NCBI GenBank assembly: GCA_009773165.1
Contig: WOUZ01000006.1
Span: 186,001 to 250,000, forward strand
Direction of reading: 5' to 3'
DNA length: 64,000 bases
Source: Bacteroidota bacterium
GTDB taxonomy: Bacteria > Bacteroidota > Bacteroidia > Bacteroidales > F082
The first letter of the stretch is position 1, and every line of letters starts with the position of its first letter. Position numbers and translations under genes: made by a program. A model generated the notes under the pieces. That model saw only the letters and a list, made by a program, of their open reading frames with translations. It was not told the DNA's origin and did not search any database. This document shows positions 1 through 64,000 of this stretch, piece after piece.

Positions 1-919
1 GATTGAAGTCGGCCATCATGATATCAAACCAGCCTTTGAGCATTCGTTCCCTGTCGGCGGTAGAAGCATGTGGGTCCATGAGTGTTCCTGCACGGAAATT
101 TGAACGTGTATACTCAGGCCATTGGTTGACCCAATCTTTCATAGGTAAGTCTTTCATCCACCAATGATTGTTTCCAAAATGATTGAAAACCATATCTTTA
201 ATAACCTTTATATCATTTTTATGAGCTACATCAACCAATCTTTTGTAGTCTTCATTTGATCCCAAGCGGGGGTCAATCTGATAAAAATCGGTGATAGAAT
301 AACCATGGTATGAGGGTGTTGGGACGTTACCTTCAAAAACGGGGTTGAGCCATAAAGCCGTCACGCCCAAATCTTTGAAGTAACCCATATGATTTTCAAT
401 ACCTTTCAGGTCGCCTCCATGTCTTCCGTTGGGATTTTTCCGATCCGACTGATCAGCCATGTCTTTGATTAAATCATTGGTTGGGTCACCATTGGCAAAA
501 CGATCAGGCATGAGCAGGTACATGACATCTTTGGTATCGAAGCCCGGACGTTGGCATGAACCTTCTTTCCGCTCGAGTAAGACAAAATTATAGGCAATAT
601 TTATCTTTTTGGAAGTAACAAAACGGATATTGAAACTACCCGGCATCGCTTCAGGAGAAATCTCCAGATTCAAAAAAAGATAGTTGGGATTTTCAACCAT
701 CACACTCTCTTTTAGCTTAACACCGGGGTAATCAATTACTGGACGAGAATTTCCGATATCTTTTCCATAAACGAGCAATTGTAAGTCGGTATTTTTCATG
801 CCCGCCCACCAGAAAGGTGGTTCTACTCTTTTGATTTCTTGTGCATTAATTTCAGTTACAAAAAATAGAAGCAAAAAAATTGCAGCAATCAGCTTGTTGA
901 AAAGCGAATATTTTTTCAT
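1..919 (-). CDS. GH13 alpha-amylase family enzyme (neopullulanase/cyclomaltodextrinase type), N-terminal part
   Basis: About 306 residues are visible and the gene runs off the left edge. An N-terminal signal peptide (about residues 1-26, ending INAQ) is followed by an immunoglobulin-like N-terminal domain typical of cyclomaltodextrinases (about 27-115). The catalytic barrel then begins, with MPDRFANGD at 137-145 and GH13 conserved region I, DMVFNH, at 242-247. The other catalytic residues lie beyond the window. It probably hydrolyses maltodextrin, pullulan or cyclodextrin in the periplasm or at the surface, like SusA. The ATG at 919 is in frame with all motifs. A perfect 12-bp palindrome lies 42 bp upstream. 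Family assignment is firm; the exact substrate is inference. Confidence 0.88.
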   Translation of the reverse strand, partial: MKKYSLFNKLIAAIFLLLFFVTEINAQEIKRVEPPFWWAGMKNTDLQLLVYGKDIGNSRPVIDYPGVKLKESVMVENPNYLFLNLEISPEAMPGSFNIRFVTSKKINIAYNFVLLERKEGSCQRPGFDTKDVMYLLMPDRFANGDPTNDLIKDMADQSDRKNPNGRHGGDLKGIENHMGYFKDLGVTALWLNPVFEGNVPTPSYHGYSITDFYQIDPRLGSNEDYKRLVDVAHKNDIKVIKDMVFNHFGNNHWWMKDLPMKDWVNQWPEYTRSNFRAGTLMDPHASTADRERMLKGWFDIMMADFN

Positions 920-960
920 GGAAGTGAATGTATTAAAACATAGTTAAAATGGAATTTCCT

Positions 961-972
961 TGAACCGGTTCA
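961..972. promoter_or_regulatory. Palindromic candidate operator upstream of the GH13 gene
   Basis: TGAACCGGTTCA is a perfect 12-bp palindrome with a central C-G step, 42 bp upstream of the amylase start codon. LacI-family operators are even palindromes with a central CG, and such regulators often control maltodextrin genes. No regulator gene is seen in this window, so the role is inferred from position and symmetry only. Confidence 0.3.
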
Positions 973-1150
973 CAAAAGCAGTGAATTGATTTCACCTAAG
1001 GTTGAGACCAGAATTCTTTACTGTGTAAAAATAACAAAAGTCTCTCAAAAAATGCCAAAAAAAAGCTGGTTTTTCCGTAGATAACTTGCAAACGGTTGAA
1101 ATCGGAAGACAACCTGTTTTGATTTTGGGAGTTACGACTGCAAAATGATC

Positions 1151-2257
1151 TTAGGCATCTGCCATTTCAGCAATCAGTTCTCTCACCCTAATGCGGTTTA
1201 TTTTTCCACTTTCAAGGTATGGAAGGTTGGGAAGGCTCACAACACGCCGCGGAAGCTCGTGGGGTCTCAGCGCAAAAGTCAGCTTCTCCCATAAAGAATA
1301 GAGATTCAACGTATTGAACTTTGCCTGTAAAACCAAAACGATCATCTGACCAGCCTGATCATCATCCAGACTACTAATGATAAATTCACTTTCGACGAAT
1401 GATGAGATTAACTTTTCGAGTTCCTCAGGGTGGATTTTATTTCCTGCGCTGATGATTACATCATCTATCCTACCCTTAATTCTGAACTGACCTTTGTCGT
1501 TAATTTCGCCGATGTCACGGGTAAAAAATGGAATTAATGATATGTACGGAGCAGTGATTACAAGACAGGAATTTACATCCAGCTCTACCGATACATCAGG
1601 TAAAGGACTAAACCAGTTTGTTGCATCCAGACCATTTACTTTTCTTAAAGCAATGTGACTCAGCGTCTCCGTCATTCCATAGGAATGGTATACCTCTGTT
1701 GAAACTCCTGAAAGCTGCTCCTCCAATGCCTTACTAATGCCACTTCCACCCAACAAAACTGCCCGAATAAGGAAAAGTTTCTCGGGTGATTCTTGCATCG
1801 CTTTCATCATCTGCAGAGGCACCATAGCAGCAAAATCTATGGGTTGATTTAGATTTTTAATGGGATTTGCTTCAATATCTGAAGTTATTAAATTCATGCC
1901 TGAAACCATAGCTCTGACAACCATCATCTGCCCTGCAATATAATCAGTCGAAAGGCATAACAAGGCATTCATTCCCTTTTGCAACCCAAAAGCTGCAATG
2001 GTTCGCTTTGCACTTTCGACCATGGCCTTTTTCGAAGCAGTTATGACTTTAGGTGTACCTGTTGAACCGGAAGTTTTCATGACAAGTGTCTCATCATCCG
2101 AAAACCAATTTAATAGAAAATTCATCAACGATTTCTCGCTGGTGCTTATGAACGACGGGTTGTCATTATATGCTGTGACAGCTTTCTTATCAACGACCAA
2201 CCCATTCAGGATTAAGTAGTTTGGTAATGAGGTTATAGAATTGGTTGCAGATTCCAT
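1151..2257 (-). CDS. menE: o-Succinylbenzoate-CoA ligase
   Basis: This 368-residue member of the adenylate-forming (AMP-binding) superfamily activates o-succinylbenzoate with ATP and CoA in menaquinone synthesis. The ATP-binding P-loop-like motif TSGSTGTPK is at residues 62-70, YGMTET lies mid-protein, and the hinge motif GRIDDVIISAGNKIHPEE is in the C-terminal part. The protein is shorter than the enterobacterial enzyme (about 450), as is usual in Bacteroidota. It is the last gene of menBACE, and its first 25 bp overlap the end of menC, which suggests translational coupling. Confidence 0.93.
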   Translation of the reverse strand: MESATNSITSLPNYLILNGLVVDKKAVTAYNDNPSFISTSEKSLMNFLLNWFSDDETLVMKTSGSTGTPKVITASKKAMVESAKRTIAAFGLQKGMNALLCLSTDYIAGQMMVVRAMVSGMNLITSDIEANPIKNLNQPIDFAAMVPLQMMKAMQESPEKLFLIRAVLLGGSGISKALEEQLSGVSTEVYHSYGMTETLSHIALRKVNGLDATNWFSPLPDVSVELDVNSCLVITAPYISLIPFFTRDIGEINDKGQFRIKGRIDDVIISAGNKIHPEELEKLISSFVESEFIISSLDDDQAGQMIVLVLQAKFNTLNLYSLWEKLTFALRPHELPRRVVSLPNLPYLESGKINRIRVRELIAEMADA

Positions 2258-3285
2258 ACGTTCTCAGGATTATGATAAAGAAGTGCATCCCGAATCTCCA
2301 AAGGTGAACCGATGTTATTGTGGAATAACTGACCCGTTCCCAGACCTTGAGTTAACGGATTTGAGGTGTTGAAAGTCCATTGTGCGATGGCGTTCAAGCC
2401 GATGTTTGATTCGAGTGCCGAGGTAGCCCACCAGCCTATTTTTAATTTTTCGGCAATCCGTATCCATTCATCAGCATGCCCAAAACCTCCCAGCAATCCA
2501 GGTTTTAGTATGATGTACTCAGGCCGCAGCGTTTCGAGCAGGTTCATTTTTGCTTCAGCATCATAAACACCTATCAGCTCTTCGTCGAGCGCTATGGGCA
2601 CAGGGCTTTTTGAACAAAGTTCAGCCATTTGTTCATGTTGCCCGCTTTTGATAGGTTGCTCGATGGAATGGATATGATAATCCGACAGACGTTTCAGTTT
2701 TTCAAGGGCCATATCCGGAGCGAAAGCCCCATTGGCATCGAGGCGAATGGTGAGTTCGTCAGGTGAAAACAATTGTCTCATTTCAGAAAGCAGCGCAACT
2801 TCACTCTCAAAATCGATCGCACCTACCTTTAATTTTATCACACGAAAACCCTCTGAAAGTTTTGCGCTGATTCGCTGACGCATCTCTTCAAAATTGCCCA
2901 TCCAGATAAGTCCGTTGACAGGTATTCCTTTGTTACCTTGAGTGAATGTGTTTTTGAAAAACACCCTATTACCTCCTGATTTCAAGTCAGTGAGGGCGGT
3001 TTCAAGTCCGAAACAAATAGCAGGAAAGCTGTTTCCAAACTCCTCAAGCCACCTTCCATAATCGTTGATTCGGGAACACAGCGCATCAAGTGCAGGGCCA
3101 ATGCTTTTCTCGTCGTCAAGGCTTAAACCTGGGATTACACTCACTTCGCCAATGCCAAAGATGTCAGGTTCGGCCAAATCAATCACTTTCAAAAACCACG
3201 AAGGTTTCGAAACGAGAACACCTCTCGATGTCCCGGCCGGGAATTTAAAATTCAGGCTATATGATATCCATTTGGCCTTGAGCAT
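2233..3285 (-). CDS. menC: o-Succinylbenzoate synthase
   Basis: A 350-residue enolase-superfamily dehydratase converting SHCHC to o-succinylbenzoate. The muconate-lactonising fold signature is clear: KLK (the catalytic KxK lysines) in FRVIKLKVGAID, then metal ligands in RLDANGAF, IEQPIK and ALDEELI in the expected order. It starts 1 nt after the menA stop and overlaps menE by 25 bp, so it is an internal gene of the menBACE operon. Cytoplasmic. Apart from the compact operon packing I see nothing odd. Confidence 0.93.
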   Translation of the reverse strand: MLKAKWISYSLNFKFPAGTSRGVLVSKPSWFLKVIDLAEPDIFGIGEVSVIPGLSLDDEKSIGPALDALCSRINDYGRWLEEFGNSFPAICFGLETALTDLKSGGNRVFFKNTFTQGNKGIPVNGLIWMGNFEEMRQRISAKLSEGFRVIKLKVGAIDFESEVALLSEMRQLFSPDELTIRLDANGAFAPDMALEKLKRLSDYHIHSIEQPIKSGQHEQMAELCSKSPVPIALDEELIGVYDAEAKMNLLETLRPEYIILKPGLLGGFGHADEWIRIAEKLKIGWWATSALESNIGLNAIAQWTFNTSNPLTQGLGTGQLFHNNIGSPLEIRDALLYHNPENVWNLQPIL

Positions 3286-3286
3286 C

Positions 3287-4186
3287 TTACATCAAGGTTG
3301 TCAATCCAAAAACAATGGTGACTAACATTGTTTTTAAAGCAAGTTTACGCAGGAACGGATCTAAATCTGCCGGGTTACGTACTTTGAGGACGTGCAGCAG
3401 GTCGTTTATGAAAGGTATCAGGGCCAAAAGAAACGCGTAAGAAATCAATGAGCTGTTTCGTTGAGCCACAAAAATCGTTAATAAAACAAATGGCACAAGA
3501 ATTAAAAACGCATGGTATAAAAGGGCGTTATGATAGCCTATTTTAACAACAAGTGTTCTTTTTCCACTAAAACGATCGTTCGCATGGTCGCGCATATTAT
3601 TCAGATTTAACACCCCTGTGCTCCACAATCCCATTGCGGCAGCAGGAAGCAAAACACTTAGCTTAAACGAGGCAGTGGCAACAAGATACGTTCCCCCAAC
3701 CCCGATCAATCCGAAAAACAAAAACACGAAAAGATCGCCTAACCCAAGGTAACCATAGGGTCTTTTTCCAATCGTATAGGTGATTGCGGCAGCTATTGCA
3801 GCCAATCCAAGTCCAAGAAAGAGCAATTGCTGCTGATTAGAAAGGTCGGCAACTGAAAAGATAAGTAATATTCCTGTTAAAAATGCCATTCCAGCTGTCA
3901 TGGATACTGCGATTTTCATGTTCGACCGACTTATCTCGCCCGACTGTACTGTTCGTTTCGGGCCGACACGCTGATCATTATCAATACCACTTTTTGCATC
4001 GCCTAAATCATTTGCGAAATTGGAAAGAATCTGCAGCAACAAGGTAGTGATACCCGCCAATAATGCAGCAGCCACATTGAAAGTTGGTTCTTTTGCTGCA
4101 ACAAAAGCACCCAAAGCTACACTCGAAAGTGCTAACGGCAGGGTTCGCAAACGAGCAGCCTTAATCCAGGATTGTAAAGTAGGCAT
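3287..4186 (-). CDS. menA: 1,4-Dihydroxy-2-naphthoate polyprenyltransferase
   Basis: A 299-residue integral membrane UbiA-family prenyltransferase that joins DHNA to the polyprenyl chain, giving demethylmenaquinone. Many hydrophobic helices are visible. The first Asp-rich motif is NFANDLGDAKSGID and the second is LNNMRDHANDRFSGKRT, both characteristic of MenA and used for Mg-diphosphate binding. It follows menB by 8 nt and precedes menC by 1 nt. Length and motifs fit the family, and the neighbours fix the naphthoate rather than benzoate specificity. Confidence 0.93.
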   Translation of the reverse strand: MPTLQSWIKAARLRTLPLALSSVALGAFVAAKEPTFNVAAALLAGITTLLLQILSNFANDLGDAKSGIDNDQRVGPKRTVQSGEISRSNMKIAVSMTAGMAFLTGILLIFSVADLSNQQQLLFLGLGLAAIAAAITYTIGKRPYGYLGLGDLFVFLFFGLIGVGGTYLVATASFKLSVLLPAAAMGLWSTGVLNLNNMRDHANDRFSGKRTLVVKIGYHNALLYHAFLILVPFVLLTIFVAQRNSSLISYAFLLALIPFINDLLHVLKVRNPADLDPFLRKLALKTMLVTIVFGLTTLM

Positions 4187-4194
4187 CAGGTAGT

Positions 4195-5019
4195 TTATGG
4201 GTATTTTGGGAACTTGTGGAAGTCGGGATCACGTTTTTCAAGAAAGGCATTCTTCCCTTCCTGTGCTTCCTCAGTCAAATAGTAAAGCAAGGTGGCATTG
4301 CCGGCAAACTCTTGCAATCCAGCTTGTCCGTCCAGTTCTGCATTCAATCCTAACTTTATCATTCTCAATGCCATCGGACTTCTTTTCATCATGATCTCAC
4401 ACCATTCCACCGTGACATCTTCCAGCTGATCAAAAGGTACTACCTTATTCACCAAACCCATCTCCAGGGCTTCGTGAGCCGAATAAAACAAGTTGAGAAA
4501 CCAAATTTCTCTTGCTTTTTTCTGGCCAACGATGCTGGCAAGGTATGAAGAACCAAAACCGGCATCAAAGCTGCCAACTTTTGGACCTACCTGTCCGAAA
4601 CGAGCATTATCCGAAGCAATCGTGAGGTCGCAAACGACATGAAGCACATGCCCACCTCCTATCGACCAGCCGTTGACCATTGCTACAACAGGTTTAGGCA
4701 TCGACCGTATCTTACGCTGCACATCCAACACATTCAGGCGTGGCACTCCCTGCTCATCGATGTATCCACCCTCACCTTTAACCTGCTGATCGCCACCACT
4801 GCAAAAAGCTTTGTCGCCTGCACCGGTGAGCACGATAACATAAATATCCTGATTTTCTCTACAGATTTCCAGCGCATCGGCAATCTCAAATGTTGTTGTT
4901 GGCCTGAATGCATTATGAACCTCAGGTCTGTTGATGGTGATTTTTCCAATATGGTTCCAGGTTTCAAAAATGATATCCTTATATGTCTTCACAGGAACCC
5001 AATTTCTTACATTTTGCAT
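4195..5019 (-). CDS. menB: 1,4-Dihydroxy-2-naphthoyl-CoA synthase
   Basis: A 274-residue crotonase-fold enzyme that cyclises OSB-CoA to DHNA-CoA. The MenB-specific blocks [33 protein letters not shown] and [20 protein letters not shown] are all intact, including the glycines of the oxyanion hole and the conserved Asp/Ser/Tyr region. It begins with ATG at 5019 and is the first gene of menBACE. A candidate promoter box lies about 90 bp upstream, between this gene and the repeat element that separates it from menD. Confidence 0.95.
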
Positions 5020-5106
5020 ATCTCGATCTTTTTATTGATAACAAATGCTGCTAAAAATGGTTCAAATGCATTGTCAGCAGAATAAATGAGAATGTACTTT
5101 GAGGTG

Positions 5107-5114
5107 CAAAAATA
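5107..5114 (-). promoter_or_regulatory. Candidate -7 promoter box for menBACE
   Basis: On the minus strand this reads TATTTTTG, matching the Bacteroidota -7 consensus TAnnTTTG. It lies about 88 bp before the menB ATG, inside unique sequence rather than in the adjacent repeat. I see no clear -33 TTTG. It would give menBACE its own transcription start. Confidence 0.4.
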
Positions 5115-5155
5115 CGCTTTTAATGGCAGTTTTTAATGCTAATCAATACCGAAGT

Positions 5156-5418
5156 TTAGGAGTTGATTCGTTGATTTGTTCTTTGTTGGTTTGTTGAGAG
5201 GAGGTTTAGAAGTTTAGATGGCTTAGACTGACGCGTTTAAAGCAAGTTCGTTGCTTAAGGTTATATGGCTGGTACGTTTAAAGTTTTATTAACCGCAAAG
5301 AACACAAAGGGCAGACGCGTTCATAATGAAAGCTTTAGTTGTGGGCCAAAGACTTGCGTCAGCCCTCAACAAATCAACGAATCAACAAATCAACCCTAAA
5401 CTCTAAACTTCTACACCT
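5156..5418. repeat. Mosaic intergenic repeat element A (in the men locus)
   Basis: This non-coding tract fills most of the 399-bp menD-menB gap. Its ends are inverted copies of each other: GTTGATTCGTTGATTTGTT at 5162-5180 and its perfect 19-bp reverse complement at 5368-5386. Inverted GTTTAG words lie internally at 5203-5216 and externally at 5398-5421. The interior carries a CGCAAAG/ACAAAG word run (5291-5310) and a module at 5314-5338 that recurs inverted in elements B and C. The outer GTTTAG word supplies the last base triplets of menD, including its TAG stop. No ORF is present. Confidence 0.75.
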
Positions 5419-7098
5419 CTAAACGCTCGCCAAATACCTGAAATACTCCCTGATGACCTCACCGCTGCGCTCTGCAGGGCTCTTTATTTCTAACAAACAA
5501 GCTTTCTCTAACGGCAAAAAGAATTCCGCCAACACCTGATTCAACTCCTCCTCAGAGTCTGCTGAGAAATAGTTCACACCAAAAGCTTTGGCAATGAATT
5601 CAACAGAAGTCTGATGCCGCGCTTCGAAGAAGGGTTCAAGGAAATCCGTTTTATCCGGTCCTTCAATGAAACGGAAAATACCTCCGCCTTCGTTATTGAC
5701 TACAATTATTTTAAGGTTTGAAGGCAAATGTCTGTTCCATAGTCCATTCGAATCATAAAAGAATCCGAGATCACCACTTATAAGCATTGTCAGCTTTCCG
5801 TTTGCAACAGCAGCGCCGGCCGCAGTTGAAACACTTCCGTCGATTCCGCTTGTACCACGATTCGAATCAAACCTGGCTGCCCACTTACCATCAAACAATT
5901 GCGCGTACCGCACGGGGGTGCTGTTGGCAAGCTGAACATAAAAATCGTTTGGAAGCGATTCAATAAGTTGATGAAATATCTTCAGATCCGAAAAATCAAC
6001 CCGATCAACAAACTCCTTATGCTTTGCAGCAGCAGTTTTTGAGGCCTTTCTCCATACCTCAGCATAGTTGCTGTCAGCTTTTTCGGAAAATGTTGTCAGA
6101 TTCAGTAGAAATCCGACAGGCTCAATAGGAAGCGCGTGTGTTAAGTGTTGATAGGTATCTATCTGAGCATCTGCAACATCAATGTTCCAGTGGTATTTTA
6201 TATGACTTTTGCGGAGGAAAGACTTTATACGTTTCGAGACGACAGGTCCCCCAAAGGTTATTAATAATTCAGGTTGAAAATCAGCTTTTTCGTGTGTTAC
6301 ACTCAAACAGCGGTCGATGCAACCAACAAAAGCCTCATCAAAAACATTGGAAGTCGTTTCTGTCAGCACTACCAAATCGGATCGTTTGGCTAAACTGGCA
6401 AGTAATTGCTCTGTTTCGGGACAGGGATGCATCTGACCGACAAGAATCATCTTCTTCTCGACCGACTCCCAGGCCTGATGCAACTGATTTAAAACTTTCT
6501 GAGAAAGGGTTTTCTCAACTGGAACAACAAAAAATTCATTTGGAGTTGTATTTAACTGATGGTCAAAATTATACAATGGTTCCGTTAATGGAATATTGAT
6601 CTGAACAGGTCCTGGAACAGGATACTGTGTTGCATTCAGTGCCTCATTGATCAGGCGGTCGTTGTACCAAATATCGTCCTGAGTTTTAATTTGCTGTGAC
6701 AATTCGACACTCTTACGCACATGAGGTCCAAAGATATGCTGTTGGTGGATGGTTTGACCATCGCCCTGATCGACCCATTCCACCGGACGATCAGCTGTTA
6801 AAACGATCAAAGGAACACGCTGGTAAAAGGCCTCGGCAACAGCAGGTGCGTAGTTGAGTACAGCCGTTCCGGATGTACAGGCTATAGCAACGGGTTTTTG
6901 CAACTGCTGAGCTAAGCCCAGTGCAAAAAATGCCGCACTACGCTCATCAACAACGGTATAACAACTAAACTCAGGGCGTGCGCCAAAAATGGTCACTAAA
7001 GGAGCGTTTCGAGATCCGGGAGAAATTACCAAATGATGAAGCCCTCTCCTGCTCATCAGTTCAGCTAAATGTAGCAAAGCTGTTTTATCGTGCATCAT
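5419..7098 (-). CDS. menD: 2-Succinyl-5-enolpyruvyl-6-hydroxy-3-cyclohexene-1-carboxylate synthase
   Basis: A thiamine-diphosphate enzyme that adds the succinic semialdehyde unit from 2-oxoglutarate to isochorismate. I choose ATG 7098 (559 aa, the usual MenD length), giving a 14-bp overlap with menF. An open frame continues upstream to 7206 but has no family similarity. The N-terminal ISPGSRNAPL and VDERSAAFFALGLA blocks carry the ThDP-activating Glu. The C-terminal GDLGFFYDSNGLWN is the ThDP/Mg-binding GD...N motif. Cytoplasmic; part of the thioesterase-menF-menD operon. Confidence 0.94.
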   Translation of the reverse strand: MMHDKTALLHLAELMSRRGLHHLVISPGSRNAPLVTIFGARPEFSCYTVVDERSAAFFALGLAQQLQKPVAIACTSGTAVLNYAPAVAEAFYQRVPLIVLTADRPVEWVDQGDGQTIHQQHIFGPHVRKSVELSQQIKTQDDIWYNDRLINEALNATQYPVPGPVQINIPLTEPLYNFDHQLNTTPNEFFVVPVEKTLSQKVLNQLHQAWESVEKKMILVGQMHPCPETEQLLASLAKRSDLVVLTETTSNVFDEAFVGCIDRCLSVTHEKADFQPELLITFGGPVVSKRIKSFLRKSHIKYHWNIDVADAQIDTYQHLTHALPIEPVGFLLNLTTFSEKADSNYAEVWRKASKTAAAKHKEFVDRVDFSDLKIFHQLIESLPNDFYVQLANSTPVRYAQLFDGKWAARFDSNRGTSGIDGSVSTAAGAAVANGKLTMLISGDLGFFYDSNGLWNRHLPSNLKIIVVNNEGGGIFRFIEGPDKTDFLEPFFEARHQTSVEFIAKAFGVNYFSADSEEELNQVLAEFFLPLEKACLLEIKSPAERSGEVIREYFRYLASV

Positions 7099-8185
7099 GT
7101 TGCAAAGTTGCGTTTTTATTTGGGAATACCGATAGCAAAGTTTCCGCTTTAGCTTCTGTCTCATCCCATTCAGCTTCAGGATCGGAGGCTTCAGTGAGGC
7201 CACCACCTACATAAATATAGGCCTCATTTCCGATGAGTTGCATGCATCTCAAATTGACAAAAAGCTTCAATTCTTCCTGTGGTTTTAGAATTCCCAGATA
7301 GCCTGTATAATAGGCCCTGTTATGTAGTTCGGTGGCAAAAATTAAGTCGAATGCCTCCTTTTGCGGAAGGCCACAGACGGCCGGTGTCGGGTGCAGCTTT
7401 TCTATAAGCTGTGCTGCATCGCACTTCTCAGCGGGCATATGAAAGGTGGTTTTCAGGTGCGCCAGATGTCCGGCAAAAACTGTTTCCGGTCCGGAAATGG
7501 TGTAATCCTCCATGTTTAAATTTCTTAACACATCATGAATATAATCAGTCACAAAAGCCTGCTCCTCCAGCTCTTTCGGATTCCATTGAATGTTTTCGGG
7601 CTGTCCATCTACCGACTTTTTTGTGCCGGCTAACGACATAGTAATGTAGTGTTGCTCTTTTTTCAACAGCAATGTTTCAGGACTCGCGCCCATCCATCGC
7701 ATTTGCTTTCCGTCACTCAGAAAGTAGACAAATGCCCCGGGATGTTTGCTGCATAATAACTCAAAAACTTTTGGCTGATCGTCCAAAGCAAGCTTGGCAG
7801 CGACAACGCGCGAAAGGACAACTTTTTTGGCTTGTCCTTTCTTCATCGCTGAAATGAGCGTTGCTACCTGATTCAGGTAAACATCCTTAGTAACAACAAT
7901 GGGTGCTGGCACTTCATTGCCAGTTAAGCCCGCTTCTGTGAAAGTTAAACTATCAATGTCGATCTCTGTTCCAAAAGCAACATTTTCAGCATTATAATAC
8001 AATTTCACATGACCATGACCAGAACCAAAAGGAGCGAAAACAAATGTATTGTCATCATCCTCAGCACCTTCAGCAGAAAAAATCCCTCCTGATAATGTGA
8101 CTATATTGGCAGTCCAGGGCAAGCGATAGCTTACGAAAGGAATCCCGTTCTCCAAAAAAAACAGATGTGCAGCCTTCAGGTGCAT
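7085..8185 (-). CDS. menF: Isochorismate synthase
   Basis: A 366-residue chorismate-binding enzyme that commits chorismate to menaquinone. The C-terminal two thirds show the anthranilate synthase I/isochorismate synthase fold: KKVVLSRV, FLSDGKQMRWMGASPETLL, SLAGT, the block HPTPAVCGLPQKEA and the RAYYTGYLG block. It lies 10 nt after the thioesterase gene and overlaps menD, so the three are almost certainly cotranscribed. The short N-terminal region is typical of Bacteroidota MenF. With no siderophore genes nearby, a menaquinone role is preferred over an entC role. Confidence 0.92.
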   Translation of the reverse strand: MHLKAAHLFFLENGIPFVSYRLPWTANIVTLSGGIFSAEGAEDDDNTFVFAPFGSGHGHVKLYYNAENVAFGTEIDIDSLTFTEAGLTGNEVPAPIVVTKDVYLNQVATLISAMKKGQAKKVVLSRVVAAKLALDDQPKVFELLCSKHPGAFVYFLSDGKQMRWMGASPETLLLKKEQHYITMSLAGTKKSVDGQPENIQWNPKELEEQAFVTDYIHDVLRNLNMEDYTISGPETVFAGHLAHLKTTFHMPAEKCDAAQLIEKLHPTPAVCGLPQKEAFDLIFATELHNRAYYTGYLGILKPQEELKLFVNLRCMQLIGNEAYIYVGGGLTEASDPEAEWDETEAKAETLLSVFPNKNATLQHDAR

Positions 8186-8195
8186 TTCAATAGAA

Positions 8196-8618
8196 TCAAA
8201 GTACTTGTTTTGGAATGATAAAATTTGTCAGACGACAGGTAGAAACAAGCATACCCTCCTCATCAGAAATATCAATATTCCAAATATGTGTATTTCTACC
8301 CCTGTGTAACAGTCGGGCTTCAGCAAATACCCAGCCGTCCTTGGCTGCACGTATGTGATTGGCACTCATATGAGAGCCGCGCACATCGTTGGTTTCGAGG
8401 TCCACAATCAGCGCCGAACCAATGCCACCCACCGTTTCGGCCAGCGCGAGGCTACCACCTCCGTGCAGCAGTCCCATCGGCTGTTTGGTTCGTTCATCAA
8501 CAGGCATTTTGGCTTTCACATACCCGTCTTCAACGGTGACGTATTCGATACCCAACTGCTCCATCAACGTTCCTTTGTTGGTGGCATTCAAATCGTCAAT
8601 ACTCCAGGTTTTATCCAT
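8196..8618 (-). CDS. menI: Hotdog-fold thioesterase, probable DHNA-CoA hydrolase
   Basis: A 140-residue PaaI-type hotdog thioesterase. The signature LLHGGGSLALAE carries the substrate-loop His52-Gly-Gly and the catalytic Glu61, as in the 4-hydroxybenzoyl-CoA/DHNA-CoA thioesterase clade. It is the first gene of the menF-menD transcription unit, 10 nt before menF. That position makes hydrolysis of DHNA-CoA to DHNA, the step between MenB and MenA, the best-supported role. The fold is certain; the specificity is inferred from context and could be another aromatic acyl-CoA. Confidence 0.82.
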   Translation of the reverse strand: MDKTWSIDDLNATNKGTLMEQLGIEYVTVEDGYVKAKMPVDERTKQPMGLLHGGGSLALAETVGGIGSALIVDLETNDVRGSHMSANHIRAAKDGWVFAEARLLHRGRNTHIWNIDISDEEGMLVSTCRLTNFIIPKQVL

Positions 8619-8658
8619 TCTTCTATATTAAAAGCAAACAGCTTTCGTAAACCAGAAT

Positions 8659-10788
8659 TTAGTCTTTTATCTCCAACTCATTCAGCATGAAGGCATATTC
8701 CAAAGCTGCCTCTTTCAGTCGTTCGAAACGACCCGAAGCACCACCATGACCAAAGTCCATATTCGTTTTAAGAAACAAATGATTGTTATCTTTTTTGACA
8801 GCCCTAAGCTTGGCAACCCATTTTGCTGGTTCCCAATATTGTACCTGACTGTCGTGCAAACCTGTTGTTACAAGCATAGCCGGATACACCTTGGCTTCAA
8901 CCTGATCATAAGGTGAATAGGACAGCATATAATCAAAATATTCTTTGGTGTTTGGGTTGCCCCATTCGTCGTATTCGCCGGTAGTGAGCGGGATAGTTTC
9001 ATCGAGCATGGTGGTAACAACATCCACAAAAGGCACTTGAGCTATCACACCTTTCCAAAGGTCGGGACGCATATTCACAACAGCACCAACAAGTAAACCT
9101 CCGGCACTTCCGCCCATTGCGAACATCTTCCGGTTATTGGTAAATTTCTGATCTATAAGATATTCACCGCAGGCAATGAAATCGTGGAAGGTGTTCTTTT
9201 TGTTCAAAAGCTTACCATCTTCGTACCATTGACGACCCATTTCCTGTCCGCCTCTGATGTGTGCGATGGCCCAGACAAAACCTCTGTCGAGAAGGCTCAG
9301 GCGGGCTGAACTGAAATATACATCCATCGTTGCTCCATACGAGCCATAACCATAGAGGACTGTTGGGTTCTGTCCGTTTTTCTCGAGGCCTTTTTTATAC
9401 ACCAACGAAATCGGAACTGTAACCCCATCGTGTGATGTGGCATAGATTCGTTCTGTTTTGTAATTTTCAGGATCGTAGCCACCAATCACCTCTTGCTGCT
9501 TTAGCAACAACTTGGTCTTAGCTTCCATGTCATACTCAAAAACGGAGTTAGGGGTAGTGAGTGAGGTATAGCTGTAACGCAGTTTCTGTGTATCGAAATC
9601 AGGGTTTGTTGTCATGTAAGCGGTATAAGCCGGCTCACCGAAATCCATGTAATAGTCTGTTTCATCCTTCCATTTCTTCACCCTCAGTTGAATAAGCCCT
9701 TCTTTACGTTCGGAAACCACCAGATAATCGGCAAAAACTTCAAACTCTTCGAGCAGCACATCGGCACGATGTGGAATAACCTCTGTCCAGTTTTCAACTG
9801 CAGTTGCCGTGAGTGGTGTTTTCATCAGTCTGAAATTGATGGCGTCAAGGTTGGTACGGATATAAAAATGATCTTTATAATGATCGATTCCATAAAGGAA
9901 ATCACGTTTGCGTTCCTGAAATAGTTTGAATGGCTCAGCAGGAGTTGCAGCAGGCTGAAAGCGATACTCAGCCGATACTGTGCTCGTTGAACCGATGATA
10001 ACAAACTCGCGTGATTTTGTTTTGTAAACGAAACTGTAAAATGTCGGATCAACTTCGTGAAAAACTTCAACATCCGAACCTACAGCTCCCAACGTATGTT
10101 TTAAGATTTTGTACGGACGCAGTGTTTCATCTTTGATGCTGTAGTACAGGGTTTTGTTATCGTTAGCCCAGGTCATGTTACCTGATGTGTTGGTAATCAC
10201 ATCTTTAAACACCTCTCCGGTAACAAGATTTTTCACATATAAGGTATATTGCCTGCGGCTGACGGTATCCACTGCATAAGCAAGCAAATTGTTATCGCTA
10301 CTCACCTGCCAGCCCCCTATCTCAAAATAAGCCAATCCTTTAGCCATTTCATTGCCATTCAGCAACACTTCTTCAGTGCCTTCCATCGAATCTTTTTTAC
10401 GACAATAAACGGGATATTCTTTTCCTTCCTCGAAACGGGTGTAATAGAAATAGCCGTTCTCCTTGTATGGGACCGACATATCCTTCTGATTGATGCGGGC
10501 TACCATTTCGTCGTAAAGCTTCTGCTGCAAATCTTTTGTGTGTGAGAGCAGGCTGTCGATATAGGCATTTTCTTCCTGCAGGTAACTAATCACCTCAGGA
10601 TTTTCGCGCTCGTTGAGCCAATAATAATTGTCGACCCTTGTTTGACCATGCATAGTCAACTCATGCGGTATAATTTTAGCTACAGGAGGTTTCATCGTAT
10701 TTTTTGGTGTAGTTGAACAGCCGGCTGTCATAAAAGCAGTGCAAGCTATTGTTGCGAAAAAGCCCAAAGAAAAAAGCTGTGTTTTCAT
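8659..10788 (-). CDS. S9 family prolyl oligopeptidase/oligopeptidase B-like lipoprotein
   Basis: A 709-residue serine peptidase. The N-terminus has a lipoprotein-type signal (hydrophobic 6-22, then TAGC with Cys24). A seven-bladed propeller follows (about 70-430), then the alpha/beta-hydrolase domain with GGSAGG (nucleophile Ser561), Asp646 in GLHDSQ and His681 in FGHGG. It cleaves short peptides, probably tethered in the periplasm. It lies 19 bp downstream of a TonB-dependent receptor on the same strand, which suggests coupled uptake and cleavage of peptides. Specificity between Pro and Arg/Lys cannot be fixed by eye; the domain order resembles PtrB. Confidence 0.9.
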   Translation of the reverse strand: MKTQLFSLGFFATIACTAFMTAGCSTTPKNTMKPPVAKIIPHELTMHGQTRVDNYYWLNERENPEVISYLQEENAYIDSLLSHTKDLQQKLYDEMVARINQKDMSVPYKENGYFYYTRFEEGKEYPVYCRKKDSMEGTEEVLLNGNEMAKGLAYFEIGGWQVSSDNNLLAYAVDTVSRRQYTLYVKNLVTGEVFKDVITNTSGNMTWANDNKTLYYSIKDETLRPYKILKHTLGAVGSDVEVFHEVDPTFYSFVYKTKSREFVIIGSTSTVSAEYRFQPAATPAEPFKLFQERKRDFLYGIDHYKDHFYIRTNLDAINFRLMKTPLTATAVENWTEVIPHRADVLLEEFEVFADYLVVSERKEGLIQLRVKKWKDETDYYMDFGEPAYTAYMTTNPDFDTQKLRYSYTSLTTPNSVFEYDMEAKTKLLLKQQEVIGGYDPENYKTERIYATSHDGVTVPISLVYKKGLEKNGQNPTVLYGYGSYGATMDVYFSSARLSLLDRGFVWAIAHIRGGQEMGRQWYEDGKLLNKKNTFHDFIACGEYLIDQKFTNNRKMFAMGGSAGGLLVGAVVNMRPDLWKGVIAQVPFVDVVTTMLDETIPLTTGEYDEWGNPNTKEYFDYMLSYSPYDQVEAKVYPAMLVTTGLHDSQVQYWEPAKWVAKLRAVKKDNNHLFLKTNMDFGHGGASGRFERLKEAALEYAFMLNELEIKD

Positions 10789-10807
10789 ACTGTTAATTTT
10801 AAGATAT

Positions 10808-13144
10808 TTAAAATGAGAAGGTTATTCCAAGACTTGGCATTAAAGGCAATTGACGTAAAACTTCGTTGGTGATCTGATCTACGTAAAACACATTCTTACG
10901 ATTGTAGATATTTGTCAAACTAATATTGATCTCCATCTCGGAGCGTTCACTAAAATAAAATCTGCGTTTGGCATCCAAATCGAGGCGATGATAGGTAGGC
11001 AATACTCCTTTATTCAGTTCGCCATAAACAGTTCCAAGCTGACCGTTAGCTGTGGTATAATCATAGTTAATACCTTGATTAAATGAGAGATATTCATAGT
11101 TTCCCTGCACTTGTGTGAATGGAAATCCAGAGCCGAAGTTCCAGCGGGCACTCATTTCCCATTGTTTCTGATCGCCTGTTGTGTACGAAAGAATGACGTT
11201 CATATTGTGGCGACGGTCGTAATGCGGGCGGTAGGTATAAAGGTCGCCTGTTTCATCTTCAAACGATTTTGTCACATAACCCAATGAATAAACAGCCCAC
11301 AGATAGAGTTTGTTTTTCTCATATTTCAAGGCAAGGTCAGCACCATAAGCAGCACCTTTTTCAATGATAAAATCTTTCTTCAGGCGATCAGGGACGGTAT
11401 AATCAGCTGTTGCTTCGTCATAAATTTTGTTACGGTTGAGGTTGGTGAGCTGACTGAAATTTTTGAGATAGCCTTCAATATTGAGGTTCACCGTGTGGCT
11501 TAAGTCGATTTCTGTTCCCAGGATAAAATGAGATGCTTTCTGTAATTTTGATGACACCTCATTGCCGTCGAACTTCTGCGGAAGGTTATCAGGACCTGAG
11601 AGGAAGCCATAGAAAAGGTTTACCACATCCCTGTCGCTGTTGGCAGCTATCAGATTTTGTGAATAAAGTCCGGTAGCAAATTTCAGACGGATATGATCGG
11701 AGATGAGGTATTTCATGGCTAACCTTGGCTCGGGTGAAATTTCGGCCAACGATGCATAATACTGTATACGCATACTTGGTTCGAAAAGCAGTTTCCCAAA
11801 ACTTCCTTTGTAGCGGACATAACCGGCTAACTCAGTGGTGTTTTCCACCTGGTCGATCTGCCTTCCAACGCCATTGGTGAAGTTGAACTCGGTTTTGAAA
11901 CCAAGGATTTCAACACCATATTTAATGAGGTCTTTTCCAAGGAAATAGGTGAAGTGGAATCCCATATTAAAGCCATTGATCGAACTCGACCTCTCGGGGG
12001 CTGACTGCTCTGTAAGTTTTGCAGTGTAGGATGAATAGGCCATATTACCTTCGATCAGCACAGGCGATTTTCCCGGAATGATCAAAAAGTCGGATCCACC
12101 ACCAAACGACTTCCATCCAAAATCGGATAAAGCCTTGTATTTGTTCACCTTGTCGTCGAAGCTGAAACCAAAGAAATTGATCTTACTTCCATTGGAGGCA
12201 TTGATCGAAGCCTTGCCATAAATATCCAGAAAATTAAAAGGGAGGCCGTCTTTCTCAATGTATGAATACAGCGCCTTGCTGCTTTGTTCGAGGTACGAAT
12301 TTTTAACCGAAAGGACAAATGACGAGCTGCCCGATTTATCAGTTTTTGGTTTTACGATAGGCCCTTCGAGTAAGACTTTTGCTCCGAAGGTGCTGGCTCC
12401 CAGCTTCCCTGAGAGGTGATTCTTATTTCCGTCACGTGTGGTGATATCCATCACCGAGGAAATACGGCCACCATAATCAGCACTAAAGCCTCCTGTAAAC
12501 ACCTCTGCGTTACGTATCATATCGGTGTCGAAAACCGAAAACAACCCGATGGAGTGAAAAGGATTGTAAACGATCATCCCGTCTAAAAGCACTTTGTTTT
12601 GGATAGGCGAGCCACCCCTGATGTAAAGCTGTCCACCCTGGTCACCCGTAAAAATAACACCGGGTAACACCTGCAGGTATTGCGCAAGGTCGGCCTGACC
12701 TCCGATGGAAGGTATCTTCTTGAGAGTTTTTGGAGTGAGGTTGATAACAGAGGTTTTTGTTTCGGTGATAGCTTCAATCCGCTCGGCCGTAACATTCACT
12801 GTACCAAGGCTTACCGACGATTCTGTGAGTTGATATTTCTTATTGATGACATCACCTTTTCGTAACTGAATGACCTCTTTAATGGTATCGTAACCGAGAT
12901 AGGTAACCAATAAGGTGTACTTCCCTTCGGGCACGCGCGTGATGCTGAAATAGCCATTATTATCTGTCGAGCCACCAAAATTGGTCCCCTGAAGATAGAC
13001 ATTGGAAAAAATTACCGGTTCGCCACTTGATGCTTCATACACAAATCCACGGACGGCAGCTTCCTGTCCTACCATGACCAAAGGTGTGAGAATACTAAAG
13101 AATAAAAGAACGAAAATCGATCTTAAAGGAGTAAAGTATGTCAT
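10808..13144 (-). CDS. TonB-dependent outer membrane receptor with carboxypeptidase-regulatory-like domain
   Basis: 778 residues. A signal peptide (about 1-27) is followed by a CarboxypepD_reg-like beta-sandwich (about 30-110), a plug domain (about 125-235, with GGQLYIRGGSPIQNKVLLDG) and a 22-strand-type barrel ending in an aromatic residue (LGITFSF), the usual outer-membrane insertion signal. No SusD partner is adjacent; instead an S9 peptidase follows by 19 bp. It likely imports an oligopeptide or other bulky ligand with TonB energy. The ligand cannot be deduced. A TACTTTG-like box lies upstream on the minus strand near 13215. Confidence 0.92.
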   Translation of the reverse strand: MTYFTPLRSIFVLLFFSILTPLVMVGQEAAVRGFVYEASSGEPVIFSNVYLQGTNFGGSTDNNGYFSITRVPEGKYTLLVTYLGYDTIKEVIQLRKGDVINKKYQLTESSVSLGTVNVTAERIEAITETKTSVINLTPKTLKKIPSIGGQADLAQYLQVLPGVIFTGDQGGQLYIRGGSPIQNKVLLDGMIVYNPFHSIGLFSVFDTDMIRNAEVFTGGFSADYGGRISSVMDITTRDGNKNHLSGKLGASTFGAKVLLEGPIVKPKTDKSGSSSFVLSVKNSYLEQSSKALYSYIEKDGLPFNFLDIYGKASINASNGSKINFFGFSFDDKVNKYKALSDFGWKSFGGGSDFLIIPGKSPVLIEGNMAYSSYTAKLTEQSAPERSSSINGFNMGFHFTYFLGKDLIKYGVEILGFKTEFNFTNGVGRQIDQVENTTELAGYVRYKGSFGKLLFEPSMRIQYYASLAEISPEPRLAMKYLISDHIRLKFATGLYSQNLIAANSDRDVVNLFYGFLSGPDNLPQKFDGNEVSSKLQKASHFILGTEIDLSHTVNLNIEGYLKNFSQLTNLNRNKIYDEATADYTVPDRLKKDFIIEKGAAYGADLALKYEKNKLYLWAVYSLGYVTKSFEDETGDLYTYRPHYDRRHNMNVILSYTTGDQKQWEMSARWNFGSGFPFTQVQGNYEYLSFNQGINYDYTTANGQLGTVYGELNKGVLPTYHRLDLDAKRRFYFSERSEMEINISLTNIYNRKNVFYVDQITNEVLRQLPLMPSLGITFSF

Positions 13145-13292
13145 TTCAATGCTTTAGAAATTTAACAATTGCTGTGTGATAAAAACAGGACCTAAAATCC
13201 GGTTGTTATTAACGTACAAAGTAACTAAAAAGTACGGTACTGATGAAAAAGAATAAGTTTTATGTTGATTCTGAGAAGGAAAAGGCATGCCT

Positions 13293-14021
13293 CTATGCAG
13301 GCTCTTCACCGATCAGGCCGCGCAACACCACCGAAGCGCAGAAAACCCCGAACATCGCTGGCATATAAGAGATTGTCCCCACGGTGCTGCGTTTATTGAA
13401 TTCGCCACTTTCGTTCGTTATGCTGGCCCGTGAAACGACTTCCGTTGAATAAACCGCTGTGATACCCGACCAAATGCCAAGTTTGTGAAGTTTCTTCCGG
13501 ATGTAATAGGCCAAACGGCATTGCTGTGTGTGTGAGATGTCGACCACTTTGATCTTTTCAGGGTCGAGCTTACCCCCCGCTCCCATCGAGCTCACCACCT
13601 TTAACCCAAACTGATGGGCGTAATACAGCAAAAAAACTTTTGGCGCAAGGGTGTCGATGGCATCAATAACGTAATCATATGGCTGCTGAACCACTTCGAT
13701 CAACAACTCGTCTTTTATGTAATGTGGCACTATAACCAGCTCAATATCAGGGTTGATGTCACGTAGCCGGTTTGCCATTACCTCTGTCTTGGCAATTCCC
13801 TGAGTGCTCACTAAGGCAGGTAATTGCCTGTTGCGGTTACTCAGATGAACGGTATCGCCATCAACGATGGTAAGTTTGCCTACCCCTGCTCTCGCAAGTT
13901 GTTCGGCAGCAAATGAACCCACCCCTCCAAGACCTGCCACCAGCACATGGCTGTTTTGTAATTTGCTGAGTGCCTGTTCGCCTATCAACAGCTCCGTTCG
14001 TGTTCTCCAATCCTGTTCCAT
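13293..14021 (-). CDS. tcdA: tRNA threonylcarbamoyladenosine dehydratase
   Basis: A 242-residue ThiF/E1-like enzyme. The N-terminal nucleotide-binding motif GLGGVGSFAAEQLARAG is followed by IVDGDTVHLSNRNRQ (the Asp and Arg residues of the adenylation site) and IDAIDTLAPK. The TcdA/CsdL-type C-terminal half contains QQCRLAYYIRKKLHKLGI. Members cyclise t6A37 of ANN-decoding tRNAs to ct6A. The gene starts directly after the stop of the TatD-like gene (adjacent bases), so the two form an operon. The absence of ThiS/MoaD neighbours favours TcdA over ThiF or MoeB. Confidence 0.88.
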   Translation of the reverse strand: MEQDWRTRTELLIGEQALSKLQNSHVLVAGLGGVGSFAAEQLARAGVGKLTIVDGDTVHLSNRNRQLPALVSTQGIAKTEVMANRLRDINPDIELVIVPHYIKDELLIEVVQQPYDYVIDAIDTLAPKVFLLYYAHQFGLKVVSSMGAGGKLDPEKIKVVDISHTQQCRLAYYIRKKLHKLGIWSGITAVYSTEVVSRASITNESGEFNKRSTVGTISYMPAMFGVFCASVVLRGLIGEEPA

Positions 14022-14690
14022 CTATTTTCGGATAAAAATGCGTGCAAAATTATCAAAGATGCGGATTCGCAGCTCCTCCTCCGTCTCATTTCTCAACGAA
14101 GCCGCCCGCGCATATACCTCCTTTATGCTGAAGCTGCTTTCGTCCGTCTCCAGAAAAAGATGTTCCGCAGGGATGCTTTTAATGCTTTCCGCCGCCTGTC
14201 GCTTCGTGTCGAACAGCACTGCTCCCAACGAAAGCATGAAACCCGCGCCTACATACTGAAGTGCCTCTGTGGGTTTCCCTGCAAAGCCATGGATAACACG
14301 AACAAAGCCGGGATATTTCTTTGCCCTTTCAAGCATCAGGTCGTTAGCCCTCACCACATGGTGTATCAGCGGAAGATTGTATTGCAAAGCTAGTTGTTCC
14401 TGCCAGCCGAGTATTTCCTGCTGAATCGGAATCGGGACAGCGACAGCACGGTCGAGGCCAATCTCACCGATGGCCATAGGCTTCAAGCGTTGTATGTCGC
14501 GGGTCATGCGGCTTTTCAAGGTTGCCACATCATATTGTAGCAGTTGCCAGGGATGAATCCCAAGTGAATAATAAGGAGTGCAAACCGGTTCGGGGCATTC
14601 TCCGGCCATGAGGTTCAGCACCGACAGCACATCAGCATGTTCACCTGACCGGTGTGTGTGAATATCGACATATGGCGGATGGAGACTCAT
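14022..14690 (-). CDS. TatD-family metal-dependent hydrolase (short form)
   Basis: 222 residues, shorter than canonical TatD (about 260). The amidohydrolase-fold metal motifs are visible: VDIHTHR (HxH) near the N-terminus, AIGEIGLD (bridging Glu), LIHHV (His), VIHGFAG (His) and ETDES (Asp). TatD proteins are DNases or related phosphodiesterases. Short Bacteroidota forms often neighbour tRNA or cofactor genes, and this one abuts tcdA. A TACTTTTG box lies only 5 nt before the ATG, so the transcript may be nearly leaderless. The biological substrate is unknown. Confidence 0.8.
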   Translation of the reverse strand: MSLHPPYVDIHTHRSGEHADVLSVLNLMAGECPEPVCTPYYSLGIHPWQLLQYDVATLKSRMTRDIQRLKPMAIGEIGLDRAVAVPIPIQQEILGWQEQLALQYNLPLIHHVVRANDLMLERAKKYPGFVRVIHGFAGKPTEALQYVGAGFMLSLGAVLFDTKRQAAESIKSIPAEHLFLETDESSFSIKEVYARAASLRNETEEELRIRIFDNFARIFIRK

Positions 14691-14694
14691 GAGG

Positions 14695-14702
14695 CAAAAG
14701 TA
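14695..14702 (-). promoter_or_regulatory. Candidate -7 promoter box for the tatD-like/tcdA operon
   Basis: Reads TACTTTTG on the minus strand, a TAnnTTTG match, 4 bp upstream of the ATG. Initiation 6-8 nt downstream would fall on the start codon, implying a leaderless mRNA or a slightly different start point. Confidence 0.35.
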
Positions 14703-14727
14703 ATTATTTTGGGGGAGAGCCTTATTC

Positions 14728-15342
14728 TGTTGATTTGTTGATTTGATGATTCGTTGAGAGGTGGTTTAGAGGTTTAGAAGTTTAGGCCTGCGCGTCATGC
14801 CTGAATTCGTTATGCAAGCCAATGGCCATGATCAACTGCTAAAGCTTTCATTATGAACGCATCAGCACTCTACAGACTTTTTGCTCTTGACAGCTTTCGG
14901 GATCGAGCTTCGAGGTTAAGAAATCAAAAAGCAAAGAGTTTGCATAGAGGATTGCATAGAGTTGCGCTGAGTACAAAAACTCCTGTATCTCTGTGAAATT
15001 AACTCCAGGTAACTCTGTGATAAATAAATATTAACGCATATGTGATTGCATAGAGGCTTGATCAGGGATATCATTCCTGGAGAAGAAAATCTTTTTTAAG
15101 GCCAGCTGAAAAAACCTGTAACAAGCGTGATGACCCCGGAGGGGTCACATGTCTATAACAACCCAGCACTCAATTATTCTTCGTCCCAATAGGGGTCGCA
15201 TGTCTTTAAACGCGCCAGCCCTCTGCGTTCTCTGCGCCTCCTTTGCGACCTCCGCGGTTAAAAAAATTTAAACATGCCAGCTTTTGAACCTGCTTTAAAA
15301 AAAAACGCCAGCCTAAACCCTAAACACAAAACCTCTAAACTA
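14728..15342. repeat. Mosaic intergenic repeat element B
   Basis: This non-coding tract fills the 659-bp gap between the tatD-like and LysE genes. Its core at 14818-15220 (403 bp) is a near copy of element C (16265-16666, 402 bp), including 58 consecutive identical bases at 14986-15043. The left arm has GTTGATTTG and GTTTAGAG words, and the right arm has the inverted CTAAAC/CTCTAAAC words. The interior holds repeated GCATAGAG words, two CCC...GGGGTCnCATgTC units (about 15133 and 15185) and a CTCTGCG/CTTTGCG run (15221-15261). The element ends about 8 bp from the LysE stop codon. Confidence 0.85.
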
Positions 15343-15349
15343 ATGAAAT

Positions 15350-15943
15350 CTAGAATTTTACAAACAATTTTCCTATTGAAAAAACAGCAAAAACGATATA
15401 CACGATACCCATCACGGCATTCACCTGACGTAATTTGAATTTAAAATACAACATCAACTTATTTCCAAAAACCATATATACCAACATTGCCAGGAAAGTC
15501 CCCAGGGCATTATACAAAACAAACCCTGTTATTGTATTCCAATTGCCACTGTAATTCAAAACAGGATCAATAAGGACGCCGATGATAATCCAAAAAGGAA
15601 TTTGTTGGGGATGAATGATAATGGTAATTATCCCACGGTAAAAAGTATTGGTTTTAGAAACGGACTCACTTGATTTTTTATTAAAAAACATCCAGAAACC
15701 CATAGCCATAACAAGCACATATGACCCAACTTCGATGTAAAAAAACAGCTGCTCGTGTGCCTTTAAACTGGACAGGTAATATAAAGTGAGGAGGCAATAG
15801 GCGCTTTCGAAAAGCACTATCAAAGCTAGTACCATAAAAAGCACCTTGAACTTTTTTGATCCGTACAACTCCATCATCATGATGTTGATGTTGCCGGGGA
15901 AAATATTTCCATAAAAACCAATCGGAAGTCCAAGAAAATTCAT
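15350..15943 (-). CDS. LysE-family (RhtB/LysE-like) membrane exporter
   Basis: A 197-residue polytopic membrane protein with about six hydrophobic segments, an N-terminal GNIFPGNINIMMM-type loop resembling the conserved glycine/proline-rich start of LysE/RhtB exporters, and a HPQQIPFW loop in the third quarter. These proteins export amino acids or related small molecules. It stands alone between two direct near-copy repeats (elements B and C), so recombination could delete or duplicate it. A TACTTTTG box lies about 205 bp upstream, implying a long leader. Family assignment is moderate and the substrate is unknown. Confidence 0.65.
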   Translation of the reverse strand: MNFLGLPIGFYGNIFPGNINIMMMELYGSKKFKVLFMVLALIVLFESAYCLLTLYYLSSLKAHEQLFFYIEVGSYVLVMAMGFWMFFNKKSSESVSKTNTFYRGIITIIIHPQQIPFWIIIGVLIDPVLNYSGNWNTITGFVLYNALGTFLAMLVYMVFGNKLMLYFKFKLRQVNAVMGIVYIVFAVFSIGKLFVKF

Positions 15944-16148
15944 AATAATTGCGCTTTAATGCTTCTCTTACTTAAAAGTAACCATGTAGATTTTGAAATG
16001 ACTACAGGCTGCTGAATGAAAGGCAAACTCCGCCTCCTGACCAGAATATCCGTCCCGAAAACGATTTTTGCTTTTAATCAGTCATAATTGACCATAACCA
16101 TCTCCATGTGTAAAATTAAGCTTTATTCCAACTAAATGCTATTCCTTA

Positions 16149-16156
16149 CAAAAGTA
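16149..16156 (-). promoter_or_regulatory. Candidate -7 box upstream of the LysE-family gene
   Basis: Reads TACTTTTG on the minus strand, about 205 bp before the LysE-type start codon. The intervening unique sequence (15944-16148) has no ORF and shows a short AGGC...GCCT hairpin. I could not match it to a known riboswitch. Confidence 0.35.
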
Positions 16157-16163
16157 GTGTTAT

Positions 16164-16693
16164 GGTGATTCGTCGAGGGGCGGTTTAGAAGGTTTAGAGG
16201 TTTAGAGAGTTTAGGGTTGATGCGTTGATTTGTTGATCTGTTGATTTGTTGAGGGCTTACGCTAGCCAATGGCCTAGGTCAATAGCTATAGCTTTCATTA
16301 TGAATGCGTCAGCCCTCTGCAGTCTTTTTGCTCTTGACAACTTTCAGGGTCGCGCTTCGAGGTTAAGAAAGCTATAAGCACAGAGTTTGCATAGAGGTTT
16401 GCATAGAGTTTCAATGAGTACAAAAACTCCTTTATCTCTGTGAAATTAACTCCAGGTAACTCTGTGATAAATAAATATTAACGCATATGTATTTGCACAG
16501 AGGTTTTATAAGAGAAATCATTCCTGGAAAAGAAAATCTACTTTAAGGCAACCAAAAAAACCTATAACAAACGTAATGACCTTGAAGGGGTCTCATATCA
16601 ATAACAACCCAGCACTCAATTCTTCTTCGTTCCCGGAGGGGTCGCATGTCTTTAAACACGCCAGCCTAAACACTCTGAACCCTTACCTTCTAA
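16164..16693. repeat. Mosaic intergenic repeat element C
   Basis: Second copy of the B-type element, with core 16265-16666 and flanks of GTTTAGAG and GTTGATTTG words on the left and CTAAAC words on the right. The right end touches the stop codon of the DUF2490-like gene. The GACCTT...GGGGTC unit and its partner CCCGGAGGGGTCGCATGTC are present, as in B. C lacks the CTCTGCG run of B. The sequence is non-coding: a 233-codon plus-strand frame that begins in it is antisense to a real gene. Confidence 0.85.
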
Positions 16694-16695
16694 AC

Positions 16696-17361
16696 TCAAA
16701 AATTTTGATAAAAATTAACCGCAAACCACAGCCGATGCCTGCTGCTGCTGTTGATGAAGGAGTCGACTCTGTAGTCGATGCCCAACTCTATTTTGGTTTC
16801 AGGTTTGAGGGAATAACCTACGAAGGCCCCCAACCTGATCTCCACATCATCAGCTTTGCCTTGAATGGAATAAAGGTACTCGTTATTCAGCTTGAAGAAG
16901 TACTCCCCGGGATCGACCGACTGTCCCTGCAAGGCAAATTCGGAGCTGATACGGTAGCGAAACCTGAACTCCGTTGCCTCGTCGCGCTGAAAGGTCTGGT
17001 CGGCAGAAAATCTGTGCGACAACCGAAAACCGGCATACCTGTTCACGATCGTAAGCTGTTGTATGGCCCTGTGACTCACGGCATCAGGCTCAACCCTTAC
17101 CAGGTATCCGGCAGCCAAGCTGGTGTTGAGACTGATCTTACTTCCGGCTATCAACGACATGTCGGTGTTCAGGTAGGCATAGTCGAAGTCGCCGCGGTAC
17201 AGCTGCTGCCGCGATTCGGCTTTAGCATGCAGCGACCAGTCTTTGGGGAGTTTTTTGCTAACATTCAACGAAGGTAACAGCCCCATCTGCACAGTATTCT
17301 GACTCATGCCGGCGAAGGCCAGCGTCAGTAGCAGGATAGATATCGGGAAAAACCTCTTCAT
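16696..17361 (-). CDS. DUF2490-like outer-membrane beta-barrel protein
   Basis: 221 residues from ATG 17361, which directly follows the upstream gene's stop. The open frame extends further upstream but only as an overlap. A signal peptide (about 1-20, FAGMSQN) is followed by alternating amphipathic strands with RQQLYRGDFDYAYLNTD, RYAGFRLSHRF and a final FYQNF aromatic end. The DUF2490 family looks like small outer-membrane barrels of unknown role. It is tightly coupled to a secreted PepSY-like protein, suggesting a joint envelope function. The stop codon abuts repeat element C. Confidence 0.7.
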   Translation of the reverse strand: MKRFFPISILLLTLAFAGMSQNTVQMGLLPSLNVSKKLPKDWSLHAKAESRQQLYRGDFDYAYLNTDMSLIAGSKISLNTSLAAGYLVRVEPDAVSHRAIQQLTIVNRYAGFRLSHRFSADQTFQRDEATEFRFRYRISSEFALQGQSVDPGEYFFKLNNEYLYSIQGKADDVEIRLGAFVGYSLKPETKIELGIDYRVDSFINSSSRHRLWFAVNFYQNF

Positions 17362-17362
17362 G

Positions 17363-17935
17363 CTAGTACTCCAGGTTTTCGGTGTTTTGCAACACGATCT
17401 TGTATCGCTGAATGAAACCACCTCCGGCATCAAACAAAAACTCAAACAGGCTGTAGTTGCCGTCTTCTTTGGCCGACACAACTACTTCGTAATGAATGAC
17501 CAACCCGCTTATGGCAGGTTCTTTTTTGAGAAACGCCAACACAGCCTCTTCACTACCCGAATACTGAACCTGAATCTTATCGATGGCATACTTGTGAAAG
17601 GTGTCGTTCAGGTAGTCACGCATTTTTTTCATGACCTCCTGCGGAACATCATGAGGCTTCGCCCCTATCTCCACATCTTCGAAGAGGCCTTCGCCCGAGA
17701 ACTCCATACTGTAGCGTGTTTCATCTTTTTTGGTTTTGGCTTCGAAGGAAATTTTGTCTGTGCCAAACTCCTGATACCATTTTATTTTTGATCCCAGGTT
17801 CAGCTTTTCCACAAAATTCCGGGCATTTGGTGGCACTTCACTTTCGCTGACCCGCACTTCTTTTTCGTACTTATTTTGAGCAGCAACACTGCCCATTACA
17901 AAAAACACTACCAACATCAGGACACTTATTTTCAT
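17363..17935 (-). CDS. Secreted hypothetical protein, possibly PepSY-like
   Basis: 190 residues with a clear signal peptide (1-19, GSVAAQ). The mature part has two weakly similar alpha/beta units: VPPNARNFVEKLNLGSKIKWY followed by a strand-rich stretch, and VPQEVMKKMRDYLNDTF followed by IDKIQVQYSG. This pattern resembles the putative beta-lactamase-inhibitor-like PepSY-like folds common in Bacteroidota. It is expected in the periplasm. It lies immediately before the DUF2490-like gene (about 1 nt apart), so they share an mRNA. Function unknown; the fold assignment is tentative. Confidence 0.6.
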   Translation of the reverse strand: MKISVLMLVVFFVMGSVAAQNKYEKEVRVSESEVPPNARNFVEKLNLGSKIKWYQEFGTDKISFEAKTKKDETRYSMEFSGEGLFEDVEIGAKPHDVPQEVMKKMRDYLNDTFHKYAIDKIQVQYSGSEEAVLAFLKKEPAISGLVIHYEVVVSAKEDGNYSLFEFLFDAGGGFIQRYKIVLQNTENLEY

Positions 17936-18083
17936 GACTTATGTGTTGTTTTACAGTTTATCAGGTGTAATTGCAGCAGGTGGCAGCGGAGAAATTCCCT
18001 GTCCTTCCAGCCGATGGCTTGCTCTTACAAAAACGCTTGCTTTGTTACTGAAACCTTCGATCATACCCAAATTAACTTCGTAA

Positions 18084-18491
18084 TTACTTCGCTTTCATTT
18101 TATTACCCTTGGCATCGTGTGTCACTTCTGCCAGACCGAGTGCTTCCATCAGTGGTGGGATATACATTCCAAATCGTCCGCGCAGGCCTTTTTTAATGCC
18201 ATACCAGCCACCCACAGGATTGCTTTCCGAACGACCCCATGCCTCCACTGTACCTTCTTTGGCAGGTTTTTGTTCGTCGGCGCTACCCAGCTCCATCCAG
18301 TCGTCGTAACTTTTCAGCATTTGGTGTAAGTCGCCGATGCAGTTGATGTTATACCACAACACTGTTTTTCCAACGGTACAAACCAAAACAGCTTTACCAT
18401 CCTTTTGTTCGACATGCATGGTATATTCGCTCGACAAAGGCGGGGTTTTCAACACCATCGGGGCTTCTTTTGTTCCAATTTTGTATGACAT
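18084..18491 (-). CDS. Conserved protein of unknown function (135 aa)
   Basis: A cytoplasmic protein with no signal peptide or membrane segment. The sequence looks strongly conserved and enzyme-like or ligand-binding: LKTPPLSSEYTMHVEQ, VGKTVLWYNI, DDWMELGSADEQKPAKEGTVEAW and NPVGGWYGIKKGLRGRFGMY. It resembles a small family I recall from many bacterial genomes but cannot name reliably. It stands alone: the PepSY-like gene starts 149 bp downstream and upstream lies a 278-bp gap. No function is proposed. Confidence 0.7.
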   Translation of the reverse strand: MSYKIGTKEAPMVLKTPPLSSEYTMHVEQKDGKAVLVCTVGKTVLWYNINCIGDLHQMLKSYDDWMELGSADEQKPAKEGTVEAWGRSESNPVGGWYGIKKGLRGRFGMYIPPLMEALGLAEVTHDAKGNKMKAK

Positions 18492-18613
18492 AGCTTTTAG
18501 TTTATTTTGTTAATGAGATTGTTACTGCTTCGTTTTTAAGTTGTTGAGTACTTATGTGGGGTTTGAGGATAAGAGGTTGCCGGAATTATTTAAATTCATG
18601 AATATTCAGTGAA

Positions 18614-18638
18614 TTAATCAAAAAAAGAAATTGATTAA
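18614..18638. promoter_or_regulatory. Short inverted repeat
   Basis: TTAATCAA and TTGATTAA form a perfect 8-bp inverted repeat around a 9-nt loop, in the gap upstream of the 135-residue protein. It could be an operator or part of a hairpin. It has no T tract, so it is not an obvious terminator. Confidence 0.25.
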
Positions 18639-18669
18639 TGAAATCAGAGCGCAATTTAGCACAAGTAAG

Positions 18670-18760
18670 AATGTCACTCGTCACACATTACACGTCACAC
18701 ATCACTTTTAAAACGCATCAACAAATCAAAAAATCAACAAATCAACTTTTCAAACAACGT
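18670..18760. repeat. Short-word repeat tract D
   Basis: The tract has two parts: a run of CACACATTACACGTCACACATC words (18680-18702 region) and a run of AACAAATCAA words (18715-18745), the latter matching the right arm of element A. It lies about 10-25 bp past the stop of the WD40 gene. It is non-coding and is a smaller relative of elements A-C. Confidence 0.55.
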
Positions 18761-18769
18761 CTTTGTCCT

Positions 18770-19738
18770 TTATTCAATGGTAAGTATTCGCTTCGCTTTT
18801 CTATTCCAAAGTATTATTCTTTGTTCCAAACTTGAGGTAATAATTCTGTTTCCTTGTTTATTCCATGAAAGACCCCATAAATAGTCCTCGGACTTACCTA
18901 CCGAAATAAGGTTTCCTTTGGTGTCCCAAATCCGTAAAGCGTCACTTGCTGTTGCCAACCGATCACCTTTTGGGTTCCAGGCCAGATTTCTGTATTCACC
19001 TTTACTGATATCCATTGATTTTAAAAGCTCGCCTTCTTCACTCCAATATTGAAGCAATGACGTGTCTTTTTCGTCACCATAGTCACCTGTAACAAAAAAA
19101 TCGCCCGACCTGTGCCAGGCTATACTTAATAACAAAACATCTTCAGGTCTATGTTTTATTGATTTAAGCAAATTTCCATCTATGTCTAAAAAACGTATGT
19201 TGTCGGCAACCGTAGTAAGCATGTTTTTTCTGGGATGCCATGCAATAGCAGTTATACCTTTGGTTGAATGGCTTTGATTTGCAAACTTTCTTATCAATTC
19301 ACCTTTGATAGTGTAAATTAACACTTGCCCGTCATTGTCGGCAACAGCTAAATATTCGCCTGAATAATTCCAGTCAATACCTCTTGCCCCATCAGGCGAA
19401 ATTCCGTTAAGTTCAATTCTCTCATTCGTTTCCAAATTAATAATACACGATTTTTCGCTTGACATCTGTGTTGCTACTGCAATTATATTTTTCGAAGGAT
19501 GCCACTTAACGCGCGTGATGGTGTTCTTTATATGAAACGATTTGAGCGGTTTTAAATTCCGTTCATTATAAATAGTTAAGGTGTCGGTGTTTCCACCAAT
19601 GGCGATAAACTTACCATTCGGACTCCAATCTGCTGTCCAAAGAATTTGTTTTGTTACTGTATTTTGAGCAAAGGTCTGATTAAAGAAAAGGATAATCAGA
19701 AATTGTAAAATTGTTAATGTTATACTTCTGTTTGTCAT
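18770..19738 (-). CDS. Secreted WD40-repeat beta-propeller protein
   Basis: 322 residues. A signal peptide (about 1-24, FFNQTFAQ) is followed by about seven WD40-like repeats, each with a W-x-P/W-x-x-S-G core: ADWSPNGKFIA, VKWHPSKNIIA, IDWNYSGEYLA, IAWHPRKNMLT, IAWHRSGDFFV, LAWNPKGDRLA and LSWNKQGNRII. It should form a complete propeller in the periplasm or on the surface and act as a binding scaffold. No enzymatic domain is attached. The partner is unknown. Repeat tract D follows its stop codon. Confidence 0.8.
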   Translation of the reverse strand: MTNRSITLTILQFLIILFFNQTFAQNTVTKQILWTADWSPNGKFIAIGGNTDTLTIYNERNLKPLKSFHIKNTITRVKWHPSKNIIAVATQMSSEKSCIINLETNERIELNGISPDGARGIDWNYSGEYLAVADNDGQVLIYTIKGELIRKFANQSHSTKGITAIAWHPRKNMLTTVADNIRFLDIDGNLLKSIKHRPEDVLLLSIAWHRSGDFFVTGDYGDEKDTSLLQYWSEEGELLKSMDISKGEYRNLAWNPKGDRLATASDALRIWDTKGNLISVGKSEDYLWGLSWNKQGNRIITSSLEQRIILWNRKAKRILTIE

Positions 19739-19774
19739 GCTGTCGATTTTTTAGTGTTGTCGTTATAAGATTCG

Positions 19775-19933
19775 TTAAATTGGGAGTTCTTCCGATAGTT
19801 TTCTCAAAGTCATTGCGTGACACATGAAATCCTTATGTCCATTCAGTTTCAAGTACACTTTGTTTCTTTCTGTCATGTCGAAGAGTACGAATGCCGGTAA
19901 TTCAAAATTGTTAAAGCCTAAAAAGAAAAAGAG
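19775..19933 (-). pseudogene. Orphan coding-like fragment (C-terminal remnant or 33-aa small protein)
   Basis: An open minus-strand frame of about 53 codons, bounded by stops, reads like protein rather than random DNA: ...ELPAFVLFDMTERN then KVYLKLNGHKDFMCHAMTLR. The only ATG, at 19876, would give a 33-residue product ending KLSEELPI. The upstream part lacks a start, so this looks like the surviving 3' end of a decayed gene; a genuine small protein is also possible. I do not recognise the family. Confidence 0.35.
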
Positions 19934-19970
19934 TCAATGAATAGAAAAGCGAATTTGAATGTCGCAGCTT

Positions 19971-20255
19971 TCACTCACTTTGTATTGGTTTCAGTTGTCT
20001 GCGCTTGAAAAAAGCGAAAACGAAACCTGCAATTACGTGTCCAATTATTACTTTTACAATCAGAAAAAGTCGACTAAGGCCATATTCGTCATGTCCTAAA
20101 ATTATTAGTTCGGATTGGGTCATCCAAACCATAAAGCCAATTAGAAGTCCCAAATTAATCATGAAAAACATCCAAAATTTTGTCCACCTTGAAAGCCAAT
20201 AAAGACTTATCAACCAAAGTAGAAGCGGTATCATCATTATTAAAGCGATTTCCAT
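19971..20255 (-). CDS. Small hypothetical membrane protein (94 aa)
   Basis: Three hydrophobic segments (about residues 4-20, 26-46 and 61-83) are separated by short loops, with a basic tail FKRRQLKPIQSE that would be cytoplasmic. No recognised motif. It is a lone gene, with a TACCTTTG-like box about 200 bp upstream near 20450 on the minus strand. Function unknown. Confidence 0.55.
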   Translation of the reverse strand: MEIALIMMIPLLLWLISLYWLSRWTKFWMFFMINLGLLIGFMVWMTQSELIILGHDEYGLSRLFLIVKVIIGHVIAGFVFAFFKRRQLKPIQSE

Positions 20256-20544
20256 TTTTTAAATTAGGTTCAATGATTGTAAACCTGCGCTATAAAGAGG
20301 TTATTTCTTAACAATTTTCAGCCAAAATAATTTCTACCCAACTGATATAATGCGGTTTTAAAAATAAACTCCAAATAAAGTTTATGATTATTTTTATAGT
20401 TGAAATCTGGTTTTCCAGCATGACAATAGTTTGTTATCGTTGTATCATTCAAAGGTAAACATGTTTTTTATTGATACACCATATGCACCGGAGTTATAAT
20501 TGAAAAAACATTTAATGACCTCCTTAATTACATACAGCTGGGCT

Positions 20545-20997
20545 TTAATTCAAGTCTTTTTTAAGCACAATCATGTGTTTTAATTGGATTCCATTTTCAA
20601 ATATGGGTTCCGGATAATTATCAATAAAGTATCTGTGCTTTATTTCATATATTTCAAAACCAACCTTCTGATATAAATACAGTTGCTTAACGCCTGCGTC
20701 TCCTGTTCCAATTATGATCTTCTTAAATCCTTTTTCCTTCGCAAGACTTATGGCATCTTTTAACAATTCCTGACCTATCCCTTGTCCCTGGAAAGCTGTA
20801 TCTACAGCAATATTTTTTATTTCTACTGTATCGCTACTTATCGTTTGCAAAGCAAAAACAGCAATCATCTTATTCTCAAGTTCAAATACATAAATGTCTG
20901 ATTGATGGATATATTTATCGATTGCATCAACCGTTTCATCTGCAAGCAATAGTAAATCGTAAGGTATTTTTACATCCTTTTCTAACAATCTAATCAT
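20545..20997 (-). CDS. GNAT family N-acetyltransferase
   Basis: 150 residues with the acetyl-CoA-binding motif A, NIAVDTAFQGQGIGQELLKDA (core QGQGIG), and a motif-B end LYLYQKVGFEIYEI. It transfers acetyl from acetyl-CoA to an unknown amine. Its start overlaps the end of another GNAT gene by 8 bp, so the two are cotranscribed. Such pairs are common in accessory regions. The substrate cannot be inferred. Confidence 0.8.
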   Translation of the reverse strand: MIRLLEKDVKIPYDLLLLADETVDAIDKYIHQSDIYVFELENKMIAVFALQTISSDTVEIKNIAVDTAFQGQGIGQELLKDAISLAKEKGFKKIIIGTGDAGVKQLYLYQKVGFEIYEIKHRYFIDNYPEPIFENGIQLKHMIVLKKDLN

Positions 20998-21394
20998 GGG
21001 AAACTAATTTTTGGCATGGAACTTCAAAAATCGAACCTATTCGTTTATAACCAACATTTTCATAATATCCATCAACATCCGACATTACATAAACAACTTG
21101 ATCGGGATAATCCTGATAAATACATTCCATTAGTTTTCTTCCAATGTCTCTTCCCCGGCAGGCTGACATTACCAGCAAATCACACACATAAATATATGCG
21201 CCAAAATCATTTAACGAACGGGAAAATCCGCATAAAACATCTTCATGAAAGGCAACATAGGTTATTGATGTCGCTAAAGCTACTTTATATTTCTCAGCCA
21301 GAGTTTCATTGGCATAATCCCATCCTTCTTCATCCTCAATCATTTTCATCAATTTGCTTTCATCGGAAAGCTTGTTGTATTTTCTTATCTGCAT
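20990..21394 (-). CDS. GNAT family N-acetyltransferase
   Basis: A short (134 aa) GNAT with motif A around VCDLLVMSACRGRDIGRKL (core RGRDIG) and the VGYKRIG end. It resembles small ribosomal-protein or aminoglycoside-like N-acetyltransferases in layout, but the substrate is unknown. It is first of a two-gene unit; its stop lies inside the start region of the second GNAT. Confidence 0.78.
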   Translation of the reverse strand: MQIRKYNKLSDESKLMKMIEDEEGWDYANETLAEKYKVALATSITYVAFHEDVLCGFSRSLNDFGAYIYVCDLLVMSACRGRDIGRKLMECIYQDYPDQVVYVMSDVDGYYENVGYKRIGSIFEVPCQKLVSHD

Positions 21395-21457
21395 TTTGAT
21401 TTGTTAATTGATTTGCTAATTGTTTGGATGAACGTAATTTAACCTAACCCGAAAAGT

Positions 21458-21685
21458 TTAATTGTACATATGTATCAATGTAGTATTACTAGAATTAATC
21501 TCAGCCCAAGCGACTATAAATCTGATATCCATAAATCTAAAAACTAACCTCAATCTGATTTGAAATAGTGTTGCTGGAGTTGAAACCTGTTTATCCGCCA
21601 TTTCGGCATATCCATTTTCACCTTCCATTCTTATGGAAGTGAAGATTACTGCAAAATATGAAGGTTGTAACGTTTTTGCTATCAT
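21458..21685 (-). pseudogene. Truncated antibiotic-biosynthesis-monooxygenase-like gene
   Basis: The first 33 codons (MIAKTLQPSYFAVIFTSIRM then EGENGYAEMADK) match, from memory, the start of small ABM-fold heme-oxygenase-like proteins of about 95-100 residues, which continue with a PGFLGVES-type block. Here the frame instead runs into unrelated basic and hydrophobic sequence (QVSTPATLFQIRLRLVFRF...) and stops at 75 codons. None of the other minus-strand frames restores the family. It overlaps the DinB-like gene by 4 bp (ATGA). I call it broken by deletion or replacement of its 3' part. Confidence 0.45.
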
Positions 21686-22152
21686 TTGTACTCATCGATT
21701 AATTCCTGAATCTCGCTAAAATGCAACTCAATATGCCCCAAATATCCTTCAATCATTTGTCGAAGAGTGACTGTCGTTCCATCAAAACTTTGCCACGAAT
21801 TATCAAGCTTCGACATGTCAACCGATTTAATCACCTGAATCATATGCAGGTTATAGTATTTCCAAAGTTGAATGAGTATAAACCAATCAGCATTTTCATA
21901 ATCCTGCAGCGAAATCCACAAATCATTATGTTGCTGATAATCCGGGAACTCAAGCTTCGCTGTGCATTGCAACCGAATCATCCGTTGATGATTATTTGCA
22001 GCGGAATCGATCAAATGCCCAAGAATCTGCTTAATTGTCCTGTTTTGGTTATTTCTCCTGTTCGAAATTTTATCAACTGGCAGATCAATCAATTGCTGCT
22101 CCCAGGTATCAATAAAGGTTAGGATTCCATTCGTAATAGTTGAAAATTCCAT
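21682..22152 (-). CDS. DinB-like four-helix-bundle protein
   Basis: 156 residues, predicted mostly helical, with the DinB/YfiT pattern: a helix-1 tail NRTIKQILGHLIDSAANNHQRM (metal His region), a central WFILIQLWKYYNLHMIQV and a C-terminal YLGHIELHFSEIQEL with further His residues. DinB-superfamily proteins bind divalent metal and often act as thiol transferases; the substrate is unknown. It starts at ATG 22152 and is translationally coupled (4-bp overlap) to the truncated monooxygenase-like gene. Confidence 0.75.
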   Translation of the reverse strand: MEFSTITNGILTFIDTWEQQLIDLPVDKISNRRNNQNRTIKQILGHLIDSAANNHQRMIRLQCTAKLEFPDYQQHNDLWISLQDYENADWFILIQLWKYYNLHMIQVIKSVDMSKLDNSWQSFDGTTVTLRQMIEGYLGHIELHFSEIQELIDEYK

Positions 22153-22335
22153 ATTCTTATCTGTTTTATTTATTGGTTTTCAGTAAGTTTTTTTTGAGCG
22201 CTGTAAAACAGATAGGCGCTTGACTACGAAGCGGATTTCGATGCACTAAACTGTCTGCCAGCATTACACTTGACAAGAAGCACAAAGCTTCATTTAACCA
22301 ATGACCTTCTATTTTTTTTGGTGTTTGATCGTGAC

Positions 22336-23103
22336 TTACGCGTCAAGTTTTTTATTATTTACAAGTTCTGTAAAACTTTTTGCTGCATTCGTAAAGTCGG
22401 ATGGTACGAGAACAATAGTCGTGGTATTATTGTCTATACCAATTTCAGAAAGCATCTGCATTCGTCTAAGTTCAAGTGCAATTGGACTTCCTTCCATTTC
22501 TTTTGCACCTTGAGTCAATTTAATGGATGCCTCTAACTCCGCTTCTGCTTTTACAATTCTTGCTCTCTTTTCCCTTATGGCTTCTGCTTCTCTTGCCATT
22601 GCTCGTTGCATTGCTTCAGGTATTTCAACATCTTTCATCTCTACCATTTCAATTTTAATTCCCCATGGTTCAGTTGTTGTGTCAACAATTTTTTGAAGAG
22701 TTCCATTTATTTGTTCTCTTTCTCTTAAAACTTCATCGAGCGAATGTTGTCCAATTATATTTCGCAAAGCAGTTACTGAAAACTGATAAACAGCTTTATT
22801 ATAATCAGCAACTTTAATAATTGCGTCCTCTGGATTTGTTATTTTAAACCATAACACGGCATTTACTTTTATTGTTACACTGTCTTTCGTGATTGTTTCT
22901 TGTTGTTCGAGGTCAACTGTTTTGGTTCTAATATCAACCTTTACTTGTCTGTCTATTAATGGTATAATCCAATATAGTCCAGGCCCTTTAATTGATTGAA
23001 AACGACCAAGTCGGAATATAACTCCCCTTTGATATTCTTGTGCAATACGAAATCCTGTCATTAATGTTGCCAGTATGATTCCAATAATTAGTAAAAGTGT
23101 CAT
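22336..23103 (-). CDS. Slipin (SPFH/band 7, stomatin-like) membrane protein
   Basis: 255 residues. One N-terminal membrane segment (1-20) is followed by the SPFH domain with EYQRGVIFRLGRF, GPGLYWIIPLID and VDIRTKTVDLEQQE, a coiled helical region AMQRAMAREAEAIREKRARIVKAE and a C-terminal tail. The length and the KGPG motif fit the slipin-1/2 group. Slipins form oligomeric rings in membrane microdomains and are often operonic with an NfeD protease. Here the NfeD gene is about 10.5 kb away, and this gene stands alone next to a beta-lactamase gene. Confidence 0.88.
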   Translation of the reverse strand: MTLLLIIGIILATLMTGFRIAQEYQRGVIFRLGRFQSIKGPGLYWIIPLIDRQVKVDIRTKTVDLEQQETITKDSVTIKVNAVLWFKITNPEDAIIKVADYNKAVYQFSVTALRNIIGQHSLDEVLREREQINGTLQKIVDTTTEPWGIKIEMVEMKDVEIPEAMQRAMAREAEAIREKRARIVKAEAELEASIKLTQGAKEMEGSPIALELRRMQMLSEIGIDNNTTTIVLVPSDFTNAAKSFTELVNNKKLDA

Positions 23104-23241
23104 AATGTTTGATTTATGTTAATTATATAATGTCCTTGATAACGTGTCTATAACCCAACAACAAATATACCTAATAGTCAATTCACCTAATCACGATTAT
23201 GTCTATTCCTAAAGATATTGCTTTTGATGTTAGTAAAGGTA

Positions 23242-24150
23242 TTAATTTGTTTCATTCGAAAAGTAATCCCAAGCTACTTTTGCAATATCTGCAATAATTT
23301 GCTCGTTTGTCGCTAAATCTTCCTTTGATTCTGTTACAAAAACACTAATGAAAAAGTGCTTGCCGCCAGGCAGAAAAACAATCCCAATATCATTCACAGC
23401 TGCTGTGATTCCGGTAGTTTTGTGTGTACCTGACCAACCTGTTTTATGGGCAACAATAGTTCCCGCAGGCAAATTCCCTTTTATCCGGTTCTTACCGGTA
23501 GAAGTTTCACGCATTATTTTCCAAATAAAGTCACGACTTTTTTGAGAAAGCAAATTGCTGCTGTTGTTATAAAATACTTCCAGGACTTCGCTGGCTGTTT
23601 TAGGTGTTGTCCAATTCTGAAACTGCAAATCCCAACTGCTCTGCATCACTTCTTCATTGATTTTTATTGAAATATCTGTAAAACCGTTCGTTACAAAATA
23701 ATCTTCAACGGTTTTAGGTCCGCCAAGTAGCCGCAATAGCACATCACATCCAACATTATCGCTTTGAGATATGGTATATGCAAGAATTTCTGCCAGTGTA
23801 AGTGTTGCACCTTCAGGATATTTTTCAGCTATCGGACTCCACAACTCAGGCAATAGCTCATCCTTTCCGATTTTAACTTTTTGGTCAAGAGAAAAAATCC
23901 CTTTATCAACTTCCGAAAGCAGAGCAACCCCAATATGAAACTTAAAAACGCTTTGCATCGGAAAATGCCTTTCGCCATTGATCGACAGTGTGTCTTTCCC
24001 GTCGTTATCAACAATTGAAACCCCAACAACAGCATTTTTCGAACGGATAATCTGTTCGATTTCATTACGGAATGCGTCAACAGTTTGTGAGCTTGCCTGA
24101 AATACAAAAACAATTTGAAGGAATACCGCGAGAAGAGTAGATTTGGTCAT
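23242..24150 (-). CDS. Class A beta-lactamase, subclass A2-like
   Basis: 302 residues with a signal peptide (1-22). All catalytic motifs are intact and almost in Ambler register: Ser67-Val-Phe-Lys70, Ser130-Asp131-Asn132, Glu166 in INEEVM and Lys236-Thr-Gly238. The FQNW block after Glu166 resembles the CfxA/CepA/PER/VEB group. It should hydrolyse penicillins and probably cephalosporins in the periplasm. No resistance transposon, integron or regulator is seen nearby, so it looks like a resident chromosomal gene. The spectrum cannot be deduced. Confidence 0.9.
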   Translation of the reverse strand: MTKSTLLAVFLQIVFVFQASSQTVDAFRNEIEQIIRSKNAVVGVSIVDNDGKDTLSINGERHFPMQSVFKFHIGVALLSEVDKGIFSLDQKVKIGKDELLPELWSPIAEKYPEGATLTLAEILAYTISQSDNVGCDVLLRLLGGPKTVEDYFVTNGFTDISIKINEEVMQSSWDLQFQNWTTPKTASEVLEVFYNNSSNLLSQKSRDFIWKIMRETSTGKNRIKGNLPAGTIVAHKTGWSGTHKTTGITAAVNDIGIVFLPGGKHFFISVFVTESKEDLATNEQIIADIAKVAWDYFSNETN

Positions 24151-24344
24151 GTTACTTATGTGATTTTGGTTAATGCATTGCTATTAAAAATTTGATATAG
24201 ACAGTTTTGTACAAAAAGCTTGGGGTTTCATCTGACTTGTTCAAGGACAATAATGCAAAAATAGGAACAACACTCCTGCAAACCATTGAACTGCAACTGC
24301 TTTATAGTTTCTTTTAATCTTAATTTTTTCCTGATATAAAAGAA

Positions 24345-24809
24345 TTAGTATTTAGCTTCAACATTCAACTGCCTTCCCTCGTTGAATGCTTTTTTGTCCA
24401 ATCCAGCGCCGAGGGCAATTCCTATTCCCATCCCTATCGGGAAGCCAATACCTATTAATCCCATATTACCAGTGCTCGTTCCAAAAGCAACGCCGAATGG
24501 CACACCAAAGGCCGACATTCCCAACACAAGCCAAAGGTTTCGGTAATGGTTTTTTGGAACTATCTTCAATTCCTTTTCGATGAGTTTCAGTATCTTAAGT
24601 TGCTTTTTCTTAAGCAATCTAAGCAACATCTTTCCAACTAGAAGTGTTGCGTTGATTTCTTCCAGATCACTATTGATTGATTCAATGATTTTATCAGGTA
24701 TCTCCCTGTTTCTTAATTCATTCAGAAGTAAATCTAATTGATTAAAATACTGGCTTACTTTCATGTCATTACTGACATTTTCATTTTCTTTAAGTTCGAT
24801 TATTTTCAT
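24345..24809 (-). CDS. Hypothetical protein with coiled N-terminus and glycine-rich membrane C-terminus
   Basis: 154 residues. Residues 1-90 are charged and helical (heptad-like leucines in YFNQLDLLLNELRNREI and LLRLLKKKQLKILKLIEKEL). Residues 95-145 are two hydrophobic Gly-rich stretches with GVPFGVAFGTSTG and GIGFPIGMGIGIALGAGLDKK, a glycine-zipper-like hairpin. It may insert in the inner membrane. Family not recognised by name; no partner gene. Function unknown. Confidence 0.55.
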   Translation of the reverse strand: MKIIELKENENVSNDMKVSQYFNQLDLLLNELRNREIPDKIIESINSDLEEINATLLVGKMLLRLLKKKQLKILKLIEKELKIVPKNHYRNLWLVLGMSAFGVPFGVAFGTSTGNMGLIGIGFPIGMGIGIALGAGLDKKAFNEGRQLNVEAKY

Positions 24810-25306
24810 ACAGTTTCATTTATTTAGCTGACCATTAGCACCTTTCAAAACGCAGATCTTTGGCACTCAACTCTTCAATTCCATTTTTAATAAACCCAAT
24901 TGCCTGCTATCAGCCTTTGTAGATTTTGATTCAATTTTTTTCCAATACCTAATCTATCAGCATCAATCACACCACCAAAACAGATGTGGTAAAAGTATGA
25001 AATACCGGCATTTTACACAAGAGATATTTAGGGGAAATTTTGTGAGAAGATAGGAAACGGGGCTATTAGCTTTCAGCCATTGGCTTATAGCAGGATGAGG
25101 TTGTTTGGTGATAGTTGTTTGGTTGGTGAGTGTGTAGATTTGTTACCTAGAAACGTGCCTTAAATTCAAGTACCCTCAAAGCTAAAGCCCTTTTTCGAAT
25201 TGTTAACAAAATCTTAAAATGATTTGTCAAAAAAGCATTATTTTTGGGAGGTTCGTTTACTAGACGGACCTATTACACAAGTTTCAATTAATTAAAGGAT
25301 TATACA
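24810..25306. other. Non-coding spacer upstream of cydAB
   Basis: 497 bp at the point where the long minus-strand run ends and plus-strand genes begin, so it must hold both outgoing promoters. It has no credible ORF. At 25065-25090 an AGCTTTCAGCCATTGGCTTA-like word loosely recalls modules of the mosaic repeats. A TATTTTTG box at 25239-25246 is the best cydA promoter candidate. No riboswitch or RNA gene recognised. Confidence 0.5.
25239..25246 (+). promoter_or_regulatory. Candidate -7 promoter box for cydAB
   Basis: TATTTTTG, a TAnnTTTG match, 60 bp before the cydA ATG. A TTTG lies at 25223-25226, but the 12-bp spacing is shorter than the usual 19-20 bp. Confidence 0.4.
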
Positions 25307-26707
25307 ATGGATGTAGAAATACTTTCACGGATACAGTTTGCCTTTACAATTTCCTTTCACTACATCTACCCGCCTTTGAGCATTGGGTTGGGTTTGATGA
25401 TGGTGTTGATGGAAGGGGCTTACTTAAAAACAAAGGATAAAACCTATGAAATGCTTGCAAGGTTCTGGACGAAAATTTTCGCCATAACTTTTGGATTAGG
25501 CGTTGCAACCGGCATTGTGATGGAGTTTGAGTTTGGTACCAACTGGGCTACCTACTCAAGATTTGTTGGCGATGTTTTCGGAAGCGCGCTCGCTGCAGAA
25601 GGAATTTTCGCCTTCGCTCTCGAGAGTGGTTTTCTTGGGGTGCTGCTTTTTGGATGGAACAGAGTAAAACCTGTTGTTCATTTTATTGCAACATTAGGCG
25701 TATGGTTTGGATCGATGTTTTCAGCGGTTTGGATTGTTATTGCTAACAGTTGGCAGCAAACACCTGCAGGCTATCACATTGTGGGCGAAGGTCTTAACGC
25801 CAGAGCCGAGATAACCGATTTTTGGGCAATGGTTTTCAATCCTTCCAGCGTTGATCGCATACTTCATGTATGGATCGGCGCTTTGATTGCCGGAGCCTTT
25901 CTTGTAATGAGTGTTCATGCCTGGTATATTTTAAAAGGTCGTTATGTTCAAATGTCGAAAAAAGCCTTTGTCATCGCTCTGACAGCAGCTGCTTTATTTT
26001 CTGTTCTTCAGCTTGTTACCGGTCATGGATCAGCAAATGTCGTAGCTAAGCATCAACCAGCAAAACTTGCAGCTTTCGAAGGTCATTATGACAGCAGCGA
26101 TCAGGCGCATCTCTATCTTTTCGGATGGGTTGATCAGAAAAATGAAAAAGTTTACGGTCCTTATGTACCTGGCGGACTCAGTTTCCTGCTGCATGGCAAC
26201 TTCGACACTCCTGTGCCTTCACTCAACGATTTCCCCAAGGATGAAGTCCCGAAACAAGTCAATGCTGTATTTCAGTTTTACCATTTGATGGTAGCTTTTG
26301 GCATGTTTTTTATAGGCTTGACATTATTAGGTCTTTTCCTTTGGTGGAGAGGTATATTATTCAAATACAAATGGTTGCTGTATGTATTTGTTTTCTCTGT
26401 CATACTTCCGCAGCTGGCAAATCAGTTCGGTTGGTTTGCAGCAGAGATGGGTCGTCAGCCCTGGGTAGTTTACGGATTACTTCGAACATCAGACGCACTT
26501 TCAGTTGTTGTCACAGCAAATCAGGTGCTGTTCAGCCTGATAATGTTCACACTTTTATATGCCCTTTTGTTTGCTTTGTTTCTTTATCTGCTCAACAAAA
26601 AGATTCAGGCAGGGCCCTATGATGAAAGCACTACCGACAACCGACCTACGCAGGAGGCCATTGCCGAAGTAATTGAAATAAATGATAAATCACAAAAAAA
26701 CTCATAA
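25307..26707 (+). CDS. cydA: Cytochrome bd quinol oxidase subunit I
   Basis: 466 residues with nine or so membrane helices. The heme ligand His18 is in [13 protein letters not shown]; the second ligand region is in [22 protein letters not shown] carries the conserved quinol/heme region. The Q-loop (KLAAFEGHY onward, [14 protein letters not shown]) is of the short type. It oxidises menaquinol and reduces O2 with high affinity, fitting the men genes in the same window. cydB follows 2 nt later. Confidence 0.96.
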
Positions 26708-26709
26708 CA

Positions 26710-27744
26710 ATGGAAACACTATTAGGTTTAGATTATCCAACATTGTGGTTTCTTGTTGTTGGAGCTTTATTCTCAGGTTATGCCATACTCGATGGATTTG
26801 ATTTGGGAGCAGGTGCGTGGCACTTGTTTTTAAAGGACGAGGAAAGCCGCCGTATCGCTTTAAATGCTGTTGGACCTGTTTGGGATGGAAACGAAGTTTG
26901 GTTGGTTATCGGAGGCGGTGCACTTTTTGCCGGTTTTCCTATTCTTTACGCCTCCATTTTTTCGGCGATGTATATTCCTTTCATGCTCTTTTTGTTTGTT
27001 TTGATCTTAAGAGCAGTTTCCATTGAGTTTAGGAGCAAGGAAAAAATGTATTGGTGGCGACAGGGTTGGGATATCGTTTACAGCGCATCGAGCACGCTGA
27101 TGGCACTACTTTTGGGAGTTGTCGTCGGCAATATTCTTCAGGGAGTGGAACTCGGTCCCAATTATGAGTTTCAGGGTCACTGGCTCGAATTCTTAAATCC
27201 TTATGCTCTTATGGTTGGCATTACCACTGTGGCCCTTTTCATGATGCATGGCGCACTTTATCTGGCAATGAAAACCGAAGGAAAACTGTTTGCCAAAGTG
27301 AACGAACTTTTAAAAAAATCGATCATTTTCTTTGTTGTAAGCTACGGACTTGTAACACTTTATACACTGATCTACATTCCGCATCTTACTGATGACCTTC
27401 ATGAAAATGCCGCTTTGTTTATTGTCCCTACCCTGGCTTTTCTGAGCATCGCCAACATCCCCCGGCTTGTCACAAAGGCTAAATATGTACAAGCATTTTT
27501 GTTCTCATCGTTATCGATGAGCTTCCTGCTGATATTAGTTGCTGTGGAGCTTTACCCTGTTTTGGTTCGGTCAACCGTCGACCCGCTTTATAGCATCACA
27601 GTTTATAACGCGGCATCTTCACAGAAATCATTGGGTATAATGCTTTTAATGACAGCTATCGGAGCACCTCTTGTAATTGCTTACACTGTATTTGTGTATA
27701 AAACATTCTGGGGAAAAGTTAAAATGGATGAAACGAGTTATTGA
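26710..27744 (+). CDS. cydB: Cytochrome bd quinol oxidase subunit II
   Basis: 344 residues, polytopic. The conserved start LDYPTLWFLVVGALFSGYAILDGFDLGAG contains the DGFDLGAG motif of CydB, followed by WDGNEVWLVIGGGALFAGFP. It structurally supports the heme cluster of CydA and completes the oxidase. It is separated from cydA by 2 nt and followed by a long inverted repeat that probably ends the cydAB transcript. No cydX-like small ORF or cydDC genes are seen here. Confidence 0.96.
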   Translation: METLLGLDYPTLWFLVVGALFSGYAILDGFDLGAGAWHLFLKDEESRRIALNAVGPVWDGNEVWLVIGGGALFAGFPILYASIFSAMYIPFMLFLFVLILRAVSIEFRSKEKMYWWRQGWDIVYSASSTLMALLLGVVVGNILQGVELGPNYEFQGHWLEFLNPYALMVGITTVALFMMHGALYLAMKTEGKLFAKVNELLKKSIIFFVVSYGLVTLYTLIYIPHLTDDLHENAALFIVPTLAFLSIANIPRLVTKAKYVQAFLFSSLSMSFLLILVAVELYPVLVRSTVDPLYSITVYNAASSQKSLGIMLLMTAIGAPLVIAYTVFVYKTFWGKVKMDETSY

Positions 27745-27815
27745 GTCCGACTTGTTTTACTAACGAAGAGTATCTCAGTAATTGAAACAATTAAGGCTTT
27801 GAAAACCAATTATTA

Positions 27816-27875
27816 GCAATCTGACCGGACATATTCAAAATATTTTTTTTAGAATTTGTCCGGTTTTTAGATTGC
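27816..27875 (+). terminator. Long inverted repeat downstream of cydB, probable terminator
   Basis: The arms GCAATCT-g-ACCGGACA and TGTCCGGT-tttt-AGATTGC pair almost completely across about 60 bp, with an AT-rich loop. A short T run follows the inner stem inside the right arm. It lies about 70 bp past the cydB stop. Confidence 0.55.
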
Positions 27876-28001
27876 ATACTTTTCAAGCGTCAAAACAGTA
27901 AGATTATCCTTGTTTTATAATCATTTTTAGTTCCAATGATGAACATTTGGGCATCATATGTAGTTTATTAATTATCTTAGCAACCTAATACTGAATTGTC
28001 T

Positions 28002-29012
28002 ATGAACTACCCAAAAAAAGTTGTCATTGGCGACATCACTGTAAGAGATGGATTCCAGCACGAAGAAAAGTTTATCCCTACAGAGGCAAAACTTTGGCTC
28101 GCCGAAGAATTGCTGCTTTGTGGATTTAAACATATCGAGGTAACAAATTTCGGAAACCCCAAAGGTATGCCACAGTTTAAAGATGCTGACGACCTTTTTA
28201 AGGCCATTCGTTCGAGCAAACGTGTCGAACATTTGTTGCCATCAGCATCGCTTACTGCAATAACAATTCGTGAAAAAGCCATCGAAAGAGCTATCGAAGC
28301 ACGCAAAGAGGGTTTTGGTCCTGATCGTATTTTGTTGATGGTCAGCACAAGCGAATCACATCAGTATAAAAACTCTGGTCTTACGATTGATGAGTATTTT
28401 CGAATGGCAGAGAAATACGTCCCCAAAGCACTGGATGCAGGGCTTAAAATCAATGGAACAGTAAGTACAATTTGGGGATGCCCGATCGAAGGGCCCACCG
28501 AAATGTCGAAGGCTATTGATTTCGCTCAGCGTTGGCTATCCATTGGAGCAAGCGATGTTGAGCATGCGGATCATGACGGTTCGGCCTCCCCTGATCGTGT
28601 ATATAAATACTTTTCGATGCTGTTGGACAAAGTTCAGAATCCTCACAAGCATATCGTACACCTTCACACCACCCGTGGCTGGGGCTTAGCCAATGTGTTG
28701 GCAGCGTTGCAAGCCGGCATGACAAACTATGAATCCACCATGGGAGGAATTGGCGGTCAACCTGCAAATTTTGTGGATGGCGTTCCGGTTTCGGGTACAG
28801 GCGCATATTATTATAAGGAATCAACAGCGGTTGGTCTCGTTACAACCGAAGATATGGTTGTGATGATGGACGAAATGGGCATCGAAACAAATCTCGATGT
28901 GGATCGTGTGCTCGAAACAGGTAAAATGGTTGAGCGAATCGTTGGCCGAAAACTTCGCTCCGAGAGCATTCATCAGGGAAGAATTCCAAAAAATCTCTCT
29001 GGCAGATCATAG
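28002..29012 (+). CDS. HMGL-family aldolase (hydroxymethylglutaryl-CoA lyase-like)
   Basis: 336 residues from ATG 28002 (a TTG two codons earlier is less likely). The TIM-barrel DRE-type metal motif is VIGDITVRDGFQHEE (Arg-Asp pair). Metal His residues lie in VEHADHDG and VHLHTTRGWG, and MGGIGGQPANF replaces the usual GGCP loop. Members cleave or condense acyl-CoA compounds. Lacking the GGCP cysteine, its substrate may differ from HMG-CoA. A second, more HMG-CoA-lyase-like paralogue follows 13 nt later. Confidence 0.75.
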   Translation: MNYPKKVVIGDITVRDGFQHEEKFIPTEAKLWLAEELLLCGFKHIEVTNFGNPKGMPQFKDADDLFKAIRSSKRVEHLLPSASLTAITIREKAIERAIEARKEGFGPDRILLMVSTSESHQYKNSGLTIDEYFRMAEKYVPKALDAGLKINGTVSTIWGCPIEGPTEMSKAIDFAQRWLSIGASDVEHADHDGSASPDRVYKYFSMLLDKVQNPHKHIVHLHTTRGWGLANVLAALQAGMTNYESTMGGIGGQPANFVDGVPVSGTGAYYYKESTAVGLVTTEDMVVMMDEMGIETNLDVDRVLETGKMVERIVGRKLRSESIHQGRIPKNLSGRS

Positions 29013-29025
29013 GTAACAAAAACAA

Positions 29026-29889
29026 ATGATTAAAATAACTGAAACAGCGCGCGATGCCATGCAAGGCATCAAATATTTTATCCCAACCGATGTTAAGATA
29101 AGGTATATCAATACTTTATTGCGCTGCGGATTCACCACCGTAGATTGCGGAAGTTTTGTTTCTCCTAAAGTTATTCCGCAAATGGCCGATAGTCTTATGG
29201 TTATTAAGCAACTCCAACTACCGGAAAAACATCCTGAATTGATGGCTTTGGTAGTAAACGAGAGAGGAACACAGACAGCTATTGAAAGTGGCCGTATTTC
29301 TTGTTTATCGTATCCTTTTTCTGTTTCCCCAACTTTTTTGAAAAGAAACCTTAATACGGATGAAGCTGGCGCCCTTCTGCAAATCAGGAACATGACGCTA
29401 TTGACTGAAGGAAGGAGTATCGATTGGGTTATTTACCTTTCGATGGGTTTTGGAAACCCTTATGGCGATGCCTGGAGCAAAGAAAAAGCAGCCGATTCGG
29501 CCTATCAGTTGTACAAATTGGGTGTCAGGCGCATGCCACTTTCCGATATCTTAGGTGAAGCAAAACCTGATACGATTTATAAAGTTTATGAATATTTAAT
29601 CAAATCCTTTCCGGAGGTTGATTTTGGTTTGCACCTTCACACAAAACCTTCGGAGAGTTTTGTGAAACTTGAGGCAGCTTTTGAGGCAGGGGTCAACAGT
29701 TATGAGACTGTGATTAATGGTTTTGGAGGTTGTCCTACCGCTGCTGACGAGATGGTCGGAAATTTAAGCACACAGGAACTGATGCACTTTTTCGAGTCAA
29801 AAAAAATCCAGACAGGACTGCAATCTCAAACCATTCAGGAAGCCGCTCAACAGACTGTTCACTTTCAAAATATTGCAGCTTCAAAGTGA
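29026..29889 (+). CDS. Hydroxymethylglutaryl-CoA lyase family protein
   Basis: 287 residues, the usual HMG-CoA lyase length. ITETARDAMQ holds the catalytic Arg-Asp. FGLHLHTKP has the metal His pair. INGFGGCPTAADEMVGNLST has the mobile-loop Cys (GGCP) and the Asn metal ligand of HMG-CoA lyases. Expected to split HMG-CoA to acetoacetate and acetyl-CoA, the last step of leucine breakdown. It is in an operon with an HMGL paralogue. No other leucine-degradation gene is seen here, so the pathway is inference. Confidence 0.78.
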   Translation: MIKITETARDAMQGIKYFIPTDVKIRYINTLLRCGFTTVDCGSFVSPKVIPQMADSLMVIKQLQLPEKHPELMALVVNERGTQTAIESGRISCLSYPFSVSPTFLKRNLNTDEAGALLQIRNMTLLTEGRSIDWVIYLSMGFGNPYGDAWSKEKAADSAYQLYKLGVRRMPLSDILGEAKPDTIYKVYEYLIKSFPEVDFGLHLHTKPSESFVKLEAAFEAGVNSYETVINGFGGCPTAADEMVGNLSTQELMHFFESKKIQTGLQSQTIQEAAQQTVHFQNIAASK

Positions 29890-29988
29890 TTTTTGGCAAG
29901 AAAATGATTTGAAGAAATCAGATTTAAAAAAGTAAAAAAATCTTTCTTCTCCCCTTTCATTTCAGAATCAGTGATCGTATATTTGTCC

Positions 29989-32900
29989 ATGATTATTATC
30001 GAACTCATATACAATCTGTCTGTCCTTGTTGCTATTAGCGTTCTATCAGGATTTGTTAGTCAACGCTTCGGGAAAACCAGTAAAAAAGGACAAATAATGC
30101 ACGGCTTTTTGTTTGGTACAGCTGCCGTTGTTGGTATTTTAAATCCGGTAGTGCTGTCAGAAGGCCTCTTTTTTGATGGCAGATCCATTGTCATCAGTAT
30201 CTCAGCCATGTTTTTCGGGCCAGTGAGTGGACTTATAAGTGCGCTGATGCCACTCATTTATCGTGCTTATATTGGCGGAGCCGGAATTTACATGGGAATA
30301 TCTGTAATAATAACCTCATTTCTAATCGGTTGGTATTTTAACAGTGAATTGAAAGGTCAGAAAAAACAAAATATTCGACCTTTTACGATCTACAAAATGG
30401 CGTTAATTGTTCACACAGTGATGATCATGCTGATTTATTTGTTGCCATCGGCACAGCAAATCTCAACCCTTATCGAAACCGGTGTGACGATTATGCTGAT
30501 TTATCCAGTCATAACAGTTATTATCGGGAAGATTCTGGCAGATCAGGAATCAAACATCACATTGGTTAATGAATTACGTGAAATCGAACGTATATTCCGA
30601 ACCACTTTCTACAGTATTGGCGATGCGATTATAACTACCGATAATAAGGGGCACATCCGACAAGCTAATGCTGAAGCAGTTAAACTTTGTGGTGTGCCGG
30701 AAAGCGATTTGTTAGGCAAAGATATAGGCGAGGCACTATTACTTCTCAATGAAAAAACTGGTCTCAAAACAGAAAATCCCATCTATAAAGCATTGAGAAA
30801 TGAATATTTACCTCAAAGCGAATCTTTTCTGCTAAAACACAAAAATGGTTTTACAATCCCTGTGTCCGATTCTGTTTCACCAATAATTGATCAAAACAAA
30901 GATTTGCTCGGAGCTGTATTTGTATTTCGTGACAAACGGCCTGAAATTATTCGTAATAATGAACTATTAAAATCAGCTGAAAGTTATAGAAATCTCTTTA
31001 ATAACATTGGCGGAGCGGCATACGTTCAGGACAGACAAGGGAGATTTATCGATGTCAATGATGGTGCAACACACCTATATGGCTACCCAAAGGAATACTT
31101 TATTGGCAAAACCCCAGCCATTCTGAGTGCCCCCGGAATGAACGATCTGGAGGCTTTGTCGGATCATATCGAAGCTGCTTTCAATGGTGAAGCGCGTGTT
31201 TTTGAATTTTGGGGAAGAAAATCTGATGGTACTGTCTTCCCAAAAGAAGTTCACATTTTTAAAACTTCCTATCAGGATCAAGAGGCTATTTTCGCTTTGG
31301 GTTACGATATCGGCCTGCGCAAAAAAGCTGAGAAAGACCTTCAATCCATTCAGGAACGATACGAAACACTCTTCAATGCCAGTCCGGTCGGCATCATTCT
31401 TGAAGACCTCAATGGTTTTATAATGGATGCTAACAAAACTGCATGCGAAGATTATGGTTATAGTCGTAATGAATTGATAGGAAACCATATAGGCATAGTA
31501 GTTGATGATATTCACAAACCAGAGATCAGTAAAAATATTGAAAAAATAAAATTCAATAAAATTCTTTACACCCGAGTTGAAGGTGTAACAAGGGAAGGCG
31601 TTACTAAATTTTTTGAGTTGATTGAAACGCTGATCGAATTGCCCGATGGCCGGCAAGGGATCCTATCCATTTCGAATAACATCACCGAACAGGTAAAGGC
31701 CGAAAAAACCCTCATCGAAAGTGAATCGCGTAATAAAGCCATTCTGACAGCAATACCTGATGTCTTCTTCCGTATTTCAAAGGAAGGACTTATCATCGAC
31801 CAGACAGCAAAAGATTCAGGCAACTTTGATGTTTCTTCAGCTGAATTTATAGGAAAAACGCTTAGCGACATCCTCCCGGCTAAGCTTGCTGAAGACGGAC
31901 TTGCATATATTCAGAAAGCTATTAGTGAAGATAAACTGCAACAGTTTGAATATAAACTTAACAGGCCTGAAGGCATTCAATGGTACGAAGCCCGGATGGT
32001 AAGAAGCGGCGATGAGGAAGTTTTTACGATAATAAGAACCATAACCGATCGAAAAATTGCAGAAATAGAAATTCAACATCAGAAACACTTCATCGAAACC
32101 ATGCTCGAGTCTATTCCCAATCCACTTTTTTATATGGATAAAAATGGAATATTTATGGGTGTAAATAAAGCATTCCGGGATCTTTATGATATTGAGGAGT
32201 CAGATATTATTGGGAAAAACATTTATGATATCGAAACAGATTACAACGCTAACCGCTACCGGGAATCTGACAGAATGATATTTGAAGGAATCGACAAGAT
32301 ACAAGTGTTGGAACGCACAATCATTCTTCCCAACGGCGAGCATCTGGAAGTAATTCTAACAAAGTCCCCTTTCCCGGATGCTAATGGCGAAATAGGTGGA
32401 TTAATTGGGATGATCACTGATATTACAGCTCGTAAGAAAATGGAAACAGAGCTGAAGATCGCCAAGGAACGAGCCGAGGAAAGTGATAATCTTAAGACCT
32501 CATTCCTGAATAATATGAATCATGAAATAAGAACGCCTTTAAATGCTATTGTTGGGTTCTCAGATTTACTTTTTGAGGATTACACCGAAGAAGAAAAGAA
32601 AAGCTTTGTCGTAACCATCAATAATAATTCAGAACAGCTGCTGCGGATCATCGATGATGTTCTATCCATTTCGCGTCTTGATGCCGAACATTTACCATTG
32701 GAAATTGAGAGCATTAATCTGCATAAACTTATGTATGATCTTTATAATAGCTTTAGCCTGCAATGCGAACAAAAAAAGCTTGAATTTGAATTAGATATTG
32801 ATTTAACCGATAATCAATTAACAATCATTGCCGACAAAGGGAAAATACGTCAGGTAATGACAGGTTTTATCGAAAATGCAATTAAATATACATCAAGCGG

Positions 32901-33585
32901 TAAAATTGTTTTTGGGTATGAGATACACTCAAATTCAATTCGATTTTTTGTAAAAGATACCGGCCTTGGCGTGCCTTCTGATGAGCAAGCAAAGATATTT
33001 GACCGCTTTTATCGCGGCCATGAGGTCCAGAATAAAGCTTTAAGGGGTAACGGACTTGGGTTAAGTATCTCAAAAGGACTTGTCGAAATCATGGGTGGAA
33101 CAATCGGCCTCGTTTCAGAACATGGCAAAGGTTCAGAATTCTACTTCCAGATCGAGGTTCAAGTTCTTCCTGAATTTCCAAAAACAGAGGCAGATCAATA
33201 TTCAAAAAATATCAATTTCAATGATTTAAGCTTGCTTTTAGTTGATGATGAACCTGATAACCTTGATCTTTTATTTGCTTTATTACACCAGCATTTCGGA
33301 GAAATAGGGACTGCCCGAAATGGAATGGAGGCTGTAAATCTCATGCATACAAAACGCTATTCAGTGATTCTAATGGATATAAAGATGCCCGTTTTAAATG
33401 GTTTTGAAGCTACCAGTGAAATACTTTCGAGCTATCCTGGCACATTGATTATCGGGCAGACAGCTTATTCCCAACCTGAGGAAATTCAAAAGATGCTGGA
33501 TTGTGGGGCAAAGGCCTGCATAGTGAAACCTATCGAAAGTGCTGAGTTAATTAAAATTCTACAGACCGAGATTTCAAAGCTTTAA
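29989..33585 (+). CDS. Hybrid sensor histidine kinase with LytS-type 5TM receptor and five PAS domains
   Basis: About 1198 residues from ATG 29989 (a GTG 18 nt earlier is open). A 5TMR-LYT-like membrane domain comes first (about 1-190, with GLFFDGRSIVISISAMFFGP and AYIGGAGIYMG). Five PAS domains follow (starting near 200, 325, 445, 565 and 695), then HisKA with His845 in MNHEIRTPL, HATPase (ENAIKY, DTGLGVPS, GNGLGLS) and a C-terminal receiver with phosphoacceptor Asp1130 in LMDIKMP. It signals across the inner membrane and no output regulator is adjacent. The ligand is unknown; 5TMR domains are classically linked to murein or carbohydrate cues. Confidence 0.9.
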   Translation: MIIIELIYNLSVLVAISVLSGFVSQRFGKTSKKGQIMHGFLFGTAAVVGILNPVVLSEGLFFDGRSIVISISAMFFGPVSGLISALMPLIYRAYIGGAGIYMGISVIITSFLIGWYFNSELKGQKKQNIRPFTIYKMALIVHTVMIMLIYLLPSAQQISTLIETGVTIMLIYPVITVIIGKILADQESNITLVNELREIERIFRTTFYSIGDAIITTDNKGHIRQANAEAVKLCGVPESDLLGKDIGEALLLLNEKTGLKTENPIYKALRNEYLPQSESFLLKHKNGFTIPVSDSVSPIIDQNKDLLGAVFVFRDKRPEIIRNNELLKSAESYRNLFNNIGGAAYVQDRQGRFIDVNDGATHLYGYPKEYFIGKTPAILSAPGMNDLEALSDHIEAAFNGEARVFEFWGRKSDGTVFPKEVHIFKTSYQDQEAIFALGYDIGLRKKAEKDLQSIQERYETLFNASPVGIILEDLNGFIMDANKTACEDYGYSRNELIGNHIGIVVDDIHKPEISKNIEKIKFNKILYTRVEGVTREGVTKFFELIETLIELPDGRQGILSISNNITEQVKAEKTLIESESRNKAILTAIPDVFFRISKEGLIIDQTAKDSGNFDVSSAEFIGKTLSDILPAKLAEDGLAYIQKAISEDKLQQFEYKLNRPEGIQWYEARMVRSGDEEVFTIIRTITDRKIAEIEIQHQKHFIETMLESIPNPLFYMDKNGIFMGVNKAFRDLYDIEESDIIGKNIYDIETDYNANRYRESDRMIFEGIDKIQVLERTIILPNGEHLEVILTKSPFPDANGEIGGLIGMITDITARKKMETELKIAKERAEESDNLKTSFLNNMNHEIRTPLNAIVGFSDLLFEDYTEEEKKSFVVTINNNSEQLLRIIDDVLSISRLDAEHLPLEIESINLHKLMYDLYNSFSLQCEQKKLEFELDIDLTDNQLTIIADKGKIRQVMTGFIENAIKYTSSGKIVFGYEIHSNSIRFFVKDTGLGVPSDEQAKIFDRFYRGHEVQNKALRGNGLGLSISKGLVEIMGGTIGLVSEHGKGSEFYFQIEVQVLPEFPKTEADQYSKNINFNDLSLLLVDDEPDNLDLLFALLHQHFGEIGTARNGMEAVNLMHTKRYSVILMDIKMPVLNGFEATSEILSSYPGTLIIGQTAYSQPEEIQKMLDCGAKACIVKPIESAELIKILQTEISKL

Positions 33586-33622
33586 ACAAGCCTTAGGTGT
33601 AAATTCGGTTTTAAAACCTGAA

Positions 33623-34999
33623 TCATACCTTTCTAACAAATAATTGTCCGGTATGAAAGGAGTAAATTACAACCTCTTCTCCTTCATTGGCAAAGCCACT
33701 TTGTAGGGTAGCATCATAAATTTCATCATTTAAAATAATTTTACCTGAAGGTCTCAATACCGTATGTGCTATAGCTGTTTGACCAATGAGCGATTGGTAA
33801 TCAAATCCATCAAAAGTAACACCTTCTTGCTTTTTCTGAACGGTATCAAGTGCCAGATGACCAAAGCGATTTGTTGTTAACAATTTTTGACCAAGAAACA
33901 TCGAACCAAAAAGTGCTGCAAAAACGGATATGATAACCGTTACAAACGCTTTTGTGATAGGACCAAAATCTGCTTCAAATGGTTTTGTGGTGTCAAAGGA
34001 TTCAACCATCGACAAAGTTAACCCTGTGACCATGAATAATATACCCAGAACACCGGCGACACCAAACCCGGGTATGGCAAATATCTCCAGAAAAATCAAT
34101 ACCACCCCAATTACAAAAAGAATTATTTCGATGTGTGTAGCTAATCCTTCAAGATACAATGGAGCGAAATAAAGCAAAGCCGCCACAATGGATGCCCCCA
34201 ATGGAAATCCGATGCCAGGGGTTTGCAATTCGAAATATAACCCAGCAACGATCAACATGATCAATATTCCACTGATAACTGGACTAATTAAAAAATTAAT
34301 TACTTTATCCAGGGCACTGAGTTGATGATGAACTATTTCATATTCAAAATGACCTGCCTTTTGAAGAACTTCATCCAATGTTGCTGCTTTGCCTTCACAG
34401 AACTGATGTTTAATGGCTTCAGATGTTGTGAAGGTGAGAACTTTGCCTGTGTCGGAAATTCCTGCTACATAAATTGAAGGATCAACCATTGCCTCAGCAA
34501 TATCAGGATTACGACCCGAAGCTTCGGCGGTGCTTCTCATCATCGATCGCATGTAAGACTGATATTTATCGGGGACAACTTCTCCGGTCTGATTGACAAC
34601 AGTCGCAGCACCTATACTTGCACCGGCAACCATATAAATACTATCACAAGCGATAGAGATCAAAGCCCCTGCAGAAGCAGCATTGTTATCTATCAACACA
34701 TAAACAGGAATTTTAGAATTTAATATCTTCGTCCGAATCGAATCCGCTGCATCAACCATCCCCCCATAAGTATTCATATGGATCAGCATGATATCAGCAT
34801 CAATTTCATAGGCATTCTTAAAAACTCTTTGGGTAGTCCGCCAAACAGGTGGTGCAATTTCTTCTTTGATGTCAAAAGTGTATACTTTCACCAGCTTTGT
34901 TCCATGTACTGAAACATTTTTGGCTTCTTGTCCAAAGACATATGCTGCCGTGGACATTACAAACAGTAATGAGAAAATAACTTTTACGAGTAACTTCAT
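33623..34999 (-). CDS. NfeD-type membrane-bound serine protease (ClpP-like)
   Basis: 458 residues from ATG 34999, where a signal peptide begins; the frame is open a little further upstream. The protease domain (about 35-230) has MNTYGGMVDAADSI and the nucleophile block NNAASAGALISIACD with ASIGAA following. Four or so membrane helices (about 235-370) and a C-terminal OB-like NfeD domain (TAIAHTVLRPSGKI) complete it. NfeD1b proteins act with stomatin/SPFH proteins in membrane quality control. A slipin gene exists in this window but not next door. Convergent with the upstream hybrid kinase. Confidence 0.88.
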   Translation of the reverse strand: MKLLVKVIFSLLFVMSTAAYVFGQEAKNVSVHGTKLVKVYTFDIKEEIAPPVWRTTQRVFKNAYEIDADIMLIHMNTYGGMVDAADSIRTKILNSKIPVYVLIDNNAASAGALISIACDSIYMVAGASIGAATVVNQTGEVVPDKYQSYMRSMMRSTAEASGRNPDIAEAMVDPSIYVAGISDTGKVLTFTTSEAIKHQFCEGKAATLDEVLQKAGHFEYEIVHHQLSALDKVINFLISPVISGILIMLIVAGLYFELQTPGIGFPLGASIVAALLYFAPLYLEGLATHIEIILFVIGVVLIFLEIFAIPGFGVAGVLGILFMVTGLTLSMVESFDTTKPFEADFGPITKAFVTVIISVFAALFGSMFLGQKLLTTNRFGHLALDTVQKKQEGVTFDGFDYQSLIGQTAIAHTVLRPSGKIILNDEIYDATLQSGFANEGEEVVIYSFHTGQLFVRKV

Positions 35000-35079
35000 A
35001 ACCAGCGAATGATCGTTAAAAAAAAGTAAAAGTAACAATCCTATGAATGTGATGGGGCAATTTCAGCAGTAATTATTGT

Positions 35080-35691
35080 ATGTTCGCACAAAAATCAGTG
35101 AATTTTTTAGCACACGCATTTTTATCAGGTTCAAATGAGGAAATACTAATAGGGAATTTTGTTGCCGACAGCATCAAAGGTAAAGCCTTGGAAACCTACA
35201 GTTTAGATATTCAGCAAGGTGTATTTCTTCACCGTGCGATTGATAATTTCACTGATACGCATCCACTTGTAATGCAATGCAATTCGCATATCCGCCCACA
35301 TTTTAGAAAGTTCTCAGGTGTTGTTACCGACATCTATTTCGATCATTTTCTTGCAAAAAACTGGTTGGATTATACCTCTTTGTCGTTACACGATTTTGCA
35401 AACTACGTATATGCACTTCTTCAAAAAAATTACGAGATTCTGCCTCCCCAATCCAAACGCATTCTCCCATGGATGATGCAACAAAACTGGCTTGAAGGCT
35501 ACGCCAACTTCGTTGTTTTACAAAAGGTTTTCAATGGAATGTCGAATCGCACCTCCTTCGAATCAGGCATGGAAAAAGCTGTTGAGGTGCTCCATTCAGA
35601 TTACCATTTTTTTGAAGATAGATTTCATCGCTTCTTTCCGGAACTTATTCAATTTGCTGCGGATTACCTAATCAATCAAAAGGTGAAATGA
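35080..35691 (+). CDS. Acyl carrier protein phosphodiesterase family (AcpH/DUF479)
   Basis: 203 residues with the family block NFLAHAFLSGSNEEILIGNF, FVADSIKG, GVFLHRAIDNFTDTHP and DIYFDHFLAKNW, giving His/Asp-rich metal sites. AcpH removes 4'-phosphopantetheine from acyl carrier protein. Bacteroidota homologues are usually annotated this way, though direct evidence for them is limited. Divergent from NfeD across about 80 bp and followed by the cNMP-domain gene 78 bp later. Confidence 0.82.
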   Translation: MFAQKSVNFLAHAFLSGSNEEILIGNFVADSIKGKALETYSLDIQQGVFLHRAIDNFTDTHPLVMQCNSHIRPHFRKFSGVVTDIYFDHFLAKNWLDYTSLSLHDFANYVYALLQKNYEILPPQSKRILPWMMQQNWLEGYANFVVLQKVFNGMSNRTSFESGMEKAVEVLHSDYHFFEDRFHRFFPELIQFAADYLINQKVK

Positions 35692-35730
35692 AAAAATCTC
35701 TTTCGCACTATTTTACATTTAAAAAAAGTT

Positions 35731-35738
35731 TAGTTTTG
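35731..35738 (+). promoter_or_regulatory. Candidate -7 promoter box for the cNMP-binding protein gene
   Basis: TAGTTTTG matches TAnnTTTG and lies 31 bp before the ATG at 35770. No clear -33 element. Confidence 0.4.
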
Positions 35739-35769
35739 AGTTACCAAAACATAAGCCGGCACAAGTACC

Positions 35770-36534
35770 ATGATTGAAGATAATCAACTGTCAATTGACG
35801 ATCGCATCTTGATTCTATCAAAGATTCCTGTTTTCAATAAGCTGAAAAAAAATGCATTCACCGAACTGGCGAATCTGCTCATCGAGAAAAAAACGCGGGC
35901 GCAGGAACCAATTTTCAAAAAAGGTGAAGTTGGACAGGAAATGTATATTCTTATCGAGGGTGAAGTGCGCATTCATGATGGGAATCATGTGTTGACCCGC
36001 CTCACACAGGGTGATTTTTTTGGTGAATTTGCTCTCATTGATAGCGCAGTACGCTCAGCATCAGTAACAACCGAGAAACCATGTCTGCTTTTACAGTTGA
36101 GACAAATTGATTTTCTCAGCTTTTCTGAAACACACCCTGAAGTTTTATTGGGAATACTGCAAACACAAGTGAAGAGGATGCGCGACATGAACGAGCTGGA
36201 AGATAAACTCTCGAAAAGCTATGTTAAAATCAGCAAAATCAAGCAGGAACTTGAGATTCAGCATCAGGCTGTAAATGAGCAGAAACAGCAGCTCCTGGAA
36301 CAAAATGAGCAACTTACGGAATTGAATGAATTCAAACGAAAGACTACAAGTGTCTTAATACACGGATTGAAGAATCCAATGACAAGCGCGATGACAATGG
36401 CTGAAATGCTTCTTGCTCAAACAAAAAAGGGTTCTGAACTTTCAGAATATGCTGATATCCTGCGTCAATCACTTCTTAGAATGGATGATGTTTTGAATCA
36501 GCTAATCCGTACCAACGAAAAAGAAGAAATCTAA
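35770..36534 (+). CDS. Cyclic-nucleotide-binding domain protein with coiled coil and isolated H-box (DHp-like) segment
   Basis: 254 residues. The N-terminal cNMP-binding beta-barrel (about 15-135) has an intact phosphate-binding cassette, GDFFGEFALIDSAVRSASV (Glu86, Arg95). A charged coiled coil follows (about 137-190), then FKRKTTSVLIHGLKNPMTSA, a histidine-kinase-type H-box with His198, and a second helix (222-247) as in a DHp four-helix dimer. No HATPase domain follows: the frame stops at 36534 and the next 170 bp hold only a terminator. It may be a phosphorelay or dimerisation partner of another kinase. No DNA-binding HTH is visible. Confidence 0.75.
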   Translation: MIEDNQLSIDDRILILSKIPVFNKLKKNAFTELANLLIEKKTRAQEPIFKKGEVGQEMYILIEGEVRIHDGNHVLTRLTQGDFFGEFALIDSAVRSASVTTEKPCLLLQLRQIDFLSFSETHPEVLLGILQTQVKRMRDMNELEDKLSKSYVKISKIKQELEIQHQAVNEQKQQLLEQNEQLTELNEFKRKTTSVLIHGLKNPMTSAMTMAEMLLAQTKKGSELSEYADILRQSLLRMDDVLNQLIRTNEKEEI

Positions 36535-36641
36535 AATCCTGAGGGGAAAATAGTTCTTTCTATTTTCAAAGCTGTTATCTATTGAATCTCGCAAGATTAT
36601 GTTTATTATGAATGAGTTCTGCGATTTTGTAAAATCAAATC

Positions 36642-36683
36642 AAAAAAAAAGACCCTGTAACAAGAAGTAGCAGGGTCTTTTTT
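36642..36683. terminator. Bidirectional intrinsic terminator
   Basis: AAAAGACCCTG and CAGGGTCTTTT form a perfect stem around a 13-nt loop, with A and T runs on the two sides. It lies between the convergent cNMP-domain and M14 carboxypeptidase genes, so it can serve both. Confidence 0.85.
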
Positions 36684-36703
36684 AATGATTTTTTCAGCTG
36701 TGA

Positions 36704-39022
36704 TTATCTGTTAACCGACAATTTTTGCACCCAGGTTGTTGTACCCGAAGTGATTTGCAACATATATATTCCAGGGTTAAGGCTACGAATATCTAATTGA
36801 TAATTATTCACATCACCAACAACGTTATCAATAATCGTTTTACCATTTTGATCCAAAACTTTGACTTCCCTGATGTTATCAGTTGTTTTAATCTGAACAA
36901 AAGTTACCGCCGGATTAGGATACACTATAACCTTGTTTTTTTCTAACTCCTCAGCCCCTACTGTTGAAAAACAACTGATAGTTGCTGCCCAGCCTGCCTC
37001 AACAACTGAACCATCTGAGAAGAATTGAAAGGTCAACCCCTTGCCGCCATTATTGGCAATTATCGTTCCGGGAGAGTTTGTTCCACACCATGTACCAAGT
37101 AGTGGAGCACTGGTATTCAGTCCATTATAAATCTTAAGCCAGTCATAATCGCAATTAGATTGTGCCTCAAGATCAAACATAGTGAATTCCACTTTTGTAA
37201 GAGCTTCCTCCGTATCAGGCACAATTGTCATGGTCATTTGCTGGTTGTTTCCATATTCATTTGATGGCCCACCCGGATCAAAAAATGTTCCTTCACAGGT
37301 AGTATAAGTACCGTTCGACATGATGTACATTGAGGTAACACTTACCAAATCCGGTTTTAAAATAGTACTTGAAACCCCGCTGCCATTGGTGATAGTTAAC
37401 TGAACATCGTATTCACCAGCATTAGGATAGGTGATGTTAACAGGATTTTCCAAAGTTGAGACTGATGGCTCAGCTCCTTCGAACACCCACTGCCAGGAAA
37501 CAATATTCTGGCCAAAAGAATTATCGAAAAAGTTCACCTGTCCGCCTTTTGGAATCTGATAAGCGTTGGCTGTGAAATCAGCAATTACTGTCCCTGGAAC
37601 AAGTTCCACATCGAGGTTGATGGTTTGTTGATCGCCAATAGTTAAATTGCTGATGGTTTTGGAATAATAACCTTCAGCCGAAAAAGTTAAGTTGTAGGTC
37701 CCTGCTTTTACGGGGCGGGAATAATTTCCTGCTGGTAAACTGGTGCGGACATATGAGTTATCAAGGTCATGACCAATAATATCTACTCTTGCCTCAATAG
37801 GCTCTCCGGTTAAAGTATCTGTAACAATTCCATGAAAACCAAACATTGCCTGTTCCATATAGTTAATGAGCGACCTGTAATTGTACTCCCAAAGTACAGG
37901 TAACTGAGATGCAGGCAAAAGTTTTATGTTTGAAATCTCGATAGTTACCTCTCTGCATTGTTCAAAATAATTCATATAGTCTTGTCTTCCGCCAGAGATC
38001 GTGTACCAGGCATAGCCATTAGTTATTCCATTATCAAAATCTGAGAGGTATCCCGAAGGAGCATGAATATGTGCTGTATCAGCATATTCCCTGCAAACAT
38101 AAATCCACCAATTATTATCGGCATGCAGACGCGACCAGGTATCCCAGGGATAGTTTAACACCTCTGCTCCTCCGTGAAAGTTTGCCGACATTGAGAAATT
38201 CCGATCTTCACCAAATTGCATAAAATGGACTGTTTCTGGTTGCCAAGCATTACCGTCAGGATGTTGTCCGTCTTCCGGATCAGCATAATTACGGTTTAAG
38301 TCAATTCCATTCGAATTTCCTCTTATCGCACCATTAACTGTGTTATTACCACCATAATATGTTCCATCAGGGTTAGCTAATGGGTTGATCCAGATATCAA
38401 CATTATCAACAAGTTGGGTAATAACAGGGTCATTTCCATAGTTTTGGAGCAAATAATCGATCAACCGAAGCATGAGCACGTAACCTGTTGTTTCATCGCC
38501 GTGGATGGACGAAGTATACAAAAACTCCGGCTTTCCAAGTGGGGTTCCATTATTGATACGAGCAGCTATAATCTGTCGTCCGCTGTTGAGTGTGCCAATT
38601 GTTTGAATCGTGCAGAGATCAGGATAATTCGTTGCAAACTGCTGCATCATTGCTAAATATGCTGGGTAAGTGGGATAGGTATTCCAGTCGTTAACTGATT
38701 TTATATCAGCAACATCCATCATAGGTTGGTTAGGATACTGCAAAGATGGAGGCATGAGCAATGTTGGCTTGTAACCTGCTGACAGAAGACGCGCGAACTG
38801 CAACGGATTAGCATATGCGATGCATCCGTTTTGAGTTATCGCATCAATGGAAACCATTTTGTTGATGGTTTCAAACTCTTTTTGATCGCTAACATTTAAC
38901 TCAAAATAAAATTCATTGCGTGAAGCCTGTAATATTTCAAGCTCCGATTGTGTCTGAGCCATCATGTGGCCGGCGAATAGGATAAATGCAAAAAGCATCA
39001 CCCTTTGGTAGAAAAATCTCAT
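36704..39022 (-). CDS. Secreted M14 zinc carboxypeptidase with regulatory, PKD, CUB-like and T9SS sorting domains
   Basis: 772 residues. Signal peptide 1-22. M14 catalytic domain about 110-390 with zinc ligands His174 and Glu177 (HGDE) and His283 (NFHGG), substrate block GIDLNRNY and catalytic Glu362 (TIEIS). Then a carboxypeptidase-regulatory-like domain (about 395-475), a PKD-like domain (about 480-565, WQWVFEG), a CUB-like domain (about 575-685, YDWLKIYNG, WAATISC) and a type IX C-terminal sorting domain (VIVYPNP to the end). Exported through T9SS to the surface, where it trims peptides. The layout resembles metallocarboxypeptidases of protein-degrading Bacteroidota. Confidence 0.92.
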   Translation of the reverse strand: MRFFYQRVMLFAFILFAGHMMAQTQSELEILQASRNEFYFELNVSDQKEFETINKMVSIDAITQNGCIAYANPLQFARLLSAGYKPTLLMPPSLQYPNQPMMDVADIKSVNDWNTYPTYPAYLAMMQQFATNYPDLCTIQTIGTLNSGRQIIAARINNGTPLGKPEFLYTSSIHGDETTGYVLMLRLIDYLLQNYGNDPVITQLVDNVDIWINPLANPDGTYYGGNNTVNGAIRGNSNGIDLNRNYADPEDGQHPDGNAWQPETVHFMQFGEDRNFSMSANFHGGAEVLNYPWDTWSRLHADNNWWIYVCREYADTAHIHAPSGYLSDFDNGITNGYAWYTISGGRQDYMNYFEQCREVTIEISNIKLLPASQLPVLWEYNYRSLINYMEQAMFGFHGIVTDTLTGEPIEARVDIIGHDLDNSYVRTSLPAGNYSRPVKAGTYNLTFSAEGYYSKTISNLTIGDQQTINLDVELVPGTVIADFTANAYQIPKGGQVNFFDNSFGQNIVSWQWVFEGAEPSVSTLENPVNITYPNAGEYDVQLTITNGSGVSSTILKPDLVSVTSMYIMSNGTYTTCEGTFFDPGGPSNEYGNNQQMTMTIVPDTEEALTKVEFTMFDLEAQSNCDYDWLKIYNGLNTSAPLLGTWCGTNSPGTIIANNGGKGLTFQFFSDGSVVEAGWAATISCFSTVGAEELEKNKVIVYPNPAVTFVQIKTTDNIREVKVLDQNGKTIIDNVVGDVNNYQLDIRSLNPGIYMLQITSGTTTWVQKLSVNR

Positions 39023-39043
39023 CTTTTAAATATGTTTTAATGA

Positions 39044-39925
39044 TTAAAAAATAGCCATTTGTTTAGCAATTTGTAGAATTAGTTGCTCACTTGCCGGCAT
39101 TAAAGGTAGCCTTACGACATCTTCACACAGCTTCATTTCTTTCATGAGTGCTTTAACCCCCGCAGGGTTACCTTCAGCAAACAGTAACTCTATCATTTTG
39201 AGCATCTTGTAATGTAATACTTTCGCCTGTTCGTTATCATTCGACAACTGAGCGTTAACCATTGAGGTAAAAGATTTTGTAAAAGCATTGGCTGCAACTG
39301 AAATTACACCCTTTGCACCTAAAGCGATTAAAGGTAGCGTGAGCGCATCATCACCCGAAATAACTTCAAAATGCGAGGGTTTCTGAGCTATGATGTCCAT
39401 TATTTGCAACACATCTCCTGAGGCTTCTTTCACAGCAACAATATTCGAATGGGCGTTAGCAAGTTCCAATGTTGTTGTCGGTTTCATATTAACACCTGTG
39501 CGCCCCGGCACATTATAAAGAATTACCGGCACGGGACTTGTTTTTGCAATCAGATCATAATGAGCATATAAACCACTTTGGCCAGGCTTGTTGTAATAAG
39601 GTGTAACTGATAGAATCCCTGAAATATTGTTGAAAGAGGTTCGCTCGATTTGCTTTACAATGGAATCTGTATTGTTTCCTCCAATCCCCAAAACAGTCGG
39701 GACACGACCGCCATTTGCCTTGATAATTGTATTCAGAACCTCAGATTTTTCATTCTCATTCATAACCGGAGCTTCGCTCGTGGTTCCTAGTGCAACTAGG
39801 TAATCAACGCCATTTTCAATGACATGATTTACTATTTGCTCAAGAGCTTCAAAGTCAATTGAATGATCTTGTTTAAAAGGAGTTACTAAAGCGACACCAG
39901 TGCCAAAAAACGAAGTTGTTGTCAT
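39044..39925 (-). CDS. dapA: 4-Hydroxy-tetrahydrodipicolinate synthase
   Basis: 293 residues, the standard DapA length. Schiff-base Lys166 in AVKEASGD, Tyr137 in LYNVPGRTG, Thr48-Thr49 in GTTSEAP and Tyr111 region in VTPYYNKP are present. It condenses pyruvate with aspartate semialdehyde in lysine and diaminopimelate synthesis. It is downstream of a 201-residue protein of unknown function (49-bp gap) on the same strand, and about 20 bp upstream of the M14 gene. Confidence 0.95.
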   Translation of the reverse strand: MTTTSFFGTGVALVTPFKQDHSIDFEALEQIVNHVIENGVDYLVALGTTSEAPVMNENEKSEVLNTIIKANGGRVPTVLGIGGNNTDSIVKQIERTSFNNISGILSVTPYYNKPGQSGLYAHYDLIAKTSPVPVILYNVPGRTGVNMKPTTTLELANAHSNIVAVKEASGDVLQIMDIIAQKPSHFEVISGDDALTLPLIALGAKGVISVAANAFTKSFTSMVNAQLSNDNEQAKVLHYKMLKMIELLFAEGNPAGVKALMKEMKLCEDVVRLPLMPASEQLILQIAKQMAIF

Positions 39926-39974
39926 AAATTCAGATAGCTTTTTTTATTCTCAATTCATTCATTAAAGCAGGTGT

Positions 39975-40580
39975 TTAACCTTTCTTTGTTTCTGAATCAC
40001 CTGATAAAGCGTTGAGGTAGTCGTGGCAATTTGTGAGGTATTCTTCAAAAGTAGTTGCAGTTTGCGAATACAGCGATATGGGGTACAATTGCTTGCAATC
40101 TCCTAACGGTGATCCAATTTTCATACCGGAGGTTGCAGCAGCTGCAATTACATGCATTTGCAACAAGTTTCGCTCATCAGCATTGATCAGCAAATCGAAT
40201 CGTTCGCTCCTGACTACATTTTTTAAGTCAGTACTGGGCTTCCCAAAAAAACTAAAACTTCTTTTGTTGATCTTTAAAATGCCATTAACTACACGGTGAT
40301 CCAGTTTTTTCTCTTGAGTAAATTGTATAAAAAGTATTTTCTTAAGATGGGGATACATATCAGCAATCCATTTATATCGTTCCAGAGTATCTTTATCGTC
40401 AGAACTAACAAGCAGTAGCAACGACTGTATTGAACTGAAGGACATTAATTTGAAGGTCTGTCTATCTTCAGTTAACTGACAAATACTACGATGAAAGAAA
40501 TAAGGCAGAGCCATTTTTTCGAGTTTTAAACAATTTACTTTAGAGGCCGTAAAATTAAAGGTTTTAACGAAGGAAGCCAT
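39975..40580 (-). CDS. Conserved Bacteroidota protein of unknown function (possible DUF6913)
   Basis: 201 residues, cytoplasmic, with alternating hydrophobic strands and helices: SIQSLLLLVSSDDKDTLERY, LKKILFIQFTQ, SFFGKPSTDL and the C-terminal RFDLLINADER, which gives a Rossmann-like impression. AAAATSGMKIGS follows. I recall this kind of protein beside dapA in Bacteroidota, possibly named DUF6913, but cannot confirm the name. The link to dapA (same strand, 49 bp) suggests a role connected with diaminopimelate or cell-wall supply; this is inference only. Confidence 0.65.
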   Translation of the reverse strand: MASFVKTFNFTASKVNCLKLEKMALPYFFHRSICQLTEDRQTFKLMSFSSIQSLLLLVSSDDKDTLERYKWIADMYPHLKKILFIQFTQEKKLDHRVVNGILKINKRSFSFFGKPSTDLKNVVRSERFDLLINADERNLLQMHVIAAAATSGMKIGSPLGDCKQLYPISLYSQTATTFEEYLTNCHDYLNALSGDSETKKG

Positions 40581-40696
40581 TCTTTATGCATGTAAAATTG
40601 TTTTTTTTAATGTAATTTGTGGCTTTATCATTCAATTTGATCTGCTTTCGCATCAATTCAAGTTTTATGACGTATTTTGCACACAAATACTAGATA

Positions 40697-41458
40697 GTGA
40701 AAATTACTGTTTTAGGAAGTGGGACATCTCAGGGCGTGCCTGTAATAGCTTGTCCTTGTGATGTTTGTGCTTCATCCGACCCTTTTGACAAACGTTTACG
40801 ATCATCAGTTCTTATTGAAACTGCAACCACAACAGTCGTTATTGACGCAGGCCCTGATTTCCGTCAACAAATGTTGCGTGCCGGCGTGAAAAAACTGGAT
40901 GCAATTCTGATAACTCATACACACAAAGATCACATTGCCGGACTTGATGATGTGCGTTCGTTTAATTATCTGACAGGAAAAGCAGTCGTGGTTTATGCCC
41001 GTCCATCGGATCAACTGGAAATAAAACAGGAGTTCAGTTATGCCTTTTCCGAGAATCCTTATCCGGGAGTTCCCGAATTTGATCTTCGTAATTTATCAAT
41101 TGACCAAATTCAAATAGGAGATCTGACAATTCAGCCCGTCGAGCTCAAACACATGAACTTAAGTGTGTTCGGGTTCCGGATTGGTGATTTTTCCTATCTG
41201 ACAGATGTCAATTTTATTCCTAAAGATAGCATGGATATCCTCAAAGGAACTCAGATTTTAATTATCGATGCATTGCGAAAAAAAGCTCACCCATCACATT
41301 TCAATCTCGATCAAGCAATTGATGTTGCGCAACATTTGGAAGTCCCACAGACATATTTCACACATATCAGTCACTTGATGGGCAAACATTCAGCTATTGA
41401 AAAAGAATTGCCCAAAAACATAAATTTAGCCTGGGATGGTCTGGAAATAGAGTTATAA
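40697..41458 (+). CDS. MBL-fold metallo-hydrolase (PhnP-like phosphodiesterase)
   Basis: 253 residues from a GTG start at 40697 that gives a complete N-terminal strand MKITVLGSGTSQGVP. A Cys cluster CPCDVC (20-24) resembles the zinc-knuckle of PhnP. The metal-binding motif HTHKDH (His74, His76, Asp78, His79) follows, with more ligands in LTDVNF and FTHISH. PhnP hydrolyses cyclic ribose phosphates; in this family the real substrate varies. Cytoplasmic. Divergent from the 201-residue gene. No phosphonate genes are nearby, so a phosphonate role is unlikely. Confidence 0.82.
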   Translation: MKITVLGSGTSQGVPVIACPCDVCASSDPFDKRLRSSVLIETATTTVVIDAGPDFRQQMLRAGVKKLDAILITHTHKDHIAGLDDVRSFNYLTGKAVVVYARPSDQLEIKQEFSYAFSENPYPGVPEFDLRNLSIDQIQIGDLTIQPVELKHMNLSVFGFRIGDFSYLTDVNFIPKDSMDILKGTQILIIDALRKKAHPSHFNLDQAIDVAQHLEVPQTYFTHISHLMGKHSAIEKELPKNINLAWDGLEIEL

Positions 41459-41510
41459 CATGATCTGAATCAACGATTAAAAAAATTATTTCTTTTTCTT
41501 ACACCACACT

Positions 41511-41723
41511 TCATTCATTCAGAACATCAGAATCAAGCTCAAGGAGCACTTTTTTTACATCAAGTTCGGTTGATGTAAGCTTTTCTTTACAAATGTGTAT
41601 GAGTACTGCTGCTCTTTGAACCTTTTCCGATAGCTGATCTACGGTAATCTCACCCTTCTCCATCTCAGCAACTATTTGTTGTAACTCCTCAAAAGCTGCT
41701 GTGTAACTCATCTTCTCTTTCAT
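41511..41723 (-). CDS. xseB: Exodeoxyribonuclease VII small subunit
   Basis: 70 residues with the XseB pattern YTAAFEELQQIVAEMEKGEI then LSEKVQRAAVLIHICKEKL: a short two-helix protein that multimerises on XseA. It starts 4 bp inside the end of xseA (overlap), as in most genomes. The C-terminal VLNE ending and length are normal. With XseA it degrades single-stranded DNA to oligonucleotides. Confidence 0.9.
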   Translation of the reverse strand: MKEKMSYTAAFEELQQIVAEMEKGEITVDQLSEKVQRAAVLIHICKEKLTSTELDVKKVLLELDSDVLNE

Positions 41724-43126
41724 ATTTCGTGACTTTTTGTGTTATACACCTTTGTTACTTTTGCTGTAAAACTGCCATCTCCAAGAAGAGTTTTCACTTC
41801 ATCACCTTCTTTTAACTGATGTGCATTAAGCAGCAATCCATCGTTTGTAAAACTAATGCTATAACCTCGCTTTAAGACGTTTTCAGGGCTAAGCAACTTC
41901 ACGCTATTCTCTACGCCCTTCATCTCCAACCATTTATTTCCTATTAACTGAAAAGGTAGATTTTGGATTTTCTCTTTTAGTCTTCCAAGTTTTTCTATGT
42001 TTAAACCGAGTAGTTGCTGGCTGTTGCTTTTGTATCGGTGAACAATGGCTTCCACTGCATTTGACGCACCATTTAAATGCTTCTGACCCGAAAAACGAAA
42101 GTCAGCCTGTAAGTGACTTAACTCATTTCTGGCAGCAAAAATTTGCGCATTACTATTCGATTGTATACTGTATATCTGGTACTTAAGCAACTGTTTTGTA
42201 TTAACAATTTGTTTCAAACCATTTCGCATAGCTACTTTAGAAATATTCAACTTATGAATGAATTGCTCGAACTTTATCAAAAGCATGTCGGCCAACTCAC
42301 TGGGAGTTATAGCAAAAGTGTGTGCGGTCATTTCAGCCACAGTAAGATTGGTAGCATGACCGATGCCAGTAATGACAGGTAAAGGAAACTGTGCAATTGT
42401 TTTAGCCAGTGTATAATCGTTGTAAGCTGCGAGTCCGACCTCTCCGCCTCCGCCACGTATAATGGCAACAAGATCGAAATGATGAGCCACTTTTTTTATG
42501 CGTTCAAGTTGTTTAACAATCTGTCCTGCAGCCTTATCACCTTGTAGCAATGAAGGAAAAAGAATATGCTCCATTCTGAAATTTATCATCCGCGACTGCG
42601 TCAACTGAAGAAAATCAGCATACCCTTTGCTTGTAGAAACCGAAATAATTGCCATCCGTTTTGGAAGCAAAGGCAAAGATAAGCGCTTGTTGAGCTCAAA
42701 AACACCCTCTGCTTTAAGGCGCTGGATGGTTTCCAATTTTTCACGCTCTAGCTCTCCCAATGCAAAAATAGGATCAACATCGATAATTTGAAGTGTCAAT
42801 CCATAATTTGCATCATAGTTGATATTGCCTTTGAAAAGAATCGTGATACCATCGGTGAGTTTTTCGCCGGTAACCTTAATAAACTGCTCATTCACACGTT
42901 GAAAATCGTCGGCCCACAAAGTAGCACGCATCTGAGCTACCACTTTACCTGCTTCTTTCTGAACCAAATCGGGATAACAATGCCGTGAATGTTTATAGAA
43001 ATTGAGTTTATTCATTTCAGCTTTTATCCAGAAAGCTGTTGTATACCGAGCTGCCAGAGTGCGTTTGATGCTCTCTGAAACTTCCTTCAATGTAAAAACC
43101 TGTCTGTTTTCTATTAACTCCGACAT
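41720..43126 (-). CDS. xseA: Exodeoxyribonuclease VII large subunit
   Basis: 468 residues from ATG 43126, where similarity begins (FTLKEVSESIKRTL); the frame remains open upstream to 43231 but that part looks random and overlaps the divergent kinase promoter. An OB fold (about 10-110, FWIKAEMNKL, GNINYDANYGLTL) precedes the catalytic domain with RMAIISVSTSKGYADFL, AIIRGGGGEVGLAAYND and PVITGIGHATNLTVAE, then a helical region and a C-terminal RGYSISFTNDG. Cytoplasmic ssDNA exonuclease; operon with xseB. Confidence 0.94.
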   Translation of the reverse strand: MSELIENRQVFTLKEVSESIKRTLAARYTTAFWIKAEMNKLNFYKHSRHCYPDLVQKEAGKVVAQMRATLWADDFQRVNEQFIKVTGEKLTDGITILFKGNINYDANYGLTLQIIDVDPIFALGELEREKLETIQRLKAEGVFELNKRLSLPLLPKRMAIISVSTSKGYADFLQLTQSRMINFRMEHILFPSLLQGDKAAGQIVKQLERIKKVAHHFDLVAIIRGGGGEVGLAAYNDYTLAKTIAQFPLPVITGIGHATNLTVAEMTAHTFAITPSELADMLLIKFEQFIHKLNISKVAMRNGLKQIVNTKQLLKYQIYSIQSNSNAQIFAARNELSHLQADFRFSGQKHLNGASNAVEAIVHRYKSNSQQLLGLNIEKLGRLKEKIQNLPFQLIGNKWLEMKGVENSVKLLSPENVLKRGYSISFTNDGLLLNAHQLKEGDEVKTLLGDGSFTAKVTKVYNTKSHEI

Positions 43127-43186
43127 CTTCCAAGGATATATCTCTTGCGAAGATAAAAAAAGCCTCGTAACAAGTCTACGACATCG

Positions 43187-43194
43187 TACATTTG
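43187..43194 (+). promoter_or_regulatory. Candidate -7 promoter box for the second hybrid kinase
   Basis: TACATTTG, an exact TAnnTTTG match, 45 bp before ATG 43240. It overlaps the TTG that would start a longer frame at 43192, arguing for the downstream ATG. Confidence 0.45.
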
Positions 43195-43239
43195 CAAAAA
43201 AGAAAGTTGTATCTTGCATCAATAAACTCACAGTTACAT

Positions 43240-45183
43240 ATGCATGTGCTTTTAATTACAAACGAGATTTCAGATCAAATTTCCTTTTGCAAGATTGGTA
43301 AGAATTTCGGATTATCGTGTCAACGATTTGATCCTCAAAATGAAGGTGAGATCATACATAGCCTCTCCACAGGAAACTTCAGTACAGTTTTTCTGCATAC
43401 AGATTGTTACGATAGCTTCTCTGCGAGCCTTAGACTGGTGTCAGAAAGATTTCCTTTTATACCAATCATTGCGTTTGGCCCAAATCATCAGGAGCAAGAC
43501 ATGTTATCGGCTATGGATAACGGTTTGTGGGATTATATGTTAACAGATGAGCTAACTGAATCAATACTTTACAAAACCCTTTTATCAAACCATAAAAGGA
43601 TTTCCAGCATGAATCTTTTGCATCGCATGGAAGTTGAAATAAATGAAGCAAAAGAATACAGCAATCGACTTTTAGCGCGCATGAGCCACGAAATCAGAAC
43701 ACCAATGAATGCTGTTATCGGTATGGCTGAGATGCTTTTTGATACCGAACTAAACAGCAAACAAAGGTATTACATCGATACGATTCACGAAAGCGGCACA
43801 TTGCTGGTTGCCTTGTTCAACGACTTGCTTGACTACTCAAAAATTGAAGCAGGCACTATAAGGATTCATGACAAACCGTTTGATTTAAGGGAGAGCATGC
43901 GCGAAAGTATTGTTAGTGTGATGGAACATGCCCTTGAAAAACGTTTGGAATTACTCTACTTCTTCGATCCAACACTGCCACAACTATTCAATGGAGACGA
44001 CTTGCGCTTACGTCAGATAGTGATGAACCTGCTCGAAAATGCCATCAAGTTTACCAATCAGGGGTTTGTGCGTTTGGACGTAACAAAGTGTGTAGGATCG
44101 CAAAATTCATGGCTGTGTTTCAAAGTGAGTGATTCTGGTATCGGGATTAAAAGCGCACTGATTCCTCAGCTTTTCAAACCCTATGTTCAGGCCTCCATTG
44201 ATAGCTCCTCCAAAAGAGGTGTCGGATTGGGACTTACCATCTGCGAACATCTGGTTAAACGCATGAAAGGCTACGTGGAAGTGCATTCCGAACCCGAAAA
44301 AGGTTCAATTTTTACAATTCGTATTCCCTATAAACCACTTGAAAATAGCCAGGGTTCTAAACCATTGGAAACACTCAGAGGTAAAAAAGTTCTTTTTCTG
44401 ACAGCAGATAATGTGTTGGATCGTCTTGTAAGTGAATATCTTACATACAACAATATGGAAATTGATATAAAACATATTGATCAGGAATATCCAACATTCG
44501 CCGATTGGCTGCCTAATTACGATTTGCTCATCACCCACCTGCGAACTAATGTTAAAATTGACCTTCGCCTTATTGATGCCGTAAGAGAAAAAAAATCAAT
44601 ACCACACATTCTTTTTAAAGACAGAGAAAAGATCAATGATAAACCAATTGTCATTAGGAAAGATACTGTAATTTTACTTAAACCATTGGATTATATTGAA
44701 TTATTCGATACAATGGAAGCTGTGTTAGAAAGTAGAGCCGATGACCTAAACGCCATTGATCGCCAAATTCAACTGGACGAACGAATGGGAGAATACCACC
44801 CGCTTGACATATTGGTCGCCGAGGATAATGCTATCAATCAGCGCATTATTATGAGTGTATTAAACAGGTATGGTTATCAGGTGAAGCTTGTTGAAAATGG
44901 TAAAGAAGCAGTTGAATCCTTGGAAAGACGCATTTACGATGTGGTTTTAATGGACATCCAAATGCCTGTGATGGACGGAATTTCAGCAACAAAATTAATC
45001 AGGGAGCGCTTCAATAAAAAACGACAGCCTTACATAGTTGCACTCACAGCCGATGCCTTGCAGCAGGGAAAAGTAGAATATCTCGAACAAGGAGTGGATG
45101 AGTTACTCTACAAACCTGTTCAAACAAAAGCACTGATGCAATTACTTGCAAAATGCCACCGTCTTGACAGAGGACGCTGGTAA
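43240..45183 (+). CDS. Cytoplasmic hybrid histidine kinase with receiver-like N-terminus
   Basis: 647 residues from ATG 43240. Residues 1-115 look like a degenerate receiver (VLLITNE, then VFLHTDCYDS at the phosphoacceptor strand and IIAFGPN). HisKA follows with His150 in MSHEIRTPM, then HATPase (ENAIKFT, DSGIGI, GLGLTICEHL), a second receiver-like segment without a clear acid pocket (KVLFLTADN, LLITHLRTN) and a true receiver with Asp572 in LMDIQMP and Lys in YKPVQ. No membrane segment, so it senses a cytoplasmic signal or a partner. BarA/ArcB-like domain logic without an HPt domain. Confidence 0.86.
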   Translation: MHVLLITNEISDQISFCKIGKNFGLSCQRFDPQNEGEIIHSLSTGNFSTVFLHTDCYDSFSASLRLVSERFPFIPIIAFGPNHQEQDMLSAMDNGLWDYMLTDELTESILYKTLLSNHKRISSMNLLHRMEVEINEAKEYSNRLLARMSHEIRTPMNAVIGMAEMLFDTELNSKQRYYIDTIHESGTLLVALFNDLLDYSKIEAGTIRIHDKPFDLRESMRESIVSVMEHALEKRLELLYFFDPTLPQLFNGDDLRLRQIVMNLLENAIKFTNQGFVRLDVTKCVGSQNSWLCFKVSDSGIGIKSALIPQLFKPYVQASIDSSSKRGVGLGLTICEHLVKRMKGYVEVHSEPEKGSIFTIRIPYKPLENSQGSKPLETLRGKKVLFLTADNVLDRLVSEYLTYNNMEIDIKHIDQEYPTFADWLPNYDLLITHLRTNVKIDLRLIDAVREKKSIPHILFKDREKINDKPIVIRKDTVILLKPLDYIELFDTMEAVLESRADDLNAIDRQIQLDERMGEYHPLDILVAEDNAINQRIIMSVLNRYGYQVKLVENGKEAVESLERRIYDVVLMDIQMPVMDGISATKLIRERFNKKRQPYIVALTADALQQGKVEYLEQGVDELLYKPVQTKALMQLLAKCHRLDRGRW

Positions 45184-45245
45184 TCAGGGATATTTATTAA
45201 ATAATAACAATAGTTATTTCTAAAAATATCTGTTGCTTAATTTTC

Positions 45246-46802
45246 TTAAGGTTGACCTAAATAATGAATGGGTGATCCTGGTCCAAGCGGAATGTCAAGA
45301 AGTGCCCAAACTATCAGTAATGCTGTCCAAAAAACAAACAGAATCAATGAGTACGGCATCATCGTCGCTATCAACGTTCCTAATCCGGACTTGTTATCGT
45401 ATTTTTCGAAATAAACAATAATCAGAGCAAAGAAGCTCATCATTGGCGAAATTATATTGGTAACACTATCTCCAACCCTGAAAACTGCCTGCGAAAGCTC
45501 CGGAGAATAGCCCATAAGCATAAACATAGGTATAAACACCGGCCCCAGAATTGCCCATTTTGCTGAGGCACTGCCCATAAACAGATTTAAAAATGCGGAG
45601 AGGATAACAAACAGTACAATCAAAGGAACAAGTCCGATATTGATGTCATGCAGAAAAGCAGCTCCTTTGATTGCAAATACAAGTCCAAGATGACTCCATT
45701 TGAAAAAAGCAACAAACTGTGCTGCAAAAAATACGAGCACCAAAAATGAAGCAAGTGTCTTAAAGCTTTCTGTCATTCCTTTAATCAGGTCAGCATCATT
45801 TTTAAACTTACCTGTGATGCGACCGTATACGAATCCCAGACTTCCTGCCATCAAAAACAAGAGCGTAATAAAACCCTCCAGAAGAGGTGAATGAAGCAAA
45901 GAGCCATCAGCACCTCTGAAGAACGCATATTCAGGAATGGTCGTTAAAGCTATAAACAGCACCCAACCTATGAATAAAATCAAAGCCCAAAACAACCCTT
46001 TTTTCTCCTTTACCGCAAGAGGCGCCAATGATTCCATTGGCACATGCCCTTCATATGTACCCAAACGGGGTTCAACAATACGGTGAGTTACCCAGGTAAC
46101 TAACACTGACACCAAAATGGCTGAAACAGCCATAAAGTAATAGTTTGCTGTCGGCAGCACTTTATAATTTTCATCTATAATCATTGCCGATTCTGTTGAT
46201 AATCCAGCTAGCAACGGGTCAATTGTGCCAATAAATAAATTCGCACTAAAACCTCCTGATACACCGGCAAATGCAGCTGCCATACCAGCCACCGGATTAC
46301 GACCTACTGCATGAAAAATCACACCGGCCATTGGAATTATCAAAACATACCCCAAATCAGAAGCCGTATTGGATAAAACACCAGCCAAAACAAGCACAAA
46401 AGTTAGCATCCTTGAAGGCGCTCTTTGAACCAAAAGACGGACAGCAGCACTTATCAAACCGCTGCTTTCAGCAATTCCAATTCCCAAAAGAGAAACCATT
46501 ACTATGCCTAAAGGAGCAAAACCCGTATAGTTTCTGACTGCCTCCAAAAACATCCGATGTATATTTTCTTTGGATAAAAGATTGACTACCGTAATTTCTT
46601 CAAGAGTGGCAGGATGTTTTGCCGACCAGCCCAACATATAGCCAACCCATGATAACACAATTATAAAAACAGCAAAAAAAGCAAATAAGGTTGCTGGATG
46701 AGGTAAAGCATTGCCTCCTTTTTCAATTATCGAAAGAAAAATAGAAAATAAATCTCTTTTTTTCAGATCAGCGTTTGAAGCCGTTGGTCTGTCCTGTTTC
46801 AT
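45246..46802 (-). CDS. AbgT family transporter
   Basis: 518 residues from ATG 46802 (a weaker frame extends 12 codons upstream). About 11-13 hydrophobic helices. AbgT features include the N-terminal GNALPHPATLFAFFA, SGLISAAVRLLVQ, NTASDLGYVLIIPMAG and GSASAKWAILGPVFIPMF hairpin regions. The family imports p-aminobenzoyl-glutamate or exports sulfonamide-like drugs using the proton gradient. Which applies here is unknown, and no peptidase partner (abgAB) is adjacent. Divergent from guaA, sharing a 102-bp promoter region. Confidence 0.9.
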   Translation of the reverse strand: MKQDRPTASNADLKKRDLFSIFLSIIEKGGNALPHPATLFAFFAVFIIVLSWVGYMLGWSAKHPATLEEITVVNLLSKENIHRMFLEAVRNYTGFAPLGIVMVSLLGIGIAESSGLISAAVRLLVQRAPSRMLTFVLVLAGVLSNTASDLGYVLIIPMAGVIFHAVGRNPVAGMAAAFAGVSGGFSANLFIGTIDPLLAGLSTESAMIIDENYKVLPTANYYFMAVSAILVSVLVTWVTHRIVEPRLGTYEGHVPMESLAPLAVKEKKGLFWALILFIGWVLFIALTTIPEYAFFRGADGSLLHSPLLEGFITLLFLMAGSLGFVYGRITGKFKNDADLIKGMTESFKTLASFLVLVFFAAQFVAFFKWSHLGLVFAIKGAAFLHDINIGLVPLIVLFVILSAFLNLFMGSASAKWAILGPVFIPMFMLMGYSPELSQAVFRVGDSVTNIISPMMSFFALIIVYFEKYDNKSGLGTLIATMMPYSLILFVFWTALLIVWALLDIPLGPGSPIHYLGQP

Positions 46803-46873
46803 AAAATAAGCATTGATTATTAAATAATTTGCAAACATAAGAAAGCCTCCGAATGTTCAATATCTTTTTTTCG

Positions 46874-46881
46874 TTACTTTG
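46874..46881 (+). promoter_or_regulatory. Candidate -7 promoter box for guaA
   Basis: TTACTTTG, close to TAnnTTTG (one base shorter spacing), 23 bp before the guaA ATG. The same word occurs upstream of the TonB receptor gene. Confidence 0.35.
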
Positions 46882-46904
46882 CAGCATTCAACCTGAAAAA
46901 GTAT

Positions 46905-48437
46905 ATGACGCAAGAAACAATTCTGATTCTGGATTTCGGATCACAATATACACAACTGATAGCCAGACGTGTACGCGAATTGAACGTATATTGTGAGATA
47001 CATCCTTACAATCATATTCCAACGAATGTGCCATCCATTAAAGGTGTAATTCTCTCCGGAAGTCCGTTTTCAGTACGTGATGGGATTCTTGGTTCACCCG
47101 ATCTCAGCCCTTTCCGGGGTAAAATCCCTGTACTTGGTGTTTGTTACGGAGCGCAACTTCTTGCCTGGGAAAATGGAGGCAATGTTGAGCCATCAGCTAT
47201 ACGTGAATATGGTCGTGCCAACTTGCAGTTTATCGATGAAACCTGCCCTCTTGTTCAAACAATGACGCATGGTTCACAGGTTTGGATGTCGCATGGTGAT
47301 ACCATTTTGTCACTACCTGAAAATTTTAAAATCATTGCAAGCACCTCCGATGTTGCTGTGGGAGGATTTCACATTGAAGGTGAAGATACCTTTGGAATAC
47401 AGTTCCATCCCGAGGTTTATCACTCAACAGAAGGTTTAAAACTGCTTCAAAATTTCGTTGTTGGCATCTGCGGTTGCCATCAGGATTGGACACCAGATTC
47501 ATTTATCGAAACCTCGATTGCCTCCTTAAAGCAACAATTGGGAAACGATAAAGTTGTTCTTGGTTTGAGTGGAGGTGTTGATTCTTCAGTGGCTGCAATG
47601 CTTCTTCATAAAGCCATTGGCAAAAATTTATATTGCATTTTTGTTGATAACGGACTCTTGAGAAAAAATGAATTTGAGAAAGTGATACACTCCTATCTCG
47701 ATCTTGGTTTAAATGTTAAAGGTGTGGATGCTAAAGACAGCTTCCTCTCAGCATTGGCAGGAATATCTGAGCCTGAGCAAAAAAGGAAGATCATTGGTGG
47801 AACTTTCATCGAAGTTTTTGATGAAGAAGCACATCACATCGAAGATGTTCAGTGGCTTGCACAAGGGACTATTTATCCGGATGTTATTGAATCTGTTTCT
47901 GTTAAAGGCCCGTCAGCGACAATCAAATCACATCATAATGTAGGTGGCTTGCCTGATTACATGAAACTGAAAATTGTTGAGCCTCTCAACACACTCTTTA
48001 AAGACGAAGTAAGGATAATTGGCAGGCAGCTTGGACTTCCTTCATTCATTATCGACCGCCATCCATTTCCGGGACCGGGGTTGGGAATTCGTATCCTTGG
48101 TGATATTACTGCTGTAAAAGTCAGAATACTCCAGGATGTTGACGATATTTTCATTGAAGGACTTCATCAGCATGGCCTTTACGACAAAGTTTGGCAGGCA
48201 GCTGCAATATTACTACCTGTTCAATCTGTGGGAGTTATGGGTGATGAAAGAACTTATGAAAATGTTGTAGCACTCAGAGCTGTTGGCTCAACAGATGGTA
48301 TGACAGCCGATTGGTCGCATTTGCCTTATGAATTTCTGGCCAAAATTTCTAACGAGATAATCAACAAAGTAAAAGGTGTTAACAGAGTAGTTTACGATAT
48401 CAGCTCCAAGCCACCTGCTACGATTGAATGGGAATAA
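46905..48437 (+). CDS. guaA: GMP synthase (glutamine-hydrolysing)
   Basis: 510 residues in the standard two-domain layout. Class I glutamine amidotransferase: nucleophile Cys80 in GVCYGAQ, and His/Glu in [11 protein letters not shown]-pyrophosphatase: PP-loop [13 protein letters not shown]. The C-terminal dimerisation part has [14 protein letters not shown] and ends IEWE. Converts XMP to GMP. The next gene starts at or just after its stop, so guaA probably heads a three-gene unit with envelope proteins. Confidence 0.96.
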
Positions 48438-48448
48438 AAATTGAGATT

Positions 48449-51073
48449 ATGAGCAACTCCGGAACCATCATGCTACAGTTTGCTTCCTATACAAAAAGGA
48501 TGGCAATATTGTTTGTCTTATTATTCTTGAGCGTTCTTTCTTTTGCACAAGCTCCCGTAACGATTTCCCAAACTATTGAGCAATATAACGGAAAATCATA
48601 CTATCTCCATCGTGTAGAGTCGCAGCAAACACTTTACAGCATTGCTAAAGCTTATGGCATTCCATCTGAGGCACTGTTGCTGGAAAATAGCGAAGCCCGG
48701 AGCGGAATAAGGGTTCATCAGGTGTTGAGGGTTCCCGTTGCACGCACCAATACCGGACAAAATCCACCTGCGATGGTAAAACCTGATCCGGTAAAAGCTG
48801 ATGAGGAGTATGATTTTGTGTATCATGTCGCAGGAAAAAGCGAGACGTTCAGATACCTTTCCGAGGTTTATTTAATCAACGAACGACTTATCCGTAATGC
48901 TAACCCCAGCATCTCCGAACCTTTCAATGAAGGTGATTATGTTTTGGTGCCTATTACTAAAAAAGATAAACAACCTCCTGTAACTGACACACGTTTTAAA
49001 CGCAGCGGCTATGATCCTTACCTTCAGCCACCTCCAAAAAGCCCTGTAAACCCTCCGAGAAAAGAATTGGTTTCGACCACAAAAATTGAAACCGTTTCAC
49101 CCTTCGATTCTCCTATTAATGCTGAAGCACCATCAAAGAAAACGATTATCGATGACGAACAGCCTGTTAGTCCGGGAGAAGTGGCAGAAGTGGCACAAAA
49201 AAACATTCATATTGTTAAACCAAAGGAGACACTGTTCAACATTGCAAATTATTATCAGCTGACGCAGGCTGAACTTAAGGCTGCAAATCCTGGCATTCAG
49301 GATAATCTTAAAGTAGGTCAGGTTCTTAAACTTCCCGAAAAAAAACAGTCGAATGCAAATGATGAAGCAAAGATCACTTCTGAAGTTGACACAACTGTAA
49401 TCCACAAAGTGGCGAAAGGAGAAACACTATATAAAATATCGAGGCTTTACGGAGTGGGACTGGAAGAGCTCAAAAGCTTGAATCCGGGCTTAACTCAATC
49501 ACTTTCTGTGGGTCAAAAGATTTTGATTCCTAAAAAAAAAATAGTTGATTCGTTTCTAATTCATAAAGTTGAAAATCGTCAAAAAGCCAGAAATCTTGCC
49601 AAAGACTATGGCATCACCAAAGAGGATTTGATGGCCTATAATCCTTCGTTAGGAGAAGAAGTATTTACCAATCAGAAAGTTAGAATTCCTTTACAAAAAA
49701 CAACCGGAACCCAGCCAGTATGGCCGGATCAGAAACCTGTACAAAAAGAAAAAGAATCAGCGCCAGCCCTTTTGGATGAAGGCGAAACATCTACCTCTAT
49801 TACAAATAACTGCATTGCTGATACTCCTGACCCAAACAAAACTTTCAAGGTGGCATTGATGCTACCTCTGTATCTGGAAAAAGTACCTGTAATAAAGTCT
49901 CAAACCGGAAATGATGAAAACAGGTTACTTCCTTTACGTTTTCTTCCTTTCTATAAAGGATTTATGTTAGCGGCCGATTCATTGGCAAAGAGTGTTGGTC
50001 TTCGGGCAGAAATAAAGGTATATGATATTGATCAGTCTGTAACAAAGCTGGATGCTATTATCGACGATCCATGGCTCATGAAAGCAGATCTCATCGTCGG
50101 TCCCTTTTTCAGCCAGCCATTTAATAAAATGGCCGATTTCGCTTTGAATCACGGCATCATGATTGTCAATCCAATGTCGCAAAGGCGCGAAATTATCGAG
50201 CAAAATCCCTTCGTAATTAAAGTTAAACCCGACCCGACTGAGCAATTTGAACAAGTAGCTGCTCTCATAGAAAACAGGTATGCGGATGCTAAGGTATTCA
50301 TTTATAGTTCTCATGCATATAAAAACTCGAAAGAGGTTCAGGTTCTTAAAGAAGTGTTGCAGCAAAAACTTCCCGCTGAAGTGAAAATCTCAAATGCTGA
50401 TTTATCACGTCGCCTTCGTATGAATAGTGATCTTTCTCTCAGTTCCAATGTCGAAGGAAAATGGATCGATATTAGTCAGTTACAAATGAATGAATCTGAT
50501 GAAACTACCTTCAACAATGAAATTACGCTGCTTTCCTACCAACAGGATAGCCTTCGTAGTTTTAAAAGAAACGCTTCTATTGCCCGCGACAATATTGTGA
50601 TTGCCTATGGAGAAGATCGGGTTTTTGCAATGGAGTTTCTAAATAAACTAAATCAACTTACAGAAAATCTTCCTGTCAAACTTATTTGCCTACCCTCCTG
50701 GGCTGACTTTGATAACTTATTTAACGAGAGTCTTTTGCGTTTAGATGCTCACTTTCTTAATGATGGTTATATTGGCTATGATGCGATGAATACCACTGCA
50801 TTTATTCAGCATTACCGCACAACTTACAATACAGATCCCGACCAATATTCTTTCGAAGGATTTGATATTGCCTGGTATTTTCTCAAATTTCTGAAGCAAT
50901 ATGGAAACAGCTCCATCGATTGCCTCGAAAAATATCCAATGAAACTCTTGCAAACACATTACCATTTTAAACGCCCCAATCCCGAAAGTGGTTTGGAAAA
51001 CATTTATTGGGATATTTATAAGTTTGAAAACTATTCAACCATCCCCATACGAAACGCTTTCTTTTATCCATGA
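48449..51073 (+). CDS. Five-LysM protein fused to a periplasmic-binding-protein type 1 domain
   Basis: 874 residues from ATG 48449; ATGs at 48428, 48470 and 48500 are also possible, all leading into the signal peptide ending VLSFAQ. Five LysM-like repeats (about 45-92, 118-165, 250-295, 315-358, 365-410) alternate with Pro/Lys linkers: TLYSIAKAYGI, TLFNIANYYQL and TLYKISRLYGV are the clearest. A type 1 periplasmic-binding-protein-like domain (from FKVALMLPLYLEK, about 470-870) follows, like branched-chain amino-acid-binding proteins. It should bind peptidoglycan and an unknown ligand. The last 4 bp overlap the next gene. Confidence 0.8.
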   Translation: MSNSGTIMLQFASYTKRMAILFVLLFLSVLSFAQAPVTISQTIEQYNGKSYYLHRVESQQTLYSIAKAYGIPSEALLLENSEARSGIRVHQVLRVPVARTNTGQNPPAMVKPDPVKADEEYDFVYHVAGKSETFRYLSEVYLINERLIRNANPSISEPFNEGDYVLVPITKKDKQPPVTDTRFKRSGYDPYLQPPPKSPVNPPRKELVSTTKIETVSPFDSPINAEAPSKKTIIDDEQPVSPGEVAEVAQKNIHIVKPKETLFNIANYYQLTQAELKAANPGIQDNLKVGQVLKLPEKKQSNANDEAKITSEVDTTVIHKVAKGETLYKISRLYGVGLEELKSLNPGLTQSLSVGQKILIPKKKIVDSFLIHKVENRQKARNLAKDYGITKEDLMAYNPSLGEEVFTNQKVRIPLQKTTGTQPVWPDQKPVQKEKESAPALLDEGETSTSITNNCIADTPDPNKTFKVALMLPLYLEKVPVIKSQTGNDENRLLPLRFLPFYKGFMLAADSLAKSVGLRAEIKVYDIDQSVTKLDAIIDDPWLMKADLIVGPFFSQPFNKMADFALNHGIMIVNPMSQRREIIEQNPFVIKVKPDPTEQFEQVAALIENRYADAKVFIYSSHAYKNSKEVQVLKEVLQQKLPAEVKISNADLSRRLRMNSDLSLSSNVEGKWIDISQLQMNESDETTFNNEITLLSYQQDSLRSFKRNASIARDNIVIAYGEDRVFAMEFLNKLNQLTENLPVKLICLPSWADFDNLFNESLLRLDAHFLNDGYIGYDAMNTTAFIQHYRTTYNTDPDQYSFEGFDIAWYFLKFLKQYGNSSIDCLEKYPMKLLQTHYHFKRPNPESGLENIYWDIYKFENYSTIPIRNAFFYP

Positions 51074-51762
51074 AAATTCGTAATTTCCGAAGATCATCAG
51101 CATTCAAAATACTGATATTAATTGTATCACTTTTTTTTATTGTATCAGGATGTAACTCTAACGAGCAAAAAACATACGATGAAAAAGGTGTGCTGACATC
51201 CATTTTACGCTATAATAACGACAAGATTTTAGATGGGACTTCAGTTTGGTTTTACGACTCCGGTGTCAAACAAATGGAAGCTACATACCAAAATGGAGAA
51301 CTCCATGGCCCTCAAATCAGGTATTACGAAAATGGAATAAAACAAGAAGTTACCTTTTACAAAAACAACCTTACTGACAGTATATCATCACATTATGGTA
51401 TCAATGGCGATTTACTTCTGATCGAAACATATCGAAAAGACACGTTAAATGGTGTTTATCAACGCTATTACGAAAATGGTAAAGTTGCCATTGATGGGCT
51501 GTATGAAAATGGTTTGATGCAGGGAAACTGGCTATTTTACGACCAATCAGGCTTCGTTATTGGCAAGGCTACTTTTACTCAGGGTTCTGGCATTCAAAAA
51601 GCCTGGCACCCGAATGGCAAGCTACAAAGAGTCATTCATTATGAAAAAAATCTTAAGCATGGAAAGGAAGAGTTCTACTCCATCGATGGAAATCTTGAGA
51701 AAATCATTTATTATGATAATGGCACTATCATACCGGAACCATTTGAACCAAAAGTTAACTAA
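51070..51762 (+). CDS. Lipoprotein with MORN/YwqK-type repeats
   Basis: 230 residues. A lipoprotein signal (about 10-28, LFFIVSGC with Cys as lipobox) is followed by about eight MORN-like repeats: SVWFYDSGVKQMEATYQNGE, HGPQIRYYENG, NGVYQRYYENG, GLMQGNWLFYDQSG and KHGKEEFYSIDG. Such YwqK-like proteins are abundant in Bacteroidota; some are antitoxin-annotated, but here no toxin is present. It overlaps the LysM protein gene by 4 bp (ATGA), suggesting the two act together in the envelope. Function unknown. Confidence 0.78.
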   Translation: MKIRNFRRSSAFKILILIVSLFFIVSGCNSNEQKTYDEKGVLTSILRYNNDKILDGTSVWFYDSGVKQMEATYQNGELHGPQIRYYENGIKQEVTFYKNNLTDSISSHYGINGDLLLIETYRKDTLNGVYQRYYENGKVAIDGLYENGLMQGNWLFYDQSGFVIGKATFTQGSGIQKAWHPNGKLQRVIHYEKNLKHGKEEFYSIDGNLEKIIYYDNGTIIPEPFEPKVN

Positions 51763-51765
51763 TTC

Positions 51766-51825
51766 CAGGTTTGTTAAAACCTGAAGTGTTCATATTTAAC
51801 AAAGACTAAAAACTTTAGGTTTTTT
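51766..51825 (+). terminator. Possible terminator after the guaA operon
   Basis: CAGGTTT-GTTA-AAACCTG forms a small stem, and AAACCTGAAG can alternatively pair with CTTTAGGTTT (one G-U) directly before a run of six T. Both lie just past the MORN lipoprotein stop. The loop of the second form is long, so this is tentative. Confidence 0.35.
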
Positions 51826-51858
51826 CAATGTTAGAGCAGATAATTTATCCACAAACTT

Positions 51859-51866
51859 TACATTTG
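51859..51866 (+). promoter_or_regulatory. Candidate -7 promoter box for the DUF1648 gene
   Basis: TACATTTG, an exact TAnnTTTG match, 17 bp before the ATG at 51884. Confidence 0.45.
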
Positions 51867-51883
51867 TGTCATATTTATGAAAG

Positions 51884-52384
51884 ATGTCGAAAAGAATAAA
51901 AATTGTTACATCATTAAAACCAACTGATTATGCAGTTGAAGGTTTCGGCTGGGTTCTTCTTTTCCTTACTTTTGTACTGGCTATATATGGGTATGTAGTA
52001 TTACCTGAAACTGTTCCTACACATTTCAATTTCAAAGGCCAACCCGACGCCTATGGTAGTAAAATCTCAGTCCTTTTTGTTCCAATAATATCCTTAATTC
52101 TGACAGCTGGAATGACCTGGCTGAATCGCTATCCGGAGATTTTTAATTATCCTGTAAAAATCACCGAAGAAAATGCAGATAAGCAATACAAGAATGCCCA
52201 AACGGCTATAAGATGGCTAAAAGCGGCTATTAATGTGATCTTTTTGCTTATTACGTGGGCAATATTTGTTTCAGCAAACTCATCCGTTTCAACACAACTT
52301 GCATGGTTATTACCATTCATCGTTTTTTTGCCTTTATTTGTGATGTTCTTCTTCATAAGAAATGCTGTTAAAAGCAACAAGTGA
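51884..52384 (+). CDS. DUF1648 domain membrane protein
   Basis: 166 residues with four hydrophobic segments (about 25-45, 66-84, 112-130 and 140-160). The first hairpin carries the DUF1648 signature LPETVPTHFNFKGQPDAYGSK after the first helix. Related proteins include SdpI-like immunity/signal-transduction proteins, but the C-terminal SdpI part is not obvious here. Own promoter likely; no partner gene. Function unknown. Confidence 0.78.
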   Translation: MSKRIKIVTSLKPTDYAVEGFGWVLLFLTFVLAIYGYVVLPETVPTHFNFKGQPDAYGSKISVLFVPIISLILTAGMTWLNRYPEIFNYPVKITEENADKQYKNAQTAIRWLKAAINVIFLLITWAIFVSANSSVSTQLAWLLPFIVFLPLFVMFFFIRNAVKSNK

Positions 52385-52832
52385 TTGGATTAGAAATTCC
52401 TGGAAGTGAACAACCATTGATCATAAAACCTTTTCCAAAAAAAAGCCACCCGGGAGGGTGGCCCAATTATGAAAAACAAACAAAACAAGTCTCTTTTGAT
52501 TTTACATTTAACAAACAATATGCCAAAATACTAATTTATTATAAATCAATATTTTATACAAAAACCCTGTTCTTAACAACCTCCAATATTTGGAAATATT
52601 TTTTCAGTTTTGGAATGAGTACACAATCCCGAAGTTACACATATTACAATCTATTATAAATCAACACTTTAAAAAATATCAAACAATTGATTTATTCCAA
52701 AACCTTTGTTGATTTGTTTTCCTAAATTGAGAACGATATGTTTTACATTGAACGCTCAACAATTCGAAAAAGCAAAATGAGTACTTAGCTATTCAGCTTC
52801 GGCGAATTTACCTACTTTTGCAAAAAAAAGTT
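52385..52832. other. Non-coding spacer with hairpin and short direct repeat
   Basis: 448 bp, AT-rich, between the DUF1648 and M28 genes. GCCACCC-GGGA-GGGTGGC (52445-52462) is a perfect GC-rich stem preceded by an A run but not followed by T, so it would terminate only minus-strand transcription, where no gene lies. TATTATAAATCAA occurs at 52537-52549 and again at 52652-52664. A 92-codon frame here has no protein-like character. No known RNA recognised. Confidence 0.5.
52813..52820 (+). promoter_or_regulatory. Candidate -7 promoter box for the M28 peptidase gene
   Basis: TACTTTTG, an exact TAnnTTTG match, 12 bp before ATG 52833. This gives a very short leader and excludes the TTG at 52818 as start. 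Confidence 0.4.
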
Positions 52833-54605
52833 ATGCGTAACCGATTTGTTATATTCTCACTTCTCCTTTTTCTTATTCTATCACCTGCCTTAAATGCACA
52901 AAACAGCATTCAAAAGGTTAAAAATAACCTATACTTTTTGGCCTCACCTGAGCTTCAAGGACGATATCCCGGAACAAAGTCAGATAGCGCTTCTGTCAGT
53001 TTTATTCAAAAATATTTAGGTGAACTTGGGCTACAACTTCCATATAATAATGGTTTACAAGAGTTTAAAGTAACGACTTCTGTTGAAGCATCTGAAAATA
53101 ATTCGTTGTCAGTAAATGAAAAAAGTGCTGTTTATGACAAAGATTATAGTTTGTATTCGTTTAGTAGTAATGTAATTCTGGAAGGTGATTTGGTTTTTGC
53201 AGGATTTGGGATTGTCTTTGAATCGGATTCAATAAAATGGAATGATTATAAAAATCTGGATGTAAAAGATAAATGGGTTCTTCTTATGAAAGGTGACCCC
53301 GAACCACAAAATAATAACAGTGTTCTAATTCCATTTTCGGACGCGAGAACCAAAGTTATGTTTGCAAAGGACAGAGGAGCCAAAGGCGTTATTTTTACAG
53401 GAGGTGTTCAAAATAACAAAACAGATGATCTTGTTCCGCTATTATTTGAACGAGCAGTTGTAAGTGCCGGCATTCCGGTCATTGATATTAAACGCAGTTG
53501 GCTTGACGCCAATATTCTTCTATCAAATCAGCCTGTTGACAGTCTTGAGTCTTTTTTAATGCGAAAAGTAAGTCCTGCTGATCTCAAGCTTAACTTAAGA
53601 ATTAAAGCACAGACTGAACTCATACGCAATGAGGTTACCACCTTTAATGTGATTGGCATCCTGCCGGGCAACGACCCGATCCTCAAAGATGAATATATTG
53701 TAATAGGTGCACATTACGATCATCTAGGTATGGGCGGCGAAGGCTCAGGATCACGTACCCCTGACACACTCGCTCCTCATGTTGGTGCTGATGATAATAC
53801 TTCCGGTGTTACATCTGTTATGGAGATAGCTGCAAGGTTCGCAAAAAGCGGCATTAAACATCGACGCTCTATTGCATTTGTGCTTTTTGGAGCTGAAGAA
53901 ATGGGATTGTTGGGATCAAGGTATTTTGTTAAACACATGCCTTTTGAACCAAAGTCAATCAATGCAATGATTAATCTGGACATGGTTGGGCGACTTAACG
54001 AAGCGAAATCAGTAGTAATCGGAGGCACAGGTACATCAGCAGAAACAGAAGGCATCTTAAAGGAGTTATCTGTAAAAACTAAACTTCAGCTTTCATTTTC
54101 TCCTGAGGGTTTTGGAGCATCGGATCATGCTTCGTTTTATGCCGAAAATGTTCCTGTTCTATTTTTCTCAACCGGAGCTCATGCCGATTATCATACACCT
54201 GCTGATACCCCTGACAAAATCAACTACGAAGGTATGATGGAAGTGATTGATTTTGTCGAAATTGTTACAAATGAATTCTCAAACAAACCTGAAAAACTTA
54301 CGTTCACTGAAGCCGGGCCGAAAGAACGGACCACAGGCCGACGTGGTTTTAAAGTCACCTTAGGTATCATGCCTGATTTTACCAGCACAAGTACTGATGG
54401 TTTAGGTGTTGGTGGAGTAACTAAAGGTGGACCTGCTGAACGTGCCGGCATGAAAAAAGGCGATAAAATAACAGGTATCAATGGTATGTCAGTAGGAACC
54501 ATTTATGATTATATGAACCGTCTTAAACAACTTAAGCCCGGCCAACGTGTAAATGTTGATGTGCTAAGAAATGATGAAAACTTAGTATTAATTGTTGATC
54601 TATAA
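52833..54605 (+). CDS. Secreted M28 family zinc aminopeptidase with PA and PDZ domains
   Basis: 590 residues from ATG 52833. Signal peptide 1-20 (SPALNAQ). A protease-associated (PA) insert (about 110-240) lies before the M28 catalytic core: VIGAHYDHLG (His294), GADDNTSGV (bridging Asp), FGAEEMGLLGSRYF (Glu-Glu), INLDMVGRL (Asp) and DYHTPADTPDK (His). A C-terminal PDZ domain (about 500-590, GLGVGGVTKGGPAERAGMKKGD) completes it. It trims N-terminal residues from peptides in the periplasm or outside. A GtrA-family gene follows 11 nt later. Confidence 0.92.
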   Translation: MRNRFVIFSLLLFLILSPALNAQNSIQKVKNNLYFLASPELQGRYPGTKSDSASVSFIQKYLGELGLQLPYNNGLQEFKVTTSVEASENNSLSVNEKSAVYDKDYSLYSFSSNVILEGDLVFAGFGIVFESDSIKWNDYKNLDVKDKWVLLMKGDPEPQNNNSVLIPFSDARTKVMFAKDRGAKGVIFTGGVQNNKTDDLVPLLFERAVVSAGIPVIDIKRSWLDANILLSNQPVDSLESFLMRKVSPADLKLNLRIKAQTELIRNEVTTFNVIGILPGNDPILKDEYIVIGAHYDHLGMGGEGSGSRTPDTLAPHVGADDNTSGVTSVMEIAARFAKSGIKHRRSIAFVLFGAEEMGLLGSRYFVKHMPFEPKSINAMINLDMVGRLNEAKSVVIGGTGTSAETEGILKELSVKTKLQLSFSPEGFGASDHASFYAENVPVLFFSTGAHADYHTPADTPDKINYEGMMEVIDFVEIVTNEFSNKPEKLTFTEAGPKERTTGRRGFKVTLGIMPDFTSTSTDGLGVGGVTKGGPAERAGMKKGDKITGINGMSVGTIYDYMNRLKQLKPGQRVNVDVLRNDENLVLIVDL

Positions 54606-54616
54606 ACAATTACATT

Positions 54617-55030
54617 TTGAATTTACTTTATCTTCAACAAGCTTTCACCATTCTTCTCTCCAAGTTTATTAAGTTTGGATTAGTTGGATTCTCTGGTGTC
54701 TTTGTTGATTTCAGCGTCACCTGGCTTCTCAAAGAAAGATTCAAAGTGCAGCAATATGTAAGTAATGCTGCCGGTTTTATGACTGCTGCCTCAACAAATT
54801 ATGTTTTGAATCGCATATGGACTTTTCAAAGCACAAACCCTAACGTGGCTTTTGAATATGGTGAGTTTATCCTGATTTCCATAATTGGTTTAGCCATTAA
54901 TACAACGATATTATGGTTACTGGTAAGCAGGTTAAAGCTGAATTTTTACGTGAGTAAAATTATAGCAATTGGCATTGTTACATTATGGAATTTTGCTGCC
55001 AATCTCGCGTTTACATTCAACGGTGTATAG
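54617..55030 (+). CDS. GtrA family membrane protein
   Basis: 137 residues with four hydrophobic helices and the GtrA pattern KFIKFGLVGFSGVFVDFSVTWLL, NYVLNRIWTF and a C-terminal NFAANLAFTF. A TTG at 54617 is the only start before the conserved region. GtrA-like proteins are thought to help flip lipid-linked sugars used for surface polysaccharide modification. No glycosyltransferase is adjacent. Its TAG stop directly abuts the stop of the convergent lepA gene. Confidence 0.82.
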   Translation: MNLLYLQQAFTILLSKFIKFGLVGFSGVFVDFSVTWLLKERFKVQQYVSNAAGFMTAASTNYVLNRIWTFQSTNPNVAFEYGEFILISIIGLAINTTILWLLVSRLKLNFYVSKIIAIGIVTLWNFAANLAFTFNGV

Positions 55031-56818
55031 CTAATCCAACTTGAGAATGGCAAGAAATGCCGATTGCGGTACTTCTACGTTACCAACCTGGCGCATACGT
55101 TTCTTACCCTTCTTCTGTTTTTCCAACAGTTTCCTTTTACGCGAAATATCACCACCATAACATTTGGCAGTAACGTCTTTTCTTAAGGCTTTCACTGTCT
55201 CTCTGGCAATAATCTTAGCGCCGATTGATGCTTGAATTGCAATGTCAAACTGCTGACGCGGAATGAGTTCCTTCAGTTTTTCGCACATCCTTCGGCCAAA
55301 ATTATATGCATTATCCCTGTGTATCAATGTAGATAAAGCATCAACAGGCTCACTGTTGAGAAGAATATCAAGTTTTACCAGATTTGCCCGCTGATATCCT
55401 TCGATATGGTAGTCGAAAGAAGCATACCCACGTGAAATGGATTTTAATTTGTCGTAAAAATCAAATACAATCTCACTCAATGGCATCTCAAACGTAACTT
55501 CAACACGATCAGAGGTAAGATAAACCTGATTTTTCATGACACCGCGTTTCTCAATACACAGTGTCATAATATTACCAAGGTATTCCGACTTAGAAATAAT
55601 TTGAGCAATAATGTAGGGTTCTTCAATGTAATCCAACTTTGTTACATCAGGTAACCCACTTGGATTATGCACTTCCAACATTTCACCGGAAGTGGTATAT
55701 GCCTTGAACTGGACATTGGGTACAGTTGTAATAACATCCATATCGAACTCCCTGTCGAGACGCTCCTGAATGATTTCCATATGCAGCAATCCAAGAAAAC
55801 CGCAACGAAATCCAAAACCTAAAGCAACTGATGACTCCGGCTCAAATACAAGGGAGGCATCGTTTAACTGAAGTTTTTCAATTGACGCTCTCAGTTCTTC
55901 ATAATCATCGGCATCTATAGGGTAGATACCTGCAAATACCATTGGTTTAACATTTTCAAACCCATCGATGGCAACCTGACTGGCTCTGCCAACGTGAGTA
56001 ATAGTATCGCCAACTTTTACTTCTTTACTCGATTTAATCCCAGAAATAATATATCCAACATCACCCACCGACATCTTCTGCCGTGGAAACTGTTTCAATT
56101 TCAATACTCCGATTTCATCTGCGTGATATTCTTTTCCGGTAGCCATAAACTTCACATGGTCATTAGATGACATGGTGCCATTCATGATTCTGAAATAGGC
56201 TATAATTCCTCTGAAAGAGTTAAAGACAGAATCAAAAATCAACGCCTGAAGTGGCGCCTGAGGATCACCTTTCGGTGCAGGAACACGATGAATAATGGCG
56301 GCCAAAACTTCATCGATTCCAAATCCTGTTTTTGCACTTACCCTTAACACATCTTGGCGTTCACACCCAATTAAATCAATGATCTGATCTTCAACTTCAT
56401 CGGGCATAGCACTTTCCATGTCAATTTTGTTAAGGACAGGAATTATTTCAAGATCATGATTCAGAGCAAGATATAAATTCGAAATTGTTTGTGCCTGAAT
56501 TCCCTGGGTGGCGTCAACTACTAATAAAGCACCTTCACAGGCTGCAATGGATCGTGAAACTTCATATGAAAAGTCCACATGTCCGGGAGTGTCAATTAAA
56601 TTTAGGATATAGTTCTTGCCTTCAAAAGGATATTCCATTTGAATGGCGTGACTTTTTATTGTAATTCCTCTTTCGCGTTCAAGATCCATGCTATCAAGCA
56701 CCTGATCCTTTTGATCGCGCTCGCTCAAGGTATGTGTTTGCTGTAATAATCGATCAGCCAAAGTGCTTTTACCGTGATCGATATGGGCAATTATACAGAA
56801 ATTTCGGATATTCTTCAT
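55031..56818 (-). CDS. lepA: Elongation factor 4 (back-translocating GTPase)
   Basis: 595 residues from ATG 56818 (typical length), starting [20 protein letters not shown]1 AHIDHGKS, G2 [11 protein letters not shown]3 DTPGHVDF, G4 NKID and G5 are in order. Domains II, III and V follow, and the LepA-specific C-terminal domain includes [26 protein letters not shown]. It binds ribosomes and is thought to act in stress or initiation/assembly. No upstream lepB in this window. The stop abuts that of gtrA on the other strand. Confidence 0.95.
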
Positions 56819-57033
56819 TGTCTGCAAAATTACAACATAAAGTGCAATTTTCAGAATTGAATATGCAAAAAAGATTTACGAGCTATCTATTTGATATTAA
56901 AACAGATAACTGTAAAACAAACATGCTTTCATAAAAGTCAGTCGACTTGACTATTCTTTTAAACATACTTAAATCAGTTCGTTAGAATTCGAAACTTATA
57001 TTTATAGATTCCAAGTATGTTCATTTAGTATGA

Positions 57034-60000
57034 CTAATAATAATACCCTTCCTCACGGGATGTTAGCTCAACAGGATAATGACCCAAATAAATATTACCC
57101 AATGTTCCGTCAATGGAAATTTTATCGCCAGTGTATATCCTTCGGCCATCAAGATCGCTGGATTTATTCTGCTCATCGACTAACATGCTTGAACAGTTTA
57201 CAACACATATTTTTCCAAGCCTGACAGCTGTAACAGCAGCATGAGAGGTAGCACCACCACGCGCGGTCAGCAAACCATCGCAAGCAAAGATCATCCCAAT
57301 ATCATCAGGTACCGTATCTGGCCTTATGAGTATTACATGGTCATCCGGATAGGTTGTACGCAACATTTCTATATCCTTTTCATCGAAAGCAGCAATACCA
57401 TTCATTGCTCCTCCCCCGATTCCAATGCCTCTTCCAAGTAGAACCATTTCATCAGGTGATTTCAGAAAAACCATTGTTTCCTGACTGATATCCAGTTCCT
57501 GATCACGGGTTTGAAGGATGTATAAGTCATCAGGATTTTCCGATTCAAAGGTAAACTCGATTTCCTGAGGCGAATAGCCATGATTCTCAGTGAGGTCGGA
57601 GGCCAAATCGAAAAGGCGCTTGTAAATTGCAGGATACTGTGTCTGCAATGAAGGACCTTGCAAATCAGCTTGTTTACGCTGAGTTTCGCTTACAGGCATT
57701 GGCTTGACAAGTCCTGAAACAATATCTTCGCCCTGACTGCGAGAGGTGAAATCACCATATAAATGAACCCCGGGGCGCCCTCTTTTTGGATTTTGTGTAA
57801 ACAGAACCCCTGTACCACTATGATCGTGAAGATTGCCAAAAATCATCTGCTGTACTATTACTGCAGTGCCCCAGTTATCAGAAATCTGTAGATGTTTGCG
57901 GTAAACGTAGGCGCGCTCTGACGACCATGACTCGAAAACAATGTTAATGGTACTCATAAGTTGCTTGAACAAATTCTGCTCAAGATCGACAAATTTATCG
58001 GAGAGCACTTTCTTGTAAGCCAATGCGATAGATCGCATATCAGCAGATTCAAATTCAACTTTATTGCCAACTTTCAGCCTCTTTTTAAAATCCGACATCA
58101 CCTTATCGAAAGTGTCACGATCGATTCCATGCGCCATACCCCAACTTTGAAGCAATCTTCGGTATGAATCCCAAACCGACCAGCTATAATTTTGCAGGTT
58201 GCTGATTTTCTCAACAAGTTCGTCGTTTAACCCAACATTAAGAATCGTATCCATCGCTCCTGGCATTGAGATAGCAGTTCCTGACCTCACAGATAACATT
58301 AGCGGGTTGGATGGATCTCCAAATTTTTTCCCACTTAATCGTTCAATACGAGCTATTTGCCTATGTACAAGTTCATGCAACTCTTTGCGCAAAACCCCTA
58401 AAGCCATTATTGTTGTATTTCTTCTAAAAACTTCGGAAGTAATAACGAAACCAGGTGGCACAGGGAAGTTTTTCAAGTAGAGGTTTTTTAAGTGATAAGC
58501 TTTGCTTCCAAGAAAAACCTGATTATCCATTTTTGGTGTTCGTTCATCTAAAGGACTTATTACCAACTCATTATTATATGTCATAATATCATTGATAAGG
58601 TTTTTATCAAGTTTATCCGACATATTTCCCAGTGAATAAAGTATCTTGGAGATGAAATTATCCAGAGGTTGAACTAAAAAAGCTTCAGCAATAACGTCTC
58701 TGTGAAACTCTTCCGATTTTTTAACGAGCAATTGGTTCATCTCCTTCTCCGATAAAGTTTGTGAAGGATCAAACAACTGAGGAACAACAACTTTGAGCGG
58801 ATATTCATAAGATTTTAAAAAATGCTTGATGATGATCCTTCGGATATCCTGAGCAATAAATTGAAAAATATTAATGTACTGATCGAAAGAGAAGCTACGC
58901 GATGTTAAGCTGTACTTAAGCATCTGAAGGTTTGAATTAAAGCTCTGATTGGTAATACCATCCAACTCCAAACCCTCCCTGAAATAATCAAGAATGACGT
59001 AAATTTCTTCAAGAGTTGTAGCAGATATATAATCAAGGTTGATGCGTTCCACCACCTTTTCCATTAAGCGTGTCGCCACTTTCTCCAAACGGAAGGTAAG
59101 CCCAAGAGCTTCAAATTTGTTTTCACGATAAACACCGTACATTGATGGAATGCCTATAGCAATGTGGCGTTTATGATAGATATTTTCCCAACTTTCGCTT
59201 TCCTCAGGATTAAAAATTATCTTGCGAAGGCGGTCCATAAATGAGTAGATGAGTCGAAGAGAACGTTTAAAATCGTTATTTTTCAATGCTTTATCCAGTT
59301 TCTCGATCTCAACCTCAGATATGAAAGGATATCGCTGCAGCAACTGAATGATATTTACCGATTCAAAAGAGTATTTTTCTCTTAAATGTGCATACAGGCT
59401 ATGGATATCGTGGAGGCGCTCCTTATCGTGCTGATTACTTTCGCCAAGCTGATGGAGTAAACTATCAAAAGCCTTTTGCGACAGCATGAGAAGCCCCTCA
59501 GGGTCCGACTGATTTAATACACACAGTTCTTTAAGCATGGAGTGAATTGGAGCAAACCATTCACTTTCTTTATCAACAGCGTTGTAGACATTATGCGGAA
59601 GGAATGGCTTCAGCTTATCTAAATTTCCATCAAACCAAAACTTAAAAATCTTCAATGTCAACCCGATGAGTGTATTATTACTTTCGGTATGAACTTGCTT
59701 TCGAAGAAAATGTACAAGTTTATCCTGCCTTCCGGATATTTCATCCATTGTGGTAGTTACCTTACGTATCTCACCCTCGGCTCCTATTTCGTTGAAATAG
59801 ACAGGAAAAATCCGTGTCAGCTGTTTTACTTTCTTGTAATATGGGGCAATGTTTGAGTTTAAAACTTTTGTGATTTCACGCTGAAAGAGATCTGTATCAC
59901 TAATAAAGATGCCGCCTAACCTCAAATTTACAATCAAAGCACTTAAAAGTTTTTCCATACCTGATTGTGACGATTCGATCAGCTGAAGCCAAACTCTTAT

Positions 60001-61155
60001 ATTCTTGATATGATTTGTATTAACACTCAATTGCCAGTCCTCATCTACATAAACCGTCCCCGGGCTTATAAAACCAAAGCCGATTAGTTTCTTTTCAAAA
60101 TGGTTGATGAGTTCTTTATGTTCACTCTTATCAATGTCAATTACTTTTAAACCAAGCGTTTGCAAAAAGTCAAGCACTGCAGATGTATGACTTAACTTCA
60201 TCTCATCGGCCAGGTTAAAGATAAGGTCCACATAAGGCAGTACTTCGTCCTCCTTGAGCTCATCCATTGTCTGACGTATCAACTTATCCAAGCTCCAAAT
60301 CAGCCGTTCGCCAATAATGTCCATGCCTGGCAGATGAAGAAGGTAAAACACATACTGGAATTTGTGTATGAACTGATTTAGCAAATCGGCAGATGCTGCG
60401 AAACGCTCAGCAATTGATTCATAAACAGTAAGATTACTCAGCAGATCACTTGATTTTAATGACAAACCAAGCTGTAACCGTAGCTCTTCAAAATATACTG
60501 AACCCAATTGTTCAGCTAATTTCAACGCTTCTTCGTCAAGAATCTGATTGTTTTTTTTAATCCACAATTCTATTGCAGAACTTGACTCCCAGAAATCATA
60601 ACATGAGTTAAAGACCTTCATGATGAATTGATGAATTTCTGACTCATAATCTGAAATCGCTGCAACAGAAGGCAGATACCTAACGAGATATTTTGTTGAC
60701 AGATTGTAACTTAATGTATTGACTGATATATTATTATCGAGAATTGAAATGGCAGGAAGTATCAGCTCCTGATGTCGCGGGTTTTTCTTCATAAGGAGTG
60801 AGATAAACTCCAGAATCGTCCTGATAATTGTTGTTGTGAGAGGCACAGGTAATCGCTCACCCAGCATCTTTTCCAGCATTTTCAAAGGTATCAGCAACGC
60901 ATTTGCCGGAATCTCATCTTTGGTATAAAACCATAAATCAGTAATAAGAATTTCACGAAGTTCTTCAATAACAAACTTCCGGTTCGAAAGCGGATGATGG
61001 TATTCAGTGATGCAATCGTTTGCACGTTTTTTTATTCCGAAATAGCTTACTGATAGCTGTATGAATTGCTGATGTTCTTCAGGTATGTAAATATCTCTGT
61101 ATCTGGTCTCTGCGAGGTTTGCCTCCAATGCTTTAGAGATAAATTGTTCACTCAT
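57034..61155 (-). CDS. Large PEP/pyruvate-dikinase-like protein (ATP-grasp plus phosphohistidine domain, no PEP barrel)
   Basis: 1373 residues. Residues 1-880 are helical, without recognised motifs, and make up two thirds of the protein. From about 885 a PPDK/PEP-synthase ATP-grasp domain follows (FLGSKAYHLKNLYLKNFPVP, SVRSGTAISMPGAMDTIL, QMIFGNLHDHSGTGVLFTQN, EFTFESENPDDLYILQTRDQE). Near the C-terminus is a phosphohistidine swivel domain, LTARGGATSHAAVTAVRLGK with His1305. It ends at residue 1373 without the PEP-utilising TIM barrel, so it cannot be a standard PPDK or PEP synthase. The phosphoryl acceptor is unknown. Divergent from gapA. Confidence 0.82.
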   Translation of the reverse strand: MSEQFISKALEANLAETRYRDIYIPEEHQQFIQLSVSYFGIKKRANDCITEYHHPLSNRKFVIEELREILITDLWFYTKDEIPANALLIPLKMLEKMLGERLPVPLTTTIIRTILEFISLLMKKNPRHQELILPAISILDNNISVNTLSYNLSTKYLVRYLPSVAAISDYESEIHQFIMKVFNSCYDFWESSSAIELWIKKNNQILDEEALKLAEQLGSVYFEELRLQLGLSLKSSDLLSNLTVYESIAERFAASADLLNQFIHKFQYVFYLLHLPGMDIIGERLIWSLDKLIRQTMDELKEDEVLPYVDLIFNLADEMKLSHTSAVLDFLQTLGLKVIDIDKSEHKELINHFEKKLIGFGFISPGTVYVDEDWQLSVNTNHIKNIRVWLQLIESSQSGMEKLLSALIVNLRLGGIFISDTDLFQREITKVLNSNIAPYYKKVKQLTRIFPVYFNEIGAEGEIRKVTTTMDEISGRQDKLVHFLRKQVHTESNNTLIGLTLKIFKFWFDGNLDKLKPFLPHNVYNAVDKESEWFAPIHSMLKELCVLNQSDPEGLLMLSQKAFDSLLHQLGESNQHDKERLHDIHSLYAHLREKYSFESVNIIQLLQRYPFISEVEIEKLDKALKNNDFKRSLRLIYSFMDRLRKIIFNPEESESWENIYHKRHIAIGIPSMYGVYRENKFEALGLTFRLEKVATRLMEKVVERINLDYISATTLEEIYVILDYFREGLELDGITNQSFNSNLQMLKYSLTSRSFSFDQYINIFQFIAQDIRRIIIKHFLKSYEYPLKVVVPQLFDPSQTLSEKEMNQLLVKKSEEFHRDVIAEAFLVQPLDNFISKILYSLGNMSDKLDKNLINDIMTYNNELVISPLDERTPKMDNQVFLGSKAYHLKNLYLKNFPVPPGFVITSEVFRRNTTIMALGVLRKELHELVHRQIARIERLSGKKFGDPSNPLMLSVRSGTAISMPGAMDTILNVGLNDELVEKISNLQNYSWSVWDSYRRLLQSWGMAHGIDRDTFDKVMSDFKKRLKVGNKVEFESADMRSIALAYKKVLSDKFVDLEQNLFKQLMSTINIVFESWSSERAYVYRKHLQISDNWGTAVIVQQMIFGNLHDHSGTGVLFTQNPKRGRPGVHLYGDFTSRSQGEDIVSGLVKPMPVSETQRKQADLQGPSLQTQYPAIYKRLFDLASDLTENHGYSPQEIEFTFESENPDDLYILQTRDQELDISQETMVFLKSPDEMVLLGRGIGIGGGAMNGIAAFDEKDIEMLRTTYPDDHVILIRPDTVPDDIGMIFACDGLLTARGGATSHAAVTAVRLGKICVVNCSSMLVDEQNKSSDLDGRRIYTGDKISIDGTLGNIYLGHYPVELTSREEGYYY

Positions 61156-61196
61156 AGTCCATGAATTATTGGTTCATTTATGTTACGATTTTTCGT

Positions 61197-61204
61197 ACTT
61201 TTGA
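61197..61204 (+). promoter_or_regulatory. Candidate -7 promoter box for gapA
   Basis: TACTTTTG, an exact TAnnTTTG match, 68 bp before the gapA ATG. The intervening leader has no ORF. Confidence 0.5.
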
Positions 61205-61272
61205 TGGGTAAATTTAATGATATATCCGAAGATTCAAGGTTCGATAAATAAACTTTTATAAAAAAATTCATT

Positions 61273-62280
61273 ATGTCAAAGATTAAAATCGCCATTAACG
61301 GTTTTGGCCGTATTGGAAGAAATGTTTTCAAGATTGCTGAAGAACGCAGCAACATTGAGATCGTTGGTATCAACGACCTCACAAGTACTAAAGTTTTAGC
61401 TCACCTGCTCAAGTATGATTCAACACAAGGTCGTTTCAACGGCACAGTAACTTTTGATGAAAACTCAATTACTGTAAACGGAAAACGTGTTCCTGTAACA
61501 GCTGAACGCAGTCCGATTAACATTAAATGGGCAGTAGCTCCTGATGTTGTTGTTGAGTCAACAGGCATTTTCCGTTCAAAGGAAAGCTCAAAAGGTGGAT
61601 ATGGTGATCACTTGAAAAACGGCGCAAAAAAAGTAATCCTTTGCGTTCCTTCAAAAGACCAGATCGATGCTACGATTGTTTTAGGTGTTAACGACAACGA
61701 TCTGAAAGATTCTGATCAATGCGTTTCAAATGCCAGCTGTACAACAAACTGTCTTGCTCCTGTAGCCAAGGTGTTAAATGACCGTTTTGGCATTGAAAAC
61801 GGAATGATGACAACAATTCACTCCTACACCAATGACCAGGTCATCCTTGATGCACCTCATGAAGATTTACGTCGTGCCCGTTCAGCTGCCTTATCACAGA
61901 TCCCAACTTCAACTGGCGCAGCCAAAGCAATCGGCCTGGTTATCCCAGAATTGAGCGGAAAGCTTGATGGACTTGCTGTTCGCGTTCCCACACCAACAGG
62001 TTCCCTCGTTGACCTTGTTGTTAACCTTAAAACTGAAGCTACAAAAGCAGAAATCAATGCTGCTATTAAAGAAGCTGCTGAAGGTCCAATGAAAGGAATT
62101 CTTGAATACACTGAAGATGAAATCGTTTCAATCGACATTGTACACAATTCTCACTCTTCAATCTTCGATGCCAAATCAACGATGGTAATGGGTAAAACTG
62201 TAAAGGTTCTTTCATGGTACGACAATGAGTGGGGTTATTCCTGCAGAGTTGTTGACCTTGCTGAAAAATTCAAATTGTAA
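61273..62280 (+). CDS. gapA: Type I glyceraldehyde-3-phosphate dehydrogenase
   Basis: 335 residues, standard length. NAD-binding GFGRIGRNVFK at 10-20, Asp35 in INDLTS (NAD-type), catalytic Cys156 in SNASCTTNCLAPV and His in HSYTNDQ, all in their usual places. Glycolytic and gluconeogenic enzyme, cytoplasmic. It is divergent from the large dikinase-like gene (118-bp gap), so the two may share regulation. It ends at a strong terminator shared with the convergent M23 gene. Confidence 0.97.
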   Translation: MSKIKIAINGFGRIGRNVFKIAEERSNIEIVGINDLTSTKVLAHLLKYDSTQGRFNGTVTFDENSITVNGKRVPVTAERSPINIKWAVAPDVVVESTGIFRSKESSKGGYGDHLKNGAKKVILCVPSKDQIDATIVLGVNDNDLKDSDQCVSNASCTTNCLAPVAKVLNDRFGIENGMMTTIHSYTNDQVILDAPHEDLRRARSAALSQIPTSTGAAKAIGLVIPELSGKLDGLAVRVPTPTGSLVDLVVNLKTEATKAEINAAIKEAAEGPMKGILEYTEDEIVSIDIVHNSHSSIFDAKSTMVMGKTVKVLSWYDNEWGYSCRVVDLAEKFKL

Positions 62281-62300
62281 TTCACTGAGTTACACCAAAT

Positions 62301-62338
62301 AAAAAGAGGCTTTTCTGATTCAGGAAAGCCTCTTTTTT
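62301..62338. terminator. Bidirectional intrinsic terminator between gapA and the M23 gene
   Basis: AAAAAGAGGCTTTtCTG pairs with CAGgAAAGCCTCTTTTT (one mismatch), and T runs occur on both strands. It sits 20 bp after gapA and 45 bp after the M23 peptidase stop. Confidence 0.85.
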
Positions 62339-62382
62339 ATATATTGTTTTTCAAGAGTTCAAACTAGCTCAATAAAAGCAAA

Positions 62383-63678
62383 CTAAATATCCACTTTTGA
62401 TAAATCATTTGACTTTTGTGCACTTGCAAAATCAATCTCTTCAAGCAACTTGCGTAACTCCTTTTGCCTTACATCAACGATGGTGTTGAAAGCAGTCATA
62501 TATTTTTCCTCCACAGGTTTTGCCGGAGGTGATTCAACTGTAAGTGGATTCACAGGCTGGCCTCCCTTGAAGAAACGAAAATCGAGATGAGCTCCTGTGG
62601 ATAAACCAGTACTTCCAACATAGCCAATAAGTTCACCTTGAGAAACTTTTGATCCCTCACGAATTCCCGGTGCGAATTTTTGTAAGTGCATATAAGCGGT
62701 TGTATAAGCGCTGTTATGCTTGATGTACAAGAAGTTACCTGCACCGCCTCCTTGATATCCCTTACGTGTAATAACCCCCTGACCAATAGCGTACACCGGA
62801 GTACCAGCCGGAGCAGCATAATCCACACCATGATGAGGACGGCTGTATTTAAGAATCGGATGATATCGGCTGTTGGTAAAATGAGAGCTTATCCTGCTAA
62901 ACTTCAACGGAGCTTTTAAGAATGCCCGCTGAAGGCTTTGACCTTTTTCATCAAAATAATCGCCCTCTCCATCTTGCTCAAAATAAAATGCAAACTGATC
63001 TTTTCCATAATGGTTGAACCGGGCTGAAATAATTTTACCAACACCTACTGGCTTGCCATCGATATACTTACGCTCATACATTACCTCAAAACGATCATTC
63101 TTTTGTATGCCAAAAAAGTCGACTGTCCAGGCATAAACATCCGAAAGTTTAATGGCAAGGTCGGTTTCATAGCCATTCCCAACCATAGCGTTCCATAAAG
63201 AGGAGGTTATAATGCCATGCGCTGATTCAATTTTTGTTTCAACAGGTTTAGTGCCCCGATACGCATAAAGAGAGTCTCTGAGACTATAAACAACGTAGTC
63301 AGCCGGACTAATTTCATAAACGAAATAGTGTGGCTGCCTTAATGAATCGTTGCCAAGCATCATGAAGTAATTATTTCCTGCTTTGATGCGCTTCACATCA
63401 AATGTTGACCTATAATTTTTTGCAAGGTATTCGATCGTTGAATAATCAACATTGTATTGCATTAAAATATCCGTCAAAAACTGATTCTTTCCGATACGAT
63501 GCTGAATAACCTCCAAAGAATCGATTTGTATCTCAAAGAGATAGTTCGGTTCAGGTATTTCCTCGGTAATTACTTCTGGCTTTTTGGTGTTGAAATTGCA
63601 CGATGATAACAAAATGACACTTAAAAAAACGCTAAACTTTAATATCTTGAAAAAGGGATTTTCGAAAACATTTCTCAT
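62383..63678 (-). CDS. M23 family (LytM-type) peptidoglycan endopeptidase, lipoprotein
   Basis: 431 residues from ATG 63678. A lipoprotein signal with LLSSCN (about Cys27) comes first, then an N-terminal OapA/NlpD-like region (about 35-270) and the LytM domain (about 280-390). Visible metal ligands are HHGVDYAAPAG (HxxxD) and YMHLQKF (His). The final motif is GAHLDFRF: the usual HLH is HLD, so Asp stands where the second His is expected. This variant is frequent in this clade as far as I recall. It probably cleaves peptide cross-links during growth. Convergent with gapA. Confidence 0.87.
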   Translation of the reverse strand: MRNVFENPFFKILKFSVFLSVILLSSCNFNTKKPEVITEEIPEPNYLFEIQIDSLEVIQHRIGKNQFLTDILMQYNVDYSTIEYLAKNYRSTFDVKRIKAGNNYFMMLGNDSLRQPHYFVYEISPADYVVYSLRDSLYAYRGTKPVETKIESAHGIITSSLWNAMVGNGYETDLAIKLSDVYAWTVDFFGIQKNDRFEVMYERKYIDGKPVGVGKIISARFNHYGKDQFAFYFEQDGEGDYFDEKGQSLQRAFLKAPLKFSRISSHFTNSRYHPILKYSRPHHGVDYAAPAGTPVYAIGQGVITRKGYQGGGAGNFLYIKHNSAYTTAYMHLQKFAPGIREGSKVSQGELIGYVGSTGLSTGAHLDFRFFKGGQPVNPLTVESPPAKPVEEKYMTAFNTIVDVRQKELRKLLEEIDFASAQKSNDLSKVDI

Positions 63679-63792
63679 CAAATCAATTATTTAAATACTG
63701 TTATCGAACAGTAAAAGAAGATTAAAAACAAGCAACCGTCATATGCAAAAATAAAAATTTAGTGATACACATGCTCATAAAAGTTCCCAAAA

Positions 63793-63829
63793 CACAAAAA
63801 AAGACCCAATTGAGTCTCTTTTTGTGCAA
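63793..63829. terminator. Imperfect hairpin upstream of the M23 gene and past the 2-oxoacid oxidoreductase gene
   Basis: AAAAAAAGAC and GTCTCTTTTT pair with one mismatch around an 8-nt loop. It lies about 20 bp past the stop of the minus-strand gene at the window edge, which it probably terminates. Confidence 0.5.
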
Positions 63830-63849
63830 TTTTAAGAGTAAATTTTGTT

Positions 63850-64000
63850 TTACATGTTTTTAAGAGCAAATGCTCTTCCGTGCTGTAATGCTTTAATATT
63901 CAGTAGAATAACATCTTCTCCTTTGCCATCAAAGATCTTACGAATCGCATTTTCAATCGAACCCGGTTTCAACCCCAAAAAAGGAGATGCTGCACCCAAA
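63850..64000 (-). CDS. 2-Oxoacid:acceptor oxidoreductase gamma subunit, C-terminal end
   Basis: Only the last 49 codons are in the window. They read LGAASPFLGLKPGSIENAI then RKIFDGKGEDVILLNIKALQ, ending HGRAFALKNM. The LGAASPFLGL block followed by a helix and the N-x-K-A-x-x-x-G ending fits the gamma domain of pyruvate, 2-oxoglutarate or indolepyruvate:ferredoxin oxidoreductases. Because the protein ends with this domain it is probably a stand-alone gamma (KorC-like) subunit. Substrate and subunit type need the missing part. Confidence 0.55.
   Translation of the reverse strand, partial: LGAASPFLGLKPGSIENAIRKIFDGKGEDVILLNIKALQHGRAFALKNM

Follow-up and report, generated by a model that had tools for sequence, protein, structure and literature searches.

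A PPDK-type dikinase without a PEP barrel and with a large N-terminal half, encoded near GAPDH genes in Bacteroidales

Gene layout and catalytic domains

The window, a stretch of 64,000 nucleotides from a Bacteroidales genome, contains the gene of a barrel-less dikinase of the pyruvate phosphate dikinase (PPDK) type, divergent from gapA and followed by a lepA-like GTPase gene (Table 1). The latter also recurs beside the dikinase, less often than GAPDH (21 neighbour counts for its cluster, into which other GTPases also fall).

Table 1. Features of the dikinase locus, in window positions
Feature	Position	Strand	Basis
Whole dikinase gene, 1373 aa, barrel-less PPDK-type	57034..61155	-	ORF with ATG start; Pfam
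PPDK-type ATP-grasp domain, residues 882-1220	57496..58512	-	Pfam PPDK_N; alignment with solved PPDK chains
Phosphohistidine (swivel) domain, residues 1272-1353	57097..57342	-	Pfam PEP-utilizers; PPDK alignment
His1305 codon, predicted phosphate carrier	57241..57243	-	Opposite PPDK His455; invariant in 25/25
Variable all-helical solenoid-like stretch, residues about 15-360	60076..61113	-	Predicted structure, alignment
Conserved core 1, residues 351-500, candidate acceptor/effector site	59656..60105	-	Column identity
Conserved core 2, residues 651-710, includes YHKRHIAIGIPSMYG	59026..59205	-	Column identity
gapA, type I GAPDH, divergent neighbour	61273..62280	+	TIGR01534, 437 bits vs cut-off 367
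Intergenic stretch, 117 bp, between divergent dikinase and gapA genes	61156..61272	.	ORF coordinates
lepA-like GTPase gene, downstream neighbour	55031..56827	-	Named by eye

Pfam analysis of the whole protein reports PPDK_N (E 6.9e-34, 118 bits against a cut-off of 27) and PEP-utilizers (E 1.8e-15, 56.7 bits against 23.1), and the only other rows at E≤1, ARM_Cnot1 (0.021) and ZMYND11_CC (0.66), are both below cut-off. Residues K885, R957, E1200, Q1215, R1217, T1303 and H1305 align in register with K22, R92, E323, Q335, R337, T453 and H455 of the Clostridium symbiosum PPDK. All seven are invariant in the 25 non-redundant members of the family, as is a glutamate (E1198) at the position of PPDK Asp321. 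Conservation figures refer to these 25 members, the outcome of filtering 108 rows at 75% identity and by length; the large alignment omits L115, which is the gene of the window itself, as well as L116 and L118, from genomes that L020 and L019 already represent. The PEP/pyruvate barrel is absent from the reading frame, the protein ending after the phosphohistidine domain and the frame of the next gene lying 206 bp downstream. Each of 15 carrier genomes has one copy of the barrel family PF02896 and no more; this copy forms an open frame of its own, 912-950 aa long in 14 genomes and 661 aa long in G551, where it lies close to the start of a contig. No orphan barrel was therefore found, and a barrel supplied in trans by a separate gene was rejected for these carriers. 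Of 110 loci examined, the window's own gene among them, 104 show the full-length layout at 44-100% identity and six are cut short. Given this shared layout and the separate PPDK that the source genome encodes, the dikinase is no truncation. The alignments show intact and conserved predicted ATP-grasp and His1305 phosphocarrier domains without a PEP barrel; the preliminary description had likewise read both domains as intact and the barrel as missing. The same genome also encodes response-regulator-like proteins in which PPDK_N follows a long N-terminus; unlike the dikinase, they show a weak receiver-like match in front and no PEP-utilizers match at E≤0.001.

Among protein families, the PPDK model TIGR01828 scores best (379.3 bits, below its cut-off of 843.45), and the closest PDB matches of the ATP-grasp/His part are the PPDK chains 9pzl and 1kbl (E 4.1e-78). 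PPDK and the dikinase have in common the order of the two domains, ATP-grasp then phosphohistidine, and the key residues. They differ in that PPDK possesses the barrel, whereas the dikinase lacks it and carries 870 additional N-terminal residues, and in that Asp321 of PPDK is replaced by Glu1198; moreover, all 15 carriers tested hold a separate barrel-bearing gene alongside the dikinase. The cut-offs of PEP synthase (TIGR01418, 65 bits against 739.75), rifamycin phosphotransferase (NF041857, 30.9 against 999) and NF004531/PRK05878 (293.1 against 456), a model that presumably covers the VadK lineage, are not reached. In the tree comparison with PPDK that the preliminary description had proposed, the dikinase forms a clade of its own (100/100 support), outside the sampled barrel-less, VadK-like branch; in this tree, Rhodococcus and Streptomyces plasmid proteins stand in for VadK, and L169 is left out by the length filter. 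None of the barrel-less proteins sampled from actinobacteria and proteobacteria groups within the dikinase clade; the barrel-less rows have long branches and an odd letter make-up, and support for their own group is just 90/57.

The protein had also been likened to rifampicin phosphotransferase (Rph) and glucan, water dikinase (GWD), a likeness that is unsupported beyond shared chemistry (379 bits for PPDK against 31 for Rph). Neither a PEP-binding barrel nor a carbohydrate-binding module, either of which was held to place the protein in a known class, was detected, the latter in Pfam at E≤1, where a structural relative may still exist. GWD and phosphoglucan, water dikinase share the general chemistry predicted for the dikinase; the domain order of GWD differs, its histidine preceding the ATP-binding part. 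The domain order of Rph differs as well, the extra domain being N-terminal in the dikinase and not so in Rph. The histidine of rifampin phosphotransferase is reported to swivel from the ATP-grasp to an acceptor domain that does not bind PEP (PMC4844700), as is that of the HpeHI-type two-component dikinases (PMC12167813). The dikinase would resemble both in carrying phosphate on a swivelling His to a non-PEP acceptor part. Transfer to a different acceptor, as suggested earlier, is plausible.

The N-terminal half

For the ~870 N-terminal residues, left unassigned in the preliminary description, searches of Pfam, NCBIfam, PHROGs and PDB sequences gave no convincing match. PDB profile searches with this half return no match at E≤10 for profile A1, a designed repeat as best match for profile A4 (E 0.094) and a best E of 1.3 for the core profile A6, and none of 17 members matches NCBIfam or PHROGs at E≤0.01. 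In Pfam, no family is found in more than two of 15 members, and the best match, AbiJ_NTD4 in one of the 15 (E 3.6e-4), is one we take as chance among helical repeats. A missing family match is no evidence of a new fold. PADLOC reports no match for the whole protein, and an anti-phage defence role was dropped.

Conservation along this half is uneven. Residues 61-350 show a mean column identity of 0.46 with 6 of 290 positions invariant, whereas core 1 reaches 0.80 (52 of 150 invariant) and core 2 reaches 0.81 (21 of 60), both above the ATP-grasp and His domains (0.71). Because these cores are more conserved than the ATP-grasp part, a functional site is likely to lie within them, and the 17 charged or His residues among the 52 invariants of core 1 resemble a ligand site.

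AlphaFold models, each built with 26 alignment rows whose homologues are 59-86% identical to the window protein, reach pLDDT 70.6 and pTM 0.46 for residues 1-880, and a weak pLDDT 62.6 and pTM 0.42 for residues 340-1373. Structure prediction of the N-terminus, which had been put forward as a check, gave a divided outcome: residues ~15-360 are modelled as helices only, mostly at pLDDT 73-93 in ten-residue blocks, while modelling is poorest in the conserved cores, with pLDDT under 50 (residues 652-681 in core 2) and a low-confidence fold in core 1. With the cores thus unmodelled, structure searches with the 1-880 model return only generic helical-repeat or solenoid matches: Foldseek gives none at E≤0.001 (best 1.5e-3 at TM 0.20), and the best VIA match has Z 13.3 and rmsd 16.1 over 328 aligned residues.

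Distribution and the link with GAPDH

Among 393 Bacteroidales genomes sampled, 33 were found to carry the dikinase. In the phylum sample, profile A1 matches 1 of 395 genomes, and in the class sample, the diverse profile A4 matches 1 of 295, in both cases the source genome itself. The core profile A6 returns from the phylum sample the source genome and three weak matches at E 0.003-0.03, one of them interrupted by a stop, which we regard as chance. A contig-wide scan yielded at least 585 stretches, 548 of them confirmed, of which the best 80 of 548 were used. As the phylum and class samples comprise few genomes of the order itself and sampling was confined to one phylum, restriction to Bacteroidales is a statement about these samples; among them, the dikinase has so far been seen only in that order. 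No description of this family was found in the open-licence PMC literature, among the matches listed. Viral spread was rejected, with no relatives among 55 pattern stretches, as was plasmid spread of the N-terminal core, for which a match was sought and none found. On Methylocella and Aquabacterium plasmids, a DUF47-like gene (631-648 aa) is directly followed by a barrel-less PPDK; homology of such a split arrangement is unsupported, hhalign of the Aquabacterium DUF47-like gene with the dikinase N-terminus giving Prob 0.1 and E 0.65.

A GAPDH-like gene is present within the stretch in 65 of 94 loci, a set that seems to count one locus twice (L109 and L154, on contigs of equal length) and in which GAPDH is assigned by similarity cluster, the 14 aligned, from the window and distant stretches, looking right. 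Many of the 29 others end at a contig edge; GAPDH was not seen at L149, L154 and the contig-limited L158. Divergent spacing is 3-186 bp in 32 of the 94, with overlapping starts in L071 and L111 besides, starts and spacings being mechanical calls. Comparison of the 33 carriers with 26 non-carriers, hand-picked and non-random from match-free genomes and with p-values that ignore relatedness, reveals an unusual 417-aa GAPDH in 18 carriers and in no non-carrier (Fisher p 1.8e-6). Likewise, at least two GAPDHs over 60 bits are found in 32 of 33 carriers against 2 of 26 non-carriers (p 3.6e-13), or 3 of 26 if the second match of G046 (26.6 bits, above the family cut-off) is counted. In 14 of the 18 genomes with the 417-aa GAPDH, its gene directly follows the dikinase gene on the same strand; in G727 it is about 0.86 Mb away. 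In the 15 carriers devoid of it, gapA is immediately divergent in six, divergent at 1.3-8 kb in five and on another contig in four. Another GAPDH precedes the dikinase in tandem in five genomes (G515, G614, G575, G524 and G691). GAPDH number tracks the dikinase gene within two taxonomic families (three in G723 against one in G037; two in G787 against one in G039). On the dikinase family tree, which covers 27 of the 33 carriers plus L039 and L074 (both assigned to the class without the 417-aa GAPDH unsearched), a single change suffices for the 417-aa label, therefore representing few independent events.

The persistent link between dikinase and GAPDH, kept across many families of the order, is new here. 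The gapA neighbourhood, taken earlier to hint at a central-carbon or storage role, is thus meaningful, and nothing was seen pointing to storage. The type of GAPDH partner varies by branch while the dikinase core is constant, a pattern more in keeping with a common metabolite than with a single, unchanging protein partner. Replacement of phosphoglycerate kinase (PGK) by the dikinase was ruled out, PGK being present in all 14 carriers and all six non-carriers tested; there is therefore no glycolytic gap to fill.

Possible roles of the dikinase

The usual proximity of a GAPDH gene points to an undescribed phosphate-transfer step there. We tentatively favour a dikinase that acts at the GAPDH step of glycolysis or gluconeogenesis, with the N-terminal core binding the acceptor. 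By PPDK-family chemistry, ATP would phosphorylate His1305 with release of AMP and Pi or PPi, and the swivel domain would bring the phosphate to an N-terminal core (residues 351-500 and 651-710) that would replace the missing barrel and bind the acceptor; residues 15-360 may serve as a docking or scaffold part. The acceptor, the weakest step of this scheme, might be a metabolite of the triose-phosphate / 3-phosphoglycerate node. The gene neighbourhood itself names no substrate. In a more specific form, which we consider unlikely, the enzyme would catalyse 1,3-bisphosphoglycerate + AMP + PPi <-> 3-phosphoglycerate + ATP + Pi, or the gluconeogenic reverse, at the GAPDH/PGK step. It would then be the acyl-phosphate equivalent of PPDK, with a wholly novel acceptor domain where PPDK has the barrel, and would work alongside PGK as PPDK does alongside pyruvate kinase. 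The term "phosphoglycerate dikinase" retrieves only rice proteomics from the open-licence PMC literature, among the matches listed. Phosphocarrier modules of the PPDK type have been adapted to antibiotics and phenols and, in the case of VadK, to regulation. In the present protein, such a module is fused to a large acceptor or sensor half without described relative, and gene order ties it to GAPDH, which is among the most thoroughly studied enzymes. Should phosphate transfer at the GAPDH step hold, the central carbon metabolism of Bacteroidales, many of which are known only from metagenomes of the rumen and elsewhere, would include a reaction not yet described.

The dikinase could instead be a regulatory histidine kinase rather than a metabolic one, autophosphorylating His1305 and binding GAPDH through its helical N-terminus to alter the activity or assembly of the isozymes, a serious and only somewhat less likely alternative that the preliminary description did not name. 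Its precedent is VadK (Rv1127c) of Mycobacterium tuberculosis, reported to be a barrel-less PPDK derivative that retains ATP-grasp and histidine, autophosphorylates its own His and binds enzymes of the methylcitrate cycle, close to whose genes vadK lies (PMC13400623); both genes would sit near the pathway affected. The predicted helical-repeat N-terminus would suit protein binding, and most carriers have several GAPDHs to balance. However, VadK is reported to be only about 50 kDa (PMC13400623) and therefore has no counterpart of the 870-residue part. The position of the dikinase outside the sampled barrel-less branch and its NF004531/PRK05878 score argue against this reading too, as does the switch of GAPDH partner between branches. 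The solenoid, furthermore, is the variable part, and the part that is conserved abounds in polar invariants. If GAPDH regulation proved true, it would suggest that barrel-less PPDKs turned into controllers of metabolism on more than one occasion.

An unrelated acceptor, such as a nucleotide, a coenzyme or a cell-wall or secondary metabolite, with the gapA neighbourhood as inherited synteny and no shared pathway, is unlikely. Bacterial gene order may persist among relatives, other neighbours of the dikinase recur too, and some carriers are without a GAPDH neighbour; against this, GAPDH stays tied to the dikinase in three arrangements and even where its type changes, and the number of GAPDH copies tracks the dikinase gene. 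Finally, the lost barrel and the Glu at the Asp321 position might suggest a decayed PPDK paralogue or a broken gene of little function. This is hardly credible and largely refuted by conservation: 104 of 110 loci carry the gene at full length, the catalytic residues are the same in all 25 members, and the clade is separate from PPDK at 100/100.

Phosphotransfer module and absent barrel

The dikinase carries a PPDK_N domain at residues 882-1220 and a PEP-utilizers domain at residues 1272-1353, both far above the Pfam cut-offs. Its closest curated family is PPDK (379 bits, the whole-protein cut-off of 843 bits not being reached), followed by PRK05878 (293 bits against a cut-off of 456), while PEP synthase (75 and 65 bits), Rph (31 bits), and other families score far lower. 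Alignment to solved PPDK chains covers both domains and matches K885, R957, E1200, Q1215, R1217, T1303, and H1305 with K22, R92, E323, Q335, R337, T453, and H455 of the C. symbiosum PPDK, which we take to be its catalytic residues; Glu1198 occupies the position of PPDK Asp321. These eight positions are invariant in 25/25 non-redundant members. The barrel is absent, as the reading frame stops directly after the phosphohistidine domain, and the frame of a lepA-like GTPase gene lies downstream, 206 bp away. Each of 15 carrier genomes has a single copy of the barrel family PF02896, located in an open frame of its own with 912-950 residues (14 genomes) or with 661 residues near a contig start (G551). 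Also present in the genome of the window are a PPDK frame of 944 residues and two PPDK_N proteins of receiver-like type (999 and 1024 residues, contigs C29 and C1). In front of the PPDK_N domain, the latter match response regulators only weakly and below the cut-off, and they lack a PEP-utilizers match; they represent another non-canonical PPDK_N family within this genome.

In a tree of the ATP-grasp and His region, all 13 family rows fall on a single branch (support 100/100). This branch excludes both the PPDKs from Bacteroidales and other phyla and the four barrel-less proteins included (Rhodococcus, Streptomyces, Methylocella, and Aquabacterium). The tree is midpoint-rooted, the stem of the branch is long, and several other rows have long branches or odd letter make-up; the dikinase is not nested within the PPDKs of its host group. 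On plasmids of Methylocella tundrae and Aquabacterium olei, a barrel-less PPDK-like gene lies directly behind a DUF47/PhoU-like gene (631-648 residues; in Aquabacterium, DUF47 scores below the cut-off), the pair being perhaps a two-gene system.

Coordinates of the dikinase and of associated or side features
Feature	Location	Strand	Remarks
Dikinase ORF	window 57034-61155	minus	1373 residues encoded
414-417-residue GAPDH homologues	L148:11915-13165; L152:5336-6583; L156 and others		extra loops, Gly-Arg at dinucleotide site
Third GAPDH type	G000:C32:86808-87284 and similar places in other genomes
DUF47/PhoU-like and barrel-less PPDK-like gene pairs	L181 2053-5521; L182 1960-5527
Receiver-like PPDK_N protein	L002 952-3951	minus
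Receiver-like PPDK_N protein	L003 85-3159	plus
Two insertion-element-like ORFs	L146 9472-10829
Hydrogenase-like ORFs	L150 5048-7534; L151 12839-16999
Low-G+C block	window 20001-22000

The N-terminal 870 residues

Sequence searches did not return any convincing described relative for the N-terminal 870 residues, the lowest Pfam E-value being 3.6e-4 (AbiJ_NTD4, in one of 15 members). Conservation along this region is uneven among the 25 non-redundant members. Residues 61-350 are variable (mean identity 0.46, 6/290 invariant), and residues 351-500 (0.80, 52/150 invariant, 17 of them charged or His) and 651-710 (0.81, 21/60 invariant) both exceed the ATP-grasp (0.71, 86/345) and His (0.71, 25/100) domains. 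We read these two blocks as a candidate ligand or acceptor site, because a mere scaffold would hardly be kept so tightly. AlphaFold models the N-terminus as helices throughout, fairly confidently as far as residue 360 or so, and fails on the conserved cores; structure searches with the N-terminus report generic helical repeats only.

Distribution and linkage to GAPDH

The dikinase gene is no local oddity. Among 61 close genomes, it is found in G041, from another family, and in 34 of the 37 of its own taxonomic family (own genome counted), in pieces in four of these (G002, G030, G031, and G033); G012, G015, and G019 of this family returned PPDK-type matches only. A sample of the order comprises 33 carriers among 393 genomes, spread over 16 taxonomic families, and the class and phylum samples returned the own genome only, besides three weak matches counted as chance. 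A scan of species genomes confirmed at least 548 stretches. Among the best 80 of these, 76 are labelled Bacteroidales, Bacteroidia, or Bacteroidetes, the others being Bacteroidaceae (L051), Candidatus Limimorpha equi (L063), 'bacterium F082' (L065), and Fibrobacter (L108). The last one, a 4-kb contig labelled Fibrobacter sp., encodes a homologue sharing 60% identity with the dikinase of the window, and its label is perhaps a binning error. Also among these 80, two metagenome-assembled genomes (JAEEON01, CAMJRR01) each have two contigs with the gene (L088 and L101; L061 and L103), reflecting either two copies or mixed bins. The full-length layout is found in 104 of 110 loci (window included; 44-100% identity), the other six being cut short.

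The gene neighbourhood is the source of the main new evidence. It was analyzed in 94 loci: the window, the best 80 of the at least 548 stretches, and 13 further stretches (L109 and L154 are seemingly one locus). A GAPDH-family gene lies within the stretch in 65 loci and none in 29, many of which are ended by contig ends. The dikinase and GAPDH genes are divergent and 3-186 bp apart in 32/94 loci, including the window, and two more have overlapping mechanical starts. In distant genomes, a GAPDH gene stands in tandem immediately upstream or downstream of the dikinase gene, or on both sides; GAPDH is within about 2 kb in 10 of the 13 further stretches, and not in L149, L154, and the contig-limited L158. 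In L146, two ORFs that by eye resemble insertion elements separate the dikinase gene from a divergent gapA. In two distant genomes (L150 and L151), the pair is flanked by ORFs presumably related to hydrogenase maturation (HydF/HydE) and hydrogenase subunits.

The downstream gene of distant genomes encodes an unusual GAPDH homologue of 414-417 residues (a mechanical start makes one of them longer). Seven were seen, and the three scanned with TIGR01534 score 283-291 bits (cut-off 367). In the alignment, all seven retain the SCTT motif with its catalytic Cys as well as the His region, and exhibit Gly-Arg at the dinucleotide site versus Asp-Leu in gapA, which would fit NADP use. This type (>500 bits) occurs in 18/33 carriers and 0/26 non-carriers, the latter hand-picked from genomes without a dikinase match. 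In 14 of the 18, its gene directly follows the dikinase gene on the same strand; of the other four genomes, three (G041, G524, G568) have it on a different contig and one (G727) at a distance of about 0.86 Mb. Of the 15 carriers devoid of it, 6 have gapA as the direct divergent neighbour, 5 have it divergent at a distance of 1.3-8 kb, and 4 have it on another contig. Thirteen of these 15, and 1/26 non-carriers (G051), have yet another, third type of GAPDH, whose open frames span 483-529 residues. At least two GAPDH genes (PF02800, matches >60 bits) are present in 32/33 carriers versus 2/26 non-carriers (G051, G298), or 3/26 if a second G046 match of 26.6 bits, above the family cut-off, is counted. 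Fisher p-values of 1.8e-6 (417-residue type) and 3.6e-13 (two or more GAPDHs) overstate the association, because a single switch from one GAPDH setting to the other suffices on the family tree. As a copy-number control, two strong PGK copies occur in 2/14 carriers and 1/6 non-carriers.

Possible acceptors and classification

The phosphotransfer machinery and a non-barrel partner region are conserved, and the dikinase gene is linked to GAPDH. ATP would load His1305, releasing AMP; the phosphate would then be taken by the swivel domain to the N-terminal core, and the acceptor would be part of the GAPDH step. A small molecule is our preferred acceptor, since the conserved part resembles a site and the core stayed when one GAPDH partner was exchanged for another. 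Only slightly behind, and almost as likely, the dikinase may instead be a GAPDH-directed regulator, for which VadK would be a precedent: this barrel-less PPDK derivative autophosphorylates and also binds enzymes whose genes lie nearby (PMC13400623). The boldest reading, an AMP/PPi-linked dikinase for 1,3-BPG/3PG, seems improbable; PGK was found in 20/20 genomes tested, and such an enzyme would therefore provide a parallel route, like PPDK beside pyruvate kinase.

The phosphotransfer module is already known; the 870-residue partner domain, its position before the ATP-grasp, and its association with GAPDH did not turn up among the open-licence PMC papers listed by literature searches. We file the dikinase among the PPDK-like dikinases as a variant, and not as PPDK, PEP synthase, Rph, GWD, or VadK. 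Elsewhere in the window, one block has the lowest G+C of all 2-kb blocks (0.336) and the strongest GC skew (-0.18).
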